From an alpha proteobacterium HIMB59 (GTDB lineage: Bacteria > Pseudomonadota > Alphaproteobacteria > HIMB59), in NCBI GenBank assembly GCA_004321805.1, contig SGZV01000010.1:1-47645 (forward strand): a DNA stretch of 47,645 nt, given 5' to 3'. Below the pieces are notes generated by a model. The model searched no databases and was not told where the DNA came from. It worked only from the letters and a program-made list of their open reading frames with translations. Both the position numbers and the translations under genes were made by a program. Positions 1-47,645 of this stretch are shown one piece after another (within the stretch, counting starts at the first letter, position 1; each line of letters begins with the position of its first letter).

Positions 1-530
1 GAATGAGTGGTAACAAGCATCAAATTTGGGGCGCTGCTATTGGTACTGCAATTGGCTCATTTACATGGTGCCTTTTAGCGACTACAGGTATTTCTTTTTT
101 AGTGTCAAATATTATGGGATGGGGTTTTTATCTGTTAAAAGTTCTAGCTAGTGCCTATATGATTTATTTAGCCTATCAAATCGGAAAACAATATTTCACA
201 GACCAGAACCAATTAATTCAATCCACCAATGAGAAAAATTTTATGTCAAGTATGAAAAAAGCAGTTATTGTTGCTTATACCAATCCCAAAGCATTTGCTT
301 TTTGGTCAGCGTTAGCAACAATCAAATTTAGTGATAATTTGAATTTTCAAATTGCTTTTATTTTTGCACTGGGCTCTTTTTTTATTTCAGCAATGAATTA
401 TTCGATTATTGGTCATTTTTTTGGAATGAAAAAATTTTCTAATTACTTTACAAGACCAAAAAATTACATAAATTTAATCTTTGCAGGTCTTTTTCTTTTT
501 GTAGCTGTTGAGATTTGGTTATTAAAATAG
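1..530 (+). CDS. LysE/RhtB-family amino acid exporter (5' end outside window)
   Basis: Inner-membrane exporter of the LysE/RhtB fold, which pumps amino acids or related metabolites out of the cell. The visible 175 residues show about five hydrophobic segments (roughly residues 8-34, 37-60, 92-110, 117-140 and 155-174) and the family's mid-protein TNPKAFAFW stretch (compare TNPKxxLF). Family members are about 205 residues and begin with a hydrophobic helix carrying a xPGP motif. That helix is absent here, so the true start lies before the window and the ATG at 3 is an internal methionine. The substrate cannot be told from sequence. A bulged hairpin terminator follows at 534-558. Two more LysE-type genes lie within the next 6 kb. 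Confidence 0.85.
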   Translation, partial: MSGNKHQIWGAAIGTAIGSFTWCLLATTGISFLVSNIMGWGFYLLKVLASAYMIYLAYQIGKQYFTDQNQLIQSTNEKNFMSSMKKAVIVAYTNPKAFAFWSALATIKFSDNLNFQIAFIFALGSFFISAMNYSIIGHFFGMKKFSNYFTRPKNYINLIFAGLFLFVAVEIWLLK

Positions 531-533
531 GTT

Positions 534-558
534 AAAGGCCCTTTAAAAAGGGCGCTTT
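534..558. terminator. Bulged hairpin, probable bidirectional terminator
   Basis: AAAGGCCCTT (534-543) pairs with AAGGGC plus CTTT (548-558) through a 4-base loop, leaving one bulged G at 554. It lies between the stop of the LysE-type gene (530) and the stop of the convergent DUF3563 gene (557), where a shared terminator is expected. The T-run after it is short on both strands, so strength is uncertain. Confidence 0.55.
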
Positions 559-721
559 ATAACTTTCTTGTAAATCGGCTATCTAATTCTTTTTGTCTTC
601 GTTCTAAATCAAATAGATCTGAAGACTTTGCTAGATAAATTTCCTCTTTTTTTTGATCATCTTCATGATTAATTGTAGCTTTTTTTACTACCTGTCTAAT
701 AGTCTTAAATAGAACGCTCAT
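557..721 (-). CDS. DUF3563-like small protein (54 aa)
   Basis: A 54-residue protein read from ATG at 721 to TAA at 557. Its C-terminal half contains YLAKSSDLFDLERRQKELD, which matches the pattern of the DUF3563 family (YLxxSxDLxDLExRxRxLD), a set of very short proteobacterial proteins of unknown role. The N-terminus is basic and the protein has no membrane segment. The start overlaps the stop of the upstream 60-residue gene as TAATG, so the two are probably translationally coupled. The family assignment is from memory of the motif. The coding call rests on that motif, the coupling and the terminator just beyond the stop. Confidence 0.6.
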   Translation of the reverse strand: MSVLFKTIRQVVKKATINHEDDQKKEEIYLAKSSDLFDLERRQKELDSRFTRKL

Positions 722-903
722 TAGGCTGCCTGCTTAATAGTTGAAGGAAATGATTTATTTTTTTGATAGTGAGAGTAAGCCCACTGCCAATCAGTTCCGT
801 ATTCTACTTTACAAAAGTTTTCGATACCATCTTCTTTGGTAAAGTTAAAAAAACTTAACCAGAAGTTAAGTGATTTTCCTGTAAATCCGTATATTTTATT
901 CAT
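721..903 (-). CDS. Small protein of unknown function (60 aa)
   Basis: A 60-residue aromatic-rich protein that I do not recognise. It has a hydrophobic, Phe-rich patch around residues 10-22 (SLNFWLSFFNF) and a Trp/Tyr-rich patch around 33-46 (YGTDWQWAYSHY), with no signal peptide. The ATG at 903 is preferred over the GTG at 924 because AAGGA lies 12 bases upstream of the ATG. Its stop shares one base with the start of the DUF3563-like gene, suggesting a two-gene transcript. The upstream region holds an interrupted palindrome, GTTCT-TTAT-AGAAC (927-940), which could be an operator or chance. Confidence 0.5.
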   Translation of the reverse strand: MNKIYGFTGKSLNFWLSFFNFTKEDGIENFCKVEYGTDWQWAYSHYQKNKSFPSTIKQAA

Positions 904-966
904 TTTGATAAATGTTCCTTTCACTTGTTCTTTATAGAACTCATAGATAAAAATTACTTTTGCTAA

Positions 967-989
967 AATAAGACAGCTCTTGTCTTATT
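967..989 (-). terminator. Rho-independent terminator of the RhtB gene
   Basis: A perfect 9-bp stem, AATAAGACA / TGTCTTATT, with a 5-base loop. Read on the minus strand it is followed by TTTAG and overlaps the stop codon of the RhtB-type gene (988-990). It separates that gene from the small genes downstream. Confidence 0.65.
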
Positions 990-1599
990 ATGAGACCAGT
1001 AGCAATATCCCCACGATGACCATCGTGGTTCCAGTCAATTTATTTAAAATTCCAATGGATTTTGGCTTACTTATCCATAATTTAATTTGGTTACCTGTGG
1101 AACAAACAACAATCAATGAAGCAAAGACACTTACATATACAGTTAGTACTATTTGTAATCCTGTAGTTAAATCAATATCAGATAAATCAATAAATAAAGG
1201 GATGAAAGATAAATAAAATAATATAACTTTAGGATTGGTTCCCCCTATTAAAAAACCCATTAAGAATAGCTTAATTAGATTTTTACTACTGTGAGTATTG
1301 GAATTAATTTTAAGAGATTTTAATTTAAATTGACTAATGCCTAAGTAAATTAAATATCCAGCTCCAATCCATCTTACTGCTATCATGGCAGGCTCTAAGA
1401 TATTTGCTAGATATCCCAATGATAAAATTGCTAATGTTAGGTAAACAACATCTCCAACAGCCTCACCCGCACTTAGTATTAATCCAGATCGAAGTCCCCT
1501 TGTAGTGGATATAGATAATGCCGCTAAAGTTCCTGGACCTGGAGAAATGCCAAAAATAAATGCTGCAAATGAAAGGGAAAGCATTGTGGTTAAGTCCAT
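988..1599 (-). CDS. RhtB/LysE-family translocator
   Basis: Full-length (203 aa) LysE/RhtB exporter. The N-terminal helix has the signature ISPGPGTLAALSISTTRG (about residues 18-35). Further helices fall near 40-65, 68-90, 115-135, 145-170 and 185-202, with the conserved GTNPKVILF near 120. The family exports amino acids or homoserine-lactone-like metabolites across the inner membrane, and the substrate is not predictable here. It is transcribed divergently from an M19 dipeptidase whose start is only 41-59 bases away. This hints that one enzyme releases amino acids and the other vents excess, but that is inference. A terminator overlaps its stop codon. Confidence 0.9.
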   Translation of the reverse strand: MDLTTMLSLSFAAFIFGISPGPGTLAALSISTTRGLRSGLILSAGEAVGDVVYLTLAILSLGYLANILEPAMIAVRWIGAGYLIYLGISQFKLKSLKINSNTHSSKNLIKLFLMGFLIGGTNPKVILFYLSFIPLFIDLSDIDLTTGLQIVLTVYVSVFASLIVVCSTGNQIKLWISKPKSIGILNKLTGTTMVIVGILLLVS

Positions 1600-1658
1600 C
1601 GCAAGACAATAAACATTTCTCCTATAGTCAACAATATAAAATGTTAGTATGTAAAGGT

Positions 1659-2735
1659 ATGCAGCAATTAAAAATATTTGACGGGCATAACGATGTCTTA
1701 TTCCGTCTTTACCTGAAAAATAAAAAAAATGCTTATTTAGATTTTATTCAAGGAGACAATGAAGGTCACCTTGACCTTCCTAGAATGAAACAATCAGGAT
1801 TTCAAGGTGGTTTTTTTGCTATTTATGTTCCCTCACCAGAAGTGGGAGTAGTTGATAGTGATAAGCCTGTCAAATATGATGAAATGGAAAAAGATGAATA
1901 TTCTCTTCCTTTACCTGAATTAATTGGAGCAGATATAGCCCTTCCTGTAGTTATCAGAAAAATATCATTACTTTCAGAAATTGAAAAAAATTCTCAAGGC
2001 CAAGTGAAGGTTTGCTTAACCGGAGAGGATTTAGAGAATAGCTTTAAGCATAATGTTCTATCAATCATTATGCATATTGAAGGAGCAGAATGCATTGATG
2101 AAAATTTTTATAATTTAGAGGCCCTTTATCGATCTGGATTAAGGTCCATAGGGCCAGTTTGGTCAAGACCTACAATTTTTGGTGAAGGAGTTCCTTTTGC
2201 ATTTCCTCAATCACCAGATACTGGTGGCGGGTTGACTGATCACGGTATCGAACTCATAAAACACTGCAATAATTTGAATCTCATTGTTGACAACTCTCAT
2301 TTAAATGAAAAAGGTTTTTGGGATATTGCAAAATATTCACATCATCCATTAGTAGCCACACATAGTAATTCGCATACACTATGCCCTCATACGCGGAATC
2401 TCACTAATCGCCAATTGGATGCTATTAAAGAAACTCAAGGAATGGTGGGAGTTAATTTTGCACCTGCATTTTTGAGACAAGATGGAAAAATGTTGGCAGA
2501 TACTAATATTCAAATCATCGTCGATCATTTTAAATATCTAGTAGATTATCTTGGAGAAGACCATGTTGGTTTTGGATCTGATTTTGATGGTGCTATGATG
2601 CCCAAGGATTTAAATTGTGTTACAGAGATGCCTAAATTAATAGAGCTAATGCAAAATCAAGGTTTTGATCTTTCTCTTATGAACAAAATTTGCCATCAAA
2701 ATTGGCTAAGTTTGATTAAAAAAATCTTAAAATAA
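1659..2735 (+). CDS. Membrane-dipeptidase family (peptidase M19)
   Basis: Zinc-dependent dipeptidase of the renal dipeptidase (M19) family, which cleaves dipeptides. Metal-ligand motifs are visible: DGHNDVLFR at the N-terminus (HxD), the IMHIEGAE stretch carrying the bridging Glu, the NSHLNEKGFWD His, the ATHSNSH His, and the GFGSDFDG Asp near the C-terminus. The 358-residue length fits the family. The ATG at 1659 is chosen because homologues start just before DGHND. ATG 1641 is possible, while the frame's earlier ATG at 1560 would run into the divergent RhtB gene. No signal peptide is seen, so it is probably cytoplasmic. Confidence 0.9.
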   Translation: MQQLKIFDGHNDVLFRLYLKNKKNAYLDFIQGDNEGHLDLPRMKQSGFQGGFFAIYVPSPEVGVVDSDKPVKYDEMEKDEYSLPLPELIGADIALPVVIRKISLLSEIEKNSQGQVKVCLTGEDLENSFKHNVLSIIMHIEGAECIDENFYNLEALYRSGLRSIGPVWSRPTIFGEGVPFAFPQSPDTGGGLTDHGIELIKHCNNLNLIVDNSHLNEKGFWDIAKYSHHPLVATHSNSHTLCPHTRNLTNRQLDAIKETQGMVGVNFAPAFLRQDGKMLADTNIQIIVDHFKYLVDYLGEDHVGFGSDFDGAMMPKDLNCVTEMPKLIELMQNQGFDLSLMNKICHQNWLSLIKKILK

Positions 2736-2777
2736 TTAGAAACTTTAGTCTTATAACTTTTGTGATATAGTTGACAA

Positions 2778-2963
2778 ATGGGATTACATTTTGACTACAA
2801 ATCAAAAGCTGGTGAACGAGCTATGGAAAAAGAGCGTAAGAGATTAGAAAAACTAGCTGCTAAAAAAGCAAAACGTGAAGCAAAACGTGAAGCTGAAGAG
2901 TTAGCGGAGTTAGAACGACTTACCAATCCTAATGCTTCACTAGAGGAAAATCAGGAAAAATAA
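2778..2963 (+). CDS. Small highly charged protein (61 aa)
   Basis: A 61-residue protein of unknown function. After a short start (MGLHFDYKSKAGERAM) almost the whole chain is Lys, Arg, Glu and Ala with heptad-like spacing (about residues 16-48, including AKREAKREAEELAELE), which predicts a long charged helix or coiled coil. The C-terminal tail is polar. There is no signal or membrane segment. It follows the dipeptidase by 42 bases on the same strand and may be read with it. The coding call rests on its ORF integrity and biased helical composition. I recognise no family. Confidence 0.55.
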   Translation: MGLHFDYKSKAGERAMEKERKRLEKLAAKKAKREAKREAEELAELERLTNPNASLEENQEK

Positions 2964-3017
2964 TTCTGATTATCCTAATATATAGCTCTTTTTTCGATCA
3001 ATAGTATCGACATCACA

Positions 3018-3725
3018 CTACTTTAGTTTGTATTTTCTTTGATCTTCAGTCATAGATTGGATTTGTCCTTGATACCAATTTTGAAAATCTTGTGTGGTAT
3101 CAGTATATAGCATCACTTTTTTTCTTATTAAAAATAAACCGATATCCCACTCTGGTAGACCTATAAAAGTTTGTCTTTCTGTATGCATTACTTTTAAATT
3201 TGCCTCAAGTGGTTCCTCTTCACATAGAAAATAACCATAGTGCTCTCCCCATACATAGCGAATGATTGGTGAGGGGGTATTTACCATCATTTCGACATAC
3301 TTTTTTTCATTTTTTAAAAAAATATCCATTCCTGGAACGGGGGCATGAATTGATGCAAAACTTAAGCCTATCTTTTCTTTAGGTATCCATACAGATGGAA
3401 AAGATACATGCAGCGCGATTAGTTTATTTGAACGATGAAAAACAGCCAGATCTTCTTGTAGCTGGTACCCTAATTCTTCAAAATTTTGAAAAGATAGATT
3501 TCTTGAGGGATGTTCTTTTTTTAAAATATTTCTTACCTTATTACAAATGGCATTATCATGTTCGGTTGAAAATAAATCGTCAAAATAAATATTATCTTTA
3601 GATTTTTTTTTTAGATTTAAATATCTACTCTCTTGATCATCAAATTCAATTACAGGTAAATCTTCAATATTTTTTATCCCTGGGGCAACAGTATAGATAG
3701 GCCCATATTGCTTCCAATCAATCAT
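3018..3725 (-). CDS. DUF3445 / heme-dependent oxidative N-demethylase-like protein
   Basis: 235 residues resembling DUF3445, the family that includes the alpha subunit of heme-dependent oxidative N-demethylases. Pattern matches are QEDLAVFH (90-97), SFPSVWIPKEKIG (108-120), SIHAPVPG (125-132) and the strong RQTFIGLPE (184-192), after which the family usually continues into a beta-rich end. Characterised members are about 270-350 residues, so this is a short version. Its start overlaps the stop of the upstream permease gene by four bases (ATGA), so the pair is coupled. If the assignment is right, the enzyme would bind heme and act on methylated amines or amino acids. The family call is from motif memory only. 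Confidence 0.6.
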   Translation of the reverse strand: MIDWKQYGPIYTVAPGIKNIEDLPVIEFDDQESRYLNLKKKSKDNIYFDDLFSTEHDNAICNKVRNILKKEHPSRNLSFQNFEELGYQLQEDLAVFHRSNKLIALHVSFPSVWIPKEKIGLSFASIHAPVPGMDIFLKNEKKYVEMMVNTPSPIIRYVWGEHYGYFLCEEEPLEANLKVMHTERQTFIGLPEWDIGLFLIRKKVMLYTDTTQDFQNWYQGQIQSMTEDQRKYKLK

Positions 3726-4435
3726 TTAGTAAATAGAATTATTATTCCTATTGCTGTAATTGCAATAATAATTAATTTTCGAAACATCAATTCAGGAATG
3801 CGAGTATGCACCAAATAACCTAACCAAACACTAATCATTACTAAAAAGGCTATTGGATAATAGGTGCCCACTATTGTTGTATAGCTCCCACCTAATGCTA
3901 AAAAAAATAAGGCTCTTAATGAGTTAATAACAAAAAAATAACCAGCCATTGTTGAGCGAAGTTCTTGTTTAGATGTAAAATTATCTTTATAGCCCATTAA
4001 AACAAATGGACCTCCTACAGTATAAATCCCTTGAATAAAGCCACCTAAAATTAATAAACTTAGTTTTATTGCCTTTGGAATAATAATATTTGGAAAAAAA
4101 AGATTTATAATTCCATAAATTATTAAAATTATTGAAAATAATTTAATTAATAACCCTGAAGCGAGATAAGTAATCATCATTGTTCCTATAAGTGCACCAG
4201 GTATTGTGTAAATTAGTATTGTTGCAAGATGTTTCATTGATAAATATTTATATGACTGCATTAGAACAGCTAACCCTGATGATAGACCAACTATCATGGC
4301 TAGTTTTAATAAAGATTCGAAATCATATATTAATCCACTTATTCCCAAAAATATGATTGTGCCACCAAAGCCAAAAATACTCTCAATTGCATAAGCAAAA
4401 CAAGCAATAATAGCAATAACTGAAAAACTGGGCAT
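3722..4435 (-). CDS. TauE/SafE (TSUP) family permease
   Basis: A 237-residue polytopic membrane protein with about seven to eight hydrophobic segments. It has the TSUP hallmarks: an N-terminal GFGGTIIF segment near residues 22-30 and a second-half counterpart around QGIYTVGGPFVLMG (residues ~134-147). TSUP proteins move sulfonates, sulfite or other small organic anions. The substrate is unknown here. Its stop overlaps the start of the DUF3445-like gene, so the transporter probably serves that enzyme. Slightly shorter than the usual 250 residues but complete at both ends. It is divergent from the TAXI-like gene across 47 bases. Confidence 0.85.
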   Translation of the reverse strand: MPSFSVIAIIACFAYAIESIFGFGGTIIFLGISGLIYDFESLLKLAMIVGLSSGLAVLMQSYKYLSMKHLATILIYTIPGALIGTMMITYLASGLLIKLFSIILIIYGIINLFFPNIIIPKAIKLSLLILGGFIQGIYTVGGPFVLMGYKDNFTSKQELRSTMAGYFFVINSLRALFFLALGGSYTTIVGTYYPIAFLVMISVWLGYLVHTRIPELMFRKLIIIAITAIGIIILFTK

Positions 4436-4444
4436 AATAAATAA

Positions 4445-4473
4445 TTGACCTAATTTAAATTGTTTTATGCTAA
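4445..4473 (+). promoter_or_regulatory. Candidate sigma-70 promoter upstream of the TAXI-like gene
   Basis: TTGACC (4445-4450) followed after 17 bases by TGCTAA (4468-4473), or after 15 bases by TATGCT (4466-4471). Transcription would start only a few bases before the ATG at 4483, giving a very short or leaderless mRNA. The AT-rich background makes chance matches likely. Confidence 0.3.
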
Positions 4474-4482
4474 AAGTAATCT

Positions 4483-5061
4483 ATGCATTTAAAATATTTT
4501 TCTATTATTTTTATAACTCTTTTAAAGATAAACTCTGCATTTTCTCTCACTCAAGATATTTCTTTAACTATTTTAGTGCAATCACCATTAAAAATGGAAT
4601 ACGTTTTAGCAAAAAGTATTTGCAAACTTTTAGATAGAGATCTGCGGATATCTCATAGTTTTGGTGGGTCAAATACTTTAGAGTGTAATATTAGATTTGA
4701 TGAAAGTGCGGATGAAATAATTACAAAAGTTGAGCAAAATCAATTTCAATATGCGGTTATCTTGAAGGAGGATATGCTTAATAGGCCCTCTAATCTTGCT
4801 ATTCGTTCTGTGTTATATTTTCCTGCAGATCAAGAATATATTTTTATTACTAATCAAAATGTTGACCCAGATATTATTAAAGAAATTAACTATGGTATTA
4901 TTAAACATCTTTTAGAATTTCAATATCTTCACCCCACTTTTATTAACTTTTCAGAAAATAATTTAATAATAAAACAAGATATCCCTATGCATATGGGCAC
5001 ACTGCGATTTAACGATGAATGGAGAGATGAGAATAAAAGAAGAGTTATAGAGGTAGAGTGA
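4483..5061 (+). CDS. Compact TAXI/TRAP-type solute-binding-like periplasmic protein
   Basis: A 192-residue protein with a clear N-terminal hydrophobic signal segment (residues 1-21, ending around NSAFS). The rest reads like a shortened TAXI-family TRAP solute receptor. An early part has AKSICKLL and a variable lobe. ADEIITKVEQNQFQYAVIL parallels the family's x-L-x-x-G-x-x-D-x-A-x-x-Q stretch. A YFPADQEYIFITNQN segment parallels the ligand-lobe strand, and near the C-terminus IPMHMGTLRF parallels the family's PLHPGAxRYY. TAXI proteins are about 310 residues, so about 120 are missing. No TRAP membrane subunit lies nearby. The function is unproven. Confidence 0.5.
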   Translation: MHLKYFSIIFITLLKINSAFSLTQDISLTILVQSPLKMEYVLAKSICKLLDRDLRISHSFGGSNTLECNIRFDESADEIITKVEQNQFQYAVILKEDMLNRPSNLAIRSVLYFPADQEYIFITNQNVDPDIIKEINYGIIKHLLEFQYLHPTFINFSENNLIIKQDIPMHMGTLRFNDEWRDENKRRVIEVE

Positions 5062-5134
5062 TCTTCATGAAGCCTTCAGTTACTACATAGACGAACACTA
5101 CTGCAAAAAAAATAGCTCCAATAAAAATTCTCAT
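5045..5134 (-). CDS. Possible 29-residue single-span membrane microprotein
   Basis: ATG at 5134 to TAA at 5045 encodes 29 residues. One hydrophobic helix spans almost the whole chain (MRIFIGAIFFAVVFVYVVTE and a short tail). Streamlined alphaproteobacteria carry such tiny one-helix proteins, but this frame is short and its last 17 bases overlap the end of the TAXI-like gene, so it could be chance. I see no clear ribosome binding site. Confidence 0.3.
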   Translation of the reverse strand: MRIFIGAIFFAVVFVYVVTEGFMKITLPL

Positions 5135-5192
5135 AAGTAATATTTACTAAATAGACTCCAAGTGTAAAGAATATAAACTGTGCAAAATTGTC

Positions 5193-5810
5193 ATGAATGA
5201 ATTTATTTTTGGATTTAGCACTGGTTTAAGCTTCATATTAGCAATTGGTGCTCAAAACCTCTTTGTAATGGAGCAGGGCATCAAAAAAAATCATATTTTT
5301 TTAGTAACGACAATATGTGCAATAAGTGATTTTTTATTAATTTTTCTTGGTATATTTATTTTTTATTCAATACAGTCCTTTTTAAATAAAGGTGTAACTC
5401 TTATTTTAAATATCCTCTTGATTTGTTTCTTACTATACTTCATTTGGGGCAAGATTAAGAATTTTAGAGAAAATCTAATTCTGTCTGATCAGGGTCAAAA
5501 ATCAAAGTCAGCTATTATATCCCAAACCCTAGGATTTACCTTTTTGAATCCCCATGTTTACTCAGATACAGTATTTATGTTAGGAAACTTATCAAAATCT
5601 TACCAATTTTTTCATCAAAAGATTTTTTTTGGACTTGGTGCAAGCCTAGCATCAATCATATTTTTTTATAGCATAGGTTATGGTTCATATTTTTTGAGAT
5701 CTTTTTTTTTGAATAAAAAAATTTGGAACATTACTAATATAATAATTATAATTTATCTTTTAGGATTAGTTTTCTATTTAGTTTTTTTTGAAATATTTAA
5801 ATTAATTTAA
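5193..5810 (+). CDS. LysE/ArgO-type basic amino acid exporter
   Basis: A 205-residue inner-membrane exporter with about six hydrophobic helices. The N-terminus has FILAIGAQNLFVMEQGI (about residues 14-30), the signature of the LysE/ArgO branch (x-IGAQNxFVLxQG) rather than the RhtB branch. The helix-3/4 region has FTFLNPHVYSDTV, again the ArgO pattern (FLNPHVYLDT). Known members export arginine or lysine, which is the most likely role. No LysR-type regulator (ArgP/LysG), usually adjacent, is seen here. It is the third LysE-superfamily gene in 6 kb. A non-coding structured region follows. Confidence 0.88.
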   Translation: MNEFIFGFSTGLSFILAIGAQNLFVMEQGIKKNHIFLVTTICAISDFLLIFLGIFIFYSIQSFLNKGVTLILNILLICFLLYFIWGKIKNFRENLILSDQGQKSKSAIISQTLGFTFLNPHVYSDTVFMLGNLSKSYQFFHQKIFFGLGASLASIIFFYSIGYGSYFLRSFFLNKKIWNITNIIIIIYLLGLVFYLVFFEIFKLI

Positions 5811-5912
5811 TCACTGAATTTTTAATTCATGTAAATAGATATCTAAAATTTGCATAGTTATTGTGCATTCATAACAATTTATTTTGGATTTTTAAAAGGT
5901 AAATTATTTATC

Positions 5913-6002
5913 AAGAAGAGTGGATAAAAAAATTTTCTATCCTCCTAGTTAGAATGATTTCTCAGCTAAAACCCTCCTAGTTTATAACTGACCACTCTTC
6001 TT
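5913..6002 (+). ncRNA. Candidate structured RNA with two anti-Shine-Dalgarno loops
   Basis: A perfect 11-bp closing stem, AAGAAGAGTGG (5913-5923) with CCACTCTTCTT (5992-6002), encloses two smaller hairpins. The first is TTCTA / TAGAA (5935-5939, 5950-5954) around TCCTCCTAGT. The second is AAAC / GTTT (5969-5972, 5980-5983) around CCTCCTA. The decamer CCTCCTAGTT is exactly repeated (5941-5950, 5973-5982). CCTCCT equals the anti-Shine-Dalgarno core of 16S rRNA. It resembles in principle the alphaproteobacterial CcsR/cuckoo small RNAs, which expose CCUCCUCCC in loops, but the sequence differs. It may be a small RNA or the leader of the DUF2721 gene 14 bases downstream. Strand is inferred. On the minus strand the loops would carry TAGGAGG. 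Confidence 0.5.
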
Positions 6003-6016
6003 AGCCTTTATGAGCC

Positions 6017-6430
6017 ATGAATAACTTTTCTACACTTTATCCAGCATTACTATTTCCAGCTATACCTTTGATGATGATCTCATTTGGGAATAGATATACT
6101 TCTCTTGCGGCTTTAATTAGAAAAATCCATGATTTAATTGTTGTGAACCACCTTTCAAGAAAAAATGCAAAACACTATCTTGATCAAATAAAAATTTTAA
6201 CTCAGCGTTTAGCTTTAGTTCGTGCAAGCCAATCTTTATCAGGAGTGAGTTTTATACTTAATTTACTCAGTATTTATTGTTCTTACATAGAAAAGTATGA
6301 AATTGCGCTTAATTTCTTTGGACTTGGAGTTCTAGTTTTTGCTTTAGCAATTTTAACTTTTATATACGAAATCCAACTTTCAACCAGAGCCTTAAGCAAA
6401 CATTTAGAAGATTTAAAAGACTTATCATAA
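6017..6430 (+). CDS. DUF2721 family membrane protein
   Basis: A 137-residue protein matching DUF2721. It has an N-terminal hydrophobic segment ending in ISFGNRYTSLAALIRKIHD (family pattern TNRxxxLxxRIRxL, residues ~22-40) and a cytosolic basic helix (residues 40-70). A second region runs from IKILTQRLALVRASQSL into two further hydrophobic helices (about 74-90 and 97-120), and the tail is charged. The family's role is unknown. The start lies 14 bases after the closing stem of the candidate RNA and has no Shine-Dalgarno sequence. Translation may therefore depend on that structured leader or be leaderless from a nearer start. Confidence 0.75.
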   Translation: MNNFSTLYPALLFPAIPLMMISFGNRYTSLAALIRKIHDLIVVNHLSRKNAKHYLDQIKILTQRLALVRASQSLSGVSFILNLLSIYCSYIEKYEIALNFFGLGVLVFALAILTFIYEIQLSTRALSKHLEDLKDLS

Positions 6431-6472
6431 TTACTGGTTTTAAATATTAGTTAAGCTATCTTTATATTAATT

Positions 6473-7213
6473 ATGAAGTTTTCTCTCATTGTTCTATTGT
6501 CCTTTTTTTTAACTGGCTGTAGTGGAAACTATAATTTTGCTTGGTTTGCAATCAATCCTTTTCACTCTCAAGGATCATCTAATATTGAATTTTTAATCGG
6601 AGGTCTTTTTACAACTATATCAGTTTCTTTAGTGAGCTTAATTCTTGCAGCAATACTTGGTTTAATTGTGACATTGCCAAATCTTAGCTCTAGAAAATCA
6701 CTGAGATATTTGAATATTGCTTATGTTGAAATTTTTCGTGCGATACCAGTATTAGTACTATTGCTTTGGATTTATTATGGACTTCCATCAATTTTTGGAG
6801 GAAGTCTGTCCTTTAATCCATTTGTTGCTGGAGTAATTACGTTAGTTCTTCACGAGTCAGCATTTATTTCTGAGATATATCGATCAGGTATTCAGGCGAT
6901 AAAAAAAGGGCAAATAGAGGCAGCTAAGTCACTTGGTCTTAACCAATCTCTTGTATTTATTAAAATAGTACTTCCCCAGGCAATCAGAATAATTACCCCA
7001 GCTCTCTTAAACCAAGGAATTTATATTTTAAAAATGAGTTCACTTATATCTGTAATTGGTCTTGGAGATTTAACGAGAAGAGCCAATGAATTAATAGTTA
7101 CAACTTATCGTCCGTTAGAAATTTATTCATTTTTAGTTTTAGAATATTTGATATTAGTCTTATTAGCTTCATATTTTGTAAGAAGAATTGAAAAAAAATT
7201 TGAGATTAAGTAG
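6473..7213 (+). CDS. Amino acid ABC transporter permease (HisM/GlnP type) with lipobox-like N-terminus
   Basis: A 246-residue membrane subunit of a polar amino acid importer. The family core starts near residue 43 (GGLFTTISVSLVSLILA). The EIFRAIPVLVLLLWIYYGLP stretch is canonical, and the EAA loop that contacts the ATPase is EAAKSLGLNQSLVFIKIVLPQAIR (about 147-170), followed by the SLISVIGLGDL helix. Unusually, the protein opens with what reads as a lipoprotein signal: a hydrophobic run ending LTGC, with Cys at 16. No ATPase or binding-protein gene is adjacent, so partners must be encoded elsewhere. It runs convergently into the MATE gene with an 8-base overlap. Confidence 0.88.
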   Translation: MKFSLIVLLSFFLTGCSGNYNFAWFAINPFHSQGSSNIEFLIGGLFTTISVSLVSLILAAILGLIVTLPNLSSRKSLRYLNIAYVEIFRAIPVLVLLLWIYYGLPSIFGGSLSFNPFVAGVITLVLHESAFISEIYRSGIQAIKKGQIEAAKSLGLNQSLVFIKIVLPQAIRIITPALLNQGIYILKMSSLISVIGLGDLTRRANELIVTTYRPLEIYSFLVLEYLILVLLASYFVRRIEKKFEIK

Positions 7214-8564
7214 CCGTCGAAGGCTTAAGCGATGTACTTTCTTTCTTTATTAAATATCTCATATGAAAGAAAATTAAAAAAGCAGCTATAATATTACTAC
7301 AAAGTATAGCCCACCAAATTCCATCTAGCCCCAGCCCTAAAGTTTGTGAGAAAAAATAGAAAGTAAACGGAGGTATGATCGCTAACCTTAAAAGAGTATA
7401 AAAAGCATTAATACTTGGCTTTTTCATACCTGATAGCACTGAGCCACTTTGATGAATGACTTGGTAGACAAAAGTAAGAAAAGCAGCCATAAATAAATAG
7501 CCACCTGCTATTTTTATCACGTTAATATCTCTTGTGAATAAAAATGCCATTTGCTCACCTGCAAGAAACAAAATTGCAGATCCAAAAACCATCAGAAATA
7601 ATGCTAACTTTAAGGATGTAGTATATACCTCATATATCCTATCAAAATTTTTAGCTCCATAGTTTTGACCTGTCATGCTTAGCACGGCTGTGTTAAGGCC
7701 AATTGCTGGAAGGAGGATGATTTGTTCAATTCTCAGTGCTATGCCATATCCTGCACTTGCATTCGCTCCATAACCAGTTACATATTTTTGTATAATAAAA
7801 AATCCTAAACCAATAAGTAACATATTCATGCTAGAGGGTAGGGCTTGTTTAAAAATATCTACAGCCATTTTTGTTTGAAGTTTACAGTAACTAAATTGAA
7901 ATTTTTTAGATAAAGGATTTTTTAAAACAAAATAGCCTAAATAAACAACATTAAAAATCTGACAAAGAATTGTAGCAATAGCAATTCCCATGGTTCCAAG
8001 AGCAGGAAATGGACCCAAACCCAAAGATAGAATTGGATTAAAGATCAGATTAATTATGAAACCAATTATAAGTGCATTTCTATTTTTTTTGGTGTCACCT
8101 TGGGCATATAAAAAAGAGTTAATGACATTAGCAAATATAAAAAAAGGAGCACCATAAGCCAAGGTTTGCATATAACGAAGACCATTTTCTAAGAATAGGC
8201 CACTTGCTCCAAAAAATATAAAAACTGGTTCTGAAATAATGTAGGTGATATAGCCTATCAGGACAGATAGCACTAAAGAAATAGTAAGCGACTGTATGTA
8301 AATATAAATAGCATCATCTTCTTTTTTCGCGCCCAAAAGATTAGAAACTAATGCAGTTGTCCCTTGGCCAAAACCTACTGCAAATGCCAGTAAGATAAAA
8401 TAAACTGGAAAAGAAATTGCTAAACCCGCAAGGGCTTCTGTGCTAATCAAGCCAGCATAAAAGGTATCTACAACATTATATAATGTGTAAAAAAGCATAC
8501 CAATGCCAGCAGGCACAGCCATACTGATTAATTGTTTTTTAATATTACCTTGTGTGAGATCCAT
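7206..8564 (-). CDS. MATE-family multidrug/metabolite efflux transporter
   Basis: A 452-residue transporter with about twelve hydrophobic helices arranged as two similar halves. The typical MATE opening is LISMAVPAGIGMLFYTLYNVVDTFYAG, and the second half repeats it as QALPSSMNMLLIGLGFFIIQ around residues 235-255. MATE proteins export cationic or amphipathic compounds with Na+ or H+. The start is three bases after the hemJ stop on the same strand, so it looks like the last gene of the heme operon. Export of porphyrins, heme or a toxic by-product is an attractive but unproven role. It could also be an unrelated drug exporter riding on the transcript. Confidence 0.92.
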   Translation of the reverse strand: MDLTQGNIKKQLISMAVPAGIGMLFYTLYNVVDTFYAGLISTEALAGLAISFPVYFILLAFAVGFGQGTTALVSNLLGAKKEDDAIYIYIQSLTISLVLSVLIGYITYIISEPVFIFFGASGLFLENGLRYMQTLAYGAPFFIFANVINSFLYAQGDTKKNRNALIIGFIINLIFNPILSLGLGPFPALGTMGIAIATILCQIFNVVYLGYFVLKNPLSKKFQFSYCKLQTKMAVDIFKQALPSSMNMLLIGLGFFIIQKYVTGYGANASAGYGIALRIEQIILLPAIGLNTAVLSMTGQNYGAKNFDRIYEVYTTSLKLALFLMVFGSAILFLAGEQMAFLFTRDINVIKIAGGYLFMAAFLTFVYQVIHQSGSVLSGMKKPSINAFYTLLRLAIIPPFTFYFFSQTLGLGLDGIWWAILCSNIIAAFLIFFHMRYLIKKESTSLKPSTAT

Positions 8565-8567
8565 AAA

Positions 8568-8984
8568 TTAAAAAGGTTTTGCAACAACTAGTATAACAAT
8601 TAGGATCAAAAGGATAGTGGGAACTTCATTAATTATACGAAGATATCTAGAGCTATAATCTCTGTAGTTATGCTCCAATTTCTTTCTTATTTTTGCTAAA
8701 TACATGTGAAAACCAGATAAGATGATAACTAAAATAATTTTCAAAACTAACCAACTTGCAAATCCCACATAATGAATAAGACCTAAACCAAATATCCAAG
8801 TCAGTATCATAGCAGGGTTCATAATCACTCTGAGTAACTTGTATTCCATTTTTTGAAAAACATCATTCATCTCTCTATTGGTATTATTTTCAACATGGTA
8901 AACAAATAGGCGAGGAAGATAAAACAACCCAGCAAACCATGAAACAAATGAAACAATATGCAAAATTTTTAAAATTTCATACAT
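8568..8984 (-). CDS. hemJ: Protoporphyrinogen IX oxidase HemJ
   Basis: A 138-residue membrane protein of the HemJ (UPF0093) family, which oxidises protoporphyrinogen IX to protoporphyrin IX in organisms lacking HemG/HemY. The N-terminus has LKILHIVSFVSWFAGLFYLP (about residues 4-23), with the family's conserved His10, and the chain has four hydrophobic helices. Other family-typical segments are YKLLRVIMNPAMILTWIFG and LKIILVIILSGFHMYLAK. ATG 8984 lies two bases after the hemF stop. The longer reading from GTG 8996 would overlap hemF by ten bases and adds four residues that homologues lack. It supplies the penultimate heme step within a complete local pathway. Confidence 0.92.
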   Translation of the reverse strand: MYEILKILHIVSFVSWFAGLFYLPRLFVYHVENNTNREMNDVFQKMEYKLLRVIMNPAMILTWIFGLGLIHYVGFASWLVLKIILVIILSGFHMYLAKIRKKLEHNYRDYSSRYLRIINEVPTILLILIVILVVAKPF

Positions 8985-8986
8985 TG

Positions 8987-9805
8987 TTAAGTCCACTTCG
9001 CTTCTGGTGGCATTGACATGAGAATAGCATCAATATTTCCTCCTGTTTTAAGACCAAATAAAGTTCCTCGATCATATAATAAATTAAATTCCACATATCG
9101 AGATCTTTTTTTAGAAAGCACTTTTAAATCACTGTCATTAAAATCAAGATTTTTTTTTCGATTAACATTATCAATTAAAAAATTAATAAAATATTGCCCA
9201 GTATCTTTAATAAAAGATAAATCTTTTTCAAAATTATCATTGATATAATCAAAAAATATTCCCCCAATACCTCTTGGTTCATTACGATGTTTTAAATAAA
9301 AATATTCATCACATTGTTTTTTAAATCGATCATAATAATCTTTATGATGTTGATCACATGTTCTTTTAAGGCCATGGTGGAAATTATCTGTTTCTTCTTT
9401 TTCAGGGATGGCAGGTGTTAAATCACATCCACCTCCAAACCATTGTTTCCCTTTCGTTGTGATATATCGAGTATTAAAATGGGCTGCTGCAATTTTTGGA
9501 TTTTTCATATGAGCTACAACTGATATACCACTTGCCCAAAAACTAGGATCTTCTTGCGTGCCGGGCATACTAGCCCTAAATTCCTCACTAAATTCACCAT
9601 GTACAGTTGAAATGTTAACCCCGACTTTTTCAAAAATCTCACCTTTGAGGATAGACATTTTTCCTCCACCCCCTCCAGGTCTTTGCCATTCTTGTTCTTT
9701 AAAATTTGATCCATCTACTTTTTGGATTGCACCTACCATTTGATTACGAAGTTCTCGAAACCAATTCTCAGCTAAAACTTTTTGATTATCTATTCGATAT
9801 GTCAT
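8987..9805 (-). CDS. hemF: Oxygen-dependent coproporphyrinogen III oxidase
   Basis: Aerobic HemF, which decarboxylates coproporphyrinogen III to protoporphyrinogen IX using O2. Visible motifs are the PGGGGGKMSILKGEIFEKVGVN glycine-rich segment near the N-terminus, AAHFNTRYI, WFGGGCDLTP, GGIFFDYIN, and the C-terminal YVEFNLLYDRGTLFGLKTGG. The 272-residue length fits the short bacterial form. ATG 9805 is preferred because it forms an ATGA overlap with the hemH stop. ATG 9811, two codons upstream, is also possible. Using only the O2-dependent enzyme in this cluster fits an aerobic surface-ocean lifestyle, although a hemN elsewhere cannot be excluded. Confidence 0.95.
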   Translation of the reverse strand: MTYRIDNQKVLAENWFRELRNQMVGAIQKVDGSNFKEQEWQRPGGGGGKMSILKGEIFEKVGVNISTVHGEFSEEFRASMPGTQEDPSFWASGISVVAHMKNPKIAAAHFNTRYITTKGKQWFGGGCDLTPAIPEKEETDNFHHGLKRTCDQHHKDYYDRFKKQCDEYFYLKHRNEPRGIGGIFFDYINDNFEKDLSFIKDTGQYFINFLIDNVNRKKNLDFNDSDLKVLSKKRSRYVEFNLLYDRGTLFGLKTGGNIDAILMSMPPEAKWT

Positions 9806-10824
9806 ACCCATCCGTGTAACTCATTTTCTAATAATGAGGTAAGGAGAAGTATATGATCATCTCGATCATTAAGACAGGGGATATATCCAAATTTTTGACC
9901 ACCGTTTTCCATGAATATTTCTCTATTTTCTTCATTAAGCTCTTCAATTGTCTCTAGGCAATCAGATGAAAAAGCTGGACTGATAACATGGATATGATCT
10001 GTTCCATCTTTGGCTAAACTTTCAATCGTTTTATCTGTATAAGGTTGTAGCCACTCAGCAGGACCAAACCGAGATTGAAAAGTTGTCATGTAACTATCTT
10101 CAGGTAAATTCATAGACTCTGCAACTAACCTAGTGGTTTTTCTACAGAAGCAATGATAAGGATCGCCTTTATCTAAATATTTTTTAGGTATACCATGATA
10201 GCTAAATATTAACTTTTTAGGTTTATCATTTTTGCTCCAAAAATCTTCAATGCTATTTTTCAATGCTTGGATATAAAGTGGCTGATCAAAGTAGCTACCT
10301 ATAAATCTTAGTGAGGGTACCCATCTCCATTTTTGTAATTCCATACTTACTGCATCAAAAGTTGAGCCAGTAGTAGCTGCACAATATTGAGGATATAGGG
10401 GTAAAACTATTATGCGATCACAATTCTGGTTTCTTAAATTATTTAAACCTTTAGCAATACTTGGATTGCCGTATCGCATACCAATATCAAAAACAAGATT
10501 AGGATATTTTTTTTCTAATTGTTCTTTAATTAGATTTTTTTGTTTTTTTGTATAAAGCAGTAAAGGTGATCCATCATCAGTCCAAACTGACTGATATGCC
10601 TTAGCAGACTTAGCAGGTCTTGTTCGAAGAACTATGCCATTCAAAATTAACCACCAAATAGCTTTCGGTGTTTCAATCACTCTTCCATCACTGAGAAATT
10701 GACGAAGATAAGTTTTTAGAGAAGGAGCAGTAGGCTCATCTGGAGTTCCTAAATTCGTTAGTAGTATCCCTGTTTTTAAACCTGAGCCATGAATATAGAG
10801 TTCATTACCTTTAAAGTCTGCCAT
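9802..10824 (-). CDS. hemH: Ferrochelatase
   Basis: A 340-residue HemH, which inserts Fe2+ into protoporphyrin IX to make protoheme. Early motifs are GILLTNLGTPDEPTAPSLKTYL (about residues 19-40) and LSDGRVIE. The catalytic His lies in FSYHGIPKKYLDKGDPYHCFC (about residues 207-227). TTFQSRFGPAEWLQPYTD and SPAFSSDCLETIEEL carry the metal-side Glu. It is a full-length alphaproteobacterial type with the CxC-like YHCFCRKT segment. It lies 18 bases downstream of hemE and overlaps hemF by four bases, consistent with one transcript for all minus-strand heme genes. Confidence 0.96.
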   Translation of the reverse strand: MADFKGNELYIHGSGLKTGILLTNLGTPDEPTAPSLKTYLRQFLSDGRVIETPKAIWWLILNGIVLRTRPAKSAKAYQSVWTDDGSPLLLYTKKQKNLIKEQLEKKYPNLVFDIGMRYGNPSIAKGLNNLRNQNCDRIIVLPLYPQYCAATTGSTFDAVSMELQKWRWVPSLRFIGSYFDQPLYIQALKNSIEDFWSKNDKPKKLIFSYHGIPKKYLDKGDPYHCFCRKTTRLVAESMNLPEDSYMTTFQSRFGPAEWLQPYTDKTIESLAKDGTDHIHVISPAFSSDCLETIEELNEENREIFMENGGQKFGYIPCLNDRDDHILLLTSLLENELHGWV

Positions 10825-10842
10825 TGAAAAAAAGTACGTTTT

Positions 10843-11859
10843 TTAAGCTAATTTAGTTCTTATTTGATCAATAAAAAGGTGAATATTAGCCTCAGGTGTG
10901 ATTTTTTGTACGCCGTGATCGAGACTTGCAATCCAGCCTGAGCGATGAGTCGGAGAGTGGTCAAGACAAAGATTTAAATATTCGTCTAAAGAGGACTTGA
11001 AGTCATTTTTATCATCAATAGTTAGAAGCTCATTTGAAAAATTTCCTTGGAGGCTTAATTTAGTATTAGGTAATTCTTCAAATATATTATGCTGAGTTCC
11101 TAGTACAGTTAATTTCAGTTCTTTAATATTTTTTAGTGCCTGAAATTTATTGATAGAAATATTCTTTGTAAAATATCCAATCTTATTTGGATACTTTTCC
11201 GCAATAGTCTTAACAAAGGGAATGCAAAATGAATTAAATTCCTCATCTTGTAATTTATTAGCTTCAGTATCAAAAATCATTAACAAGTCTAAATCATGAT
11301 TAAGTTGTATATCTATATTTTTACTTAAAATATTTTCTAATGTTGGTAGTGCTAAAGAAATGAGATTATCTGCGATAGGGTTATTTCGAATAGCAAAATG
11401 ATAAAGTGTTATAGGCCCTCCAACAAAGCCAATTAAAGATTTATCTTTTTTTAAGTTTTGACGAATTAGTCCAAGTGATTCATTTTGAAATTGAATATAA
11501 TCTGTAAAACTATCAAGATCATAATTACTTAACATCTCGTTAGTTAGATTATTTTCAAATACTGGGCCAGGACTAAATGAAAGACCCATGCCTAAAAAAT
11601 CAAGAGGAAACAAAATATCACTAAATAATATAGCTGCATCAAAATCAAAGTCTTCTATAGGACCCAGAGTTACTTCACATGCTAGTTCTGGTTGCCTGCA
11701 TAGCTCTTCAAAACTAAAGCGTTGTTTTAAATTTTGATAATGTTTGTGATAACGACCGGCTTGCCGCATCATCCAAATAGGGGGTATATTTTGCTCAACT
11801 CTGTTAAGTGCTTGATAAAATCTTTTATTATAAATATTTTGCAATATCTCTTGCTCCAT
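10843..11859 (-). CDS. hemE: Uroporphyrinogen decarboxylase
   Basis: HemE decarboxylates the four acetate groups of uroporphyrinogen III to give coproporphyrinogen III. The substrate-binding signature PIWMMRQAGRYHKHYQ is near the N-terminus, followed by DAAILFSDILFPLDFLGMGLSF, which holds the conserved Asp, then GFVGGPITLYHFA and the C-terminal LDHGVQKITPEANI. The ATG at 11859 gives 338 residues, which fits the family. The open frame continues to 11910, but the added residues do not resemble family members. It overlaps the end of hemB by about 32 bases. It is diverged and Asn/Lys/Ile-rich, in line with its neighbours. Confidence 0.94.
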   Translation of the reverse strand: MEQEILQNIYNKRFYQALNRVEQNIPPIWMMRQAGRYHKHYQNLKQRFSFEELCRQPELACEVTLGPIEDFDFDAAILFSDILFPLDFLGMGLSFSPGPVFENNLTNEMLSNYDLDSFTDYIQFQNESLGLIRQNLKKDKSLIGFVGGPITLYHFAIRNNPIADNLISLALPTLENILSKNIDIQLNHDLDLLMIFDTEANKLQDEEFNSFCIPFVKTIAEKYPNKIGYFTKNISINKFQALKNIKELKLTVLGTQHNIFEELPNTKLSLQGNFSNELLTIDDKNDFKSSLDEYLNLCLDHSPTHRSGWIASLDHGVQKITPEANIHLFIDQIRTKLA

Positions 11860-12748
11860 ATGTAATAATAAAGTCAGCTTTTGCTCTTGCAAAGACTTGT
11901 AAAGACTCAAACAATAAATCTTGATAATTGCCTAATTTATTTTTATGTAACAACTGTAAACTAGCAAATTCTCCACTGACTTGATATGCGCCAGTAGGTA
12001 AAAGTGTTTCTTTTTTAATATCTGCGATTAAATCTATAGAAGTCATACCAGGCTTAACCATAAGATAATTGGCACCTTGAGCAGCATTAACGATTGAGCT
12101 TTCAAGAGCTTTTTTACGATGATTGACAGGAAGTTGATAAGAAGAGCGATCAAAGCCTTTTGGTGAAGAATTAGCTGCATTTCTAAATGGACCGTAGAAG
12201 CTACTTTTAAATTTCGTTGAATAGCTCATGATTTGAGCGTTAGAAAAGTTATTATCTTGAAATATTTTTCTTAGATAGCGAGTAGTATTTTTCATCATGT
12301 CACTAGGAGCAATTATATCGGCGCCAGCCTCTAAATAGGTATTAGCTGCTAGACCTAGGGCATAATGAGTTTGATTTAAATCAATCTTTCTTTTATGAGA
12401 TATTCCACAATGTCCATCTGGAGTGATAGAGCATAAACAGGTATCAACAAGAAGTGTTATGTCTTTATGAAATTCTTTTTTTAAATTTCTTATAATCTCA
12501 TAATGATAACTAAAATTTTCTGGAAGTTTTTGTTTTTCTTTGGGAACGATAAATAACAAAAATTTTTTTATACCTTTTTTAAGATCAGACTCTATGCCTT
12601 TAATTATGGCAGATTGACTCCAACTATAATTATTGCCCATTCCTTTAATAATTTTTTTTGATTTAAGTCTTTGATCTACGAAAAAAGGCTGAATTAACAT
12701 TTTTTTTTGTAGTGTCGACGTTGATTTATTTGGAAAGTAATTTTTCAT
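11828..12748 (-). CDS. hemB: Delta-aminolevulinic acid dehydratase (porphobilinogen synthase)
   Basis: HemB joins two 5-aminolevulinate molecules into porphobilinogen. Both Schiff-base lysines are visible, in MSYSTKF (Lys179) and MVKPGM (Lys232). The segment DTCLCSITPDGHCG (102-115) keeps three cysteines of the Zn-site arrangement (DxCxCxxTxxGHCG), so a zinc enzyme is likely. SSFYGPFRNAANS follows the first lysine as in the family. At 306 residues it is shorter than the usual 325-340, mostly at the N-terminus, which loses part of the subunit-hugging arm. The start overlaps the hemCD stop as ATGA. Confidence 0.94.
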   Translation of the reverse strand: MKNYFPNKSTSTLQKKMLIQPFFVDQRLKSKKIIKGMGNNYSWSQSAIIKGIESDLKKGIKKFLLFIVPKEKQKLPENFSYHYEIIRNLKKEFHKDITLLVDTCLCSITPDGHCGISHKRKIDLNQTHYALGLAANTYLEAGADIIAPSDMMKNTTRYLRKIFQDNNFSNAQIMSYSTKFKSSFYGPFRNAANSSPKGFDRSSYQLPVNHRKKALESSIVNAAQGANYLMVKPGMTSIDLIADIKKETLLPTGAYQVSGEFASLQLLHKNKLGNYQDLLFESLQVFARAKADFIITYGARDIAKYL

Positions 12749-14223
12749 TTTAATTCATACTTTTTAAAATCCTCATAATTAAGATATACGTTTAAATTCT
12801 CTTTTGAAATAAATCTAGATATTTGTTGATATGTTTGGCCAGGACCACAAGAATTTCTATGGTTCAAAATATCCGGTCTTAATTGTATTGCTAATTTAAA
12901 AGCTGAAAAACTCATCCAATAAAAGCTTTTTGCAGAGAATAGATTATCAATGGTAAATTCATTTATTGAAGGAACTAAATTGTAATGAGAAATGATCGAG
13001 TAATTACCTTTAAAGATATTACCTTCATATGAAAGCTTATAAACAGGTGTTTTTTTGGATTTGTAATATTTTTGTATCTCTCGATAACTTTCTCCAAATC
13101 CATCCAAAGAGGAATTGATTAAAATACCTTTTTTGTTTAATTTTTTCCAAGTAGATATTCCAGAAGTAGCAAGATTAGATGCTTTTTTTAATGAATTAGT
13201 TTCTTTGTATTCGCCCCTAGTAAGTAAAAGATTTTTATTATCTAGTTTTTTAGAAAAGCCTTTTAGATTTCTTTTAAACATTTGATATGAAGAAAGACTT
13301 GATGGAAATATATTCTTAGTTTTTTTAGTATTAATTTTTGTGAGATATTTTTTCTCGTTAAAGTATTTATTAGTATGAGCATCTTTGCCTTTAGCAAATA
13401 GTATTTTTTTATTTAAGATATTTTCTATGGTAACTCCAATATCAAGAGCACAGCCACCACCCCATTTAGCTAAATATTTTCTTTCGATTGAACAATCTTC
13501 TAGAGAAGCAGTATGATTAATTTTCTTCAAAATTCTCTGAGTTTGTAAATCATCTCTTCTGTATTCGATAGCTATACATCCTTGTGCTGCAGCACTAGGA
13601 AATTCCGATAGGGGAAGAATAATTTTTTCAAATTTATCAAAAAAAGTTTTGAATTTCTTATATTCTTTAATATCCACTTTTTCACCATATTTAAAAACTC
13701 TATCTATGGCTGCTTTAGCCATAAAAACACCATCATTATCATTAGAGGCTAAAACTTTTTTTAAGCGAGTTTGGACATTGCCTCTTATTGAAGTTGCTTT
13801 AAAATATTGAAAAGGAAGATAATTCTTTAATAATCGTAAATAATATTTTCTTCTTGGGGACGAAGTAGCTATAACTAATTTCTTCTTATTCAAAGAAGAT
13901 TTCTTAATAAGAATTACATCTCGAGGATCGTCTCTTTCAAGACAGACAAATGATGTCTTAATTGAATTTTTAACAGGTAAATCTTTGAATGAGTGAACAA
14001 CAATGTTCACATTTTTAGAAACCAACTCCTGAGTTAGTGAATTTGTAAAGATACCAAAACCATGTTTTTCCCATGCTTTTGAAGAGTTATCTTTATCCCC
14101 AATTGAGGATGAATATTTAATGGCTATTTTACCTTTAAATTGAGTTCTAATTTTTTGTATAGCTATTTTTGTTTGAATTTTAGCTAAAAAACTTTCTCTT
14201 GATGATATCTTTAATTCCTTCAT
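12745..14223 (-). CDS. hemC: Fused hydroxymethylbilane synthase / uroporphyrinogen-III synthase-like protein (HemC-HemD)
   Basis: A 492-residue protein whose first ~300 residues are HemC. They carry GIFTNSLTQEL (57-67), HSFKDLP (77-83), ERDDPRD with the catalytic Asp region (96-102), TSSPRR (120-125), SIRGNVQTR (145-153) and the cofactor-attachment Cys258 in GGGCALDIG. Residues ~330-492 are an extra domain. It opens with NLLLTRGE and ends with SFYWMSFSAFKLAIQL and SCGPGQTYQQIS, which parallel the xxTRP, FTSxxAV and IGxxTA elements of uroporphyrinogen-III synthase, though weakly. It is therefore probably a HemC-HemD fusion covering two consecutive steps, and it is the first gene of the minus-strand heme operon. 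The HemD part is the uncertain half. Confidence 0.85.
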   Translation of the reverse strand: MKELKISSRESFLAKIQTKIAIQKIRTQFKGKIAIKYSSSIGDKDNSSKAWEKHGFGIFTNSLTQELVSKNVNIVVHSFKDLPVKNSIKTSFVCLERDDPRDVILIKKSSLNKKKLVIATSSPRRKYYLRLLKNYLPFQYFKATSIRGNVQTRLKKVLASNDNDGVFMAKAAIDRVFKYGEKVDIKEYKKFKTFFDKFEKIILPLSEFPSAAAQGCIAIEYRRDDLQTQRILKKINHTASLEDCSIERKYLAKWGGGCALDIGVTIENILNKKILFAKGKDAHTNKYFNEKKYLTKINTKKTKNIFPSSLSSYQMFKRNLKGFSKKLDNKNLLLTRGEYKETNSLKKASNLATSGISTWKKLNKKGILINSSLDGFGESYREIQKYYKSKKTPVYKLSYEGNIFKGNYSIISHYNLVPSINEFTIDNLFSAKSFYWMSFSAFKLAIQLRPDILNHRNSCGPGQTYQQISRFISKENLNVYLNYEDFKKYELK

Positions 14224-14318
14224 TTATTAATTTTCTAATTAAGCATTAACAAAAAAACTTGTAATATCAAAATTAAATCAATAGAAGACATATTTAGTAA
14301 AAAGTTTCATATAAATCA

Positions 14319-15338
14319 ATGCAAGTAGGAATAGATAGTTTCGCAGGTCTTAGAGAAGGTGAAAAAGATGGCTCTAGAGCCATAAATGAACTTATTGATA
14401 GAATTCAATTCGCTGACCAAGTCGGATTACATGCATTTGGTATAGGAGAGCATCATAGAAAAGAATTTTTAGACTCTTCTCCATTTAACATACTCTCAGC
14501 TGCAGCTGCAAAAACTAAAAATATTAAATTAGCAAGTGCTGTAACAGTTCTTAGTGCATCTGATCCTGTAAGAACTTTTCAAAGTTTAGCTACATTAGAT
14601 TTGATATCCAATGGTAGAGCAGAGATGGTTGCTGGTAGGGGCTCTTTTTCTGAAGCTTTTCCTTTGTTTGGTTTTGATTTTAAAGATTATGATGATTTAT
14701 TTATTGAAAAATTAAACTTACTACTAGACATAAGAGAAAATGAATTTGTAAATTGGTCTGGTAAATTTCGCCCTGCAATTAATAACCTTCCTATTTATCC
14801 AAGGCCGATTCAAAATCCAGTCCCTATTTGGCTAGGAGTAGGTGGGACTCCTCAGTCTTTTGCCAGAGCAGGAGCAATGGGCTTGCCACTGATGGTCGCA
14901 ATAATTGGAGGAAATACCCATCGATTTCGTCCACTAGTTGATATTTATAGACAAGCTGGGAAAGAAGCAGGGCACCCACCTGAAAAACTTATCGTGGGTC
15001 TTCATTCTCTTGGATATGTCGCTAATAGTATGAACGAGGCAGTTGATCTTTATTATGATGGATATGCAAAAATGTTTACAAAAATTGGAAAAGAACGTGG
15101 TTGGGGTCCTGTTACTCGAGAACAGTTTGATCACCTAGTAGGCCCGCTGGGGGCTATTGTGTTAGGAGATCCAGAGCAAGTTGCTGAAAAGATATTAAGA
15201 CATAGTGAGGCACTTGGAGGTATAACCAGATTCCAATTTCAAATGGATATAGCAGATATAACTCATGAAAACCTTTTAAAATCAATTGAACTGATAGGAA
15301 AAGAAGTCATTCCGAGATTAAATAATGCCAAAAGTTAA
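14319..15338 (+). CDS. Luciferase-like (LLM) flavin-dependent oxidoreductase
   Basis: A 339-residue TIM-barrel flavoprotein of the bacterial luciferase-like monooxygenase family. Typical segments are the N-terminal strand MQVGIDSFAG, QFADQVGLHAFGIGEHHR (about residues 31-48), IKLASAVTVLSASDPVRTFQSLATLDLISNGRAEMVAGRG (66-105), and IPVWLG-like VPIWLGVGGTPQSFARAG. These proteins use FMNH2, or F420 in other taxa, to oxidise varied substrates. The substrate cannot be inferred. It lies between divergent hemCD and hemA, 65 bases before hemA on the same strand, so it may share a promoter with hemA. The 95-base gap to hemCD must hold both divergent promoters. Confidence 0.85.
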   Translation: MQVGIDSFAGLREGEKDGSRAINELIDRIQFADQVGLHAFGIGEHHRKEFLDSSPFNILSAAAAKTKNIKLASAVTVLSASDPVRTFQSLATLDLISNGRAEMVAGRGSFSEAFPLFGFDFKDYDDLFIEKLNLLLDIRENEFVNWSGKFRPAINNLPIYPRPIQNPVPIWLGVGGTPQSFARAGAMGLPLMVAIIGGNTHRFRPLVDIYRQAGKEAGHPPEKLIVGLHSLGYVANSMNEAVDLYYDGYAKMFTKIGKERGWGPVTREQFDHLVGPLGAIVLGDPEQVAEKILRHSEALGGITRFQFQMDIADITHENLLKSIELIGKEVIPRLNNAKS

Positions 15339-15403
15339 AAATATCGCATTTTATGCGTCTTTATTACTATTTCAAAATAATACTAAAAAAATAAATTAGA
15401 ATT

Positions 15404-16672
15404 GTGAAAAATCATAACTGGAAATCAAACTATTTTAGTACTTTGGAAACCGAAATAGATAAAATTAAAGAAGAGGGTCATTACCGAGTCTTTAATAATA
15501 TCGAGAGAAAAGCAGGTCAATTTCCAAAAGCTACTCGTCACCACAATGGTCACTCTGAAGAAATTGATGTTTGGTGTTCTAACGATTATTTAGGCATGAG
15601 TCAAAATCGTAATGTTATAGCTGCAATGCAATCTGCTGCTGAAAAATTAGGTGCTGGTAGCGGTGGAACAAGAAATATTTCTGGCACTACTAACTTTCAT
15701 ATTCAGCTGGAAAAAGAAATTGCCCAGCTCCATAAAAAAGAAAGAGCTCTTGCATTCAACTCTGGATACAGCGCAAATGAGTCTGCTCTTAAATCCATCA
15801 TTTCTGCCTTTGATAATTGTTTAGTTTTAAGCGATGAACTTAATCATGCTTCTTTAATTGAGGGCATTCGTTCTAGTAAAAAAGAAAAAGCAATATTTCG
15901 CCATAACAATGTAAAACATCTAAAAGAAATTCTAAAAGGAGTTGATTTTTCAAGGCCCAAAATCATTGTCTTAGAATCAGTCTATTCTATGGAAGCTGAC
16001 TTTGCTCCTTTAGAAGATATAATTGAAGTAGCTCAAGAAAATGGTGCTTTGATTTATCTTGATGAGGTTCATGCGGTAGGTCTTTACGGACCCAATGCAG
16101 CTGGAGTTGCAGATGCGAAGGGTTTGTCTGAGTATATAGATATAATTAATGGAACTTTAGCTAAAGCATTTGGTTTAGCTGGAGGATATATAGCCTCATC
16201 TGATACAATTATTGACTTTGTTCGTAGTTTTTCAAAAGGATTTATTTTTACAACATCAATGTGCCCTGCAGTTGCTGCGGGAAGCTTAGAAAGTATTCAA
16301 CAAGTCAAAAAAAACCCTGAATTACGAGATACTTTTTTTGAAAATGTTGAATTTGTAAAAAAAGAACTTCGTAAATCAGGAATTCCATTTTTAGACTCTG
16401 GATCTCATATCATCCCTGTTTTAATTGGTGACAGTAAATTATGTAAAGAAATTAGTGATTATTTACTTAATCAACACCAAGTTTATGTTCAACCTATTAA
16501 CTTCCCCACTGTCCCTAAAGGTACGGAAAGAATAAGAATTACGCCAACGCCTTGTCACTCACAGGAATCAACAGAAAAGTTTGTTGAGGCGTTAAAAGAT
16601 GCCTGGTTCCATTTTATGCCACAGCTCTCTAAGTATGAAAGCCAATTTAATACTAAATCTAAAGCAATTTAG
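15404..16672 (+). CDS. hemA: 5-aminolevulinate synthase (ALAS, C4 pathway)
   Basis: A PLP-dependent enzyme condensing glycine and succinyl-CoA to 5-aminolevulinate, the committed heme step in alphaproteobacteria. It shows WCSNDYLGM (57-65), GSGGTRNISGTTNFHIQLE (85-103), FNSGYSANESAL (118-129), DELNHASLIEGIR (144-156), DEVHAVGLYG (220-229) and the PLP lysine in NGTLAKAFGL (Lys254). The FIFTTSMCP segment separates ALAS from the related KBL and BioF enzymes. The length of 422 is slightly above the usual ~405 because of a C-terminal tail. The start is GTG at 15404, with no better ATG nearby. It completes the pathway encoded on the other strand. Confidence 0.96.
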   Translation: MKNHNWKSNYFSTLETEIDKIKEEGHYRVFNNIERKAGQFPKATRHHNGHSEEIDVWCSNDYLGMSQNRNVIAAMQSAAEKLGAGSGGTRNISGTTNFHIQLEKEIAQLHKKERALAFNSGYSANESALKSIISAFDNCLVLSDELNHASLIEGIRSSKKEKAIFRHNNVKHLKEILKGVDFSRPKIIVLESVYSMEADFAPLEDIIEVAQENGALIYLDEVHAVGLYGPNAAGVADAKGLSEYIDIINGTLAKAFGLAGGYIASSDTIIDFVRSFSKGFIFTTSMCPAVAAGSLESIQQVKKNPELRDTFFENVEFVKKELRKSGIPFLDSGSHIIPVLIGDSKLCKEISDYLLNQHQVYVQPINFPTVPKGTERIRITPTPCHSQESTEKFVEALKDAWFHFMPQLSKYESQFNTKSKAI

Positions 16673-16716
16673 TAAGTATATTTGATCTAATTTTTAAATT
16701 GTTATAAAAAATATCT

Positions 16717-17580
16717 ATGAGAGTTATTGCTTTTTATAGTTTCTTTGAAATTAAAGATTTAAATTTGATTAAAGATCAAATAAATAATTTTTTTCAAAAT
16801 CTTGAAGTTAAGGGATCGATCCTGATAGGTCCTGAAGGTCTTAATGGAACTATAGCAGTAAATTCTGATAAAGAAAAAAAAGTAAATTTTTTTCTAATGC
16901 AATTGGGCGTTTTTCAAGAAAATATTAAAATCTCTAATTTTGATGGAAAAAGAGTTTTTAATAAATTTAAAATCAAACTTAAAAAAGAAATTGTAACTTC
17001 TGATTTTGAATTAAACATTAAAGATATTGAAGGTGGACAATTTATAAATTCTAAAGAGTGGGATGATTTCATGAATCGAGATGATGTAGTGATTATTGAT
17101 ACACGTAATGATTATGAATTTAAAATAGGTCATTTTAAAAATGCTATTAATCCAAATATTAAAACCTTTAAGGAATTTAAAAAATACATAGAAAATGAAA
17201 AATCTAACCTTCAGAATAAAAAAGTAGCAATTTATTGTACCGGAGGTATTCGCTGTGAAAAAGCTGGACCACTAATGCAAAAACATGGCATAGATACTTA
17301 TCAGCTTAAAGGAGGTATTTTAAAATATTTTGAAGAAACATCCGCACCTTCTTGGGATGGAGAATGTTTTGTATTTGATTATCGTGTAGCAGTAAATAAA
17401 GAGCTACAACTAGGAGAAAGTCAGCTATGTTATGGTTGTAATATGCCTCTCACTAAGGAAGATCGTCAATCTCATCATTATAAAGAGGGTTTTAGTTGTG
17501 CTGATTGCTATGATCAACTTTCAGAAAAAAGAAAAAGGTCTTTAGCAGACAAAAGAGAGCATTGGAAACGTATTTTATAA
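16717..17580 (+). CDS. trhO: tRNA uridine(34) hydroxylase, rhodanese-domain protein (TrhO/YceA)
   Basis: A 287-residue cytoplasmic enzyme of the TrhO family, which makes 5-hydroxyuridine at tRNA position 34 with O2. The N-terminal ferredoxin-like domain (residues 1-95) opens MRVIAFYSF and contains LIGPEGLNGTIAV. The central rhodanese domain has VIIDTRNDYEFKIGHF (125-140) and the active-site loop CTGGIRCEKAG (Cys174-Gly184). The C-terminal domain holds CYGC and CADC pairs that probably bind a metal. The length is close to the family's usual 300. It follows hemA by 44 bases. Confidence 0.94.
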   Translation: MRVIAFYSFFEIKDLNLIKDQINNFFQNLEVKGSILIGPEGLNGTIAVNSDKEKKVNFFLMQLGVFQENIKISNFDGKRVFNKFKIKLKKEIVTSDFELNIKDIEGGQFINSKEWDDFMNRDDVVIIDTRNDYEFKIGHFKNAINPNIKTFKEFKKYIENEKSNLQNKKVAIYCTGGIRCEKAGPLMQKHGIDTYQLKGGILKYFEETSAPSWDGECFVFDYRVAVNKELQLGESQLCYGCNMPLTKEDRQSHHYKEGFSCADCYDQLSEKRKRSLADKREHWKRIL

Positions 17581-17588
17581 GTTTTTTG

Positions 17589-17628
17589 TATAATCAATCT
17601 TGACCAAATGAGAAATTAGTTTATTTTA
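17589..17628 (+). promoter_or_regulatory. Candidate promoter elements before the bL33 gene
   Basis: A perfect TATAAT lies at 17589-17594 without a clear -35. A second option is TTGACC (17600-17605) followed after 16 bases by TATTTT (17622-17627). The second would start transcription at or next to the bL33 ATG (17634), giving a leaderless mRNA. Both are short matches in AT-rich DNA. Confidence 0.3.
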
Positions 17629-17633
17629 CGCCA

Positions 17634-17828
17634 ATGGCAAAAAAGTCTACATATCAGCTAAAACAGCTTATTCCTGAGGAAAAACCTGAAACTGGAACAA
17701 AGTATATTGTTAGAAAACCTACTAAGGGCATGAAGGTTTCCGATAAACTTAGACAGAGAAAATATGATCCTGTTCTAAGACAACATGTCTGGTTTGTAGA
17801 AAAGAAAATGCCTCCTCACAGCAAATAA
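17634..17828 (+). CDS. rpmG: Large-subunit ribosomal protein bL33
   Basis: A 64-residue basic protein whose second half, KLRQRKYDPVLRQHVWFVEKK, matches the bL33 signature (KLxxKKYDPxxRKHVxFKExK). It opens MAKK and has a GTKYIVRKPTK strand where the family has FYVTKKN. It is about nine residues longer than typical bL33 (55) because of an insert after residue 10 and a PPHSK tail, and it lacks the Zn cysteines, so it is the C-minus form. It is part of the 50S subunit near the E site. Confidence 0.8.
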   Translation: MAKKSTYQLKQLIPEEKPETGTKYIVRKPTKGMKVSDKLRQRKYDPVLRQHVWFVEKKMPPHSK

Positions 17829-17847
17829 TATTTGCTAAAATCATATC

Positions 17848-19254
17848 ATCGAACATAAAACTTTATATTGGCTTAGAAGAGACCTTCGTATTCAAGATAA
17901 TCCTTGTTTGTCTTACATTCAGCAAAGTAAGTCATCAGCGCTTTATGTCTACATTTATGACAGTCTAGAAAAAGAAGCTACAGGTGAAGCTGGAAAGTGG
18001 TGGCTACATAATTCTTTATTAAAATTACAACTTAGTCTCAAAGAGAAGTTTAATATTAATCTTATTGTTATTGAAGGAGAGGCAGACCCCACAATTAAAG
18101 GTTTAATCAAAAAATACAATATCAATGAAGTTATTTGGAATAGGCTGTACTCACAAAAATCAATTAATCGAGATAGCGTTATAAAAAAATCTCTTCAAGA
18201 AAATAATATCAATGTCCAAACTTTTAACGGTCACCTTTTAAATGAACCATGGGAAGTTCAAAATAATTCTGGACAGTATTTTAAAGTTTTTACTCCTTAT
18301 TGGAGGAGGGCCTATGAGGTATATCAATCTAAAAAATATCAAGTAAAAAATATCTCTGATATTAAATCACTAAAACATCAAGAAAAATCAAAATGGAATT
18401 TTTTACCTCAAAAAAAATGGTATTTGAAATTTGAAGATCACTGGGAGCCGGGAGAAGATGCAGCTCTATCAAAATTAAAAAAATACATTAATGAGGATAT
18501 AGATCATTACAAGGAAGGACGTGATAGACCAGATTTAGACAAGACGTCTAAACTTTCACCTCATTTAAGATTTGGAGAGATATCACCACATAAAATTGTT
18601 CAACAAATTGTAAAGTCAAAAAAACAAAATACTTCTGTTACAACTTTTCTTTCTGAAATTGGATGGAGAGAGTTTTCTTATTCCTTATTATATTATTCCA
18701 AAGATTTAGCTAGTATTCCAATTAATGAAAAATTTATAAAATTTCCATGGCGCAAAAATGAAAAAGACCTCCAATTATGGAAAAATGCCCAAACGGGTAT
18801 CCCATTAATTGATGCTGCCATGAGACAAATCTATGAAAGGGGCTGGATGCATAATCGTTTAAGAATGGTCGTTGGGAGTTTTTTAGTAAAAAATCTCTTA
18901 TTAAATTGGACTTTAGGAGAAAAATATTTTCATGAAACCCTTTTAGATTACGACGAGGCTAGTAATGCTGCTGGATGGCAGTGGATAGCAGGATGTGGAG
19001 CAGACGCAGCACCATATTTTCGTGTTTTTAATCCTATTCTACAATCTGAAAGGTTTGACCCTGATGCAAAATTTATTTTGAAATACATACCCCAACTACA
19101 AGAATTAAAAAAACCCTCACTAATTTTTCAACCACACCTTGAGAAAAATTTTCTTCAAGGCTTAGTGCAGCAAAAACAATATTTCTTACCCATCGTTGAT
19201 TTAAAAGACTCACGAAATAGAGCTCTAGATGCTTATCAAAAAATAAAATCATAA
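17848..19254 (+). CDS. phrB: Deoxyribodipyrimidine photolyase (CPD photolyase), non-AUG start
   Basis: A light-driven flavoprotein that splits UV-induced pyrimidine dimers. The FAD-binding C-terminal half shows GRDRPDLDKTSKLSPHLRFGEISP, EIGWREFSY, AMRQIYERGWMHNRLRMVVGSFLVKNLL, YDEASNAAGWQW and GCGADAAPYFRVFNP. The family's N-terminus (TLYWLRRDLRIQDNPCL) is in frame upstream of the first TTG (17908), but there is no ATG, GTG or TTG between it and the in-frame stop at 17836. I therefore place the start at an ATC (17848, or 17845), giving 468 residues, the normal family length. Alternatively a base is miscalled. It heads a light-stress-like gene run. Confidence 0.9.
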   Translation: MEHKTLYWLRRDLRIQDNPCLSYIQQSKSSALYVYIYDSLEKEATGEAGKWWLHNSLLKLQLSLKEKFNINLIVIEGEADPTIKGLIKKYNINEVIWNRLYSQKSINRDSVIKKSLQENNINVQTFNGHLLNEPWEVQNNSGQYFKVFTPYWRRAYEVYQSKKYQVKNISDIKSLKHQEKSKWNFLPQKKWYLKFEDHWEPGEDAALSKLKKYINEDIDHYKEGRDRPDLDKTSKLSPHLRFGEISPHKIVQQIVKSKKQNTSVTTFLSEIGWREFSYSLLYYSKDLASIPINEKFIKFPWRKNEKDLQLWKNAQTGIPLIDAAMRQIYERGWMHNRLRMVVGSFLVKNLLLNWTLGEKYFHETLLDYDEASNAAGWQWIAGCGADAAPYFRVFNPILQSERFDPDAKFILKYIPQLQELKKPSLIFQPHLEKNFLQGLVQQKQYFLPIVDLKDSRNRALDAYQKIKS

Positions 19255-19255
19255 A

Positions 19256-20521
19256 TTGAAAAAAAAAATTGCAGTAATCGGTTCAGGTATAGCGGGTTTA
19301 ACATCGGCGTATTTTCTTCAAAATGATTTTGAGGTTACTCTATTTGAAAAAAATGATTACTTAGGAGGTCATGCCAATACACGAACAGTAAAAGACTCTC
19401 AAAATCAAAATATAAATATTGATACAGGGTTTATTGTTTACAATGAATTAACTTATCCAAATCTTACAAAATTATTTGATCAATTAGATGTACCTGTTGT
19501 TAATAGCAATATGTCATTTAGCTTTTATAATTCAAAAAATCTTTTTGAATATGGTGGAGGAGGTCTTAGAGCTTTATTTGCAAATCCACAAAATCTCTGG
19601 AATTGGAAATTTTATAGAATGTTAAAAGACATTATTTACTTTTATAAACATTTCCAAAATAATGAAGTTTCTTCTTCTATTTCTATACGGCAATATCTCG
19701 AGACAAAAAAATTCTCTCATGAATTCATTTATAATCATTTTTTGCCATTAATTTCCAGTATTTGGTCTACACCTGATGCTAATTCACTAGATCAACCTTT
19801 AAGTAGTATTGTTAGTTTCTTTCAAAATCATAAGCTATTTAATTTTATAAATCGTCCACAATGGAAGACAGTTTCAGGGGGGTCTCGTAAATATATTCAA
19901 CAAATAATACAGAATGCAAAATTTCAAATTAAAAAATCAATAAAAATTCAAAAAATATCAAGATCTAGCGGTATATTTCTTCAAACCTCAGGTGGAGATT
20001 TTCATTATGATTATTTGATTTTAGCTTGTGCGCCACATCTTTTTTTAAATGTTATGAATCAAAAAATTGATCATGAGATTAATATTCTTGACTCTTTTCT
20101 ATTTCAAAAAAATTTAGCTCAACTCCATAATAACTCTGCTTTGATGCCCCCACATAAAGCTGCATGGTCAAGTTGGAATTTTCATACAAATAACAATGAT
20201 CAATGTACTTTGAGTTATTGGATGAATAAATTACAACCTCTTAACACTAAAGATCAGTTTTTTGTATCTCTCAATCAAAATCAAGACTTTAATCTTTACC
20301 AAACAGTCTATGAACATCCCATTTTCTCTTTAAAAACACTACAATCTCAAAAAGCCATTGGACAAATCCAAGGATTTCAAAATACTTTTTACGTTGGTAG
20401 TTATTTAGGATATGGATTTCATGAAGATGGTATTCAATCTTCTTTGAAGATATGTAAGAAATTAAATATAGAAATAAAAAATTTTACTAATGCAGATACA
20501 TCTAGAATACCATGGAACTAA
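19256..20521 (+). CDS. FAD/NAD(P)-binding amine-oxidase-like oxidoreductase
   Basis: A 421-residue flavoprotein with an N-terminal dinucleotide-binding fold, KIAVIGSGIAGLTSAYFL (about residues 4-21), then the acidic ribose-binding residue in TLFEKNDYLGGHANT. A typical mid-region SSIWSTPDANSLDQPLSSI precedes the C-terminal FAD loop YVGSYLGYGFHEDGIQSSL. It belongs to the group found beside DUF1365 and cyclopropane-synthase genes and annotated only as FAD-dependent oxidoreductase. A role in unsaturated or cyclopropane lipid modification is inferred from that context. The start is TTG at 19256, one base after the photolyase stop. It overlaps the next gene by ten bases. Confidence 0.88.
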   Translation: MKKKIAVIGSGIAGLTSAYFLQNDFEVTLFEKNDYLGGHANTRTVKDSQNQNINIDTGFIVYNELTYPNLTKLFDQLDVPVVNSNMSFSFYNSKNLFEYGGGGLRALFANPQNLWNWKFYRMLKDIIYFYKHFQNNEVSSSISIRQYLETKKFSHEFIYNHFLPLISSIWSTPDANSLDQPLSSIVSFFQNHKLFNFINRPQWKTVSGGSRKYIQQIIQNAKFQIKKSIKIQKISRSSGIFLQTSGGDFHYDYLILACAPHLFLNVMNQKIDHEINILDSFLFQKNLAQLHNNSALMPPHKAAWSSWNFHTNNNDQCTLSYWMNKLQPLNTKDQFFVSLNQNQDFNLYQTVYEHPIFSLKTLQSQKAIGQIQGFQNTFYVGSYLGYGFHEDGIQSSLKICKKLNIEIKNFTNADTSRIPWN

Positions 20522-21264
20522 ATATAAATCATAGTATTGGTCAAGGAGTTATAATCCATAAGCGAACTAGAGATACTAAAAATTTTTTTAAATATAAGGC
20601 ACCTTATGTATGTATTAATTTATTGAAATTAAATAAAATACACCCTTTAATCTCTTTAAATCGCTTTAACTTTTTCTCAATTTTTTTTAAACAACATGGC
20701 TATCGAGATAAAAATAAAAATTTACTTACTTTTGTAAAAGATATTTCTTTAAAACATCAAATTAACTATGAAACAGTAAGTTTTATAACGATACCCTCAA
20801 TATTGGGATACTCTTTTAACCCAATTAGTTTTTATTTATTCTTAGATAAACAACAATCCCTAAAGGCGATACTTTATGAAGTTAAAAACACTTTTGGAGA
20901 TCAGGTACATTACCTATCACTGGGTGATTTTTCTAATAAAAATTTTAAGAAAAATATGTATGTTTCACCTTTTATTGAAATGGATTGTAATTATAAAATT
21001 TCTGTAAAAATAAATGAGAAAAACAAATTTTTTTGCTCTATTAATCAATTTGATAAAGAAGATAAGCAGATATTTTTTGCATCTATCAACTTACATTTAA
21101 AGCCTATTAATAAAATTAACGTTATATTTTTTGCATTAACTAATATATTCGGGAGCGTGAAAGCAATTATGCTTATTCATTATCAAGCAATAAAATTATG
21201 GTTTAAAAAAAGTAAATTCTTTAAATATTCCCATAGAGTAAAAGATAATCTATACTTGGATTAG
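20512..21264 (+). CDS. DUF1365 family protein
   Basis: A 250-residue protein of the DUF1365 family. The recognised core is ITIPSILGYSFNPISFYLFLD (about residues 96-116), preceded by an RDKNKNLLTFVKD strand and followed by a YEVKNTFGDQVHYL segment and VSPFIEMDCNYKIS. The biochemical role is unknown. In many bacteria it is encoded between an FAD oxidoreductase and a cyclopropane-fatty-acyl synthase, as here, so it probably acts with them on membrane lipids. The start overlaps the upstream gene by ten bases, indicating co-translation. Confidence 0.88.
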   Translation: MELNINHSIGQGVIIHKRTRDTKNFFKYKAPYVCINLLKLNKIHPLISLNRFNFFSIFFKQHGYRDKNKNLLTFVKDISLKHQINYETVSFITIPSILGYSFNPISFYLFLDKQQSLKAILYEVKNTFGDQVHYLSLGDFSNKNFKKNMYVSPFIEMDCNYKISVKINEKNKFFCSINQFDKEDKQIFFASINLHLKPINKINVIFFALTNIFGSVKAIMLIHYQAIKLWFKKSKFFKYSHRVKDNLYLD

Positions 21265-21281
21265 TATTGGAGGATTAAGGT

Positions 21282-22451
21282 TTGATAGCTGATCGCTATA
21301 TAAGAAAAGTATGCACTAAAATTCAATACGGTGTATTAAATTTAGATGTTAAAGGTAAGAAATACCTTTTTAAAGGCAGTCTTCCTGGCCCTGAGGTAAA
21401 TTTAACTGTTCACACTTTAAGTATGCTTTGGGACCTTTATTTTAGAGGTTCTGTAGGATTGGGTGAGGCTTATATCAAAGGAAAATTTGAAGCTGATGAC
21501 CTCTCTTTATTTTTAGAATTTGGGGCTTTAAATGAAAAAGCTTTTGGTGGAGAAATGAGAGGTTCTAAATTTTACCGCAAAATATCAAAATATTATATGA
21601 GCCAAACTAAAAATTCTTTAAGACAAAGTAAAAAAAACATCCATGCTCACTATGATTTGGGTAATAATTTTTATCAAGAGTGGCTTGATGATACATTAAC
21701 TTATTCATCAGGATTTTTTAAAACTGGAAACGAAACACTCACTGAAGCACAAAAAAATAAATTTGAAAGTTTAATTAAAGGTAATGAGCCACAAAAAGGT
21801 GATCGGGTTTTAGAAATTGGATCAGGTTGGGGTAGTTTTGCATTTTATTTAAATTCAAAGTTTCCTGATATCATTATTGATACCTTGACCATTTCAAAAG
21901 AGCAATTTGATTTTGTTCAAAAAAAAATTATACAAAAAAAACTTCAGGGAAAAATAAATGTCATCTATAGAGATTATCGTGAACATCAAGGTGAGTATTC
22001 TCGAATTTATTCAATTGAAATGTTTGAAGCAGTAGGAATGCAATATTGGCAAGCATATTTCGATAAAGTAAAAGATCTTTTAAAACCGTCAGGTGTTTTT
22101 TCAATGCAGACAATAGTTATTTTTGAAGGTCTATTTGAAAAATATTCAAAAAAAATTGATTTTATACAAAAATATATTTTTCCAGGAGGAATGCTACCTA
22201 CAGTTAAAAAATTAGAAAATATCGCTAATCAAAAAAAATTTACTTTTTTAGTAAAAAACCAAATGGCTGATAGCTACCATCAAACACTTGAGATGTGGAG
22301 ACATAACTTTAATAAAAAGTGGGATAATATTAAAAGTATGGGCTATAGTGATGATTTTAAAAGAATGTGGAATTTTTACCTTTCATATTGTTCAGGAGGC
22401 TTCAAAGCAAAAACTATTGACGTTTTTCAAATTGATTTTGTTAAAAAATGA
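21282..22451 (+). CDS. Cyclopropane-fatty-acyl-phospholipid synthase-like methyltransferase
   Basis: A 389-residue SAM-dependent enzyme of the CFA synthase family, which adds a methylene or methyl group to unsaturated acyl chains of phospholipids. An N-terminal lipid-binding region (1-110) is followed by HAHYDLGNNFYQEWLDDTLTYSSG (about 120-143), the SAM site VLEIGSGWGSFAF (about 172-184), SIEMFEAVGMQYW and IFPGGMLPTV. The start is TTG at 21282, supported by GGAGG eight bases upstream. This is one of the few strong ribosome binding sites in the window. It may not make classical cyclopropanes, because paralogues in such clusters make methylated or furan fatty acids. Confidence 0.92.
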   Translation: MIADRYIRKVCTKIQYGVLNLDVKGKKYLFKGSLPGPEVNLTVHTLSMLWDLYFRGSVGLGEAYIKGKFEADDLSLFLEFGALNEKAFGGEMRGSKFYRKISKYYMSQTKNSLRQSKKNIHAHYDLGNNFYQEWLDDTLTYSSGFFKTGNETLTEAQKNKFESLIKGNEPQKGDRVLEIGSGWGSFAFYLNSKFPDIIIDTLTISKEQFDFVQKKIIQKKLQGKINVIYRDYREHQGEYSRIYSIEMFEAVGMQYWQAYFDKVKDLLKPSGVFSMQTIVIFEGLFEKYSKKIDFIQKYIFPGGMLPTVKKLENIANQKKFTFLVKNQMADSYHQTLEMWRHNFNKKWDNIKSMGYSDDFKRMWNFYLSYCSGGFKAKTIDVFQIDFVKK

Positions 22452-22543
22452 AATTTGATAACAAATTATTTAAAGATTTTCTATTCAATTTATAATCAAT
22501 AAATAAATCCACTTAAGACTTTACGCGTAATAATGACAAGTGC

Positions 22544-23071
22544 ATGATAAAAAAAGGATTATTTTTTGTAATTTTAGCCTTCTTTCTAACTGGATGTTCT
22601 AATATGAAACTTGAAGATTTCGCAGAAAAAAAACCAGAATTTAAAATAGAAGAATATTTTCTTGGTAAAACGAGTGCTTCAGGTCTTTTTATTGATAGAT
22701 TTGGTAAAGTAAAAAGACAGTTTACCGTTGATATGGAGGGTATTCAGGATGGAGATTTATTCATTCTTAATGAAACGTTTCTTTATGACAATGGAGAAGA
22801 AGAGTTTCGTCGATGGGAAATTACAAAAACTGGCGAGAAAACCTATCAAGGCAATTCATCAGACATAAAAGGCATAGCTCTTGGAGAACGTTCTGGTAAC
22901 GCTGTTAATTGGCATTACACATTAAAGCTTAAATATAAGGATGGTATAATGCTAGTTAAATTTGATGATTGGCTAATTATGCAAGATGAAAAAAACGTAT
23001 TTAATAAAGCCACTATGAAGAAATTTGGAGTACGTCTAGGAGATGTCTACTTATTTTTTAAAAAAGATTAA
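22544..23071 (+). CDS. DUF3833 family lipoprotein
   Basis: A 175-residue protein with a lipoprotein signal (residues 1-18, lipobox LTGC with Cys18). The body matches DUF3833: KIEEYFLGKTSASGLFIDRFGKVKR (about residues 34-58), FTVDMEGIQDGD, LYDNGEEEFRRWEI, GNAVNWHYTLKL and KFDDWLIMQDEKNVFNKATMKKFG. Members are predicted outer-membrane-associated lipoproteins of unknown activity that often accompany DUF1365 / CFA synthase / FAD oxidoreductase genes, as here. It has its own 92-base upstream gap, so it may have a separate promoter. Its end overlaps the convergent trcR by four bases. Confidence 0.88.
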   Translation: MIKKGLFFVILAFFLTGCSNMKLEDFAEKKPEFKIEEYFLGKTSASGLFIDRFGKVKRQFTVDMEGIQDGDLFILNETFLYDNGEEEFRRWEITKTGEKTYQGNSSDIKGIALGERSGNAVNWHYTLKLKYKDGIMLVKFDDWLIMQDEKNVFNKATMKKFGVRLGDVYLFFKKD

Positions 23072-23649
23072 ATTGAAGATTGCTGTTTAGCAGCTTTTTC
23101 TTTTGCTTTTTGATCTCTTTCAGCTTTTCTTTGACCTTTTTCTACCACAGCCTCTAAATCCTCATAGGAGCATAATCCTAAATCCGTAGGATTTCTAAAT
23201 TCAGTAATAGGTTGTGATTGATTACCAGCTCTAATATTTGCCACAGTTGGCTTTGTTGAGCTAGTTAATTTTGCTATTTGAGTATCTGTTAAAATTTTTC
23301 CATATTCACGAATTAACCATGCTATTGCTTTAGGTCTTTCTTGACGAACAGAGAGAGGTAAATATTTTTTTGTTTTAACATGAGATTGAATAGTTTCAGA
23401 TTTTTTATTTTGCAATTCAAGAGATGCAGCAGGATCATTCTCACATCTTTTTATTTCATCCATTGTTAATTGGCCACTAGCAATCGGATTAAGGCCTTGC
23501 ATTTTATAAGCATCTTCACCATCTGCTATGCTTTGGATTTCTAACTCATGGAGTTGACAAAACTGAGATATTTGAGAAAAACTCAAAGCGGTATTGTCAA
23601 CGAGCCACACGGCTGTAGCTAAAGGCATTAAAGGTTTATTGTCTGACAT
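23068..23649 (-). CDS. trcR: Cell-cycle transcriptional regulator TrcR (DUF1013)
   Basis: A 193-residue cytoplasmic protein of the alphaproteobacteria-specific DUF1013 family, named TrcR from Caulobacter. It opens with the conserved ATAVWLVDNTALSFSQISQFC (about 12-32), then LHELEIQSIADGED and LNPIASGQLTMDEIKRCENDP. A central helix-turn-helix-like stretch reads RPKAIAWLIREYG...LTDTQIAKLTSSTKPTVANIR (about 104-140), and the tail is charged. It sits 12 bases downstream of rpmE, its usual neighbour, which supports the call. The family is absent outside Alphaproteobacteria, so it also helps place the organism. Confidence 0.92.
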   Translation of the reverse strand: MSDNKPLMPLATAVWLVDNTALSFSQISQFCQLHELEIQSIADGEDAYKMQGLNPIASGQLTMDEIKRCENDPAASLELQNKKSETIQSHVKTKKYLPLSVRQERPKAIAWLIREYGKILTDTQIAKLTSSTKPTVANIRAGNQSQPITEFRNPTDLGLCSYEDLEAVVEKGQRKAERDQKAKEKAAKQQSSI

Positions 23650-23661
23650 ATTAAAAATTAA

Positions 23662-23883
23662 TTAAATATTGAAAGATTTATATTTGTTTTTAAAGCGAGC
23701 AACTCTTCCACCAGAGTCAACCATCTTACCTGAACCTTGGTTCCAAGCAGGATGAGACAAGGGGTCAATTTCTAACTTCATAGTATCGCCAGCTTTTCCC
23801 CAAGTTGAGCGCGTTTTATAAGTAGATCCGTCAGTGCGCTCTACTGTAATTTCGTGATAATCAGGATGTATCTTTTCTTTCAT
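23662..23883 (-). CDS. rpmE: Large-subunit ribosomal protein bL31
   Basis: A 73-residue basic protein opening [20 protein letters not shown], the bL31 signature, and continuing with [37 protein letters not shown]. It is the alphaproteobacterial type without the CxxC zinc motif. It contacts both ribosomal subunits at the central bridge. It lies between IMPase and trcR on the same strand, a conserved neighbourhood. Confidence 0.95.
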
Positions 23884-23929
23884 GATCTAGAGAAAATAGA
23901 GACCAACAGTAAAAAAATCAAGTAAATAT

Positions 23930-24724
23930 TTATAAGTTTTTGAATAATTCGCCACTAATCGACGAACTAGATGCTATTAAACTGTCATCGTTTATAGTAT
24001 CAAAATTTGAACCTTTGTCGTTCAAGCAGATACCACCAGCTTCACGAACTAACAGAATACCTGCTGCAATATCCCAAATATTTAGTCTCTTACACCAAAA
24101 ACCATCAAATTTTCCTGATGCCACATTTGCTAAATCAAGAGCGGAAGAACCCATGATTCTAACACTTGTTTTTCGCTGCAGATTTCCAATTTGACTAATA
24201 CCCTCTTCTAAAATATCTGGATGTTTAATTTGCACACCTGAGGTAAACATACAACCATCTAACTTGTCTCTTTGAGAGACTCTTAATCTTTGATTATTTA
24301 TCCATGCACCAGAGCCTTTATGAGCCCAAAATAATTCATTAAGTATTGGGTTATAAGTAACACCAGCAATAATTTCTTTTTTATGAACAAGACCAATCGT
24401 TACAGCAAAGTAAGCATTTCCATGAATAAAATTTTTTGTTCCATCAAGAGGGTCAGAGATAAAAACTGGATTATCACCTTTCAATTTTTCTAAATCTTCT
24501 TTTTTAAAAGTTTCTTCATCGATTTGTAAAAAATCTGGACGGTCTTTTTGAAGGTGATAATTTATTGTCTCTGAAGCTCTTAGATCAGCTGAAGAAACAA
24601 AATCATTTTTATCTTTTTTAGATATTTGTAATTTTTCAAGCTCTCCAAAGTCTCGAACTAACCCCTTGGCTGCGCTACGGCAAGCTTTTTCCATAATAAC
24701 TATAATTGGTGGGATAATTGACAT
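23930..24724 (-). CDS. suhB: Inositol monophosphatase family protein (SuhB-like)
   Basis: A 264-residue Mg2+-dependent, Li+-sensitive-type phosphatase. Metal-site motifs are all present: LQIDEETF (about 76-83), SDPLDGTKNFIHGNAYFAVTIGL (about 90-112) and WDIAAGILLVREAGG (about 218-232). The family acts on inositol-1-phosphate or related sugar phosphates. SuhB also modulates rRNA transcription in E. coli, which is not testable here. It follows efp by seven bases and precedes rpmE, an alphaproteobacterial gene order. Confidence 0.93.
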   Translation of the reverse strand: MSIIPPIIVIMEKACRSAAKGLVRDFGELEKLQISKKDKNDFVSSADLRASETINYHLQKDRPDFLQIDEETFKKEDLEKLKGDNPVFISDPLDGTKNFIHGNAYFAVTIGLVHKKEIIAGVTYNPILNELFWAHKGSGAWINNQRLRVSQRDKLDGCMFTSGVQIKHPDILEEGISQIGNLQRKTSVRIMGSSALDLANVASGKFDGFWCKRLNIWDIAAGILLVREAGGICLNDKGSNFDTINDDSLIASSSSISGELFKNL

Positions 24725-24731
24725 AAAGAGA

Positions 24732-25298
24732 TTATTTAGATTTTTCTATGTAGGTTAATTCTTTAGTATTTATTTTAATTTTATCACCAGTTTCAATATG
24801 AGGTGGAACTGTTACTCTCACTCCGTTTGTTAATAGAGCAGGTTTGTAAGAGGAAGATGCAGTTTGCCCTTTCACAACTGCTTCTGTTTCTGCTATTTCA
24901 ACCACTAAGTGTTCAGGTGGGTTGACGGTCATAGGTTTTTCATCATAAAATTCAATAGATACTTCCATACCATCCTGAAAAAATTTTGCTGTTTCTTCAT
25001 TGACTTGTTCAATATTGAGAACAATTTGTTCATAAGTTTGATTATTCATGAAAGTGAAATCATCTCCACTTCTAAACAGAAACTGATGTTCAATTTCCTC
25101 AGCACGAATTTTTTCTACAGACTCAGCACTTCTAAAACGTTCATTAGATTTAGATTGTGTAGCAATATTTTTCAATTCAGCTTGAATATAAGCACCACCC
25201 TTACCAGGCTGGGTGTGAGATAGTTTGGCTACTTTCCAAAGGCCATTATTGTGTTGAATAATGTTGCCAATCTTCAAGTCAATAGCGTTAATTTTCAT
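24732..25298 (-). CDS. efp: Elongation factor P
   Basis: A 188-residue translation factor that rescues ribosomes stalled on polyproline. Three beta-barrel domains are apparent. Domain I has the tip loop TQPGKGGAY with Lys33, the site that EpmA would modify. Domain II has EHQFLFRSGDDFTFMN, and domain III has the family tail ALLTNGVRVTVPPHIETGDKIKINTKE. Its start overlaps the fba stop by four bases. No epmA/epmB is seen in the window. Confidence 0.96.
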   Translation of the reverse strand: MKINAIDLKIGNIIQHNNGLWKVAKLSHTQPGKGGAYIQAELKNIATQSKSNERFRSAESVEKIRAEEIEHQFLFRSGDDFTFMNNQTYEQIVLNIEQVNEETAKFFQDGMEVSIEFYDEKPMTVNPPEHLVVEIAETEAVVKGQTASSSYKPALLTNGVRVTVPPHIETGDKIKINTKELTYIEKSK

Positions 25299-26212
25299 TT
25301 AGATCTATAGATTTGTATCATTTGATCTAGAAGTGCAAGAGAGTCCTCTCTTTTTCGTTGAAAGCAGTTTCGACCGATGATGGACCCATTACCTCCACCT
25401 TGATGAATAGCTTTTATTTCGTCCATTAAAGCATTGTCATCTTTTGAGTCGCCGCCAGAGAAAACTACAAGTCTTTTTCCTTCAAAGACAACTTTTTTGA
25501 TATGAGCCACTCTATCCTTAAGAGTGCTGATTGGAATATCGTTATTTTCAAAGGCTGCTTTAGTTGGATCTTCTTCTAAAAAATCACTAGGTAATTTAAC
25601 TTTAATAATATTAGCACCTAAAAGAGCTGACATATGGGCAGCGTATGAAATTATATTCATTGCAGTTTCACCCTTTTTACTAATATTTGTTCCACGAGCA
25701 TAGGCCCATAAAACTACAGCAAGTCCCTTTGCTTTTGCCTCATGACTTAATGCTTGATATTCTTCCATCAAAGAGAAATTATGATCAGAGCCAGGATAAA
25801 TCGTGAATCCTATAGCAGAACAACCCAACTTCAATGCATCATCAATGCTCCCTGTAACCGCTTGATCAAGAGAAGTCGCTAGAGTATTCGAGCTGTTGAT
25901 TTTTAAAATTGTCGGAATTTGACCATGGAAACTATCAGAGCTTGTTTGAAGTAACCCAAGTGGAGCTGCATATGCAGATAGACCTGCATCAATTGCCAAC
26001 TGGTGATGATAATTAGGATCATAGGCAGCAGGGTTAATGGCAAAACTTCTGTCTGGACCATGTTCAAATCCCTGATCAACAGGTAAAATAATCATTCGAC
26101 CCGTACCACCCAGTTTTCCTTGACCAAGTATTCTCATCAAGTTTGATCTTACTCCAACATTTTCATGGGTATAATTTGCAATAATTTTTTTTGTTATATT
26201 AGTAACCTTCAT
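25295..26212 (-). CDS. fbaB: Class I fructose-bisphosphate aldolase (DhnA/FbaB type)
   Basis: A 305-residue Schiff-base aldolase that interconverts fructose-1,6-bisphosphate with glyceraldehyde-3-phosphate and dihydroxyacetone phosphate. The DhnA-type pattern is clear: MIILPVDQGFEHGPDRSF (about residues 40-57), GCSAIGFTIYPGS, VVLWAYARG, the catalytic lysine region ANIIKVKLPSDF, and the phosphate-binding VVFSGGDSKDD and GSIIGRNCFQR. It is 16 bases downstream of gap. In many alphaproteobacteria pgk lies between these two genes, but here it is missing. Confidence 0.93.
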   Translation of the reverse strand: MKVTNITKKIIANYTHENVGVRSNLMRILGQGKLGGTGRMIILPVDQGFEHGPDRSFAINPAAYDPNYHHQLAIDAGLSAYAAPLGLLQTSSDSFHGQIPTILKINSSNTLATSLDQAVTGSIDDALKLGCSAIGFTIYPGSDHNFSLMEEYQALSHEAKAKGLAVVLWAYARGTNISKKGETAMNIISYAAHMSALLGANIIKVKLPSDFLEEDPTKAAFENNDIPISTLKDRVAHIKKVVFEGKRLVVFSGGDSKDDNALMDEIKAIHQGGGNGSIIGRNCFQRKREDSLALLDQMIQIYRSK

Positions 26213-26228
26213 CTTTTCTCCTAATTAT

Positions 26229-27248
26229 TTATAATTTACAGACTTGTTGAGTAGTCTCAAGCATTCTATTTGAAAAACCCCACTCATTATCGTACCAAGT
26301 TAAAATACGCCCAAATGTATTAGATACAGTGGTTGTTTCAGTTAAATCCAATACAGAACTACGAGCATCATGATTATAGTCACTAGAAACTTTAGGGTCA
26401 GTATCAACTCCAAGTATCCCTTTTAAATACCCCTTTGAATACTCCTCAAATTTTTGATTTAAAAGATCTACTGATATGTCTTTGGTTGTATTAAATTTGA
26501 AATCTACTAGAGAGACATTTGGTGTTGGTACTCTGATAGCAGTTCCATCTAGCTTACCCTGAAGGTGAGGAAGAACTAAGCCTACTGCTTTAGCTGCTCC
26601 AGTGCTTGTAGGGATGATATTATTAGCTGCAGCTCGTGCTCTTCTTAAATCTTTATGAAATGTATCAACTGTGTTTTGGTCCCCAGTATAGGAGTGGATG
26701 GTAGTCATGTAACCATTTTCAATACCAAATTCTTTATCAATCACATATGCTACTGGAGATAAGCAATTAGTAGTACAAGAGGCATTTGAGATAACAACAT
26801 GATCAGAATTCATGCTTTCATGATTAACACCTTGAACAACTGTAAAATCAGCATTGGTGCACGGGGCTGAAACTATTACTTTCTTAGCTCCACTTTCAAT
26901 ATGAGATAGCGCTTTTTCTTTTGATGCAAAAACACCTGTGCATTCTAAAATAATATCTACTCCTTTATCTCCCCAATTGATATCAACTGGATTTCTTTCT
27001 GAGGTGACAATGATTTCATTTTCACCTACCTTAAATTTATTATCAGCAGTTTTTTGAACTTGTTGAGAAAGTGCTCCATGGATACTGTCATATTTTAGTA
27101 AATGAATATTACTATCAATATCTGCTAGATCATTAATGTAAGCAATCTCATATGTATCATTAAATTCTTGAGATCTTTCTAAGTAAGCTCTAAATACAAG
27201 CCTTCCAATTCTACCAAAGCCATTAATGGCTACTTTTTTTTTAGTCAT
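26229..27248 (-). CDS. gap: Glyceraldehyde-3-phosphate dehydrogenase
   Basis: A 339-residue NAD(P)-dependent GAPDH. It has the Rossmann start KVAINGFGRIGRLVFRAYL, an acidic residue in YINDLADIDSN consistent with NAD preference, and the catalytic Cys158 in SNASCTTNCL. The substrate loop is HSYTGDQNTVD, followed by RRARAAANNIIPTSTGAAKAVG and the tail WYDNEWGFSNRM. It follows tkt by four bases, so tkt-gap-fba is one operon serving glycolysis/gluconeogenesis and the pentose phosphate link. Confidence 0.97.
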   Translation of the reverse strand: MTKKKVAINGFGRIGRLVFRAYLERSQEFNDTYEIAYINDLADIDSNIHLLKYDSIHGALSQQVQKTADNKFKVGENEIIVTSERNPVDINWGDKGVDIILECTGVFASKEKALSHIESGAKKVIVSAPCTNADFTVVQGVNHESMNSDHVVISNASCTTNCLSPVAYVIDKEFGIENGYMTTIHSYTGDQNTVDTFHKDLRRARAAANNIIPTSTGAAKAVGLVLPHLQGKLDGTAIRVPTPNVSLVDFKFNTTKDISVDLLNQKFEEYSKGYLKGILGVDTDPKVSSDYNHDARSSVLDLTETTTVSNTFGRILTWYDNEWGFSNRMLETTQQVCKL

Positions 27249-27252
27249 TTTT

Positions 27253-29190
27253 TTATTTTATCCTTTTTCTTATAGTTGATGAGATACGTTTTGGGGTTAG
27301 TCCGTATTTGTTGAAAACATCTTTAGCTGGAGCGCTAGCACCAAATTCATCAATACCAAAAATATTTTCCTGATTTGTGTATTTATTCCAATACATTGTG
27401 GAGCCAGCTTCGATAACAAAAATCTGACTCAATTTTGATTGTAATAATTTATTTTTGAAAGAATTCTTCTGACTATCAAAAAGCGATGTACATGGCATAG
27501 AAACAACCTTAGCTTCTATCTTGACTTCCTTCAGAAGGTTGGCTACTTCAACAGCCAATGAAACTTCCGATCCTGTTGCAATTATAGTGATATGATTAAT
27601 TTTTGATGACTCATAAATAGTATAAGCACCCTTAAAATTACTAATATTTATTCTTTTATTTGATATTTGAGGTAAGTTTTGTCTTGATAAACATATAAAA
27701 GAAGGAGCGTTATCAATTAAAAGAGCTGCCTTCCAACAAGCAATCGTTTCCATCATATCGCATGGGCGAAACACGAAACTGTTAGGAATTAATCGAAGCA
27801 TATTTAATTGTTCTATTGGTTGGTGAGTAGGCCCATCTTCTCCTAACCCTATTGAGTCATGTGTAAAAACTTGAATAGGATCAATATTCATCAATGCTGC
27901 AAGTCTAAGACTGGGCTTCATGTAGTCAGCAAAACTTAAGAATGTCCCTGAGTATGTTTTATAAAGCTTTGTAGAAGCTATACCGTTCATGATAGCAGCC
28001 ATTCCATGCTCTCTAACACCATAATGGATATATTGAGCTTTAAAATTTTTATGGTTAACAATTTCCATTTGTTTACCTTTTGTATTATTAGACCCAGTTA
28101 AATCTGCAGAGCCTCCAAAAATAGGAATATTAGAATTAATAAAATGCAAAACAGCTTCAGAAGATTTCCTTGTAGCTTGTGGAGAATTAAAATCTTTAAA
28201 CTCACTTGATACAGCATCAAATAATTTTATAACCTCAGTAGAAAAATTTTTTAAACCTTTTATATTTTTTATAGATTGTTTTGACTGCGCATAAATTTTT
28301 AAATTTCTATTTGATGACTGTCTCCATTCTTTAAGGAGAGCTGCAGGAATATGAAAGGGCGCCTCTTTCCAATCAAGTTTTTTTTTAGTCAATATTATCT
28401 CATCAGCACCTAGCGGTGAACCGTGAGAGGAAGCCTTTGCTGATTTATTTGGAGAGCCAAATCCTATCGTGGTTTTAAAATTTAATAAATTTGGTTTATT
28501 TGATTTTTGTGATTTTTTAAATAGATCTCTAATATTTTTATGATTATGTCCATCACCACTAAATACATTCCAATTTACAGACTTAAAGCGAAGATTGGTA
28601 TTATCACTGAATGATAAATCAGTTGAGCCATCAATACTTATTTTATTGTTGTCATAAACAAGAATAAGATTATCAAGTTTTAAATGACCGGCTAAGCTGA
28701 TAGCTTCTTGACTAATACCTTCCATTAGACATCCATCACCGCAAAAAACATAAACTTTTGGTGTTCTTTTAAGTTTCTGTTCTGCAGCTAGCTTTTTTAA
28801 TGCTAAAGCCATACCCACACCATTAGAGATACCCTGACCCAAAGGTCCTGTCGTAATTTCAATTCCAGCATCTGGTTCATATTCTGGATGCCCAGCAGTA
28901 ATAGATCCTAATTGGCGAAAATTTTTAATTTGTTGAAGGGTCATTTTTTTGTAGCCCGTTAAGTAAAGAAGTGAATACAGCAACATTGAACCATGTCCGT
29001 TAGATAAAACGAATCTATCCTTTAAGATCCACTCTGGGTCTTTAGGATTATGTGTTAAAAAGTCATGAAAGAGAACAGTGGCGATATCTGCCATGCCCAT
29101 AGGCATACCAGGGTGACCCGATTTTGCCTTTTCAACTGCTTCTATCGACAAAAAACGAATACAGTTGGCAAGATTTGTATAATTTTTCAA
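27253..29190 (-). CDS. tkt: Transketolase
   Basis: A 645-residue thiamine-diphosphate enzyme moving two-carbon units between sugar phosphates. It shows IRFLSIEAVEKAKSGHPGMPMG (about residues 11-32), GHGSMLLYSLLYL, TTGPLGQGISNGVGMA and the ThDP/Mg motif CGDGCLMEGISQEAISLAGHLKLDNLILVYDNN. The transketolase motif is GVREHGMAAIMNG, followed by THDSIGLGEDGPTHQPIEQL. It is the first gene of the minus-strand carbon operon. Only 35 bases separate its start from the divergent zapB-like gene, so the two promoters must be tightly packed. Confidence 0.97.
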   Translation of the reverse strand: MKNYTNLANCIRFLSIEAVEKAKSGHPGMPMGMADIATVLFHDFLTHNPKDPEWILKDRFVLSNGHGSMLLYSLLYLTGYKKMTLQQIKNFRQLGSITAGHPEYEPDAGIEITTGPLGQGISNGVGMALALKKLAAEQKLKRTPKVYVFCGDGCLMEGISQEAISLAGHLKLDNLILVYDNNKISIDGSTDLSFSDNTNLRFKSVNWNVFSGDGHNHKNIRDLFKKSQKSNKPNLLNFKTTIGFGSPNKSAKASSHGSPLGADEIILTKKKLDWKEAPFHIPAALLKEWRQSSNRNLKIYAQSKQSIKNIKGLKNFSTEVIKLFDAVSSEFKDFNSPQATRKSSEAVLHFINSNIPIFGGSADLTGSNNTKGKQMEIVNHKNFKAQYIHYGVREHGMAAIMNGIASTKLYKTYSGTFLSFADYMKPSLRLAALMNIDPIQVFTHDSIGLGEDGPTHQPIEQLNMLRLIPNSFVFRPCDMMETIACWKAALLIDNAPSFICLSRQNLPQISNKRINISNFKGAYTIYESSKINHITIIATGSEVSLAVEVANLLKEVKIEAKVVSMPCTSLFDSQKNSFKNKLLQSKLSQIFVIEAGSTMYWNKYTNQENIFGIDEFGASAPAKDVFNKYGLTPKRISSTIRKRIK

Positions 29191-29225
29191 TGGAATAACT
29201 CTGTGTAATACTTAATAATTAATGT

Positions 29226-29486
29226 ATGAACGAATTTCAACAACAAATACTGCAAAAAATTGAACAAATTGCCCTAAAATTACAAAATTACAAATCAACT
29301 AACCTTGAATTAGTTAAAGAGAAAGAAGAGCTTCAAGCAAAGATTGAATATTTAGAGAGAAAAGAGCAAGAGCTATCATCACAATTAGAAAGACAATCAT
29401 CTGAACTTGAGGAAAAATCTCAATTAATTGACAAAGCAACAAACAAAATTGAGGAACTTCTGGGATCAATAGAAATCGATGGCTAA
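29226..29486 (+). CDS. ZapB-like coiled-coil protein preceding zapA
   Basis: An 86-residue protein that is almost entirely one coiled coil (residues ~4-80). It shows a heptad-spaced leucine/isoleucine pattern, is rich in Glu, Lys and Gln, and has no membrane segment. Its end overlaps the zapA start by eight bases, so the two are co-translated. In many alphaproteobacteria a short coiled-coil gene precedes zapA, and a Z-ring accessory role like that of ZapB is the natural guess. The sequence itself only shows a coiled coil. Confidence 0.7.
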   Translation: MNEFQQQILQKIEQIALKLQNYKSTNLELVKEKEELQAKIEYLERKEQELSSQLERQSSELEEKSQLIDKATNKIEELLGSIEIDG

Positions 29487-29811
29487 TTTAACTTTAAGCA
29501 TTGGGGGACGTCCTTTAAAAATACAATGCTCTGATCAAAATATTGAACAGGTAAAAGAAATCGGTGGTACAATAAGCAAATTAATTGAAAATGAGAAAAA
29601 AGAGAATGTTCCTTATATAACCTCTGCTTTAATAGCATATTTAAAATCAATGGAAGAAATTTTAAAAAAAGAAAAAATTTTACAAGACTCTTTAAACCAA
29701 AAATTATTTTATGAAAGTAGAATTCAAGAACTTCAAAATGAAAATCAAAATTTGAAATCTGATTTAAAACAAATTTTTGAGAAAATAAACGAACAAATCT
29801 CTGTTGAATAA
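29479..29811 (+). CDS. zapA: Cell division protein ZapA
   Basis: A 110-residue ZapA, which binds and bundles FtsZ filaments at the division site. The N-terminal globular part, LTLSIGGRPLKIQCSDQNIEQVKEIGG, matches the family (xVxIxGrxYxlxCxxgqEexL), followed by a helix and a long C-terminal coiled coil from about residue 50 to 108. It overlaps both the upstream coiled-coil gene and the downstream folate gene by eight bases. In many proteobacteria 6S RNA is encoded just after zapA, but there is no room for it here. Confidence 0.85.
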   Translation: MANLTLSIGGRPLKIQCSDQNIEQVKEIGGTISKLIENEKKENVPYITSALIAYLKSMEEILKKEKILQDSLNQKLFYESRIQELQNENQNLKSDLKQIFEKINEQISVE

Positions 29812-30367
29812 AAAAGAATTACGACAATTACATCTCTCCTCTAGAATGAGCATGGGCGAAGATGAGCTAAAAAAAAAATCAATTACAGTTAATCAAAAGA
29901 TTTTAAATTTGATAAATAATTTTTCTAACAACTCTAAAATTGGTCTTTTTTACCCTTATAAAAATGAAGTAAATGTTTTGCTTTTAGCTAAAAACCTAGA
30001 AGACAAAAGAAAAATATGTTTACTTCCAAAAGTAATAGCAAAAAATCAACCATTAAAATATTTTCCTTACTCTCACAGAGCTCCCTTTTTGGAAAAGGGA
30101 TTTGGGGGAATCATGGAACCATCTGGTCAATTGTCAGAAGATCCTGATATTATAATTGCGTCTTGCGCAGCCTTTAACGATGAGGGGTTTCGAGTGGGAT
30201 ATGGAGGAGGATTTTTTGATCGAACAATTATGGAATTAAAAAAAAATAAGAATTTAATTACTATTCTGGCAGCATTCGAGTTGCAAAAAACAAAATATCA
30301 ATTCCAAGAGAGCTTTGATGAAAAAGTTGATTATATTTGCACAGAGGATAGAACCTACACATTATGA
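29804..30367 (+). CDS. fau: 5-formyltetrahydrofolate cyclo-ligase
   Basis: A 187-residue enzyme that uses ATP to convert 5-formyl-THF to 5,10-methenyl-THF. It shows basic N-terminal KKELRQLHLSSR, GLFYPYKNEVN (about residues 47-57), LLPKVIAKNQPLKYFPY, and the phosphate/ATP loop FRVGYGGGFFDRTI near residue 130. The length is standard. The start is TTG at 29804, inside the end of zapA. The zapA-fau order is widely conserved. Confidence 0.92.
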   Translation: MNKKELRQLHLSSRMSMGEDELKKKSITVNQKILNLINNFSNNSKIGLFYPYKNEVNVLLLAKNLEDKRKICLLPKVIAKNQPLKYFPYSHRAPFLEKGFGGIMEPSGQLSEDPDIIIASCAAFNDEGFRVGYGGGFFDRTIMELKKNKNLITILAAFELQKTKYQFQESFDEKVDYICTEDRTYTL

Positions 30368-31176
30368 ATTTTTTACTTATTGGTGATGTTGTTGGTCGAT
30401 CTGGAAGAAATGCTATTCAAAAGTATTTACCTGAGATTCAAAAAAAATTTCAAATAGATTTTACAATTTTAAACGGAGAAAACTCAGCAGCTGGATATGG
30501 CATCACAGGAAAAATTTATGAAGACTTCATTAATTGGGGAGCTGATGCAATTACATTGGGCAATCATGCATGGAAGAAAGATGAAATTATTCCGTACATG
30601 GAAAATAATCCAGATCATAATATAATAAGACCTTTAAATTTTTCAGAGGGATCTCCAGGTCAAGGTTACAAAATTTTCAATCATCCAAAAGGGTTTAAAA
30701 TTCTTGTTTGCCAAGTACATGGTCAGACATTCATTGACCTTCCTTTAACTAATCCTTTTGAGTCTATAGATACAAAAATATTATCTTTGATTAATGATCA
30801 TGGCATAGATTACTCTTTTTTAGAGGTCCATGCCGAAGTAACTTCTGAGAAAAATGGTATTGCGCAAGGTTACGATGGTAAATTTACTGCAATTTATGGG
30901 ACTCACGTTCATATTCCAACAATGGATGCTAGAGTTTTAGACAAAGGTACTTGTTTTCAAACTGATATAGGCATGACGGGGGACTATAATTCAGTAATTG
31001 GAATGAAAAAAGAAAATGCAATTAAAAGAATGAGATCTGGTGATCATAGTCATCGTTTAGAACCTGCTGATGGTGAAGCAACTATTTCTGGAGCAGTAAT
31101 TAAATCAGAAGGGGGAATTAATTCCATACAATCTATTCAAATAGGTGGTGTTTTGGATCGTAATTTATTATCTTAG
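30364..31176 (+). CDS. YmdB/TIGR00282-type metallophosphoesterase
   Basis: A 270-residue dinuclear-metal phosphoesterase. Metal-binding segments appear in order: LIGDVVGRSGR (about 4-14), ILNGENSAAGYGIT (about 38-51), DAITLGNHAWKKDEI, SFLEVHAEVTSEK and YGTHVHIPTMD. Characterised members hydrolyse 2',3'-cyclic nucleotides, and Bacillus YmdB affects biofilm development. The role here is unknown. The start makes an ATGA overlap with the cyclo-ligase stop, and yebC follows three bases after its stop. Confidence 0.93.
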   Translation: MNFLLIGDVVGRSGRNAIQKYLPEIQKKFQIDFTILNGENSAAGYGITGKIYEDFINWGADAITLGNHAWKKDEIIPYMENNPDHNIIRPLNFSEGSPGQGYKIFNHPKGFKILVCQVHGQTFIDLPLTNPFESIDTKILSLINDHGIDYSFLEVHAEVTSEKNGIAQGYDGKFTAIYGTHVHIPTMDARVLDKGTCFQTDIGMTGDYNSVIGMKKENAIKRMRSGDHSHRLEPADGEATISGAVIKSEGGINSIQSIQIGGVLDRNLLS

Positions 31177-31179
31177 GAT

Positions 31180-31920
31180 ATGGCTGGTCATTCAAAATTT
31201 AAAAATATTCAATACAGAAAAGGAGCTCAGGATAAAAAAAGAGCAAAGCAATTTTCTAAAATTGGTAGAGAGATTCAAATAGCCGTAAAAATTGCTGGAA
31301 CAGATCCTGAGTCTAATCCGCGACTGCGTCTAGCCATCACAAAAGCTAGAAGTGTTAACATGCCAAAAGATAATGTTGATAGAGCAATAAATAAAAATAA
31401 CACAGATAACACTGAATACTCAGAAGTTAGATATGAGGGTTATGGACCTTTTGGAACAGCATTTATAGTAGAAGCGTTAACTGATAATAAAAACAGAACA
31501 GCTTCAGAGATACGATCTATTTTTTCTAAAAATGGGGGTAACCTCGGAGAGACAGGGAGTGTTAGCTTTAATTTTGATAAAGTAGGTGAAATTCAAATTA
31601 AAGGTAATTTGGAGGACACTATTTTAGAGGAATTAATGGATTATGGACTTGAGGATTACAATAACGAAGATGAAATTACATATTTGTATTGTAAGTTTGA
31701 ATCATTAGTGTCTTTAGAAAAAGTTGTGAGAGATAAAAATATTGAAATTGATAGTGCGTTAATTATTTGGAAACCTAATATGGCAGTAAAAATTGAAAAA
31801 GAAGATGAATTAAATCGTCTAATAAAATTAAACGATGACTTGGAGGATAATGACGATGTTCAAAACTGTTTTTCAAATTTAGACTTTGATAGTTCATTGT
31901 TAGAAGGTTCTAATGCCTGA
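31180..31920 (+). CDS. yebC: YebC/PmpR-family protein
   Basis: A 246-residue three-domain protein with the hallmark start MAGHSKFKNIQYRKGAQDKK, then KARSVNMPKDNVDRAI and YEGYGPFGTAFIVEALTDNKNRT, GGNLGETGSVSFNF. YebC proteins were named as transcription regulators and more recently implicated in relieving ribosome stalling on proline-rich sequences. In most proteobacteria ruvC, ruvA and ruvB follow. Here the next gene, overlapping by eight bases, is instead a 109-residue nuclease-like protein. Confidence 0.95.
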   Translation: MAGHSKFKNIQYRKGAQDKKRAKQFSKIGREIQIAVKIAGTDPESNPRLRLAITKARSVNMPKDNVDRAINKNNTDNTEYSEVRYEGYGPFGTAFIVEALTDNKNRTASEIRSIFSKNGGNLGETGSVSFNFDKVGEIQIKGNLEDTILEELMDYGLEDYNNEDEITYLYCKFESLVSLEKVVRDKNIEIDSALIIWKPNMAVKIEKEDELNRLIKLNDDLEDNDDVQNCFSNLDFDSSLLEGSNA

Positions 31921-32242
31921 TAAAGCATGGAAAAACAGAGAAAGGTTGGTCTCAAAATTTTTTGGCGGCGTCAGAAATGCTTTGAGTGGAATTAATTCTA
32001 AAGTTACTCACTCTGATGTTATTCATGAAAGTTTATTTATTGAATGTAAATTAAGAGCAAAGCACTCTGCTGTAAAATTGTGGGATGACACTAAAGTTTT
32101 AGCTGATAAAGAAAATAAAACTCCTGTTATCACGCTTTGTGAAAAAAATAGACCTGGATTTTGGATCATGGTACATTCTGATGATTTTAGTAAAGTTTCA
32201 AAAGAATTAGATAACAAGAAAGCAGATGAAGAAAAGGACTGA
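31913..32242 (+). CDS. Small PDDEXK-nuclease-like protein in the ruvC position
   Basis: A 109-residue soluble protein. Its layout fits a minimal PDDEXK (Hjc/VRR-like) nuclease: an N-terminal helix with Glu10 (RERLVSKFF), Asp35 at the start of a strand (SDVIHESLFIECK), and Glu44-Cys-Lys46 giving the D-x8-ExK core. A helix follows (AVKLWDDTKVLADKE), then a strand pair, TPVITLCEK and GFWIMVH, seen in phage endonuclease-like relatives. It overlaps yebC by eight bases and ends three bases before tolQ, where ruvCAB and ybgC usually lie. It may be a Holliday-junction or other structure-specific nuclease, but that is inference from fold pattern and context. It could also be an unrelated phage-derived gene. 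Confidence 0.6.
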   Translation: MPDKAWKNRERLVSKFFGGVRNALSGINSKVTHSDVIHESLFIECKLRAKHSAVKLWDDTKVLADKENKTPVITLCEKNRPGFWIMVHSDDFSKVSKELDNKKADEEKD

Positions 32243-32245
32243 TCA

Positions 32246-32944
32246 TTGGAAGAAATAGTAAACCTAGCAGCAATTGAGGGATCTGTTGATTTTTCAATGT
32301 TTGGAATGTTTTTAAAATCTGATTGGGTTGTTAAACTAGTAATTATACTTTTAGTAATTTTTTCAATTCAATCATGGAAGTTAATTATTCAAAAAATTTT
32401 AATGATCAACAAACAACGTAAGATTTCAAAACAGTTTGAAAATCATTTTTGGTCAGGTGTTTCTTTAGATGAACTACATCAACAAATTGATGATTTTGAA
32501 CAAGAGAGTTTCTCTAATATTTTTAGAAATATTATGAATGAATATGAAAAATCTCGACTTCAAAAAAAGAGTATTGATTCATCGTTTATTCAACGACTTT
32601 ATACATCTCTAGATTTAAGTATTGCGACAGAAGACTCAAGATTAAACCAAGGTTTATCTTTTTTAGCTTCATCGGGATCAGTAGCGCCTTTTATAGGTTT
32701 GTTTGGAACAGTCTGGGGTATTATGAATAGTTTTCAAGCTATTGCCATTGCACAAAATACTAATTTAGCAGTTGTAGCTCCTGGAATTGCAGAGGCCTTG
32801 TTTGTTACTGCGCTCGGATTATTCGTGGCTATTCCATCCACTGCTTTTTATAATATGATTACATCAAAGATTGATAATTATTTGTCTGAGGCTGAAGTCT
32901 TTGGAAAAGATTTGGTTAACATTATATCCCGCCAAGTAAAATAG
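32246..32944 (+). CDS. tolQ: Tol-Pal system protein TolQ
   Basis: A 232-residue inner-membrane stator protein of the proton-driven Tol-Pal complex, which pulls in the outer membrane during division. The first TM helix is at about residues 28-45 (VVKLVIILLVIFSIQSW). A cytoplasmic loop precedes the conserved LSFLASSGSVAPFIGLFGTVWGIMNSF (about 134-160) and GIAEALFVTALGLFVAIPSTAFYN, the TM2/TM3 pair. The start is TTG at 32246, three bases past the previous stop, and the next in-frame methionine would cut the N-terminal region. It leads the tolQRAB-pal-cpoB operon. Confidence 0.95.
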   Translation: MEEIVNLAAIEGSVDFSMFGMFLKSDWVVKLVIILLVIFSIQSWKLIIQKILMINKQRKISKQFENHFWSGVSLDELHQQIDDFEQESFSNIFRNIMNEYEKSRLQKKSIDSSFIQRLYTSLDLSIATEDSRLNQGLSFLASSGSVAPFIGLFGTVWGIMNSFQAIAIAQNTNLAVVAPGIAEALFVTALGLFVAIPSTAFYNMITSKIDNYLSEAEVFGKDLVNIISRQVK

Positions 32945-32949
32945 TTTAA

Positions 32950-33345
32950 ATGAGAAAAAAACTTCGACCGGTCTCAAATATTAACGTAACCCCTATGGTC
33001 GATGTGATGTTAGTTTTACTTATCGTGTTTATGGTTACTGCTCCTTTATTAACAGTAGGAGTTCCTGTTAATTTGCCTAAAGTAGAAGCTAACTCTTTAG
33101 ATGCACAAAAAGAGCCCTTAGAAATTTCTATCAATGAAGAAAACGATATTTACCTAGGAGAGGAATTGATACCTTTTGAGGATCTTATAAAAAAAGTCAA
33201 AACCATTGCAGGATCTAACACAGATATAAGAATTTTCTTAAGAGCGGATACCTCAATTAATTATGGAGAAGTGATGAAAGTTCTCGGTGCCCTCAATACC
33301 TCTGGTTTTTTAAAGATAGCTTTAGTTACTAAAAAGCCGAGTTAA
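32950..33345 (+). CDS. tolR: Tol-Pal system protein TolR
   Basis: A 131-residue ExbD/TolR protein. A short cytoplasmic start is followed by INVTPMVDVMLVLLIVFMVTAPLL (about residues 10-33), the single TM helix with the proton-path Asp (MVDVML, Asp17). The periplasmic domain has VNLPKVEA and ends with ALNTSGFLKIALVTKK. It works with TolQ to couple the proton gradient to TolA. Its TAA is directly abutted by the TTG start of tolA. Confidence 0.95.
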   Translation: MRKKLRPVSNINVTPMVDVMLVLLIVFMVTAPLLTVGVPVNLPKVEANSLDAQKEPLEISINEENDIYLGEELIPFEDLIKKVKTIAGSNTDIRIFLRADTSINYGEVMKVLGALNTSGFLKIALVTKKPS

Positions 33346-34398
33346 TTGAGCACTATTTCTTTATTCAATCCTTTTCAAAGAATAGTTTTTTTTATTGAAA
33401 ATATAAGTTACAAAAAAAGTGATTTATATTTTCAAGCAATATCTTTTTTCATTCATCTCTTAATTTTAATCCCGATGATTAATTTTACGTTTCAAAAGGA
33501 AATAAGTGACGTACCAATGATTTTGCCAGTTGAGATGTTTATAGTTGAAGAAGAAACAGCGGCACCAGAATTTGTTGAGGAAATTAATGAAATAATTCCA
33601 ACAATGCAAGAAGAGGTTGTTGATGATGCTCCAATTAACATTGAAGAAACACCTACGCCAGAGCCTGTAATTGAAGAATTTACTCCTGAACCAGTTATAC
33701 CTGAGCCACAAGAAATAATACCAGAAATAACAGAGCCAGAGATAATAGAACAGGTAGAAGAAATTTTAATAGATAATAGCTCTAATGAGGCTAATGAGTT
33801 TGTTATAGAAGAGACGCCTCAAGAAAAAATAAAAAAACCTGAAGAGCAAACCCCTCCTCCAGTGGAGTATGACTTTGAAATACAACTTAAAAAAAAACCT
33901 GAGCCTAAAGAGATTGAAAAGCCTTTTGATAATCTAAATGTTGTTGTCAAGAAAAAGCCTTCAAAAAAAACATTTAATGTTAGTACTGTATTGAAGGACT
34001 TAGAAAACAAAGATAAAGAATTTAAAAAAGAACAAGAAACTATAGAGCAAAAACAAGAAGAAGTATTTACAGAAAAAGTTGCTGCAACTATGACTATCTC
34101 GGAGATTGACCTTTTAAGACAACAACTCCACTCTTGTTTAAACTTGAATGTTGGAGTTGCTAATTTAAAAGAAATAAAGCCCGTGATATATATTGAAGTA
34201 AATCCAGATAGAACTGTTAAAAGTGCCAAAGTGGTTAATAAGGAAAAATTAAATGATCCCTCATTTAGAACAGCAGCTGAGGCTGCTATGAGAGCTGTAA
34301 ATAACCCTGATTGTAGCCCTTTAATGTTGCCACAAGATAAGTATGATCTTTGGAAAGAGATTAACTTTACTTTTGATTTTAGTTGGATGTTCGATTAA
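33346..34398 (+). CDS. tolA: Tol-Pal system protein TolA
   Basis: A 350-residue energy-transducing protein linking TolQR to TolB/Pal. It has one N-terminal membrane helix (about residues 30-50). A central linker that is unusually acidic and proline-rich (residues ~55-185, repeats of E, P, I and V) turns Lys-rich later, in contrast to the long Ala/Lys helix of enterobacteria. The C-terminal TolA domain (about 250-350) has ISEIDLLRQQLHSCLNL, IYIEVNPDRTVKSAKVV and AAMRAVNNPDCSPL. The two cysteines, near residues 264 and 325, may form the domain's disulfide. The TTG start directly follows the tolR stop. Confidence 0.9.
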   Translation: MSTISLFNPFQRIVFFIENISYKKSDLYFQAISFFIHLLILIPMINFTFQKEISDVPMILPVEMFIVEEETAAPEFVEEINEIIPTMQEEVVDDAPINIEETPTPEPVIEEFTPEPVIPEPQEIIPEITEPEIIEQVEEILIDNSSNEANEFVIEETPQEKIKKPEEQTPPPVEYDFEIQLKKKPEPKEIEKPFDNLNVVVKKKPSKKTFNVSTVLKDLENKDKEFKKEQETIEQKQEEVFTEKVAATMTISEIDLLRQQLHSCLNLNVGVANLKEIKPVIYIEVNPDRTVKSAKVVNKEKLNDPSFRTAAEAAMRAVNNPDCSPLMLPQDKYDLWKEINFTFDFSWMFD

Positions 34399-34438
34399 AA
34401 ATAACAAAAATTTAATTAAAATATGTTAATAATTACAC

Positions 34439-35755
34439 ATGATTAAATTTCTTTTTTTAATTTTCTTTTTCAGTTTCAAAGCATTTGCTGCTCTTGAAGT
34501 TACGATTGCACAGGGAAAAGTAGAGCCTACGCCAATTGCAATTACTCAGGTTTTTGGAAATGACGCTGATACAGCTAGATATGGAAATACAATTAGAGAA
34601 ATTATCTCAAATAACCTTACTAATTCTGGACTTTTTTACACTGTTAATGAAGACCTTTACATCCAATCAGATAATTTAGTTGAAAAGGTTCCAAGGTTTG
34701 AAGATTGGAAATTAATTAAAGCTCAATTTCTTTTAAGTGCAGATGTTAACAAAACTGACAAAGGTATTCAGTTGCGAATGAGATTATATGATGTTTTTAA
34801 CGGCACTGAAATTGAAAAACTTCAACTGACCGTTCCTGATGAAGATTTAATAAGAAGAGTTGGTCACACAGTTAGTGATATTGTTTATGAAAGAATAACT
34901 GGAGAAACTGGTTATTTTGATACTAGAATTGTTTATGTATCAGAAGTCGGCCCACTTGATCAACGTGTAAAAAGATTAGCCATAATGGATCAAGATGGCC
35001 ATATAGAGAGCCATCAATTTTTGACTGATGGAAAGAATTTAGTACTAACGCCTAGGTTTGCCCCTAATAATCAGACTATTACTTATATGGAATATAAAAA
35101 TAATCTTCCTAGAGTATATATCTACGATCTTTTAACTGGAGAAAGAGAAATAGTTGGAGATTTTCCAGGAATGACTTTTGCACCAAGATTTTCCCCTGAT
35201 AGTAAAAGTGTAGTCATGTCTTTTTCAGATCCTAAAACAGCAAATTCTGAAATATATCTTATGGATATTAATACAAGATCCTTGGAGAGATTAACTAATG
35301 ACTCAGGTATAGATACTTCACCATCTTTTTCACCTGATGGAGAAAAAATTGTTTTTAATTCTGATAGAGGTGGCAGCCCTCAGATCTTTACTATGAATAA
35401 AGATGGAACTAACATAAAAAGAATTTCAAAAGGAAGAGGTGTTTATGGAAATCCAGTTTGGTCACCGAGAGGGGACTTAATTGCTTTTGTAAAAAATATT
35501 AAGCCAAATTTTTACATAGGTGTTATGGATACAAATGGTGAAAATGAGAGAATTATTGTTCAGGACTTCTCTTTAGAGTCACCAGCATGGTCACCAAATG
35601 GAAGATACTTAATATTTTATAGACAACAAAGATCAAATACCGATGGTACTGGTGGCGAAACATCAATTCATTTTATAGATATCACTGGATATAATGAGAG
35701 AATCATCCCAACTCCAAGAGATGGAAGTGACCCAGCCTGGTCCCCATTGTTATAA
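34439..35755 (+). CDS. tolB: Tol-Pal system beta-propeller protein TolB
   Basis: A 438-residue periplasmic protein with a signal peptide (residues 1-17, KAFAALE junction). The N-terminal D1 domain (about 20-160) binds TolA, and a six-bladed propeller binds Pal. The propeller repeats show as FAPNNQTITYMEY, FSPDSKSVVMSF, FSPDGEKIVFNS, WSPRGDLIAFV and WSPNGRYLIFY, each with the SPDG-type turn. The usual 420-440 length is kept. It stands between tolA and pal in the standard order. Confidence 0.96.
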   Translation: MIKFLFLIFFFSFKAFAALEVTIAQGKVEPTPIAITQVFGNDADTARYGNTIREIISNNLTNSGLFYTVNEDLYIQSDNLVEKVPRFEDWKLIKAQFLLSADVNKTDKGIQLRMRLYDVFNGTEIEKLQLTVPDEDLIRRVGHTVSDIVYERITGETGYFDTRIVYVSEVGPLDQRVKRLAIMDQDGHIESHQFLTDGKNLVLTPRFAPNNQTITYMEYKNNLPRVYIYDLLTGEREIVGDFPGMTFAPRFSPDSKSVVMSFSDPKTANSEIYLMDINTRSLERLTNDSGIDTSPSFSPDGEKIVFNSDRGGSPQIFTMNKDGTNIKRISKGRGVYGNPVWSPRGDLIAFVKNIKPNFYIGVMDTNGENERIIVQDFSLESPAWSPNGRYLIFYRQQRSNTDGTGGETSIHFIDITGYNERIIPTPRDGSDPAWSPLL

Positions 35756-35886
35756 AATTTCAATAAAATTAGTCAAATTTCCCAATAATTTTAATGAAAA
35801 ATTCAAAATTATTGTCTTGATTTCATATAAATACAGTGTTTATTTACATAAACTATAGTTACAAATATATTTACGCGGAGATAATA

Positions 35887-36372
35887 ATGTTAAAAAAATT
35901 ACTACTACTTGTTGTTGCTGGCTTCTTTTTAGCCTCTTGTGCAGCGACTAATACTGAACAAGGTGGCGACGTAGATGCTGCTTCTTCAAGCACTGCCTCT
36001 GGAGGAGACATCACAGCTGGAACTCAAGAAGATCTAATTATTAATGTTGGAGACAGAGTTTTCTTCGAATTCGATAGCTCAGAGCTTACAGTTGATGCTC
36101 AAGCAACCCTAGATGCTCAAGCAGCGTGGTTGCAACAGTATCCTGACACAAATATTACTATCGAAGGTCATGCTGATGAAAGAGGCACAAGAGAATATAA
36201 CCTTGCGCTTGGAGACAAAAGAGCTTTCGCAGTTTACAGTTATTTAGCTCAAGCAGGCATAGACACTAACAGATTGGAATATGTCAGTTGGGGTAAAGAA
36301 AGACCTGAGGTCATCGGCTCAGATGAAACTGCATACGCGCAAAACAGACGTGGCGTTACATTAGTTAACTAA
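35887..36372 (+). CDS. pal: Peptidoglycan-associated lipoprotein Pal
   Basis: A 161-residue outer-membrane lipoprotein. It has a signal with lipobox LASC (Cys18) and an Ala/Ser/Gly-rich linker. The OmpA-like domain follows: DRVFFEFDSSELTVDAQATLDAQA, then the diaminopimelate-binding IEGHADERGTREYNLALGDKRA and the final NRRGVTLV. ATG 35887 is chosen over the frame's ATG at 35836 because GGAG lies ten bases upstream and the signal peptide starts there. A 131-base gap after tolB suggests an extra promoter, as is common for pal. Confidence 0.97.
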   Translation: MLKKLLLLVVAGFFLASCAATNTEQGGDVDAASSSTASGGDITAGTQEDLIINVGDRVFFEFDSSELTVDAQATLDAQAAWLQQYPDTNITIEGHADERGTREYNLALGDKRAFAVYSYLAQAGIDTNRLEYVSWGKERPEVIGSDETAYAQNRRGVTLVN

Positions 36373-36404
36373 TTAATACTAATATACAAAAATTTAATTA
36401 ATAA

Positions 36405-36428
36405 GGTGTCCAATTTTTTTTGGGCACC
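36405..36428 (+). terminator. Hairpin between pal and cpoB
   Basis: GGTGTCC (36405-36411) pairs with GGGCACC (36422-36428), seven pairs including one G-T, around a T-rich 10-base loop. No T-run follows, so it may be an attenuator or an RNA-processing or stability structure that keeps pal mRNA abundant over cpoB rather than a full terminator. Confidence 0.45.
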
Positions 36429-36441
36429 ATAACTTTCTAAA

Positions 36442-37485
36442 ATGAGATTTGGATATTTATTTCTAGTATTATTTTTTCTTTTACAATCTCCCTCTTTTTC
36501 CCAAAACCATAATGCTATCGAAGTTGATCTTGAAAGGGTAAAAAAAGACATAATTGATTTACAAAAATTTGTTTATCAAAATAACAATTTAGATTTATCA
36601 GATCAAAGCATCTCTTCCTCTGAAATCGAAAATTTAAATAAACTACTCTTATCATTAGAAGAAAAGCTAATATCCTTTGAAATTCAATTAAGTGATATGA
36701 AAGAGGATATAAAAAGTCTATATCAACTTTACACATCATCACAATCTAATAACGATATTAAATTAGAGACCACAAAGGATTTAAATATAGAAGAAAGCTC
36801 CTCAAAAATAGTTTCTGAAAAAAATAATAATGATCAAATTTTAGGACAAATGAGCATTTCTAGTATTGAAACTGATTTGAGTGATTTAGAAAGCAATGAT
36901 GATATAAATCTCTTAGTAGAAGAAGATGATAATGAGAAAGTTATTGGTGAATTATCAATTACTAGCTTAGAGGATCAGAAAATAATTATTTTAGAACCAA
37001 CTGATGAACAATTAGATACATTAAATGATTTAGATCAACTACTTGAACAAAGAGAAATAGAATTAAATAAACCAATTATTGACGTTGCAAAACAAATGCA
37101 AATCGCAAAACAGAGTCTTGCTAGCTTAGAAAATCAGAAAGCTATTGAAAGTTTAATTTTGATAGTAGAGTCAGACACTGATAATCTAGATATACTAGCT
37201 GAAACTTATTATTTACTTGGTAGGACGTATTTTATAGAAGGCCAAATCATTGAGTCTGTTAAATATTTTGGTATCAGGCACAGAGATTTAACAGACATTA
37301 AAAAATTCAAGTCAGATAATTATTTCTGGCTGGGAAAATCTTTATTTAGCATTGGCGATCAAGAAAATGGATGTTTAATTATGGAAGATTTAATTTTTTC
37401 TAACTCTTATTTAGACAAACCAGAGATAATTGAAAGTGCTAAAGAACTGCAGTTAAATAAAGATTGCGGACTGATTATTGACTAA
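36442..37485 (+). CDS. cpoB: Tol-Pal associated periplasmic protein CpoB (YbgF)
   Basis: A 347-residue periplasmic protein. It has a signal peptide (1-21), an N-terminal trimerising coiled coil (about residues 28-100), and a long acidic, low-complexity stretch (about 100-200, many Asp, Glu, Asn and Ser). The C-terminal TPR region (about 210-345) has LAETYYLLGRTYFIEGQIIESVKYFG and YFWLGKSLFSIGDQENGCLIMEDLI. CpoB coordinates PBP1B with Tol-Pal in E. coli. The acidic middle is longer than usual. Its end overlaps the TTG start of tilS. Confidence 0.85.
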   Translation: MRFGYLFLVLFFLLQSPSFSQNHNAIEVDLERVKKDIIDLQKFVYQNNNLDLSDQSISSSEIENLNKLLLSLEEKLISFEIQLSDMKEDIKSLYQLYTSSQSNNDIKLETTKDLNIEESSSKIVSEKNNNDQILGQMSISSIETDLSDLESNDDINLLVEEDDNEKVIGELSITSLEDQKIIILEPTDEQLDTLNDLDQLLEQREIELNKPIIDVAKQMQIAKQSLASLENQKAIESLILIVESDTDNLDILAETYYLLGRTYFIEGQIIESVKYFGIRHRDLTDIKKFKSDNYFWLGKSLFSIGDQENGCLIMEDLIFSNSYLDKPEIIESAKELQLNKDCGLIID

Positions 37486-38434
37486 TCAAAATGATCTTAA
37501 CTTAAAGTCGTTTACTTCTTATCTAAAAAAAAATTTTAAAAAAAATACTAAAATTTTGATTTCGATTTCTTGTGGCTTAGATAGCACTGTCTTACTAAAT
37601 TTATTACAAAACTCTAAGTTTTTTATAAACAAAAATATTTTTTTTGTAATTTTTGATCATCAAAAAAGAGCTGAGAGTAAATATGAAATACAAGAATTTG
37701 TGAATTATTATAAATTACCATCTACTAATCTAATAGTAAAAAAATTAAATTTGAAAGAAAGTAAGTCATCTTTTCAAGAACAATCAAGGCTACTTCGAAA
37801 TAGAAATATTAAATTGATTTCAAAAAAAAATGATATCTTTGATATTTTTCTTGGCCATCATCTTGATGATTTAAATGAAACTTTTATGATAAGAAAATCT
37901 CAACAATCGGGAGTAATTGGACTTTCAGAAATATTTAGTAAAAAAATTAATAATTTAAATTATCACCGCCCATTGGTTGATTTTAGTAAAAAACAAATTA
38001 ATGAATTTGCCATAAGAAATAAAATTCGATGGTTTGAAGATAGGACTAATTTGGAACTTGATTATAGCCGAAATAAAATCCGAAGTTTCTTAAGCTATAA
38101 TGATACATCTCAAAAAATTAACAAAGAAAGAAAGTTATATCAAAATATCAGTGACCTTAAGTCTCTGCATTCAAACTTTTTTAAAAAAATTCAATCTAAA
38201 AAATACGAAATCAATGTAACTAAATTTAATAATCTCAACGAAACACTTAAGTTTTTTGTTATTCAATCTTTTTATCAAAGCCAAAATACTCATCTCAAAA
38301 AGATATTAAGGAAAGAAAATGTATCAAATATCATTGCTATGATTCGTAATTCTGAAAGAAATTTCAAAGAAAAATCAGTATTTTCTGGTAAAATTTTTAA
38401 TTTCGAAAAAAAAATATACATAAATCTTAACTAG
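37478..38434 (+). CDS. tilS: tRNA(Ile)-lysidine synthase TilS
   Basis: An N-type ATP pyrophosphatase that converts C34 to lysidine in tRNA-Ile(CAU), needed to read AUA codons. The P-loop is present as ISISCGLDSTVLLN (about residues 28-41), a variant of SGGxDS with Cys in place of the first Gly. Further motifs are FDHQKRAES, LLRNRNIKLI, LGHHLDDLNETFMIR and WFEDRTNLELDYSRNKIR. At 318 residues it lacks the C-terminal domains of the ~430-residue E. coli enzyme. The start is TTG at 37478, overlapping the cpoB stop. The gene order cpoB-tilS-ftsH supports it. Confidence 0.9.
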   Translation: MTNQNDLNLKSFTSYLKKNFKKNTKILISISCGLDSTVLLNLLQNSKFFINKNIFFVIFDHQKRAESKYEIQEFVNYYKLPSTNLIVKKLNLKESKSSFQEQSRLLRNRNIKLISKKNDIFDIFLGHHLDDLNETFMIRKSQQSGVIGLSEIFSKKINNLNYHRPLVDFSKKQINEFAIRNKIRWFEDRTNLELDYSRNKIRSFLSYNDTSQKINKERKLYQNISDLKSLHSNFFKKIQSKKYEINVTKFNNLNETLKFFVIQSFYQSQNTHLKKILRKENVSNIIAMIRNSERNFKEKSVFSGKIFNFEKKIYINLN

Positions 38435-38481
38435 GACTTTAAACGTAGTAATCAATGACTATATTATTAATATAAAAAGAT

Positions 38482-40416
38482 ATGAAAAATTTTTCTAAAA
38501 ATATATTCGTTTGGATAATCATTAGCCTTATTTTATTGGGATTATTTAATGTTTTTAAAAACTCCCAAAAAGATTATTCTTCAGTCACTTATACATACTC
38601 AACCCTTCTCGATAAAGCTCAAAATGGTGAAATTAAGTCTGTTGAAATCCAAGGTAATAACATATACGGCCAAACTATGGATGGCATTGATTTTTCTACT
38701 TATGCTCCAAGAGATCCAAATTTAATCGAAACTTTAAGTAATAACGATGTAGCAATAAATGCAAAGCCTGAACAATCAGGAATGCACCCCTTATTAAGCA
38801 TTTTTGTTTCTTGGTTCCCAATGCTTTTACTGATCGGTGTATGGATTTTCTTCATGAAGCAGATGCAATCAGGTAAAGGCGGTGGAGCGCTAGGTTTTGG
38901 TAGATCTAAAGCTAAATTACTTAATGAAAACAAACAAAAAGTTACATTTAATGATGTTGCTGGTATTGACGAAGCAAAACAAGAGCTTGAGGAGGTTGTA
39001 TCTTTTCTAAAAGATCCTCATAAATTTCAAAAACTTGGAGCTAAAATACCAAAAGGAGCATTACTAGTAGGTCCACCTGGAACAGGTAAAACTCTTCTTG
39101 CCCGTGCCATAGCTGGTGAAGCAGGCGTCCCTTTCTTCTCAATTTCTGGCTCAGACTTTGTAGAAATGTTTGTAGGTGTTGGAGCATCAAGAGTTAGAGA
39201 TATGTTTGAACAAGGTAAAAAAAATGCTCCCTGTATAATATTTATTGACGAGATTGATGCCGTTGGAAGACATCGTGGAGCAGGACTTGGTGGTGGTAAT
39301 GATGAAAGAGAACAAACTCTCAATCAACTTTTAGTTGAGATGGACGGTTTTGAGGCGAATGAAGGTGTAATTATAGTAGCAGCCACTAACAGACCTGATG
39401 TACTTGATCCCGCACTATTAAGACCAGGTCGTTTCGATAGGCAAGTTGTCGTTCCAGCTCCTGATATTATTGGAAGAGATAAGATTTTAAAAGTTCACAC
39501 AAAGAAAATTAAGATGGATAAGTCTGTAAAAACTATTGCTATTGCAAGATCTACTCCAGGTTTTTCTGGTGCTGATTTAGCAAACATAGTAAATGAAGCA
39601 GCTTTAATAGCAGCGAGAAAAAATAAAAAAATTGTTACAATGGATGATTTTGAGGATGCTAAAGATAAAGTAATGCTTGGTACTCAAAATAAATCAAAAA
39701 TTATTTCAGACTCTGAAAAAGAAGTTATAGCTTACCATGAAGCTGGTCATGCTTTAGCAAATTTACATTGTAAGCACGCTGACCCCATTTATAAATCTTC
39801 AATTATACCTACTGGTAGAGCTTTGGGATTTGTTATGAGCGTCCCAGAACAAGATAAAGTAATCCATAGAAAAGATGAGTATTTGGATAAGTTGGTAGTC
39901 ACAGTTGCTGCTCGAATAGCTGAAGAATTAATTTTTGGCCCTGAAAAAATTGGCTCAGGTGCTGCTGGTGACATTCAGCAAGTTACAAATCTTGCAAGAG
40001 CAATGGTAACACAAATGGGATATAGCGATAAACTAGGTAGAGTAAGATATACTGGCAATCAAGAAGAAGTGTTTTTAGGCCATTCAGTAACTCAATCAAA
40101 AAATATATCTGAAGAAACCGCAAGAATAATTGATCAGGAAGTAATTAGACTTGTCCAAGACTCTGAAACTCGTGCAAGAAAAATTTTAACTGAAAATATT
40201 AAAGATCTTCATATTATTGCTAAAGGTCTTTTAGAGTATGAAACTCTAACCGGAGAAGAGATAAAGAATCTTTTAAAAGGCATAAAACCTACAAGAGATG
40301 ATGATTTATCATCGGATGATAGTAGTAGTAGTCCTTCTGATGCGGAGAAAAAGAACCCTAATAAAGGTCCTTTACCTTCTTTTACAAAAGATCAAAACTT
40401 TCCTCTTCCAAATTAA
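38482..40416 (+). CDS. ftsH: ATP-dependent zinc metalloprotease FtsH
   Basis: A 644-residue membrane AAA+ protease that degrades membrane proteins and regulators such as sigma-32. It has two TM helices (about 7-25 and 103-125) with a periplasmic domain between. The AAA module carries Walker A GPPGTGKT (197-204), the pore FVGVGA, Walker [16 protein letters not shown] and the second region of homology [17 protein letters not shown]. The zinc site is HEAGH (about 416-420), with the third ligand in an AAGDIQQ region. The C-terminus has a Ser/Asp-rich tail. Its likely substrate RpoH is encoded 5 kb away at 43746. Confidence 0.97.
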
Positions 40417-40443
40417 TCAGTTATCCAATAATTAATTAATCTT

Positions 40444-41796
40444 ATGAGATTATTTGGAACAGATGGAATCCGAGGAGAGGTAGGAAAGTATCCTTTAACA
40501 GTAGAAAATATTTTAAAGCTAGCTAAAGCATCTTCACTTGTTTTAAAAAAGAAAAACTCTATTTCAAGAGTTGTAATAAATAAAGATACGAGACTATCAA
40601 ATTATATGTTTGAGCCTGCTCTTGCCTCAGGATTTATATCAATGGGTATTAATGTAGTTTTAGTTGGCCCACTTCCTACTCCAGCTCTAACAATATTAAG
40701 TAAATCCTTGAGAGCAGATTTTTCAGTAATGATTACTGCATCTCATAACCCTTATACCGATAATGGATTAAAATTTTTTTCTAGTAATGGTATAAAAATA
40801 ACACCAGAAGAAGAGCGAAAAATTGAAGATAATTTTTTTAACTACGATTTCGATAAATTCAAAATCAAACAAGCAAATTATGGTAAAGCAATAAGATTAA
40901 AAGACGCCATTGGAAGATACTCCGAGGCTTTGAAAAGAAGTGCGGATAAGGATCTTGATTATAATAATTTAAAAGTAGTTTTAGATTGTGCAAATGGCGC
41001 ATCATATAAAGTAGCCCCTGAGGTGTTATTTGAAATGGGTATTGACCTAATTACAACTGGAGATAAGCCCAATGGAACTAACATTAATTTTAAGTGTGGA
41101 TCTTTATTTCCACAAAAAGCCTCAAAATTAGTTTCAAAACGAAAGAGTGATATTGGTATTTGTTTAGACGGAGATGGAGATAGGGTAATTGTTATTGACG
41201 AAAAGGGCTCAGTTATAACTGGTGAAGAATTAATTTATATAATTACTAATCATTATCTTAAAAATAAAAAACTTAAAAAAGGCTCAACAGTAGTTACTAA
41301 TGAAATAGCTAATTATGGATTAGATATTGCTTTGAAAAAAAAAGGCATAAAATTAAAGAGAGTGAAGGTAGGAGATAAATTTATCCTTCAAGAAATTCAA
41401 AAAAATAAATATTTATTTGGTGGTGAGCCATCAGGCCATTTTATCTTTAAAGACGATATTCTAATAGGCGATGGAATGACTACAGCCATAAAGATTTTAT
41501 CAATTTTACTTATTGAAGGAAAAAAATTATCCGAACTAAGAAAAGGAATTGATTTATTTGAAGTTTTAGAGATCAATCAACGTATTGATAAAGAGAAATT
41601 TTTTCAAAATGAACAATCTATTTACAGAAAGTTAAATCTATTATTAAAAAATCAAAAGCTTTTTTTTAATATTCGCCCTTCAGGCACTGAGCCGCTATTA
41701 AGAGTAAACTTGCAATATTTAAGAAGAAATATAAAACTGACTGACTTAAAAAAAATAGAGAATAAAATAAGAAATACTATTTCTAATGCTTGTTAA
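40444..41796 (+). CDS. glmM: Phosphoglucosamine mutase
   Basis: A 450-residue alpha-D-phosphohexomutase making glucosamine-1-phosphate for peptidoglycan and LPS precursors. It shows MRLFGTDGIRGEVG, the phosphoserine loop TASHNPYTDNGLKFF (Ser near 100), the Mg2+ loop LDGDGDRVIVID (about 240-251), the sugar loop FGGEPSGHFIF, and the phosphate-binding RPSGTEPLLRV near the end. The ftsH-glmM order is widely conserved. It overlaps the next gene by 11 bases. Confidence 0.96.
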   Translation: MRLFGTDGIRGEVGKYPLTVENILKLAKASSLVLKKKNSISRVVINKDTRLSNYMFEPALASGFISMGINVVLVGPLPTPALTILSKSLRADFSVMITASHNPYTDNGLKFFSSNGIKITPEEERKIEDNFFNYDFDKFKIKQANYGKAIRLKDAIGRYSEALKRSADKDLDYNNLKVVLDCANGASYKVAPEVLFEMGIDLITTGDKPNGTNINFKCGSLFPQKASKLVSKRKSDIGICLDGDGDRVIVIDEKGSVITGEELIYIITNHYLKNKKLKKGSTVVTNEIANYGLDIALKKKGIKLKRVKVGDKFILQEIQKNKYLFGGEPSGHFIFKDDILIGDGMTTAIKILSILLIEGKKLSELRKGIDLFEVLEINQRIDKEKFFQNEQSIYRKLNLLLKNQKLFFNIRPSGTEPLLRVNLQYLRRNIKLTDLKKIENKIRNTISNAC

Positions 41797-42490
41797 TTCA
41801 TTTGATACTAAATACGCTAAAACTGCATATAAATATGAGCTGCTAGACAAAAATTTTATCGACTTATTTTCTAAAAATAAAAAATTTAATCGAATTTTTA
41901 CATCTGTTGTAGAAAATCAGGAATTAAATAACTCCTCAAATATATTACTCAGGTCTGATATTACAGGACAAGTTATTGATACAATTTTGAGCCATGATTT
42001 TAAAAGCAAACATTATCTATATTATATGGGGGATGTTTTTAAAAAAGATATTATTAATTCCCAAATTAAACAATGTAGACAACATGGTGTAGAAATTATT
42101 AATAACTCTAAATACGAGTCCTTTAAAGAAGTGATAAAAATATTAGATAAGATACTTTCACTTTTTTTAAAGAAAGATTTTATATTTATTTTTACAGATC
42201 CAATTATTAAAACTCAGTCTGATTATCTTTTTAAAGTTAAATCTAGCAAAAATGATATTAATAAATTTGTAAATATTTTCAAAAAATTGAGCAATTCTCG
42301 ATATGCCTTGAATTTAGAAAAAAACTTCTTCTCTAAAGATTATCATCAAGATATATTTTTTTACGTTTACTCTACTAAAACAAAAAAAGTTTTAGCTCAA
42401 GGTGGAGGGTATCATTATCAAAAAAACCAAAAAGTTATAAATGGAATTGGTTTTTCTTATGACGTCGATAGTTTGGTTGAATTAATATGA
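41786..42490 (+). CDS. hisZ: Short HisZ-like protein (ATP phosphoribosyltransferase regulatory subunit)
   Basis: 234 residues resembling the class II aminoacyl-tRNA-synthetase-like HisZ, which partners short-form HisG in histidine synthesis. Matching segments are LLRSDITGQVIDTILSHDF (about 55-73, compare LRPDxTxxVAR), YYMGDVFKKD, QCRQHGVEIINNSKYES (compare QxGxExxG) and the C-terminal VLAQGGGYHYQ plus GIGFSYDVDSLVEL (compare xxGGRYDxL, xxGFxxxxD). HisZ is usually 320-380 residues, so a large central part is missing. It lies directly before purA with an ATGA overlap, the alphaproteobacterial place for hisZ. Whether it still activates HisG is unclear. Confidence 0.65.
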   Translation: MLVNSFDTKYAKTAYKYELLDKNFIDLFSKNKKFNRIFTSVVENQELNNSSNILLRSDITGQVIDTILSHDFKSKHYLYYMGDVFKKDIINSQIKQCRQHGVEIINNSKYESFKEVIKILDKILSLFLKKDFIFIFTDPIIKTQSDYLFKVKSSKNDINKFVNIFKKLSNSRYALNLEKNFFSKDYHQDIFFYVYSTKTKKVLAQGGGYHYQKNQKVINGIGFSYDVDSLVELI

Positions 42491-43740
42491 CTAATAAAGC
42501 TGTAATTGGACTTCAATGGGGGGATGAAGGTAAAGGCAAAATAGTTGATTTCTTATCTGAAGATTTTGATTTAGTTACCCGCTATCAAGGAGGTAATAAT
42601 GCTGGACATACTGTCATTGTTGAAGATGTAACTTATAAACTTAACTTAATTCCTTCTGGTGTTATTAGGGGTAAGTTTTGTTTTTTAGGGCAAGGTATTG
42701 TTTTAGACCCTGAGCATTTCATGAATGAATTTAAGAAAATTTCAGAAAAAATAAACAATCCCCAAATTTTTCTATCCTCAAATATTCCTCTCATCTTACA
42801 CTACCACAAACAACTCGATAAAATAAATGAGTCAATTCTATCTGGTGAAAGTAAAATCGGCACTACCGCCAAAGGTATTGGACCCGCTTATCAAGACAAA
42901 GTTGGAAGAAAAAGTGTAAAGCTTTATGAATTAGAAAATCATGAATATTTAAAAGATAAATTATACACAATAAAGAAATTTTATGATCCTATATTGATTG
43001 CATTTGATGAAAAACCAATTGATATAGATGAAACAATTATTATTTTATCAAATTTTTTTCAAGAAATAAAAAATCTTATTGTTGATAATAATTTTATAAA
43101 ACAAAATTTTATGAAAAAGAAAATTTTATTTGAAGGCGCTCAAGGAGCACTTTTAGATTTAGATCATGGTTCGTATCCATTTGTGACATCTTCAAATACT
43201 ATTTCTTCAAATATAGTTATAGGGTCAGGGCTACAAGTAAACTACGAGACTTTAGGAATTTTCAAAGCATATGCTACAAGGGTTGGTAATGGGCCATTCC
43301 CTTCTGAGCTATTTGACTCTGTAGGTGATTATATTGCAGAAAAAGGAGTCGAGTTTGGAACAGTCACCAAGAGAAAGAGAAGATGTGGATGGCTTGACTT
43401 AGTTTCTCTAAAATACAGTTGTGAGATAAATAGAGTAAAAGAGTTATGCATTACAAAAGTAGATGTATTAAATGACCTTAAAGAAATTAAAGTTTGTAAA
43501 AGTTACGAAGGTAAAAGTTTTAATGAAATAAATTTTAGTAATAGTAATTTTCTTGATACTTGTAATTTAGTAGAGTCAGATTATGAAATTTTTCCAAGTT
43601 GGGGAAATTTAGAAAATAATGATTATCAAAATTTACCTGAAAATTTAAAAAATTATATAAGCTATATTGAGAATTATTTAGATATACCAATTAAAATTAT
43701 CTCGTTAGGTCCTGAAAGAAACCAAACAATAATTAAATAG
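42487..43740 (+). CDS. purA: Adenylosuccinate synthetase
   Basis: A 417-residue GTP-dependent enzyme converting IMP and aspartate to adenylosuccinate in AMP synthesis. It shows the P-loop GLQWGDEGKGKIVD (about residues 8-21), GGNNAGHTV, TTAKGIGPAYQDKVGR, LFEGAQGALLDLDHGSYPFVTSSNT, GNGPFPSE and the aspartate/IMP-binding GTVTKRKRRCGWLDL. The length is normal. It meets rpoH tail to tail with a five-base gap. Confidence 0.97.
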   Translation: MTNKAVIGLQWGDEGKGKIVDFLSEDFDLVTRYQGGNNAGHTVIVEDVTYKLNLIPSGVIRGKFCFLGQGIVLDPEHFMNEFKKISEKINNPQIFLSSNIPLILHYHKQLDKINESILSGESKIGTTAKGIGPAYQDKVGRKSVKLYELENHEYLKDKLYTIKKFYDPILIAFDEKPIDIDETIIILSNFFQEIKNLIVDNNFIKQNFMKKKILFEGAQGALLDLDHGSYPFVTSSNTISSNIVIGSGLQVNYETLGIFKAYATRVGNGPFPSELFDSVGDYIAEKGVEFGTVTKRKRRCGWLDLVSLKYSCEINRVKELCITKVDVLNDLKEIKVCKSYEGKSFNEINFSNSNFLDTCNLVESDYEIFPSWGNLENNDYQNLPENLKNYISYIENYLDIPIKIISLGPERNQTIIK

Positions 43741-43745
43741 TTAAT

Positions 43746-44639
43746 TTATTTTTTTTCTAATAATTTTGTTTCTGAGATTATTTTAATCTCTTCTTGTAGT
43801 TTTTTGATAGCTTTGTTTTCTATTTGTCTAACTCTTTCCCTGCTTATTGAATATTTTTGACTCAAGTCTTCTAATGTTTTAGGTTCCTCATCTAGTCTTC
43901 TTGCAGTAAGTATTTCCATTTCACGAGGTTCTAATTTTTTTACTGCTTGATTATATAATTCTTTTCTTTTGTTTAATTCGTCAGAATGCTCAACTCTTGA
44001 GGCTAGGTCAGTACTCACATCCTCTACTTGATCTATCCACTCAGAGTCATTTTCATCATTCAGGGGAGTATTAAGGGAAAAATCTTGATGAAAAACTCTT
44101 CCTTCCATCTGCTTAACTTCCTCTTCTGTTACTCCAAGGTCATCAGAAATTGATTTTATTTGTTCGTTTGTTAGATATCCCTCTTCATATTTTTTTAACT
44201 GATTTCTTAATCTTCTGAGATTGAAGAACAGTTTTTTTTGAGCTGCAGTTGTACCTATTTTTACTAAAGACCAACTATGAAGAACATACTCTTGGATAGA
44301 AGCTCTAATCCACCAGATGGCATAAGTAGCTAATCTAAAACCCTTATCAGGATCAAATTTTCTTATTGCTTGTATTAGTCCCAAATTACCCTCTGAGATA
44401 AGGTCAAATAAAGGTAGTCCATAGCCTCTATAGCCCATAGCTATTTTGGCTACTAGTCTTAAATGACTAGTTACAAGTTTTTGTGCTGCTTTTGTATCTC
44501 CTTTTTTTAACCAATCAATAGCCAGTTTTTTTTCTTCTTCATCAGTTAAGATGGGAAATTGATTAATTTTCTTTAGATATGGATAGACATCATTTTCAGA
44601 AGTAATAACAGGTAAGAGATTTTTATTTTCTACATTCAT
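43746..44639 (-). CDS. rpoH: Heat-shock sigma factor RpoH (sigma-32)
   Basis: A 297-residue group 3 sigma factor. Region 2 reads LVTSHLRLVAKIAMGYRGYGLPLFDLISEGNLGLIQAIRKFDPDKGFRLATYAIWWIRASIQEYVL in overlapping family pattern. The RpoH box AAQKKLFFNLRRLR (compare QRKLFFNLRK) distinguishes it from RpoD. Region 4 has the helix-turn-helix LEDLSQKYSISRERVRQIENKAIKKL. It is expressed downstream of an RluA-like gene with a four-base overlap, so it shares that promoter unless one lies inside rluA. FtsH, the protease that normally limits its level, is also in the window. Confidence 0.95.
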   Translation of the reverse strand: MNVENKNLLPVITSENDVYPYLKKINQFPILTDEEEKKLAIDWLKKGDTKAAQKLVTSHLRLVAKIAMGYRGYGLPLFDLISEGNLGLIQAIRKFDPDKGFRLATYAIWWIRASIQEYVLHSWSLVKIGTTAAQKKLFFNLRRLRNQLKKYEEGYLTNEQIKSISDDLGVTEEEVKQMEGRVFHQDFSLNTPLNDENDSEWIDQVEDVSTDLASRVEHSDELNKRKELYNQAVKKLEPREMEILTARRLDEEPKTLEDLSQKYSISRERVRQIENKAIKKLQEEIKIISETKLLEKK

Positions 44640-45385
44640 TTTAATTTTAACTCTAAATCTTTCATGTCAATAGGCAGTTCACAAGTAATTTTAATCAATT
44701 TCTCTGAAATTGGATGAATAAATTCTAATTTATAGGAATGTAAAGCCTGTCTTGGAAAATTTGATAAATATTCTCTGATATTATGAGGAATATTATTTAA
44801 TCTAAACTTTTGTTCTTTATCAAAGATATAGTTTTTATCACCAATTATCGGCAATCCTGAGCTCGTTAAATGAACTCTGATTTGGTGTGTTCGTCCAGTA
44901 ATAATTTCACAATCAAGCTTACTAATGGAACCAAAATAATTCGATATATTAGTTATTTTGGTTAAAGCATTTTTTCCATCCATCTCAGAAGTTTCAAATT
45001 TAGTTCTATGTATTTTTTGTCTTACAATATTTTTGTCAATTTCAAGATTGTTATGTTGAGGAATACCAAAAGAAAAGGCAATATAATTTTTCTTTAATTC
45101 TCTAAGTTGAAATTTATCTTTAAGTAATTTTTTAATTATTTTATTTTTTGTAATTATAATTATACCACTTGTATCTTTATCTAATCGATGAACAATTCCC
45201 TCTTTTAATTCCTCATCATCGTCAATATTAAATTTATTATGAAGGCTACTTTGGAGGTTAGGACTATCGTCATGAGTATTCTTTTTATGGGTTAGTAGGC
45301 CCGATGGTTTATTTAATATTGCTATATGGTCGTCCTCATATAATATTTCTATAATAAATTTATCGTAACTGTATGAGTTATTCAT
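44636..45385 (-). CDS. RluA-family 23S rRNA/tRNA pseudouridine synthase
   Basis: A 249-residue pseudouridine synthase. The catalytic motif is VHRLDKDTSGIIIITK (Asp69), preceded by LYEDDHIAILNKPSGLLTH and followed by a GRTHQIRVHLTSSGLPIIGDKNY block and RQALHSYKLEFIHP. It begins directly with the catalytic domain and has no S4 RNA-binding domain, which makes it closer in layout to RluA or RluC-lacking-S4 than to RluD. The target base cannot be decided. Its ATG lies only seven bases from the divergent small membrane protein gene. Confidence 0.92.
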   Translation of the reverse strand: MNNSYSYDKFIIEILYEDDHIAILNKPSGLLTHKKNTHDDSPNLQSSLHNKFNIDDDEELKEGIVHRLDKDTSGIIIITKNKIIKKLLKDKFQLRELKKNYIAFSFGIPQHNNLEIDKNIVRQKIHRTKFETSEMDGKNALTKITNISNYFGSISKLDCEIITGRTHQIRVHLTSSGLPIIGDKNYIFDKEQKFRLNNIPHNIREYLSNFPRQALHSYKLEFIHPISEKLIKITCELPIDMKDLELKLK

Positions 45386-45392
45386 TGAACAG

Positions 45393-45665
45393 ATGTTAAA
45401 AAAAAAACTTTTAGTAAGTTTAATTGTATTTCAAGGTATCTTAATATTAGCTTCTATTATAGCAATAATCTTTGGTGTTTTCTATAAATACGGCAATAAA
45501 GGAAATATTTTAGATAGAGACTCTGTTGATTTAAATTATGATAATGTCTATCTACTTGATGACAAAAATTTTCAACATAAAATTGTTAAAAATGATCAAA
45601 TTATATTACAAATAATTGATATTAAATCAGGCAAAATTCAAAAAGAGATAATTCTTGAAAAATAA
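45393..45665 (+). CDS. Small single-span membrane protein
   Basis: A 90-residue protein with one N-terminal membrane helix (about residues 6-31, LLVSLIVFQGILILASIIAI...) and a small extracytoplasmic or cytoplasmic polar domain ending IIDIKSGKIQKEII. Rhodobacterial and rhizobial genomes have a DUF6476-type one-helix protein divergent from an RluA-family gene, and this one has the same size and layout. That family link is tentative. Its end overlaps the murG start by 11 bases, suggesting joint expression with cell-wall genes. Confidence 0.65.
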   Translation: MLKKKLLVSLIVFQGILILASIIAIIFGVFYKYGNKGNILDRDSVDLNYDNVYLLDDKNFQHKIVKNDQIILQIIDIKSGKIQKEIILEK

Positions 45666-46653
45666 TATAGAGTATATTGTCATTGCTGGTTCCTCTGGTG
45701 GTCACATATTACCGGCAATTAAATTTATAAATAATTTATCTAAAGTAAAAAATCCAAATAATATTTTGTTTATAACCAATAAGATTGGTGAAAATTTTAT
45801 AAATAAAATTATTTCAACAGAAATTGAAAAAATACAGATAAGCTCTTCTAATAAAATTATATATATAATGAAGATTATTACTCTTCTTTTACCGATTCTA
45901 TTTATGAACAAAAAAGTAATTTGTTTAGGATTTGGTGGTTTTATCACTTCTCCAGTTTTATATTTATCCAAGATATTTAGTTTATTTTTATTTAAAAAAA
46001 ACAAAATATATATTCATGAGCAAAATATTGTCTTTGGATTAGCAAATAAATTTAATTATTTTATTGCTGATAGAGTTTTTACATCCTTTCCCTCCAAAAA
46101 ACTGAAAGATAAAGAAATTTTTGTTGGAAATTATTTTAATGAATTCACGAGCAATCTAGTTGATAACAAAGTAACTTCTATTCAAGTATTATTATTAGGC
46201 GGTAGCGCGGGGTCTTTAGAATTAAATAAAATTCTTATAAAAGAATTAAAAAAATTAAACAGTAATAACTTAAAAAATATTCAACTTTCAGTCCAAATAC
46301 CACATTCACATTTCGAAGAATACAAATTAAAGTATTTATCAATAAATAATAATATAAATTTTTTTTCCTATAATGATAATCTTAGATTCGAAGAGTATGA
46401 TTTAATTATCTCTCGATCTGGTTCAGGCTCACTAAATGATATCTTATATAAAACTGGTAATGTTTACTTCATACCTCACCTCCATTCTCGTGATAGACAT
46501 CAAGAGTTGAATCTTAATTTTTTTAAAAATTATAAGATGTCTCTATTGGAGTTAAAAATACCTAGTCAAAAAACTATTTCTGATTCATTTTATTTTAACA
46601 ATCTCATAAATCCTTTTTCCATTGATAAAATGGTTTGCTATTTAACTCGATGA
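45655..46653 (+). CDS. murG: UDP-GlcNAc:lipid I GlcNAc transferase MurG
   Basis: A 332-residue peripheral inner-membrane GT-B glycosyltransferase that makes lipid II. It shows IVIAGSSGGHILPAIKF (about residues 8-24, the GGTGGHxxPA loop), LGFGGFITSPVLY, IYIHEQNIVFGLANKF, the second-domain start LLLGGSAGSLELNK, and the UDP-GlcNAc-binding IISRSGSGSLNDIL plus YFIPHLHSRDRHQELN. It is shorter than the usual 355-360. The TTG start lies inside the previous gene. In most bacteria murD-ftsW precede murG, but here they do not. It overlaps murC as ATGA. Confidence 0.93.
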   Translation: MKNNIEYIVIAGSSGGHILPAIKFINNLSKVKNPNNILFITNKIGENFINKIISTEIEKIQISSSNKIIYIMKIITLLLPILFMNKKVICLGFGGFITSPVLYLSKIFSLFLFKKNKIYIHEQNIVFGLANKFNYFIADRVFTSFPSKKLKDKEIFVGNYFNEFTSNLVDNKVTSIQVLLLGGSAGSLELNKILIKELKKLNSNNLKNIQLSVQIPHSHFEEYKLKYLSINNNINFFSYNDNLRFEEYDLIISRSGSGSLNDILYKTGNVYFIPHLHSRDRHQELNLNFFKNYKMSLLELKIPSQKTISDSFYFNNLINPFSIDKMVCYLTR

Positions 46654-47645
46654 AATTTTCAGACCTTATAACCAAAAAAGTTCATATTATTGGCATTAAT
46701 GGCATTGGAATGAGCGCATTAGGTATTTATTTAAAAAAAAACAATATAGATGTTTCTGGAAGTGATATTGCAAAAAATTCAAATACAAAAATATTAAATC
46801 AACATAATATTAAAGTCACAATTGGCCATAAGTCATCTAATATAAAAAACAAAGATATAATTTTTTACTCTTCTGCTATTAAAGATAATCCTGAATTAAC
46901 TGAGGCAAAAAAAAATAAAATCCCACATTTTAGTCGATCAAAATTATTACAACTTATATGTAAGGATAAATTTACAATTGTTATTTCAGGATCTCATGGA
47001 AAAACCTCAACCACTTCTTTATTGGGACACTTACTAATAGCAAGTGGATTAAATCCCACAATTATATCTGGAGGAATAATGAATAATTTTGGTCAAAATA
47101 TATACCTTACTGATAGTAATTATGTTGTTGTAGAGGCCGATGAAAGTGACGGGACTTTATTTAAACTAAATCCAAATTACTTAATTTATCTGAATGTTGA
47201 TCAAGAGCATCTAGATTTTTATAAAACCTATGAGGCACTAAAAAATAAAATAAAAAAATATATTTTAAAAATTTCAAAAAAATCCAGAGTATTTATTAAT
47301 ACTGATGATCATTTTTTAAGCACTCTTAGTACATCCTCATGCAAAAATATCATTACTTTTAGTGGCAAGTCTAAATCAACTTATAAGTATAAAATTAAAA
47401 ATTTAAGTGAAACAAAGTCAATTTTTGATTTCTATTTTAAAAATAAGAAAATCAAAAAAGATGTTAATTCCCCTCTTCTTGGTGAACATAATGTACAAAA
47501 TCTTGCTGCTATTTTATCTGTTTTACATGATTTAAATCTCAATACTAATAATAATGCAATTATGAAATATAAGGGAACGATGAGAAGAATGAATAAATTA
47601 GGAAAGTTGGGAAAAGTAATTTTCTTTGATGACTATGCCCATCAT
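46650..47645 (+). CDS. murC: UDP-N-acetylmuramate--L-alanine ligase MurC (3' end outside window)
   Basis: The first 332 codons of MurC, which adds L-Ala to UDP-MurNAc with ATP. It shows the N-terminal nucleotide fold KVHIIGINGIGMSALGIYL (about 9-27), YSSAIKDNPE, the ATP P-loop SGSHGKTSTTSLLG, VVEADESDGT, LNVDQEHLDFY and LGEHNVQNLAAILS. The start of the C-terminal domain, RRMNKLG...FFDDYAHH, ends at the window edge. The ATG at 46650 overlaps the murG stop by four bases. About 130 further residues, and probably murB and ddl, should follow outside the window. Confidence 0.95.
   Translation, partial: MKFSDLITKKVHIIGINGIGMSALGIYLKKNNIDVSGSDIAKNSNTKILNQHNIKVTIGHKSSNIKNKDIIFYSSAIKDNPELTEAKKNKIPHFSRSKLLQLICKDKFTIVISGSHGKTSTTSLLGHLLIASGLNPTIISGGIMNNFGQNIYLTDSNYVVVEADESDGTLFKLNPNYLIYLNVDQEHLDFYKTYEALKNKIKKYILKISKKSRVFINTDDHFLSTLSTSSCKNIITFSGKSKSTYKYKIKNLSETKSIFDFYFKNKKIKKDVNSPLLGEHNVQNLAAILSVLHDLNLNTNNNAIMKYKGTMRRMNKLGKLGKVIFFDDYAHH

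Follow-up and report, generated by a model that had tools for sequence, protein, structure and literature searches.

The interval between yebC and tolQ is where ruvC, ruvA and ruvB are found in many alphaproteobacteria, and the locus described here raises the question of what has taken their place. The original prediction regarded yebC-ruvC-ruvA-ruvB-(ybgC)-tolQ as a common proteobacterial order; within the class, yebC-ruvC-ruvA-ruvB-(other gene)-tolQ was seen at 11 of 25 RuvC-bearing loci, and ruvC-ruvA-ruvB-tolQ at 2 more. In the window, meaning the whole 47,645-nt stretch of DNA analysed, which comes from an alphaproteobacterium HIMB59 genome in 28 contigs (80% complete), this interval holds a single 109-residue ORF, here called X. 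As had been claimed, X is squeezed between its neighbours, its start overlapping the end of yebC by 8 bases and its end lying 3 bases from tolQ. The proposed tight coupling to an essential operon stands as far as this overlap and spacing go. The genes of the locus are as follows.

30364..31176, + strand: ymdB-like phosphoesterase, in the conserved upstream block (Pfam PF13277, conserved order)
31180..31920, + strand: yebC, the upstream neighbour, which ruvC follows in other alphaproteobacteria (Pfam PF01709/PF20772, context)
31913..32242, + strand: X, gene for an Hjc-like PD-(D/E)XK nuclease of 109 aa, candidate Holliday junction resolvase (ORF, ATG start)
32246..32944, + strand: tolQ (MotA/TolQ/ExbB), which ruvB (and ybgC) precede in other alphaproteobacteria (Pfam PF01618)
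32950..33345, + strand: tolR, in the conserved downstream block (conserved order)

Further upstream, at 29479-30367 of the window, a zapA-like gene shares 8 bases with a 5-formyltetrahydrofolate cyclo-ligase-like gene. In proteobacteria, 6S RNA is often found between these two genes; the overlap leaves no space for it between them here, and no Rfam family scored above threshold within the whole 47,645-nt window.

The order HIMB59 consists of two families, f_HIMB59 and f_GCA002718135 (PMC10734472), which are fitted by families f1 and f2 among the relatives sampled here from marine single cells and metagenome bins. X was found in 53 of 60 relatives, including all 17 with a completeness of 90% or more, and is therefore not a chance ORF. 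Comparison of the yebC-tolQ interval across related genomes, as had been suggested, placed X in the slot in both families of the order, which share the arrangement yebC-X-tolQ-tolR. This arrangement was present at 79 of 80 genome_contigs loci, with no tolQ detected downstream at the remaining one. Identity between the families was 64-71% for X as against about 31-56% for ygfA, ymdB, yebC, tolQ and tolR, and within the genus dN was 0.07-0.11 with dS above 1 (three pairs for which dS was estimable). Judged by these sequence comparisons, X is a strongly constrained protein.

The identity of X was examined by profile searches. X matched phrog_2002, named "Holliday junction resolvase," over the full length of the profile (residues 3-106, E = 3.7e-8), the name being itself an annotation. 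The same profile was matched by 35 of 36 homologues, with phage relatives down to 2.7e-11, and 12 of the 36 also matched phrog_244, "RusA-like Holliday junction resolvase." X is placed by these searches in a Holliday-junction-resolvase family and not in a non-nuclease one. When phrog_2002 was run against the source genome, it scored neither there nor in any control, so that this negative carries no information. Across the 36 bacterial and phage homologues, in an alignment reaching down to about 40% identity, the invariant residues were W6, K7, E10, R11, R21, L24, S25, G26, T32, D35, E44, K46, L56, A64, E67, K69, and G82. Glu10, Asp35, Glu44 and Lys46, from which a PD-(D/E)XK core had originally been proposed, are all present in X and all belong to this invariant set.

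When X was aligned with archaeal Hjc using MAFFT, residues E10, R11, F17, R21, D35, E44, and K46 each shared a column with an invariant residue of Hjc (E9, R10, F21, R25, D33, E46, and K48, respectively); the Pyrococcus furiosus Hjc sequence used is identical to that of 1gef. Alignment by hhalign against four Hjc/Hje sequences (82% probability, 1.1e-5) likewise kept the E, R, D, and E-x-K columns in register. Of these positions, the Glu, the Asp and the Glu-x-Lys have described catalytic roles (PMC8805305). The corresponding codons, each assigned by invariance in the 36 homologues and by aligned columns, are listed below.

31940..31945, + strand: codons of E10-R11, aligned with Hjc E9-R10
31973..31975, + strand: codon of R21, aligned with Hjc R25
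32015..32017, + strand: codon of D35, in the column of Hjc D33 and predicted to bind the metal
32042..32050, + strand: codons of E44-C45-K46, the (D/E)xK half-motif, matching E46-x-K48 of Hjc

No Pfam family was matched by X at E values up to 1, among them RuvC (PF02075), RecU and VRR-NUC, and no NCBIfam model matched it. The Hjc model of Pfam (PF01870) gave no match to relatives of X at E values up to 10, and for this reason X is filed as Hjc-like and not as Hjc. PDB sequences gave no match to the wider X profiles A2 and A4; the sole match with the narrow profile A1, 8ye6_B at E = 0.051, was at chance level and was discarded.

An AlphaFold2 model of X built from 36 sequences (pLDDT 86.5, pTM 0.80) contained helices and strands in the PD-(D/E)XK order (H4-17, E41-47, H53-66, E70-76, E84-86). 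In the VIA comparison, the five top entries were all Hjc, with 1gef first (Z 7.9, 3.8 Å over 90 residues); other PD-(D/E)XK nucleases, which made up most of the remaining rows, had Z scores of 6.4 and below, about 1.5 under Hjc. Foldseek searches with the model gave E values above 0.001. Because these structural scores are modest, the fold alone cannot tell a resolvase from another nuclease. The model supports a PD-(D/E)XK fold for X and leans toward Hjc short of proof.

We then considered the fate of RuvABC itself. The RuvC profile found nothing in the 60 relatives or in the source genome of the window, and the RuvA_N profile nothing in the 60 relatives; as controls, 14 named genomes were positive in 8 cases for RuvC and in 10 for RuvA_N. 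RuvB_N matched all 60 genomes weakly, at no more than 32.4 bits per single stretch and 35 with neighbouring stretches. These matches were not accepted as true RuvB, given their weak scores and their position, in the relative G029, on Lon-, FtsH-, ClpX-, and DnaX-sized ORFs. G029 is a gap-free, single-contig genome whose X is 86% identical to that of the window, and all of its 1,410,127 bases were searched with E. coli K-12 and alphaproteobacterial proteins. RuvA and RuvC queries gave no match at E = 0.1, and the RuvB query matched only Lon-, FtsH-, ClpX-, DnaX-, and ABC-type ORFs, with E values no better than 0.001. RadA too gave no match in the protein search, and RecA (65% identity), RecG (4e-117), and YqgF (8e-7) were retained. 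The whole-genome search that the original prediction had called for, which named YqgF as well as the Ruv proteins, thus found YqgF and no normal ruvCAB locus elsewhere, also in this gap-free 1.41-Mb genome. RuvC and RuvA have been lost from the order HIMB59 and a recognisable RuvB is absent, so that the apparent loss extends to the whole RuvABC set across an order.

In a sample of 385 genomes from the class, RuvC was present in 353 and lacking in 32. X was found in 9 of the 385, and all 9 were among the 32 without RuvC (hypergeometric 6e-11, a value that ignores kinship between clades that are not independent). Four of these nine genomes belong to a family outside the order HIMB59, f25, in which RuvC and RuvA are likewise missing and the order yebC-X-tolQ is again seen.

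Relatives of X were also encoded by IMG/VR contigs, apparently marine, with about 49-78% (mostly 58-78%) identity to the window protein; in the viral_contigs scan, the wider alignment A2 recovered these phages and the narrow alignment A1 gave none. The gene for the terminase large subunit lay at most 700 bases downstream of the phage X gene, often overlapping it, at 54 of 69 loci, in which count some contigs appear twice and some of the 15 terminase-less loci end too soon; a head-tail connector comes after the terminase. One phage homologue (L251:6001-6285), separated by 9 bases from the gene for the large terminase subunit downstream, had 78% identity to the window protein in alignment A4 and, on that similarity, is possibly a close relative of the captured gene. 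In Bacteroides phage BS162P1 (L174:5323-6315), an X-like domain is fused C-terminal to a NUMOD4-HNH homing endonuclease to give a double nuclease. A tree of X (108 columns, rooted on the BS162P1 clade) recovered f1, f2, and f25 each as one clade, with f25 inside the phages (97/97) and f1 beside the L251 phage (86/87). A single bacterial X clade was not rejected on this tree (p-AU 0.081), nor was a clade of f1, f2 and f25 on the tree of flanking genes (p-AU 0.358). As phage diversity is the wider, transfer from phage to cell would be the simpler reading of these sequences.

To see what lies at the same position in other lineages, the gene after yebC was read in eight other RuvC-less genomes. 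Two of them, G156 (family f99, single contig; L363:7431-7925) and G176 (family f119; L366:5808-6305), carry a 165-aa RNase H-type protein that matches phrog_1770, "Holliday junction resolvase" (4.7e-36 and 8.6e-22, respectively), followed by a ybgC-like thioesterase and tolQ. Two genomes of family f50, G231 (L360:1745-2248) and G107 (L361:7440-7943), carry a 168-aa PDDEXK_15 protein directly after yebC (PF24608, 2.9e-21; phrog_244, 4.5e-14), with a tilS-like gene next. No such gene was seen after yebC in the other four (G192, G228, G090, and G255), some of whose contigs are cut. RuvA was not found in G107, G156, or G192.

The order to which f99 belongs, probably Pelagibacterales/SAR11, was examined further. 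RuvC was found in none of its 58 genomes, and the phrog_1770 protein in 27, all within f99; the arrangement yebC-resolvase-(ybgC)-tolQ was seen at the 20 loci read (L368-L387). The sister family f174 (G440-G493) had neither RuvC nor the phrog_1770 protein, and yebC was not found in about 320 kb of one of its genomes, G440. There is about an even chance that resolvase genes have repeatedly been captured in the ruv slot, between yebC and tolQ, in streamlined alphaproteobacteria (HIMB59, f25, the f99 order, f119, and f50), with RuvABC disappearing and no fewer than three types of phage resolvase becoming fixed directly after yebC, X perhaps being captured more than once, and that recombination in these lineages proceeds without RuvAB.

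The best case for a resolvase function of X comes from this occupation of one position by different phage resolvase families. We consider it probable that X, a phage-type, Hjc-like candidate resolvase, replaced RuvABC in place between yebC and tolQ. The original proposal, that RuvABC was lost from the locus and that X is a candidate substitute, is in this respect supported, whereas we infer the cutting of junctions, the dimerisation, the substitution in vivo, and the direction of transfer from phage to cell. X would be a small, stand-alone, metal-dependent PD-(D/E)XK endonuclease of phage type (PHROG 2002). Its substrates would be Holliday junctions, perhaps along with other branched DNA structures, arising from RecA-dependent recombination and fork repair. 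In a putative dimer, Glu10, Asp35, and Glu44 would lie at the metal site and Lys46 at the phosphate; the cuts would most likely be paired across the junction, with RecG as a candidate partner for branch migration. Having taken the ancestral place of ruvC-ruvA-ruvB, X would now be the fixed, single-copy resolvase of the order HIMB59. Genomic islands of HIMB59 are proposed to be maintained and exchanged through homologous recombination (PMC10734472), so that some resolving activity is to be expected.

X may instead be a broader nuclease for branched DNA (flaps, forks, debranching before packaging) for which Holliday junctions are one substrate, with RecG and YqgF sharing in junction removal. The phage homologue immediately upstream of the terminase would fit debranching before packaging, viral resolvases are described as typically more promiscuous than bacterial ones (PMC3864405), and G029 carries both YqgF and RecG. 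A broad nuclease is compatible with the position of X in the ruv slot and with its tracking of RuvC loss but by itself leaves both unexplained, and we regard it as a possibility somewhat short of probable. YqgF, being present in G029, could also resolve junctions in its own right, and it has been suggested as a stand-in when both RuvC and RecU are absent, its activity being undemonstrated at that date (PMC1193525). It is nevertheless unlikely that these cells gave up junction resolution or left it to YqgF/RuvX, with X, a nuclease of some other pathway, sitting here by chance: different phage resolvases stand directly after yebC in three other RuvC-less families, which points to a resolvase function selected at that position.

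The fusion in Bacteroides phage BS162P1 of an X domain to NUMOD4-HNH would suit an origin of X as a homing or restriction-type endonuclease, domesticated for example in defence or in repair of self DNA and unrelated to RuvABC loss. Such an origin is very improbable for a gene that every near-complete genome of the order carries once, always at the same locus, that evolves slowly compared with its neighbours, that has no partner domain, and that tracks RuvC loss in another family as well.

RuvAB and RuvC/RecU have been counted among the core genes of almost all bacteria (PMC1193525), and replacement of RuvC by an analogue is already known. RecU takes the place of RuvC in Firmicutes and, like X, is a substitute resolvase that is unrelated or distantly related to it (PMC1193525). 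In that case, RuvAB is kept and recU is rarely near ruvAB, whereas RuvA is lost and RuvB undetected in the lineage with X, which sits in the ruv slot. With RuvABC, X shares its chromosomal position and its putative role, but RuvC has an RNase H-like fold and X a predicted PD-(D/E)XK fold with no RuvA/RuvB motor. New here are the probable in-place replacement, its extent across an order, the apparent absence of all three Ruv proteins, and the parallel cases; a search of the open-access literature found no report of this RuvABC replacement. A widespread ocean order that lacks RuvC and RuvA in every genome sampled and has no recognisable RuvB, with a phage-type resolvase candidate in the emptied slot, makes recombination without RuvAB testable and suggests that phage resolvases can take over a cellular core function. 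Annotation of the X gene, for which neither Pfam nor NCBIfam has a matching model, would also be corrected.

Among characterised or annotated resolvases, the closest likeness by profile is the phage resolvase of PHROG 2002, matched over its full length; that family comes from phages, whereas X belongs to the chromosomal core genes of a bacterial order and lies at the ruv locus. Archaeal Hjc (PF01870; PDB 1gef and 2wcw) resembles X in predicted fold and in the aligned catalytic columns but is longer (123-147 aa as against 109 aa), and X, which lacks a Pfam match, has 10-20% identity to the archaeal Hjc/Hje structures in the VIA comparison. Hjc_15-6 from Thermus phage Tth15-6 is a phage enzyme and not a cellular replacement, and its cleavage of Holliday junctions has been shown (PMC8805305). 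It is phage-encoded and of archaeal type, with an E-SD-EVK motif (PMC8805305) to which E10, S34-D35, and E44-C45-K46 of X can be likened.
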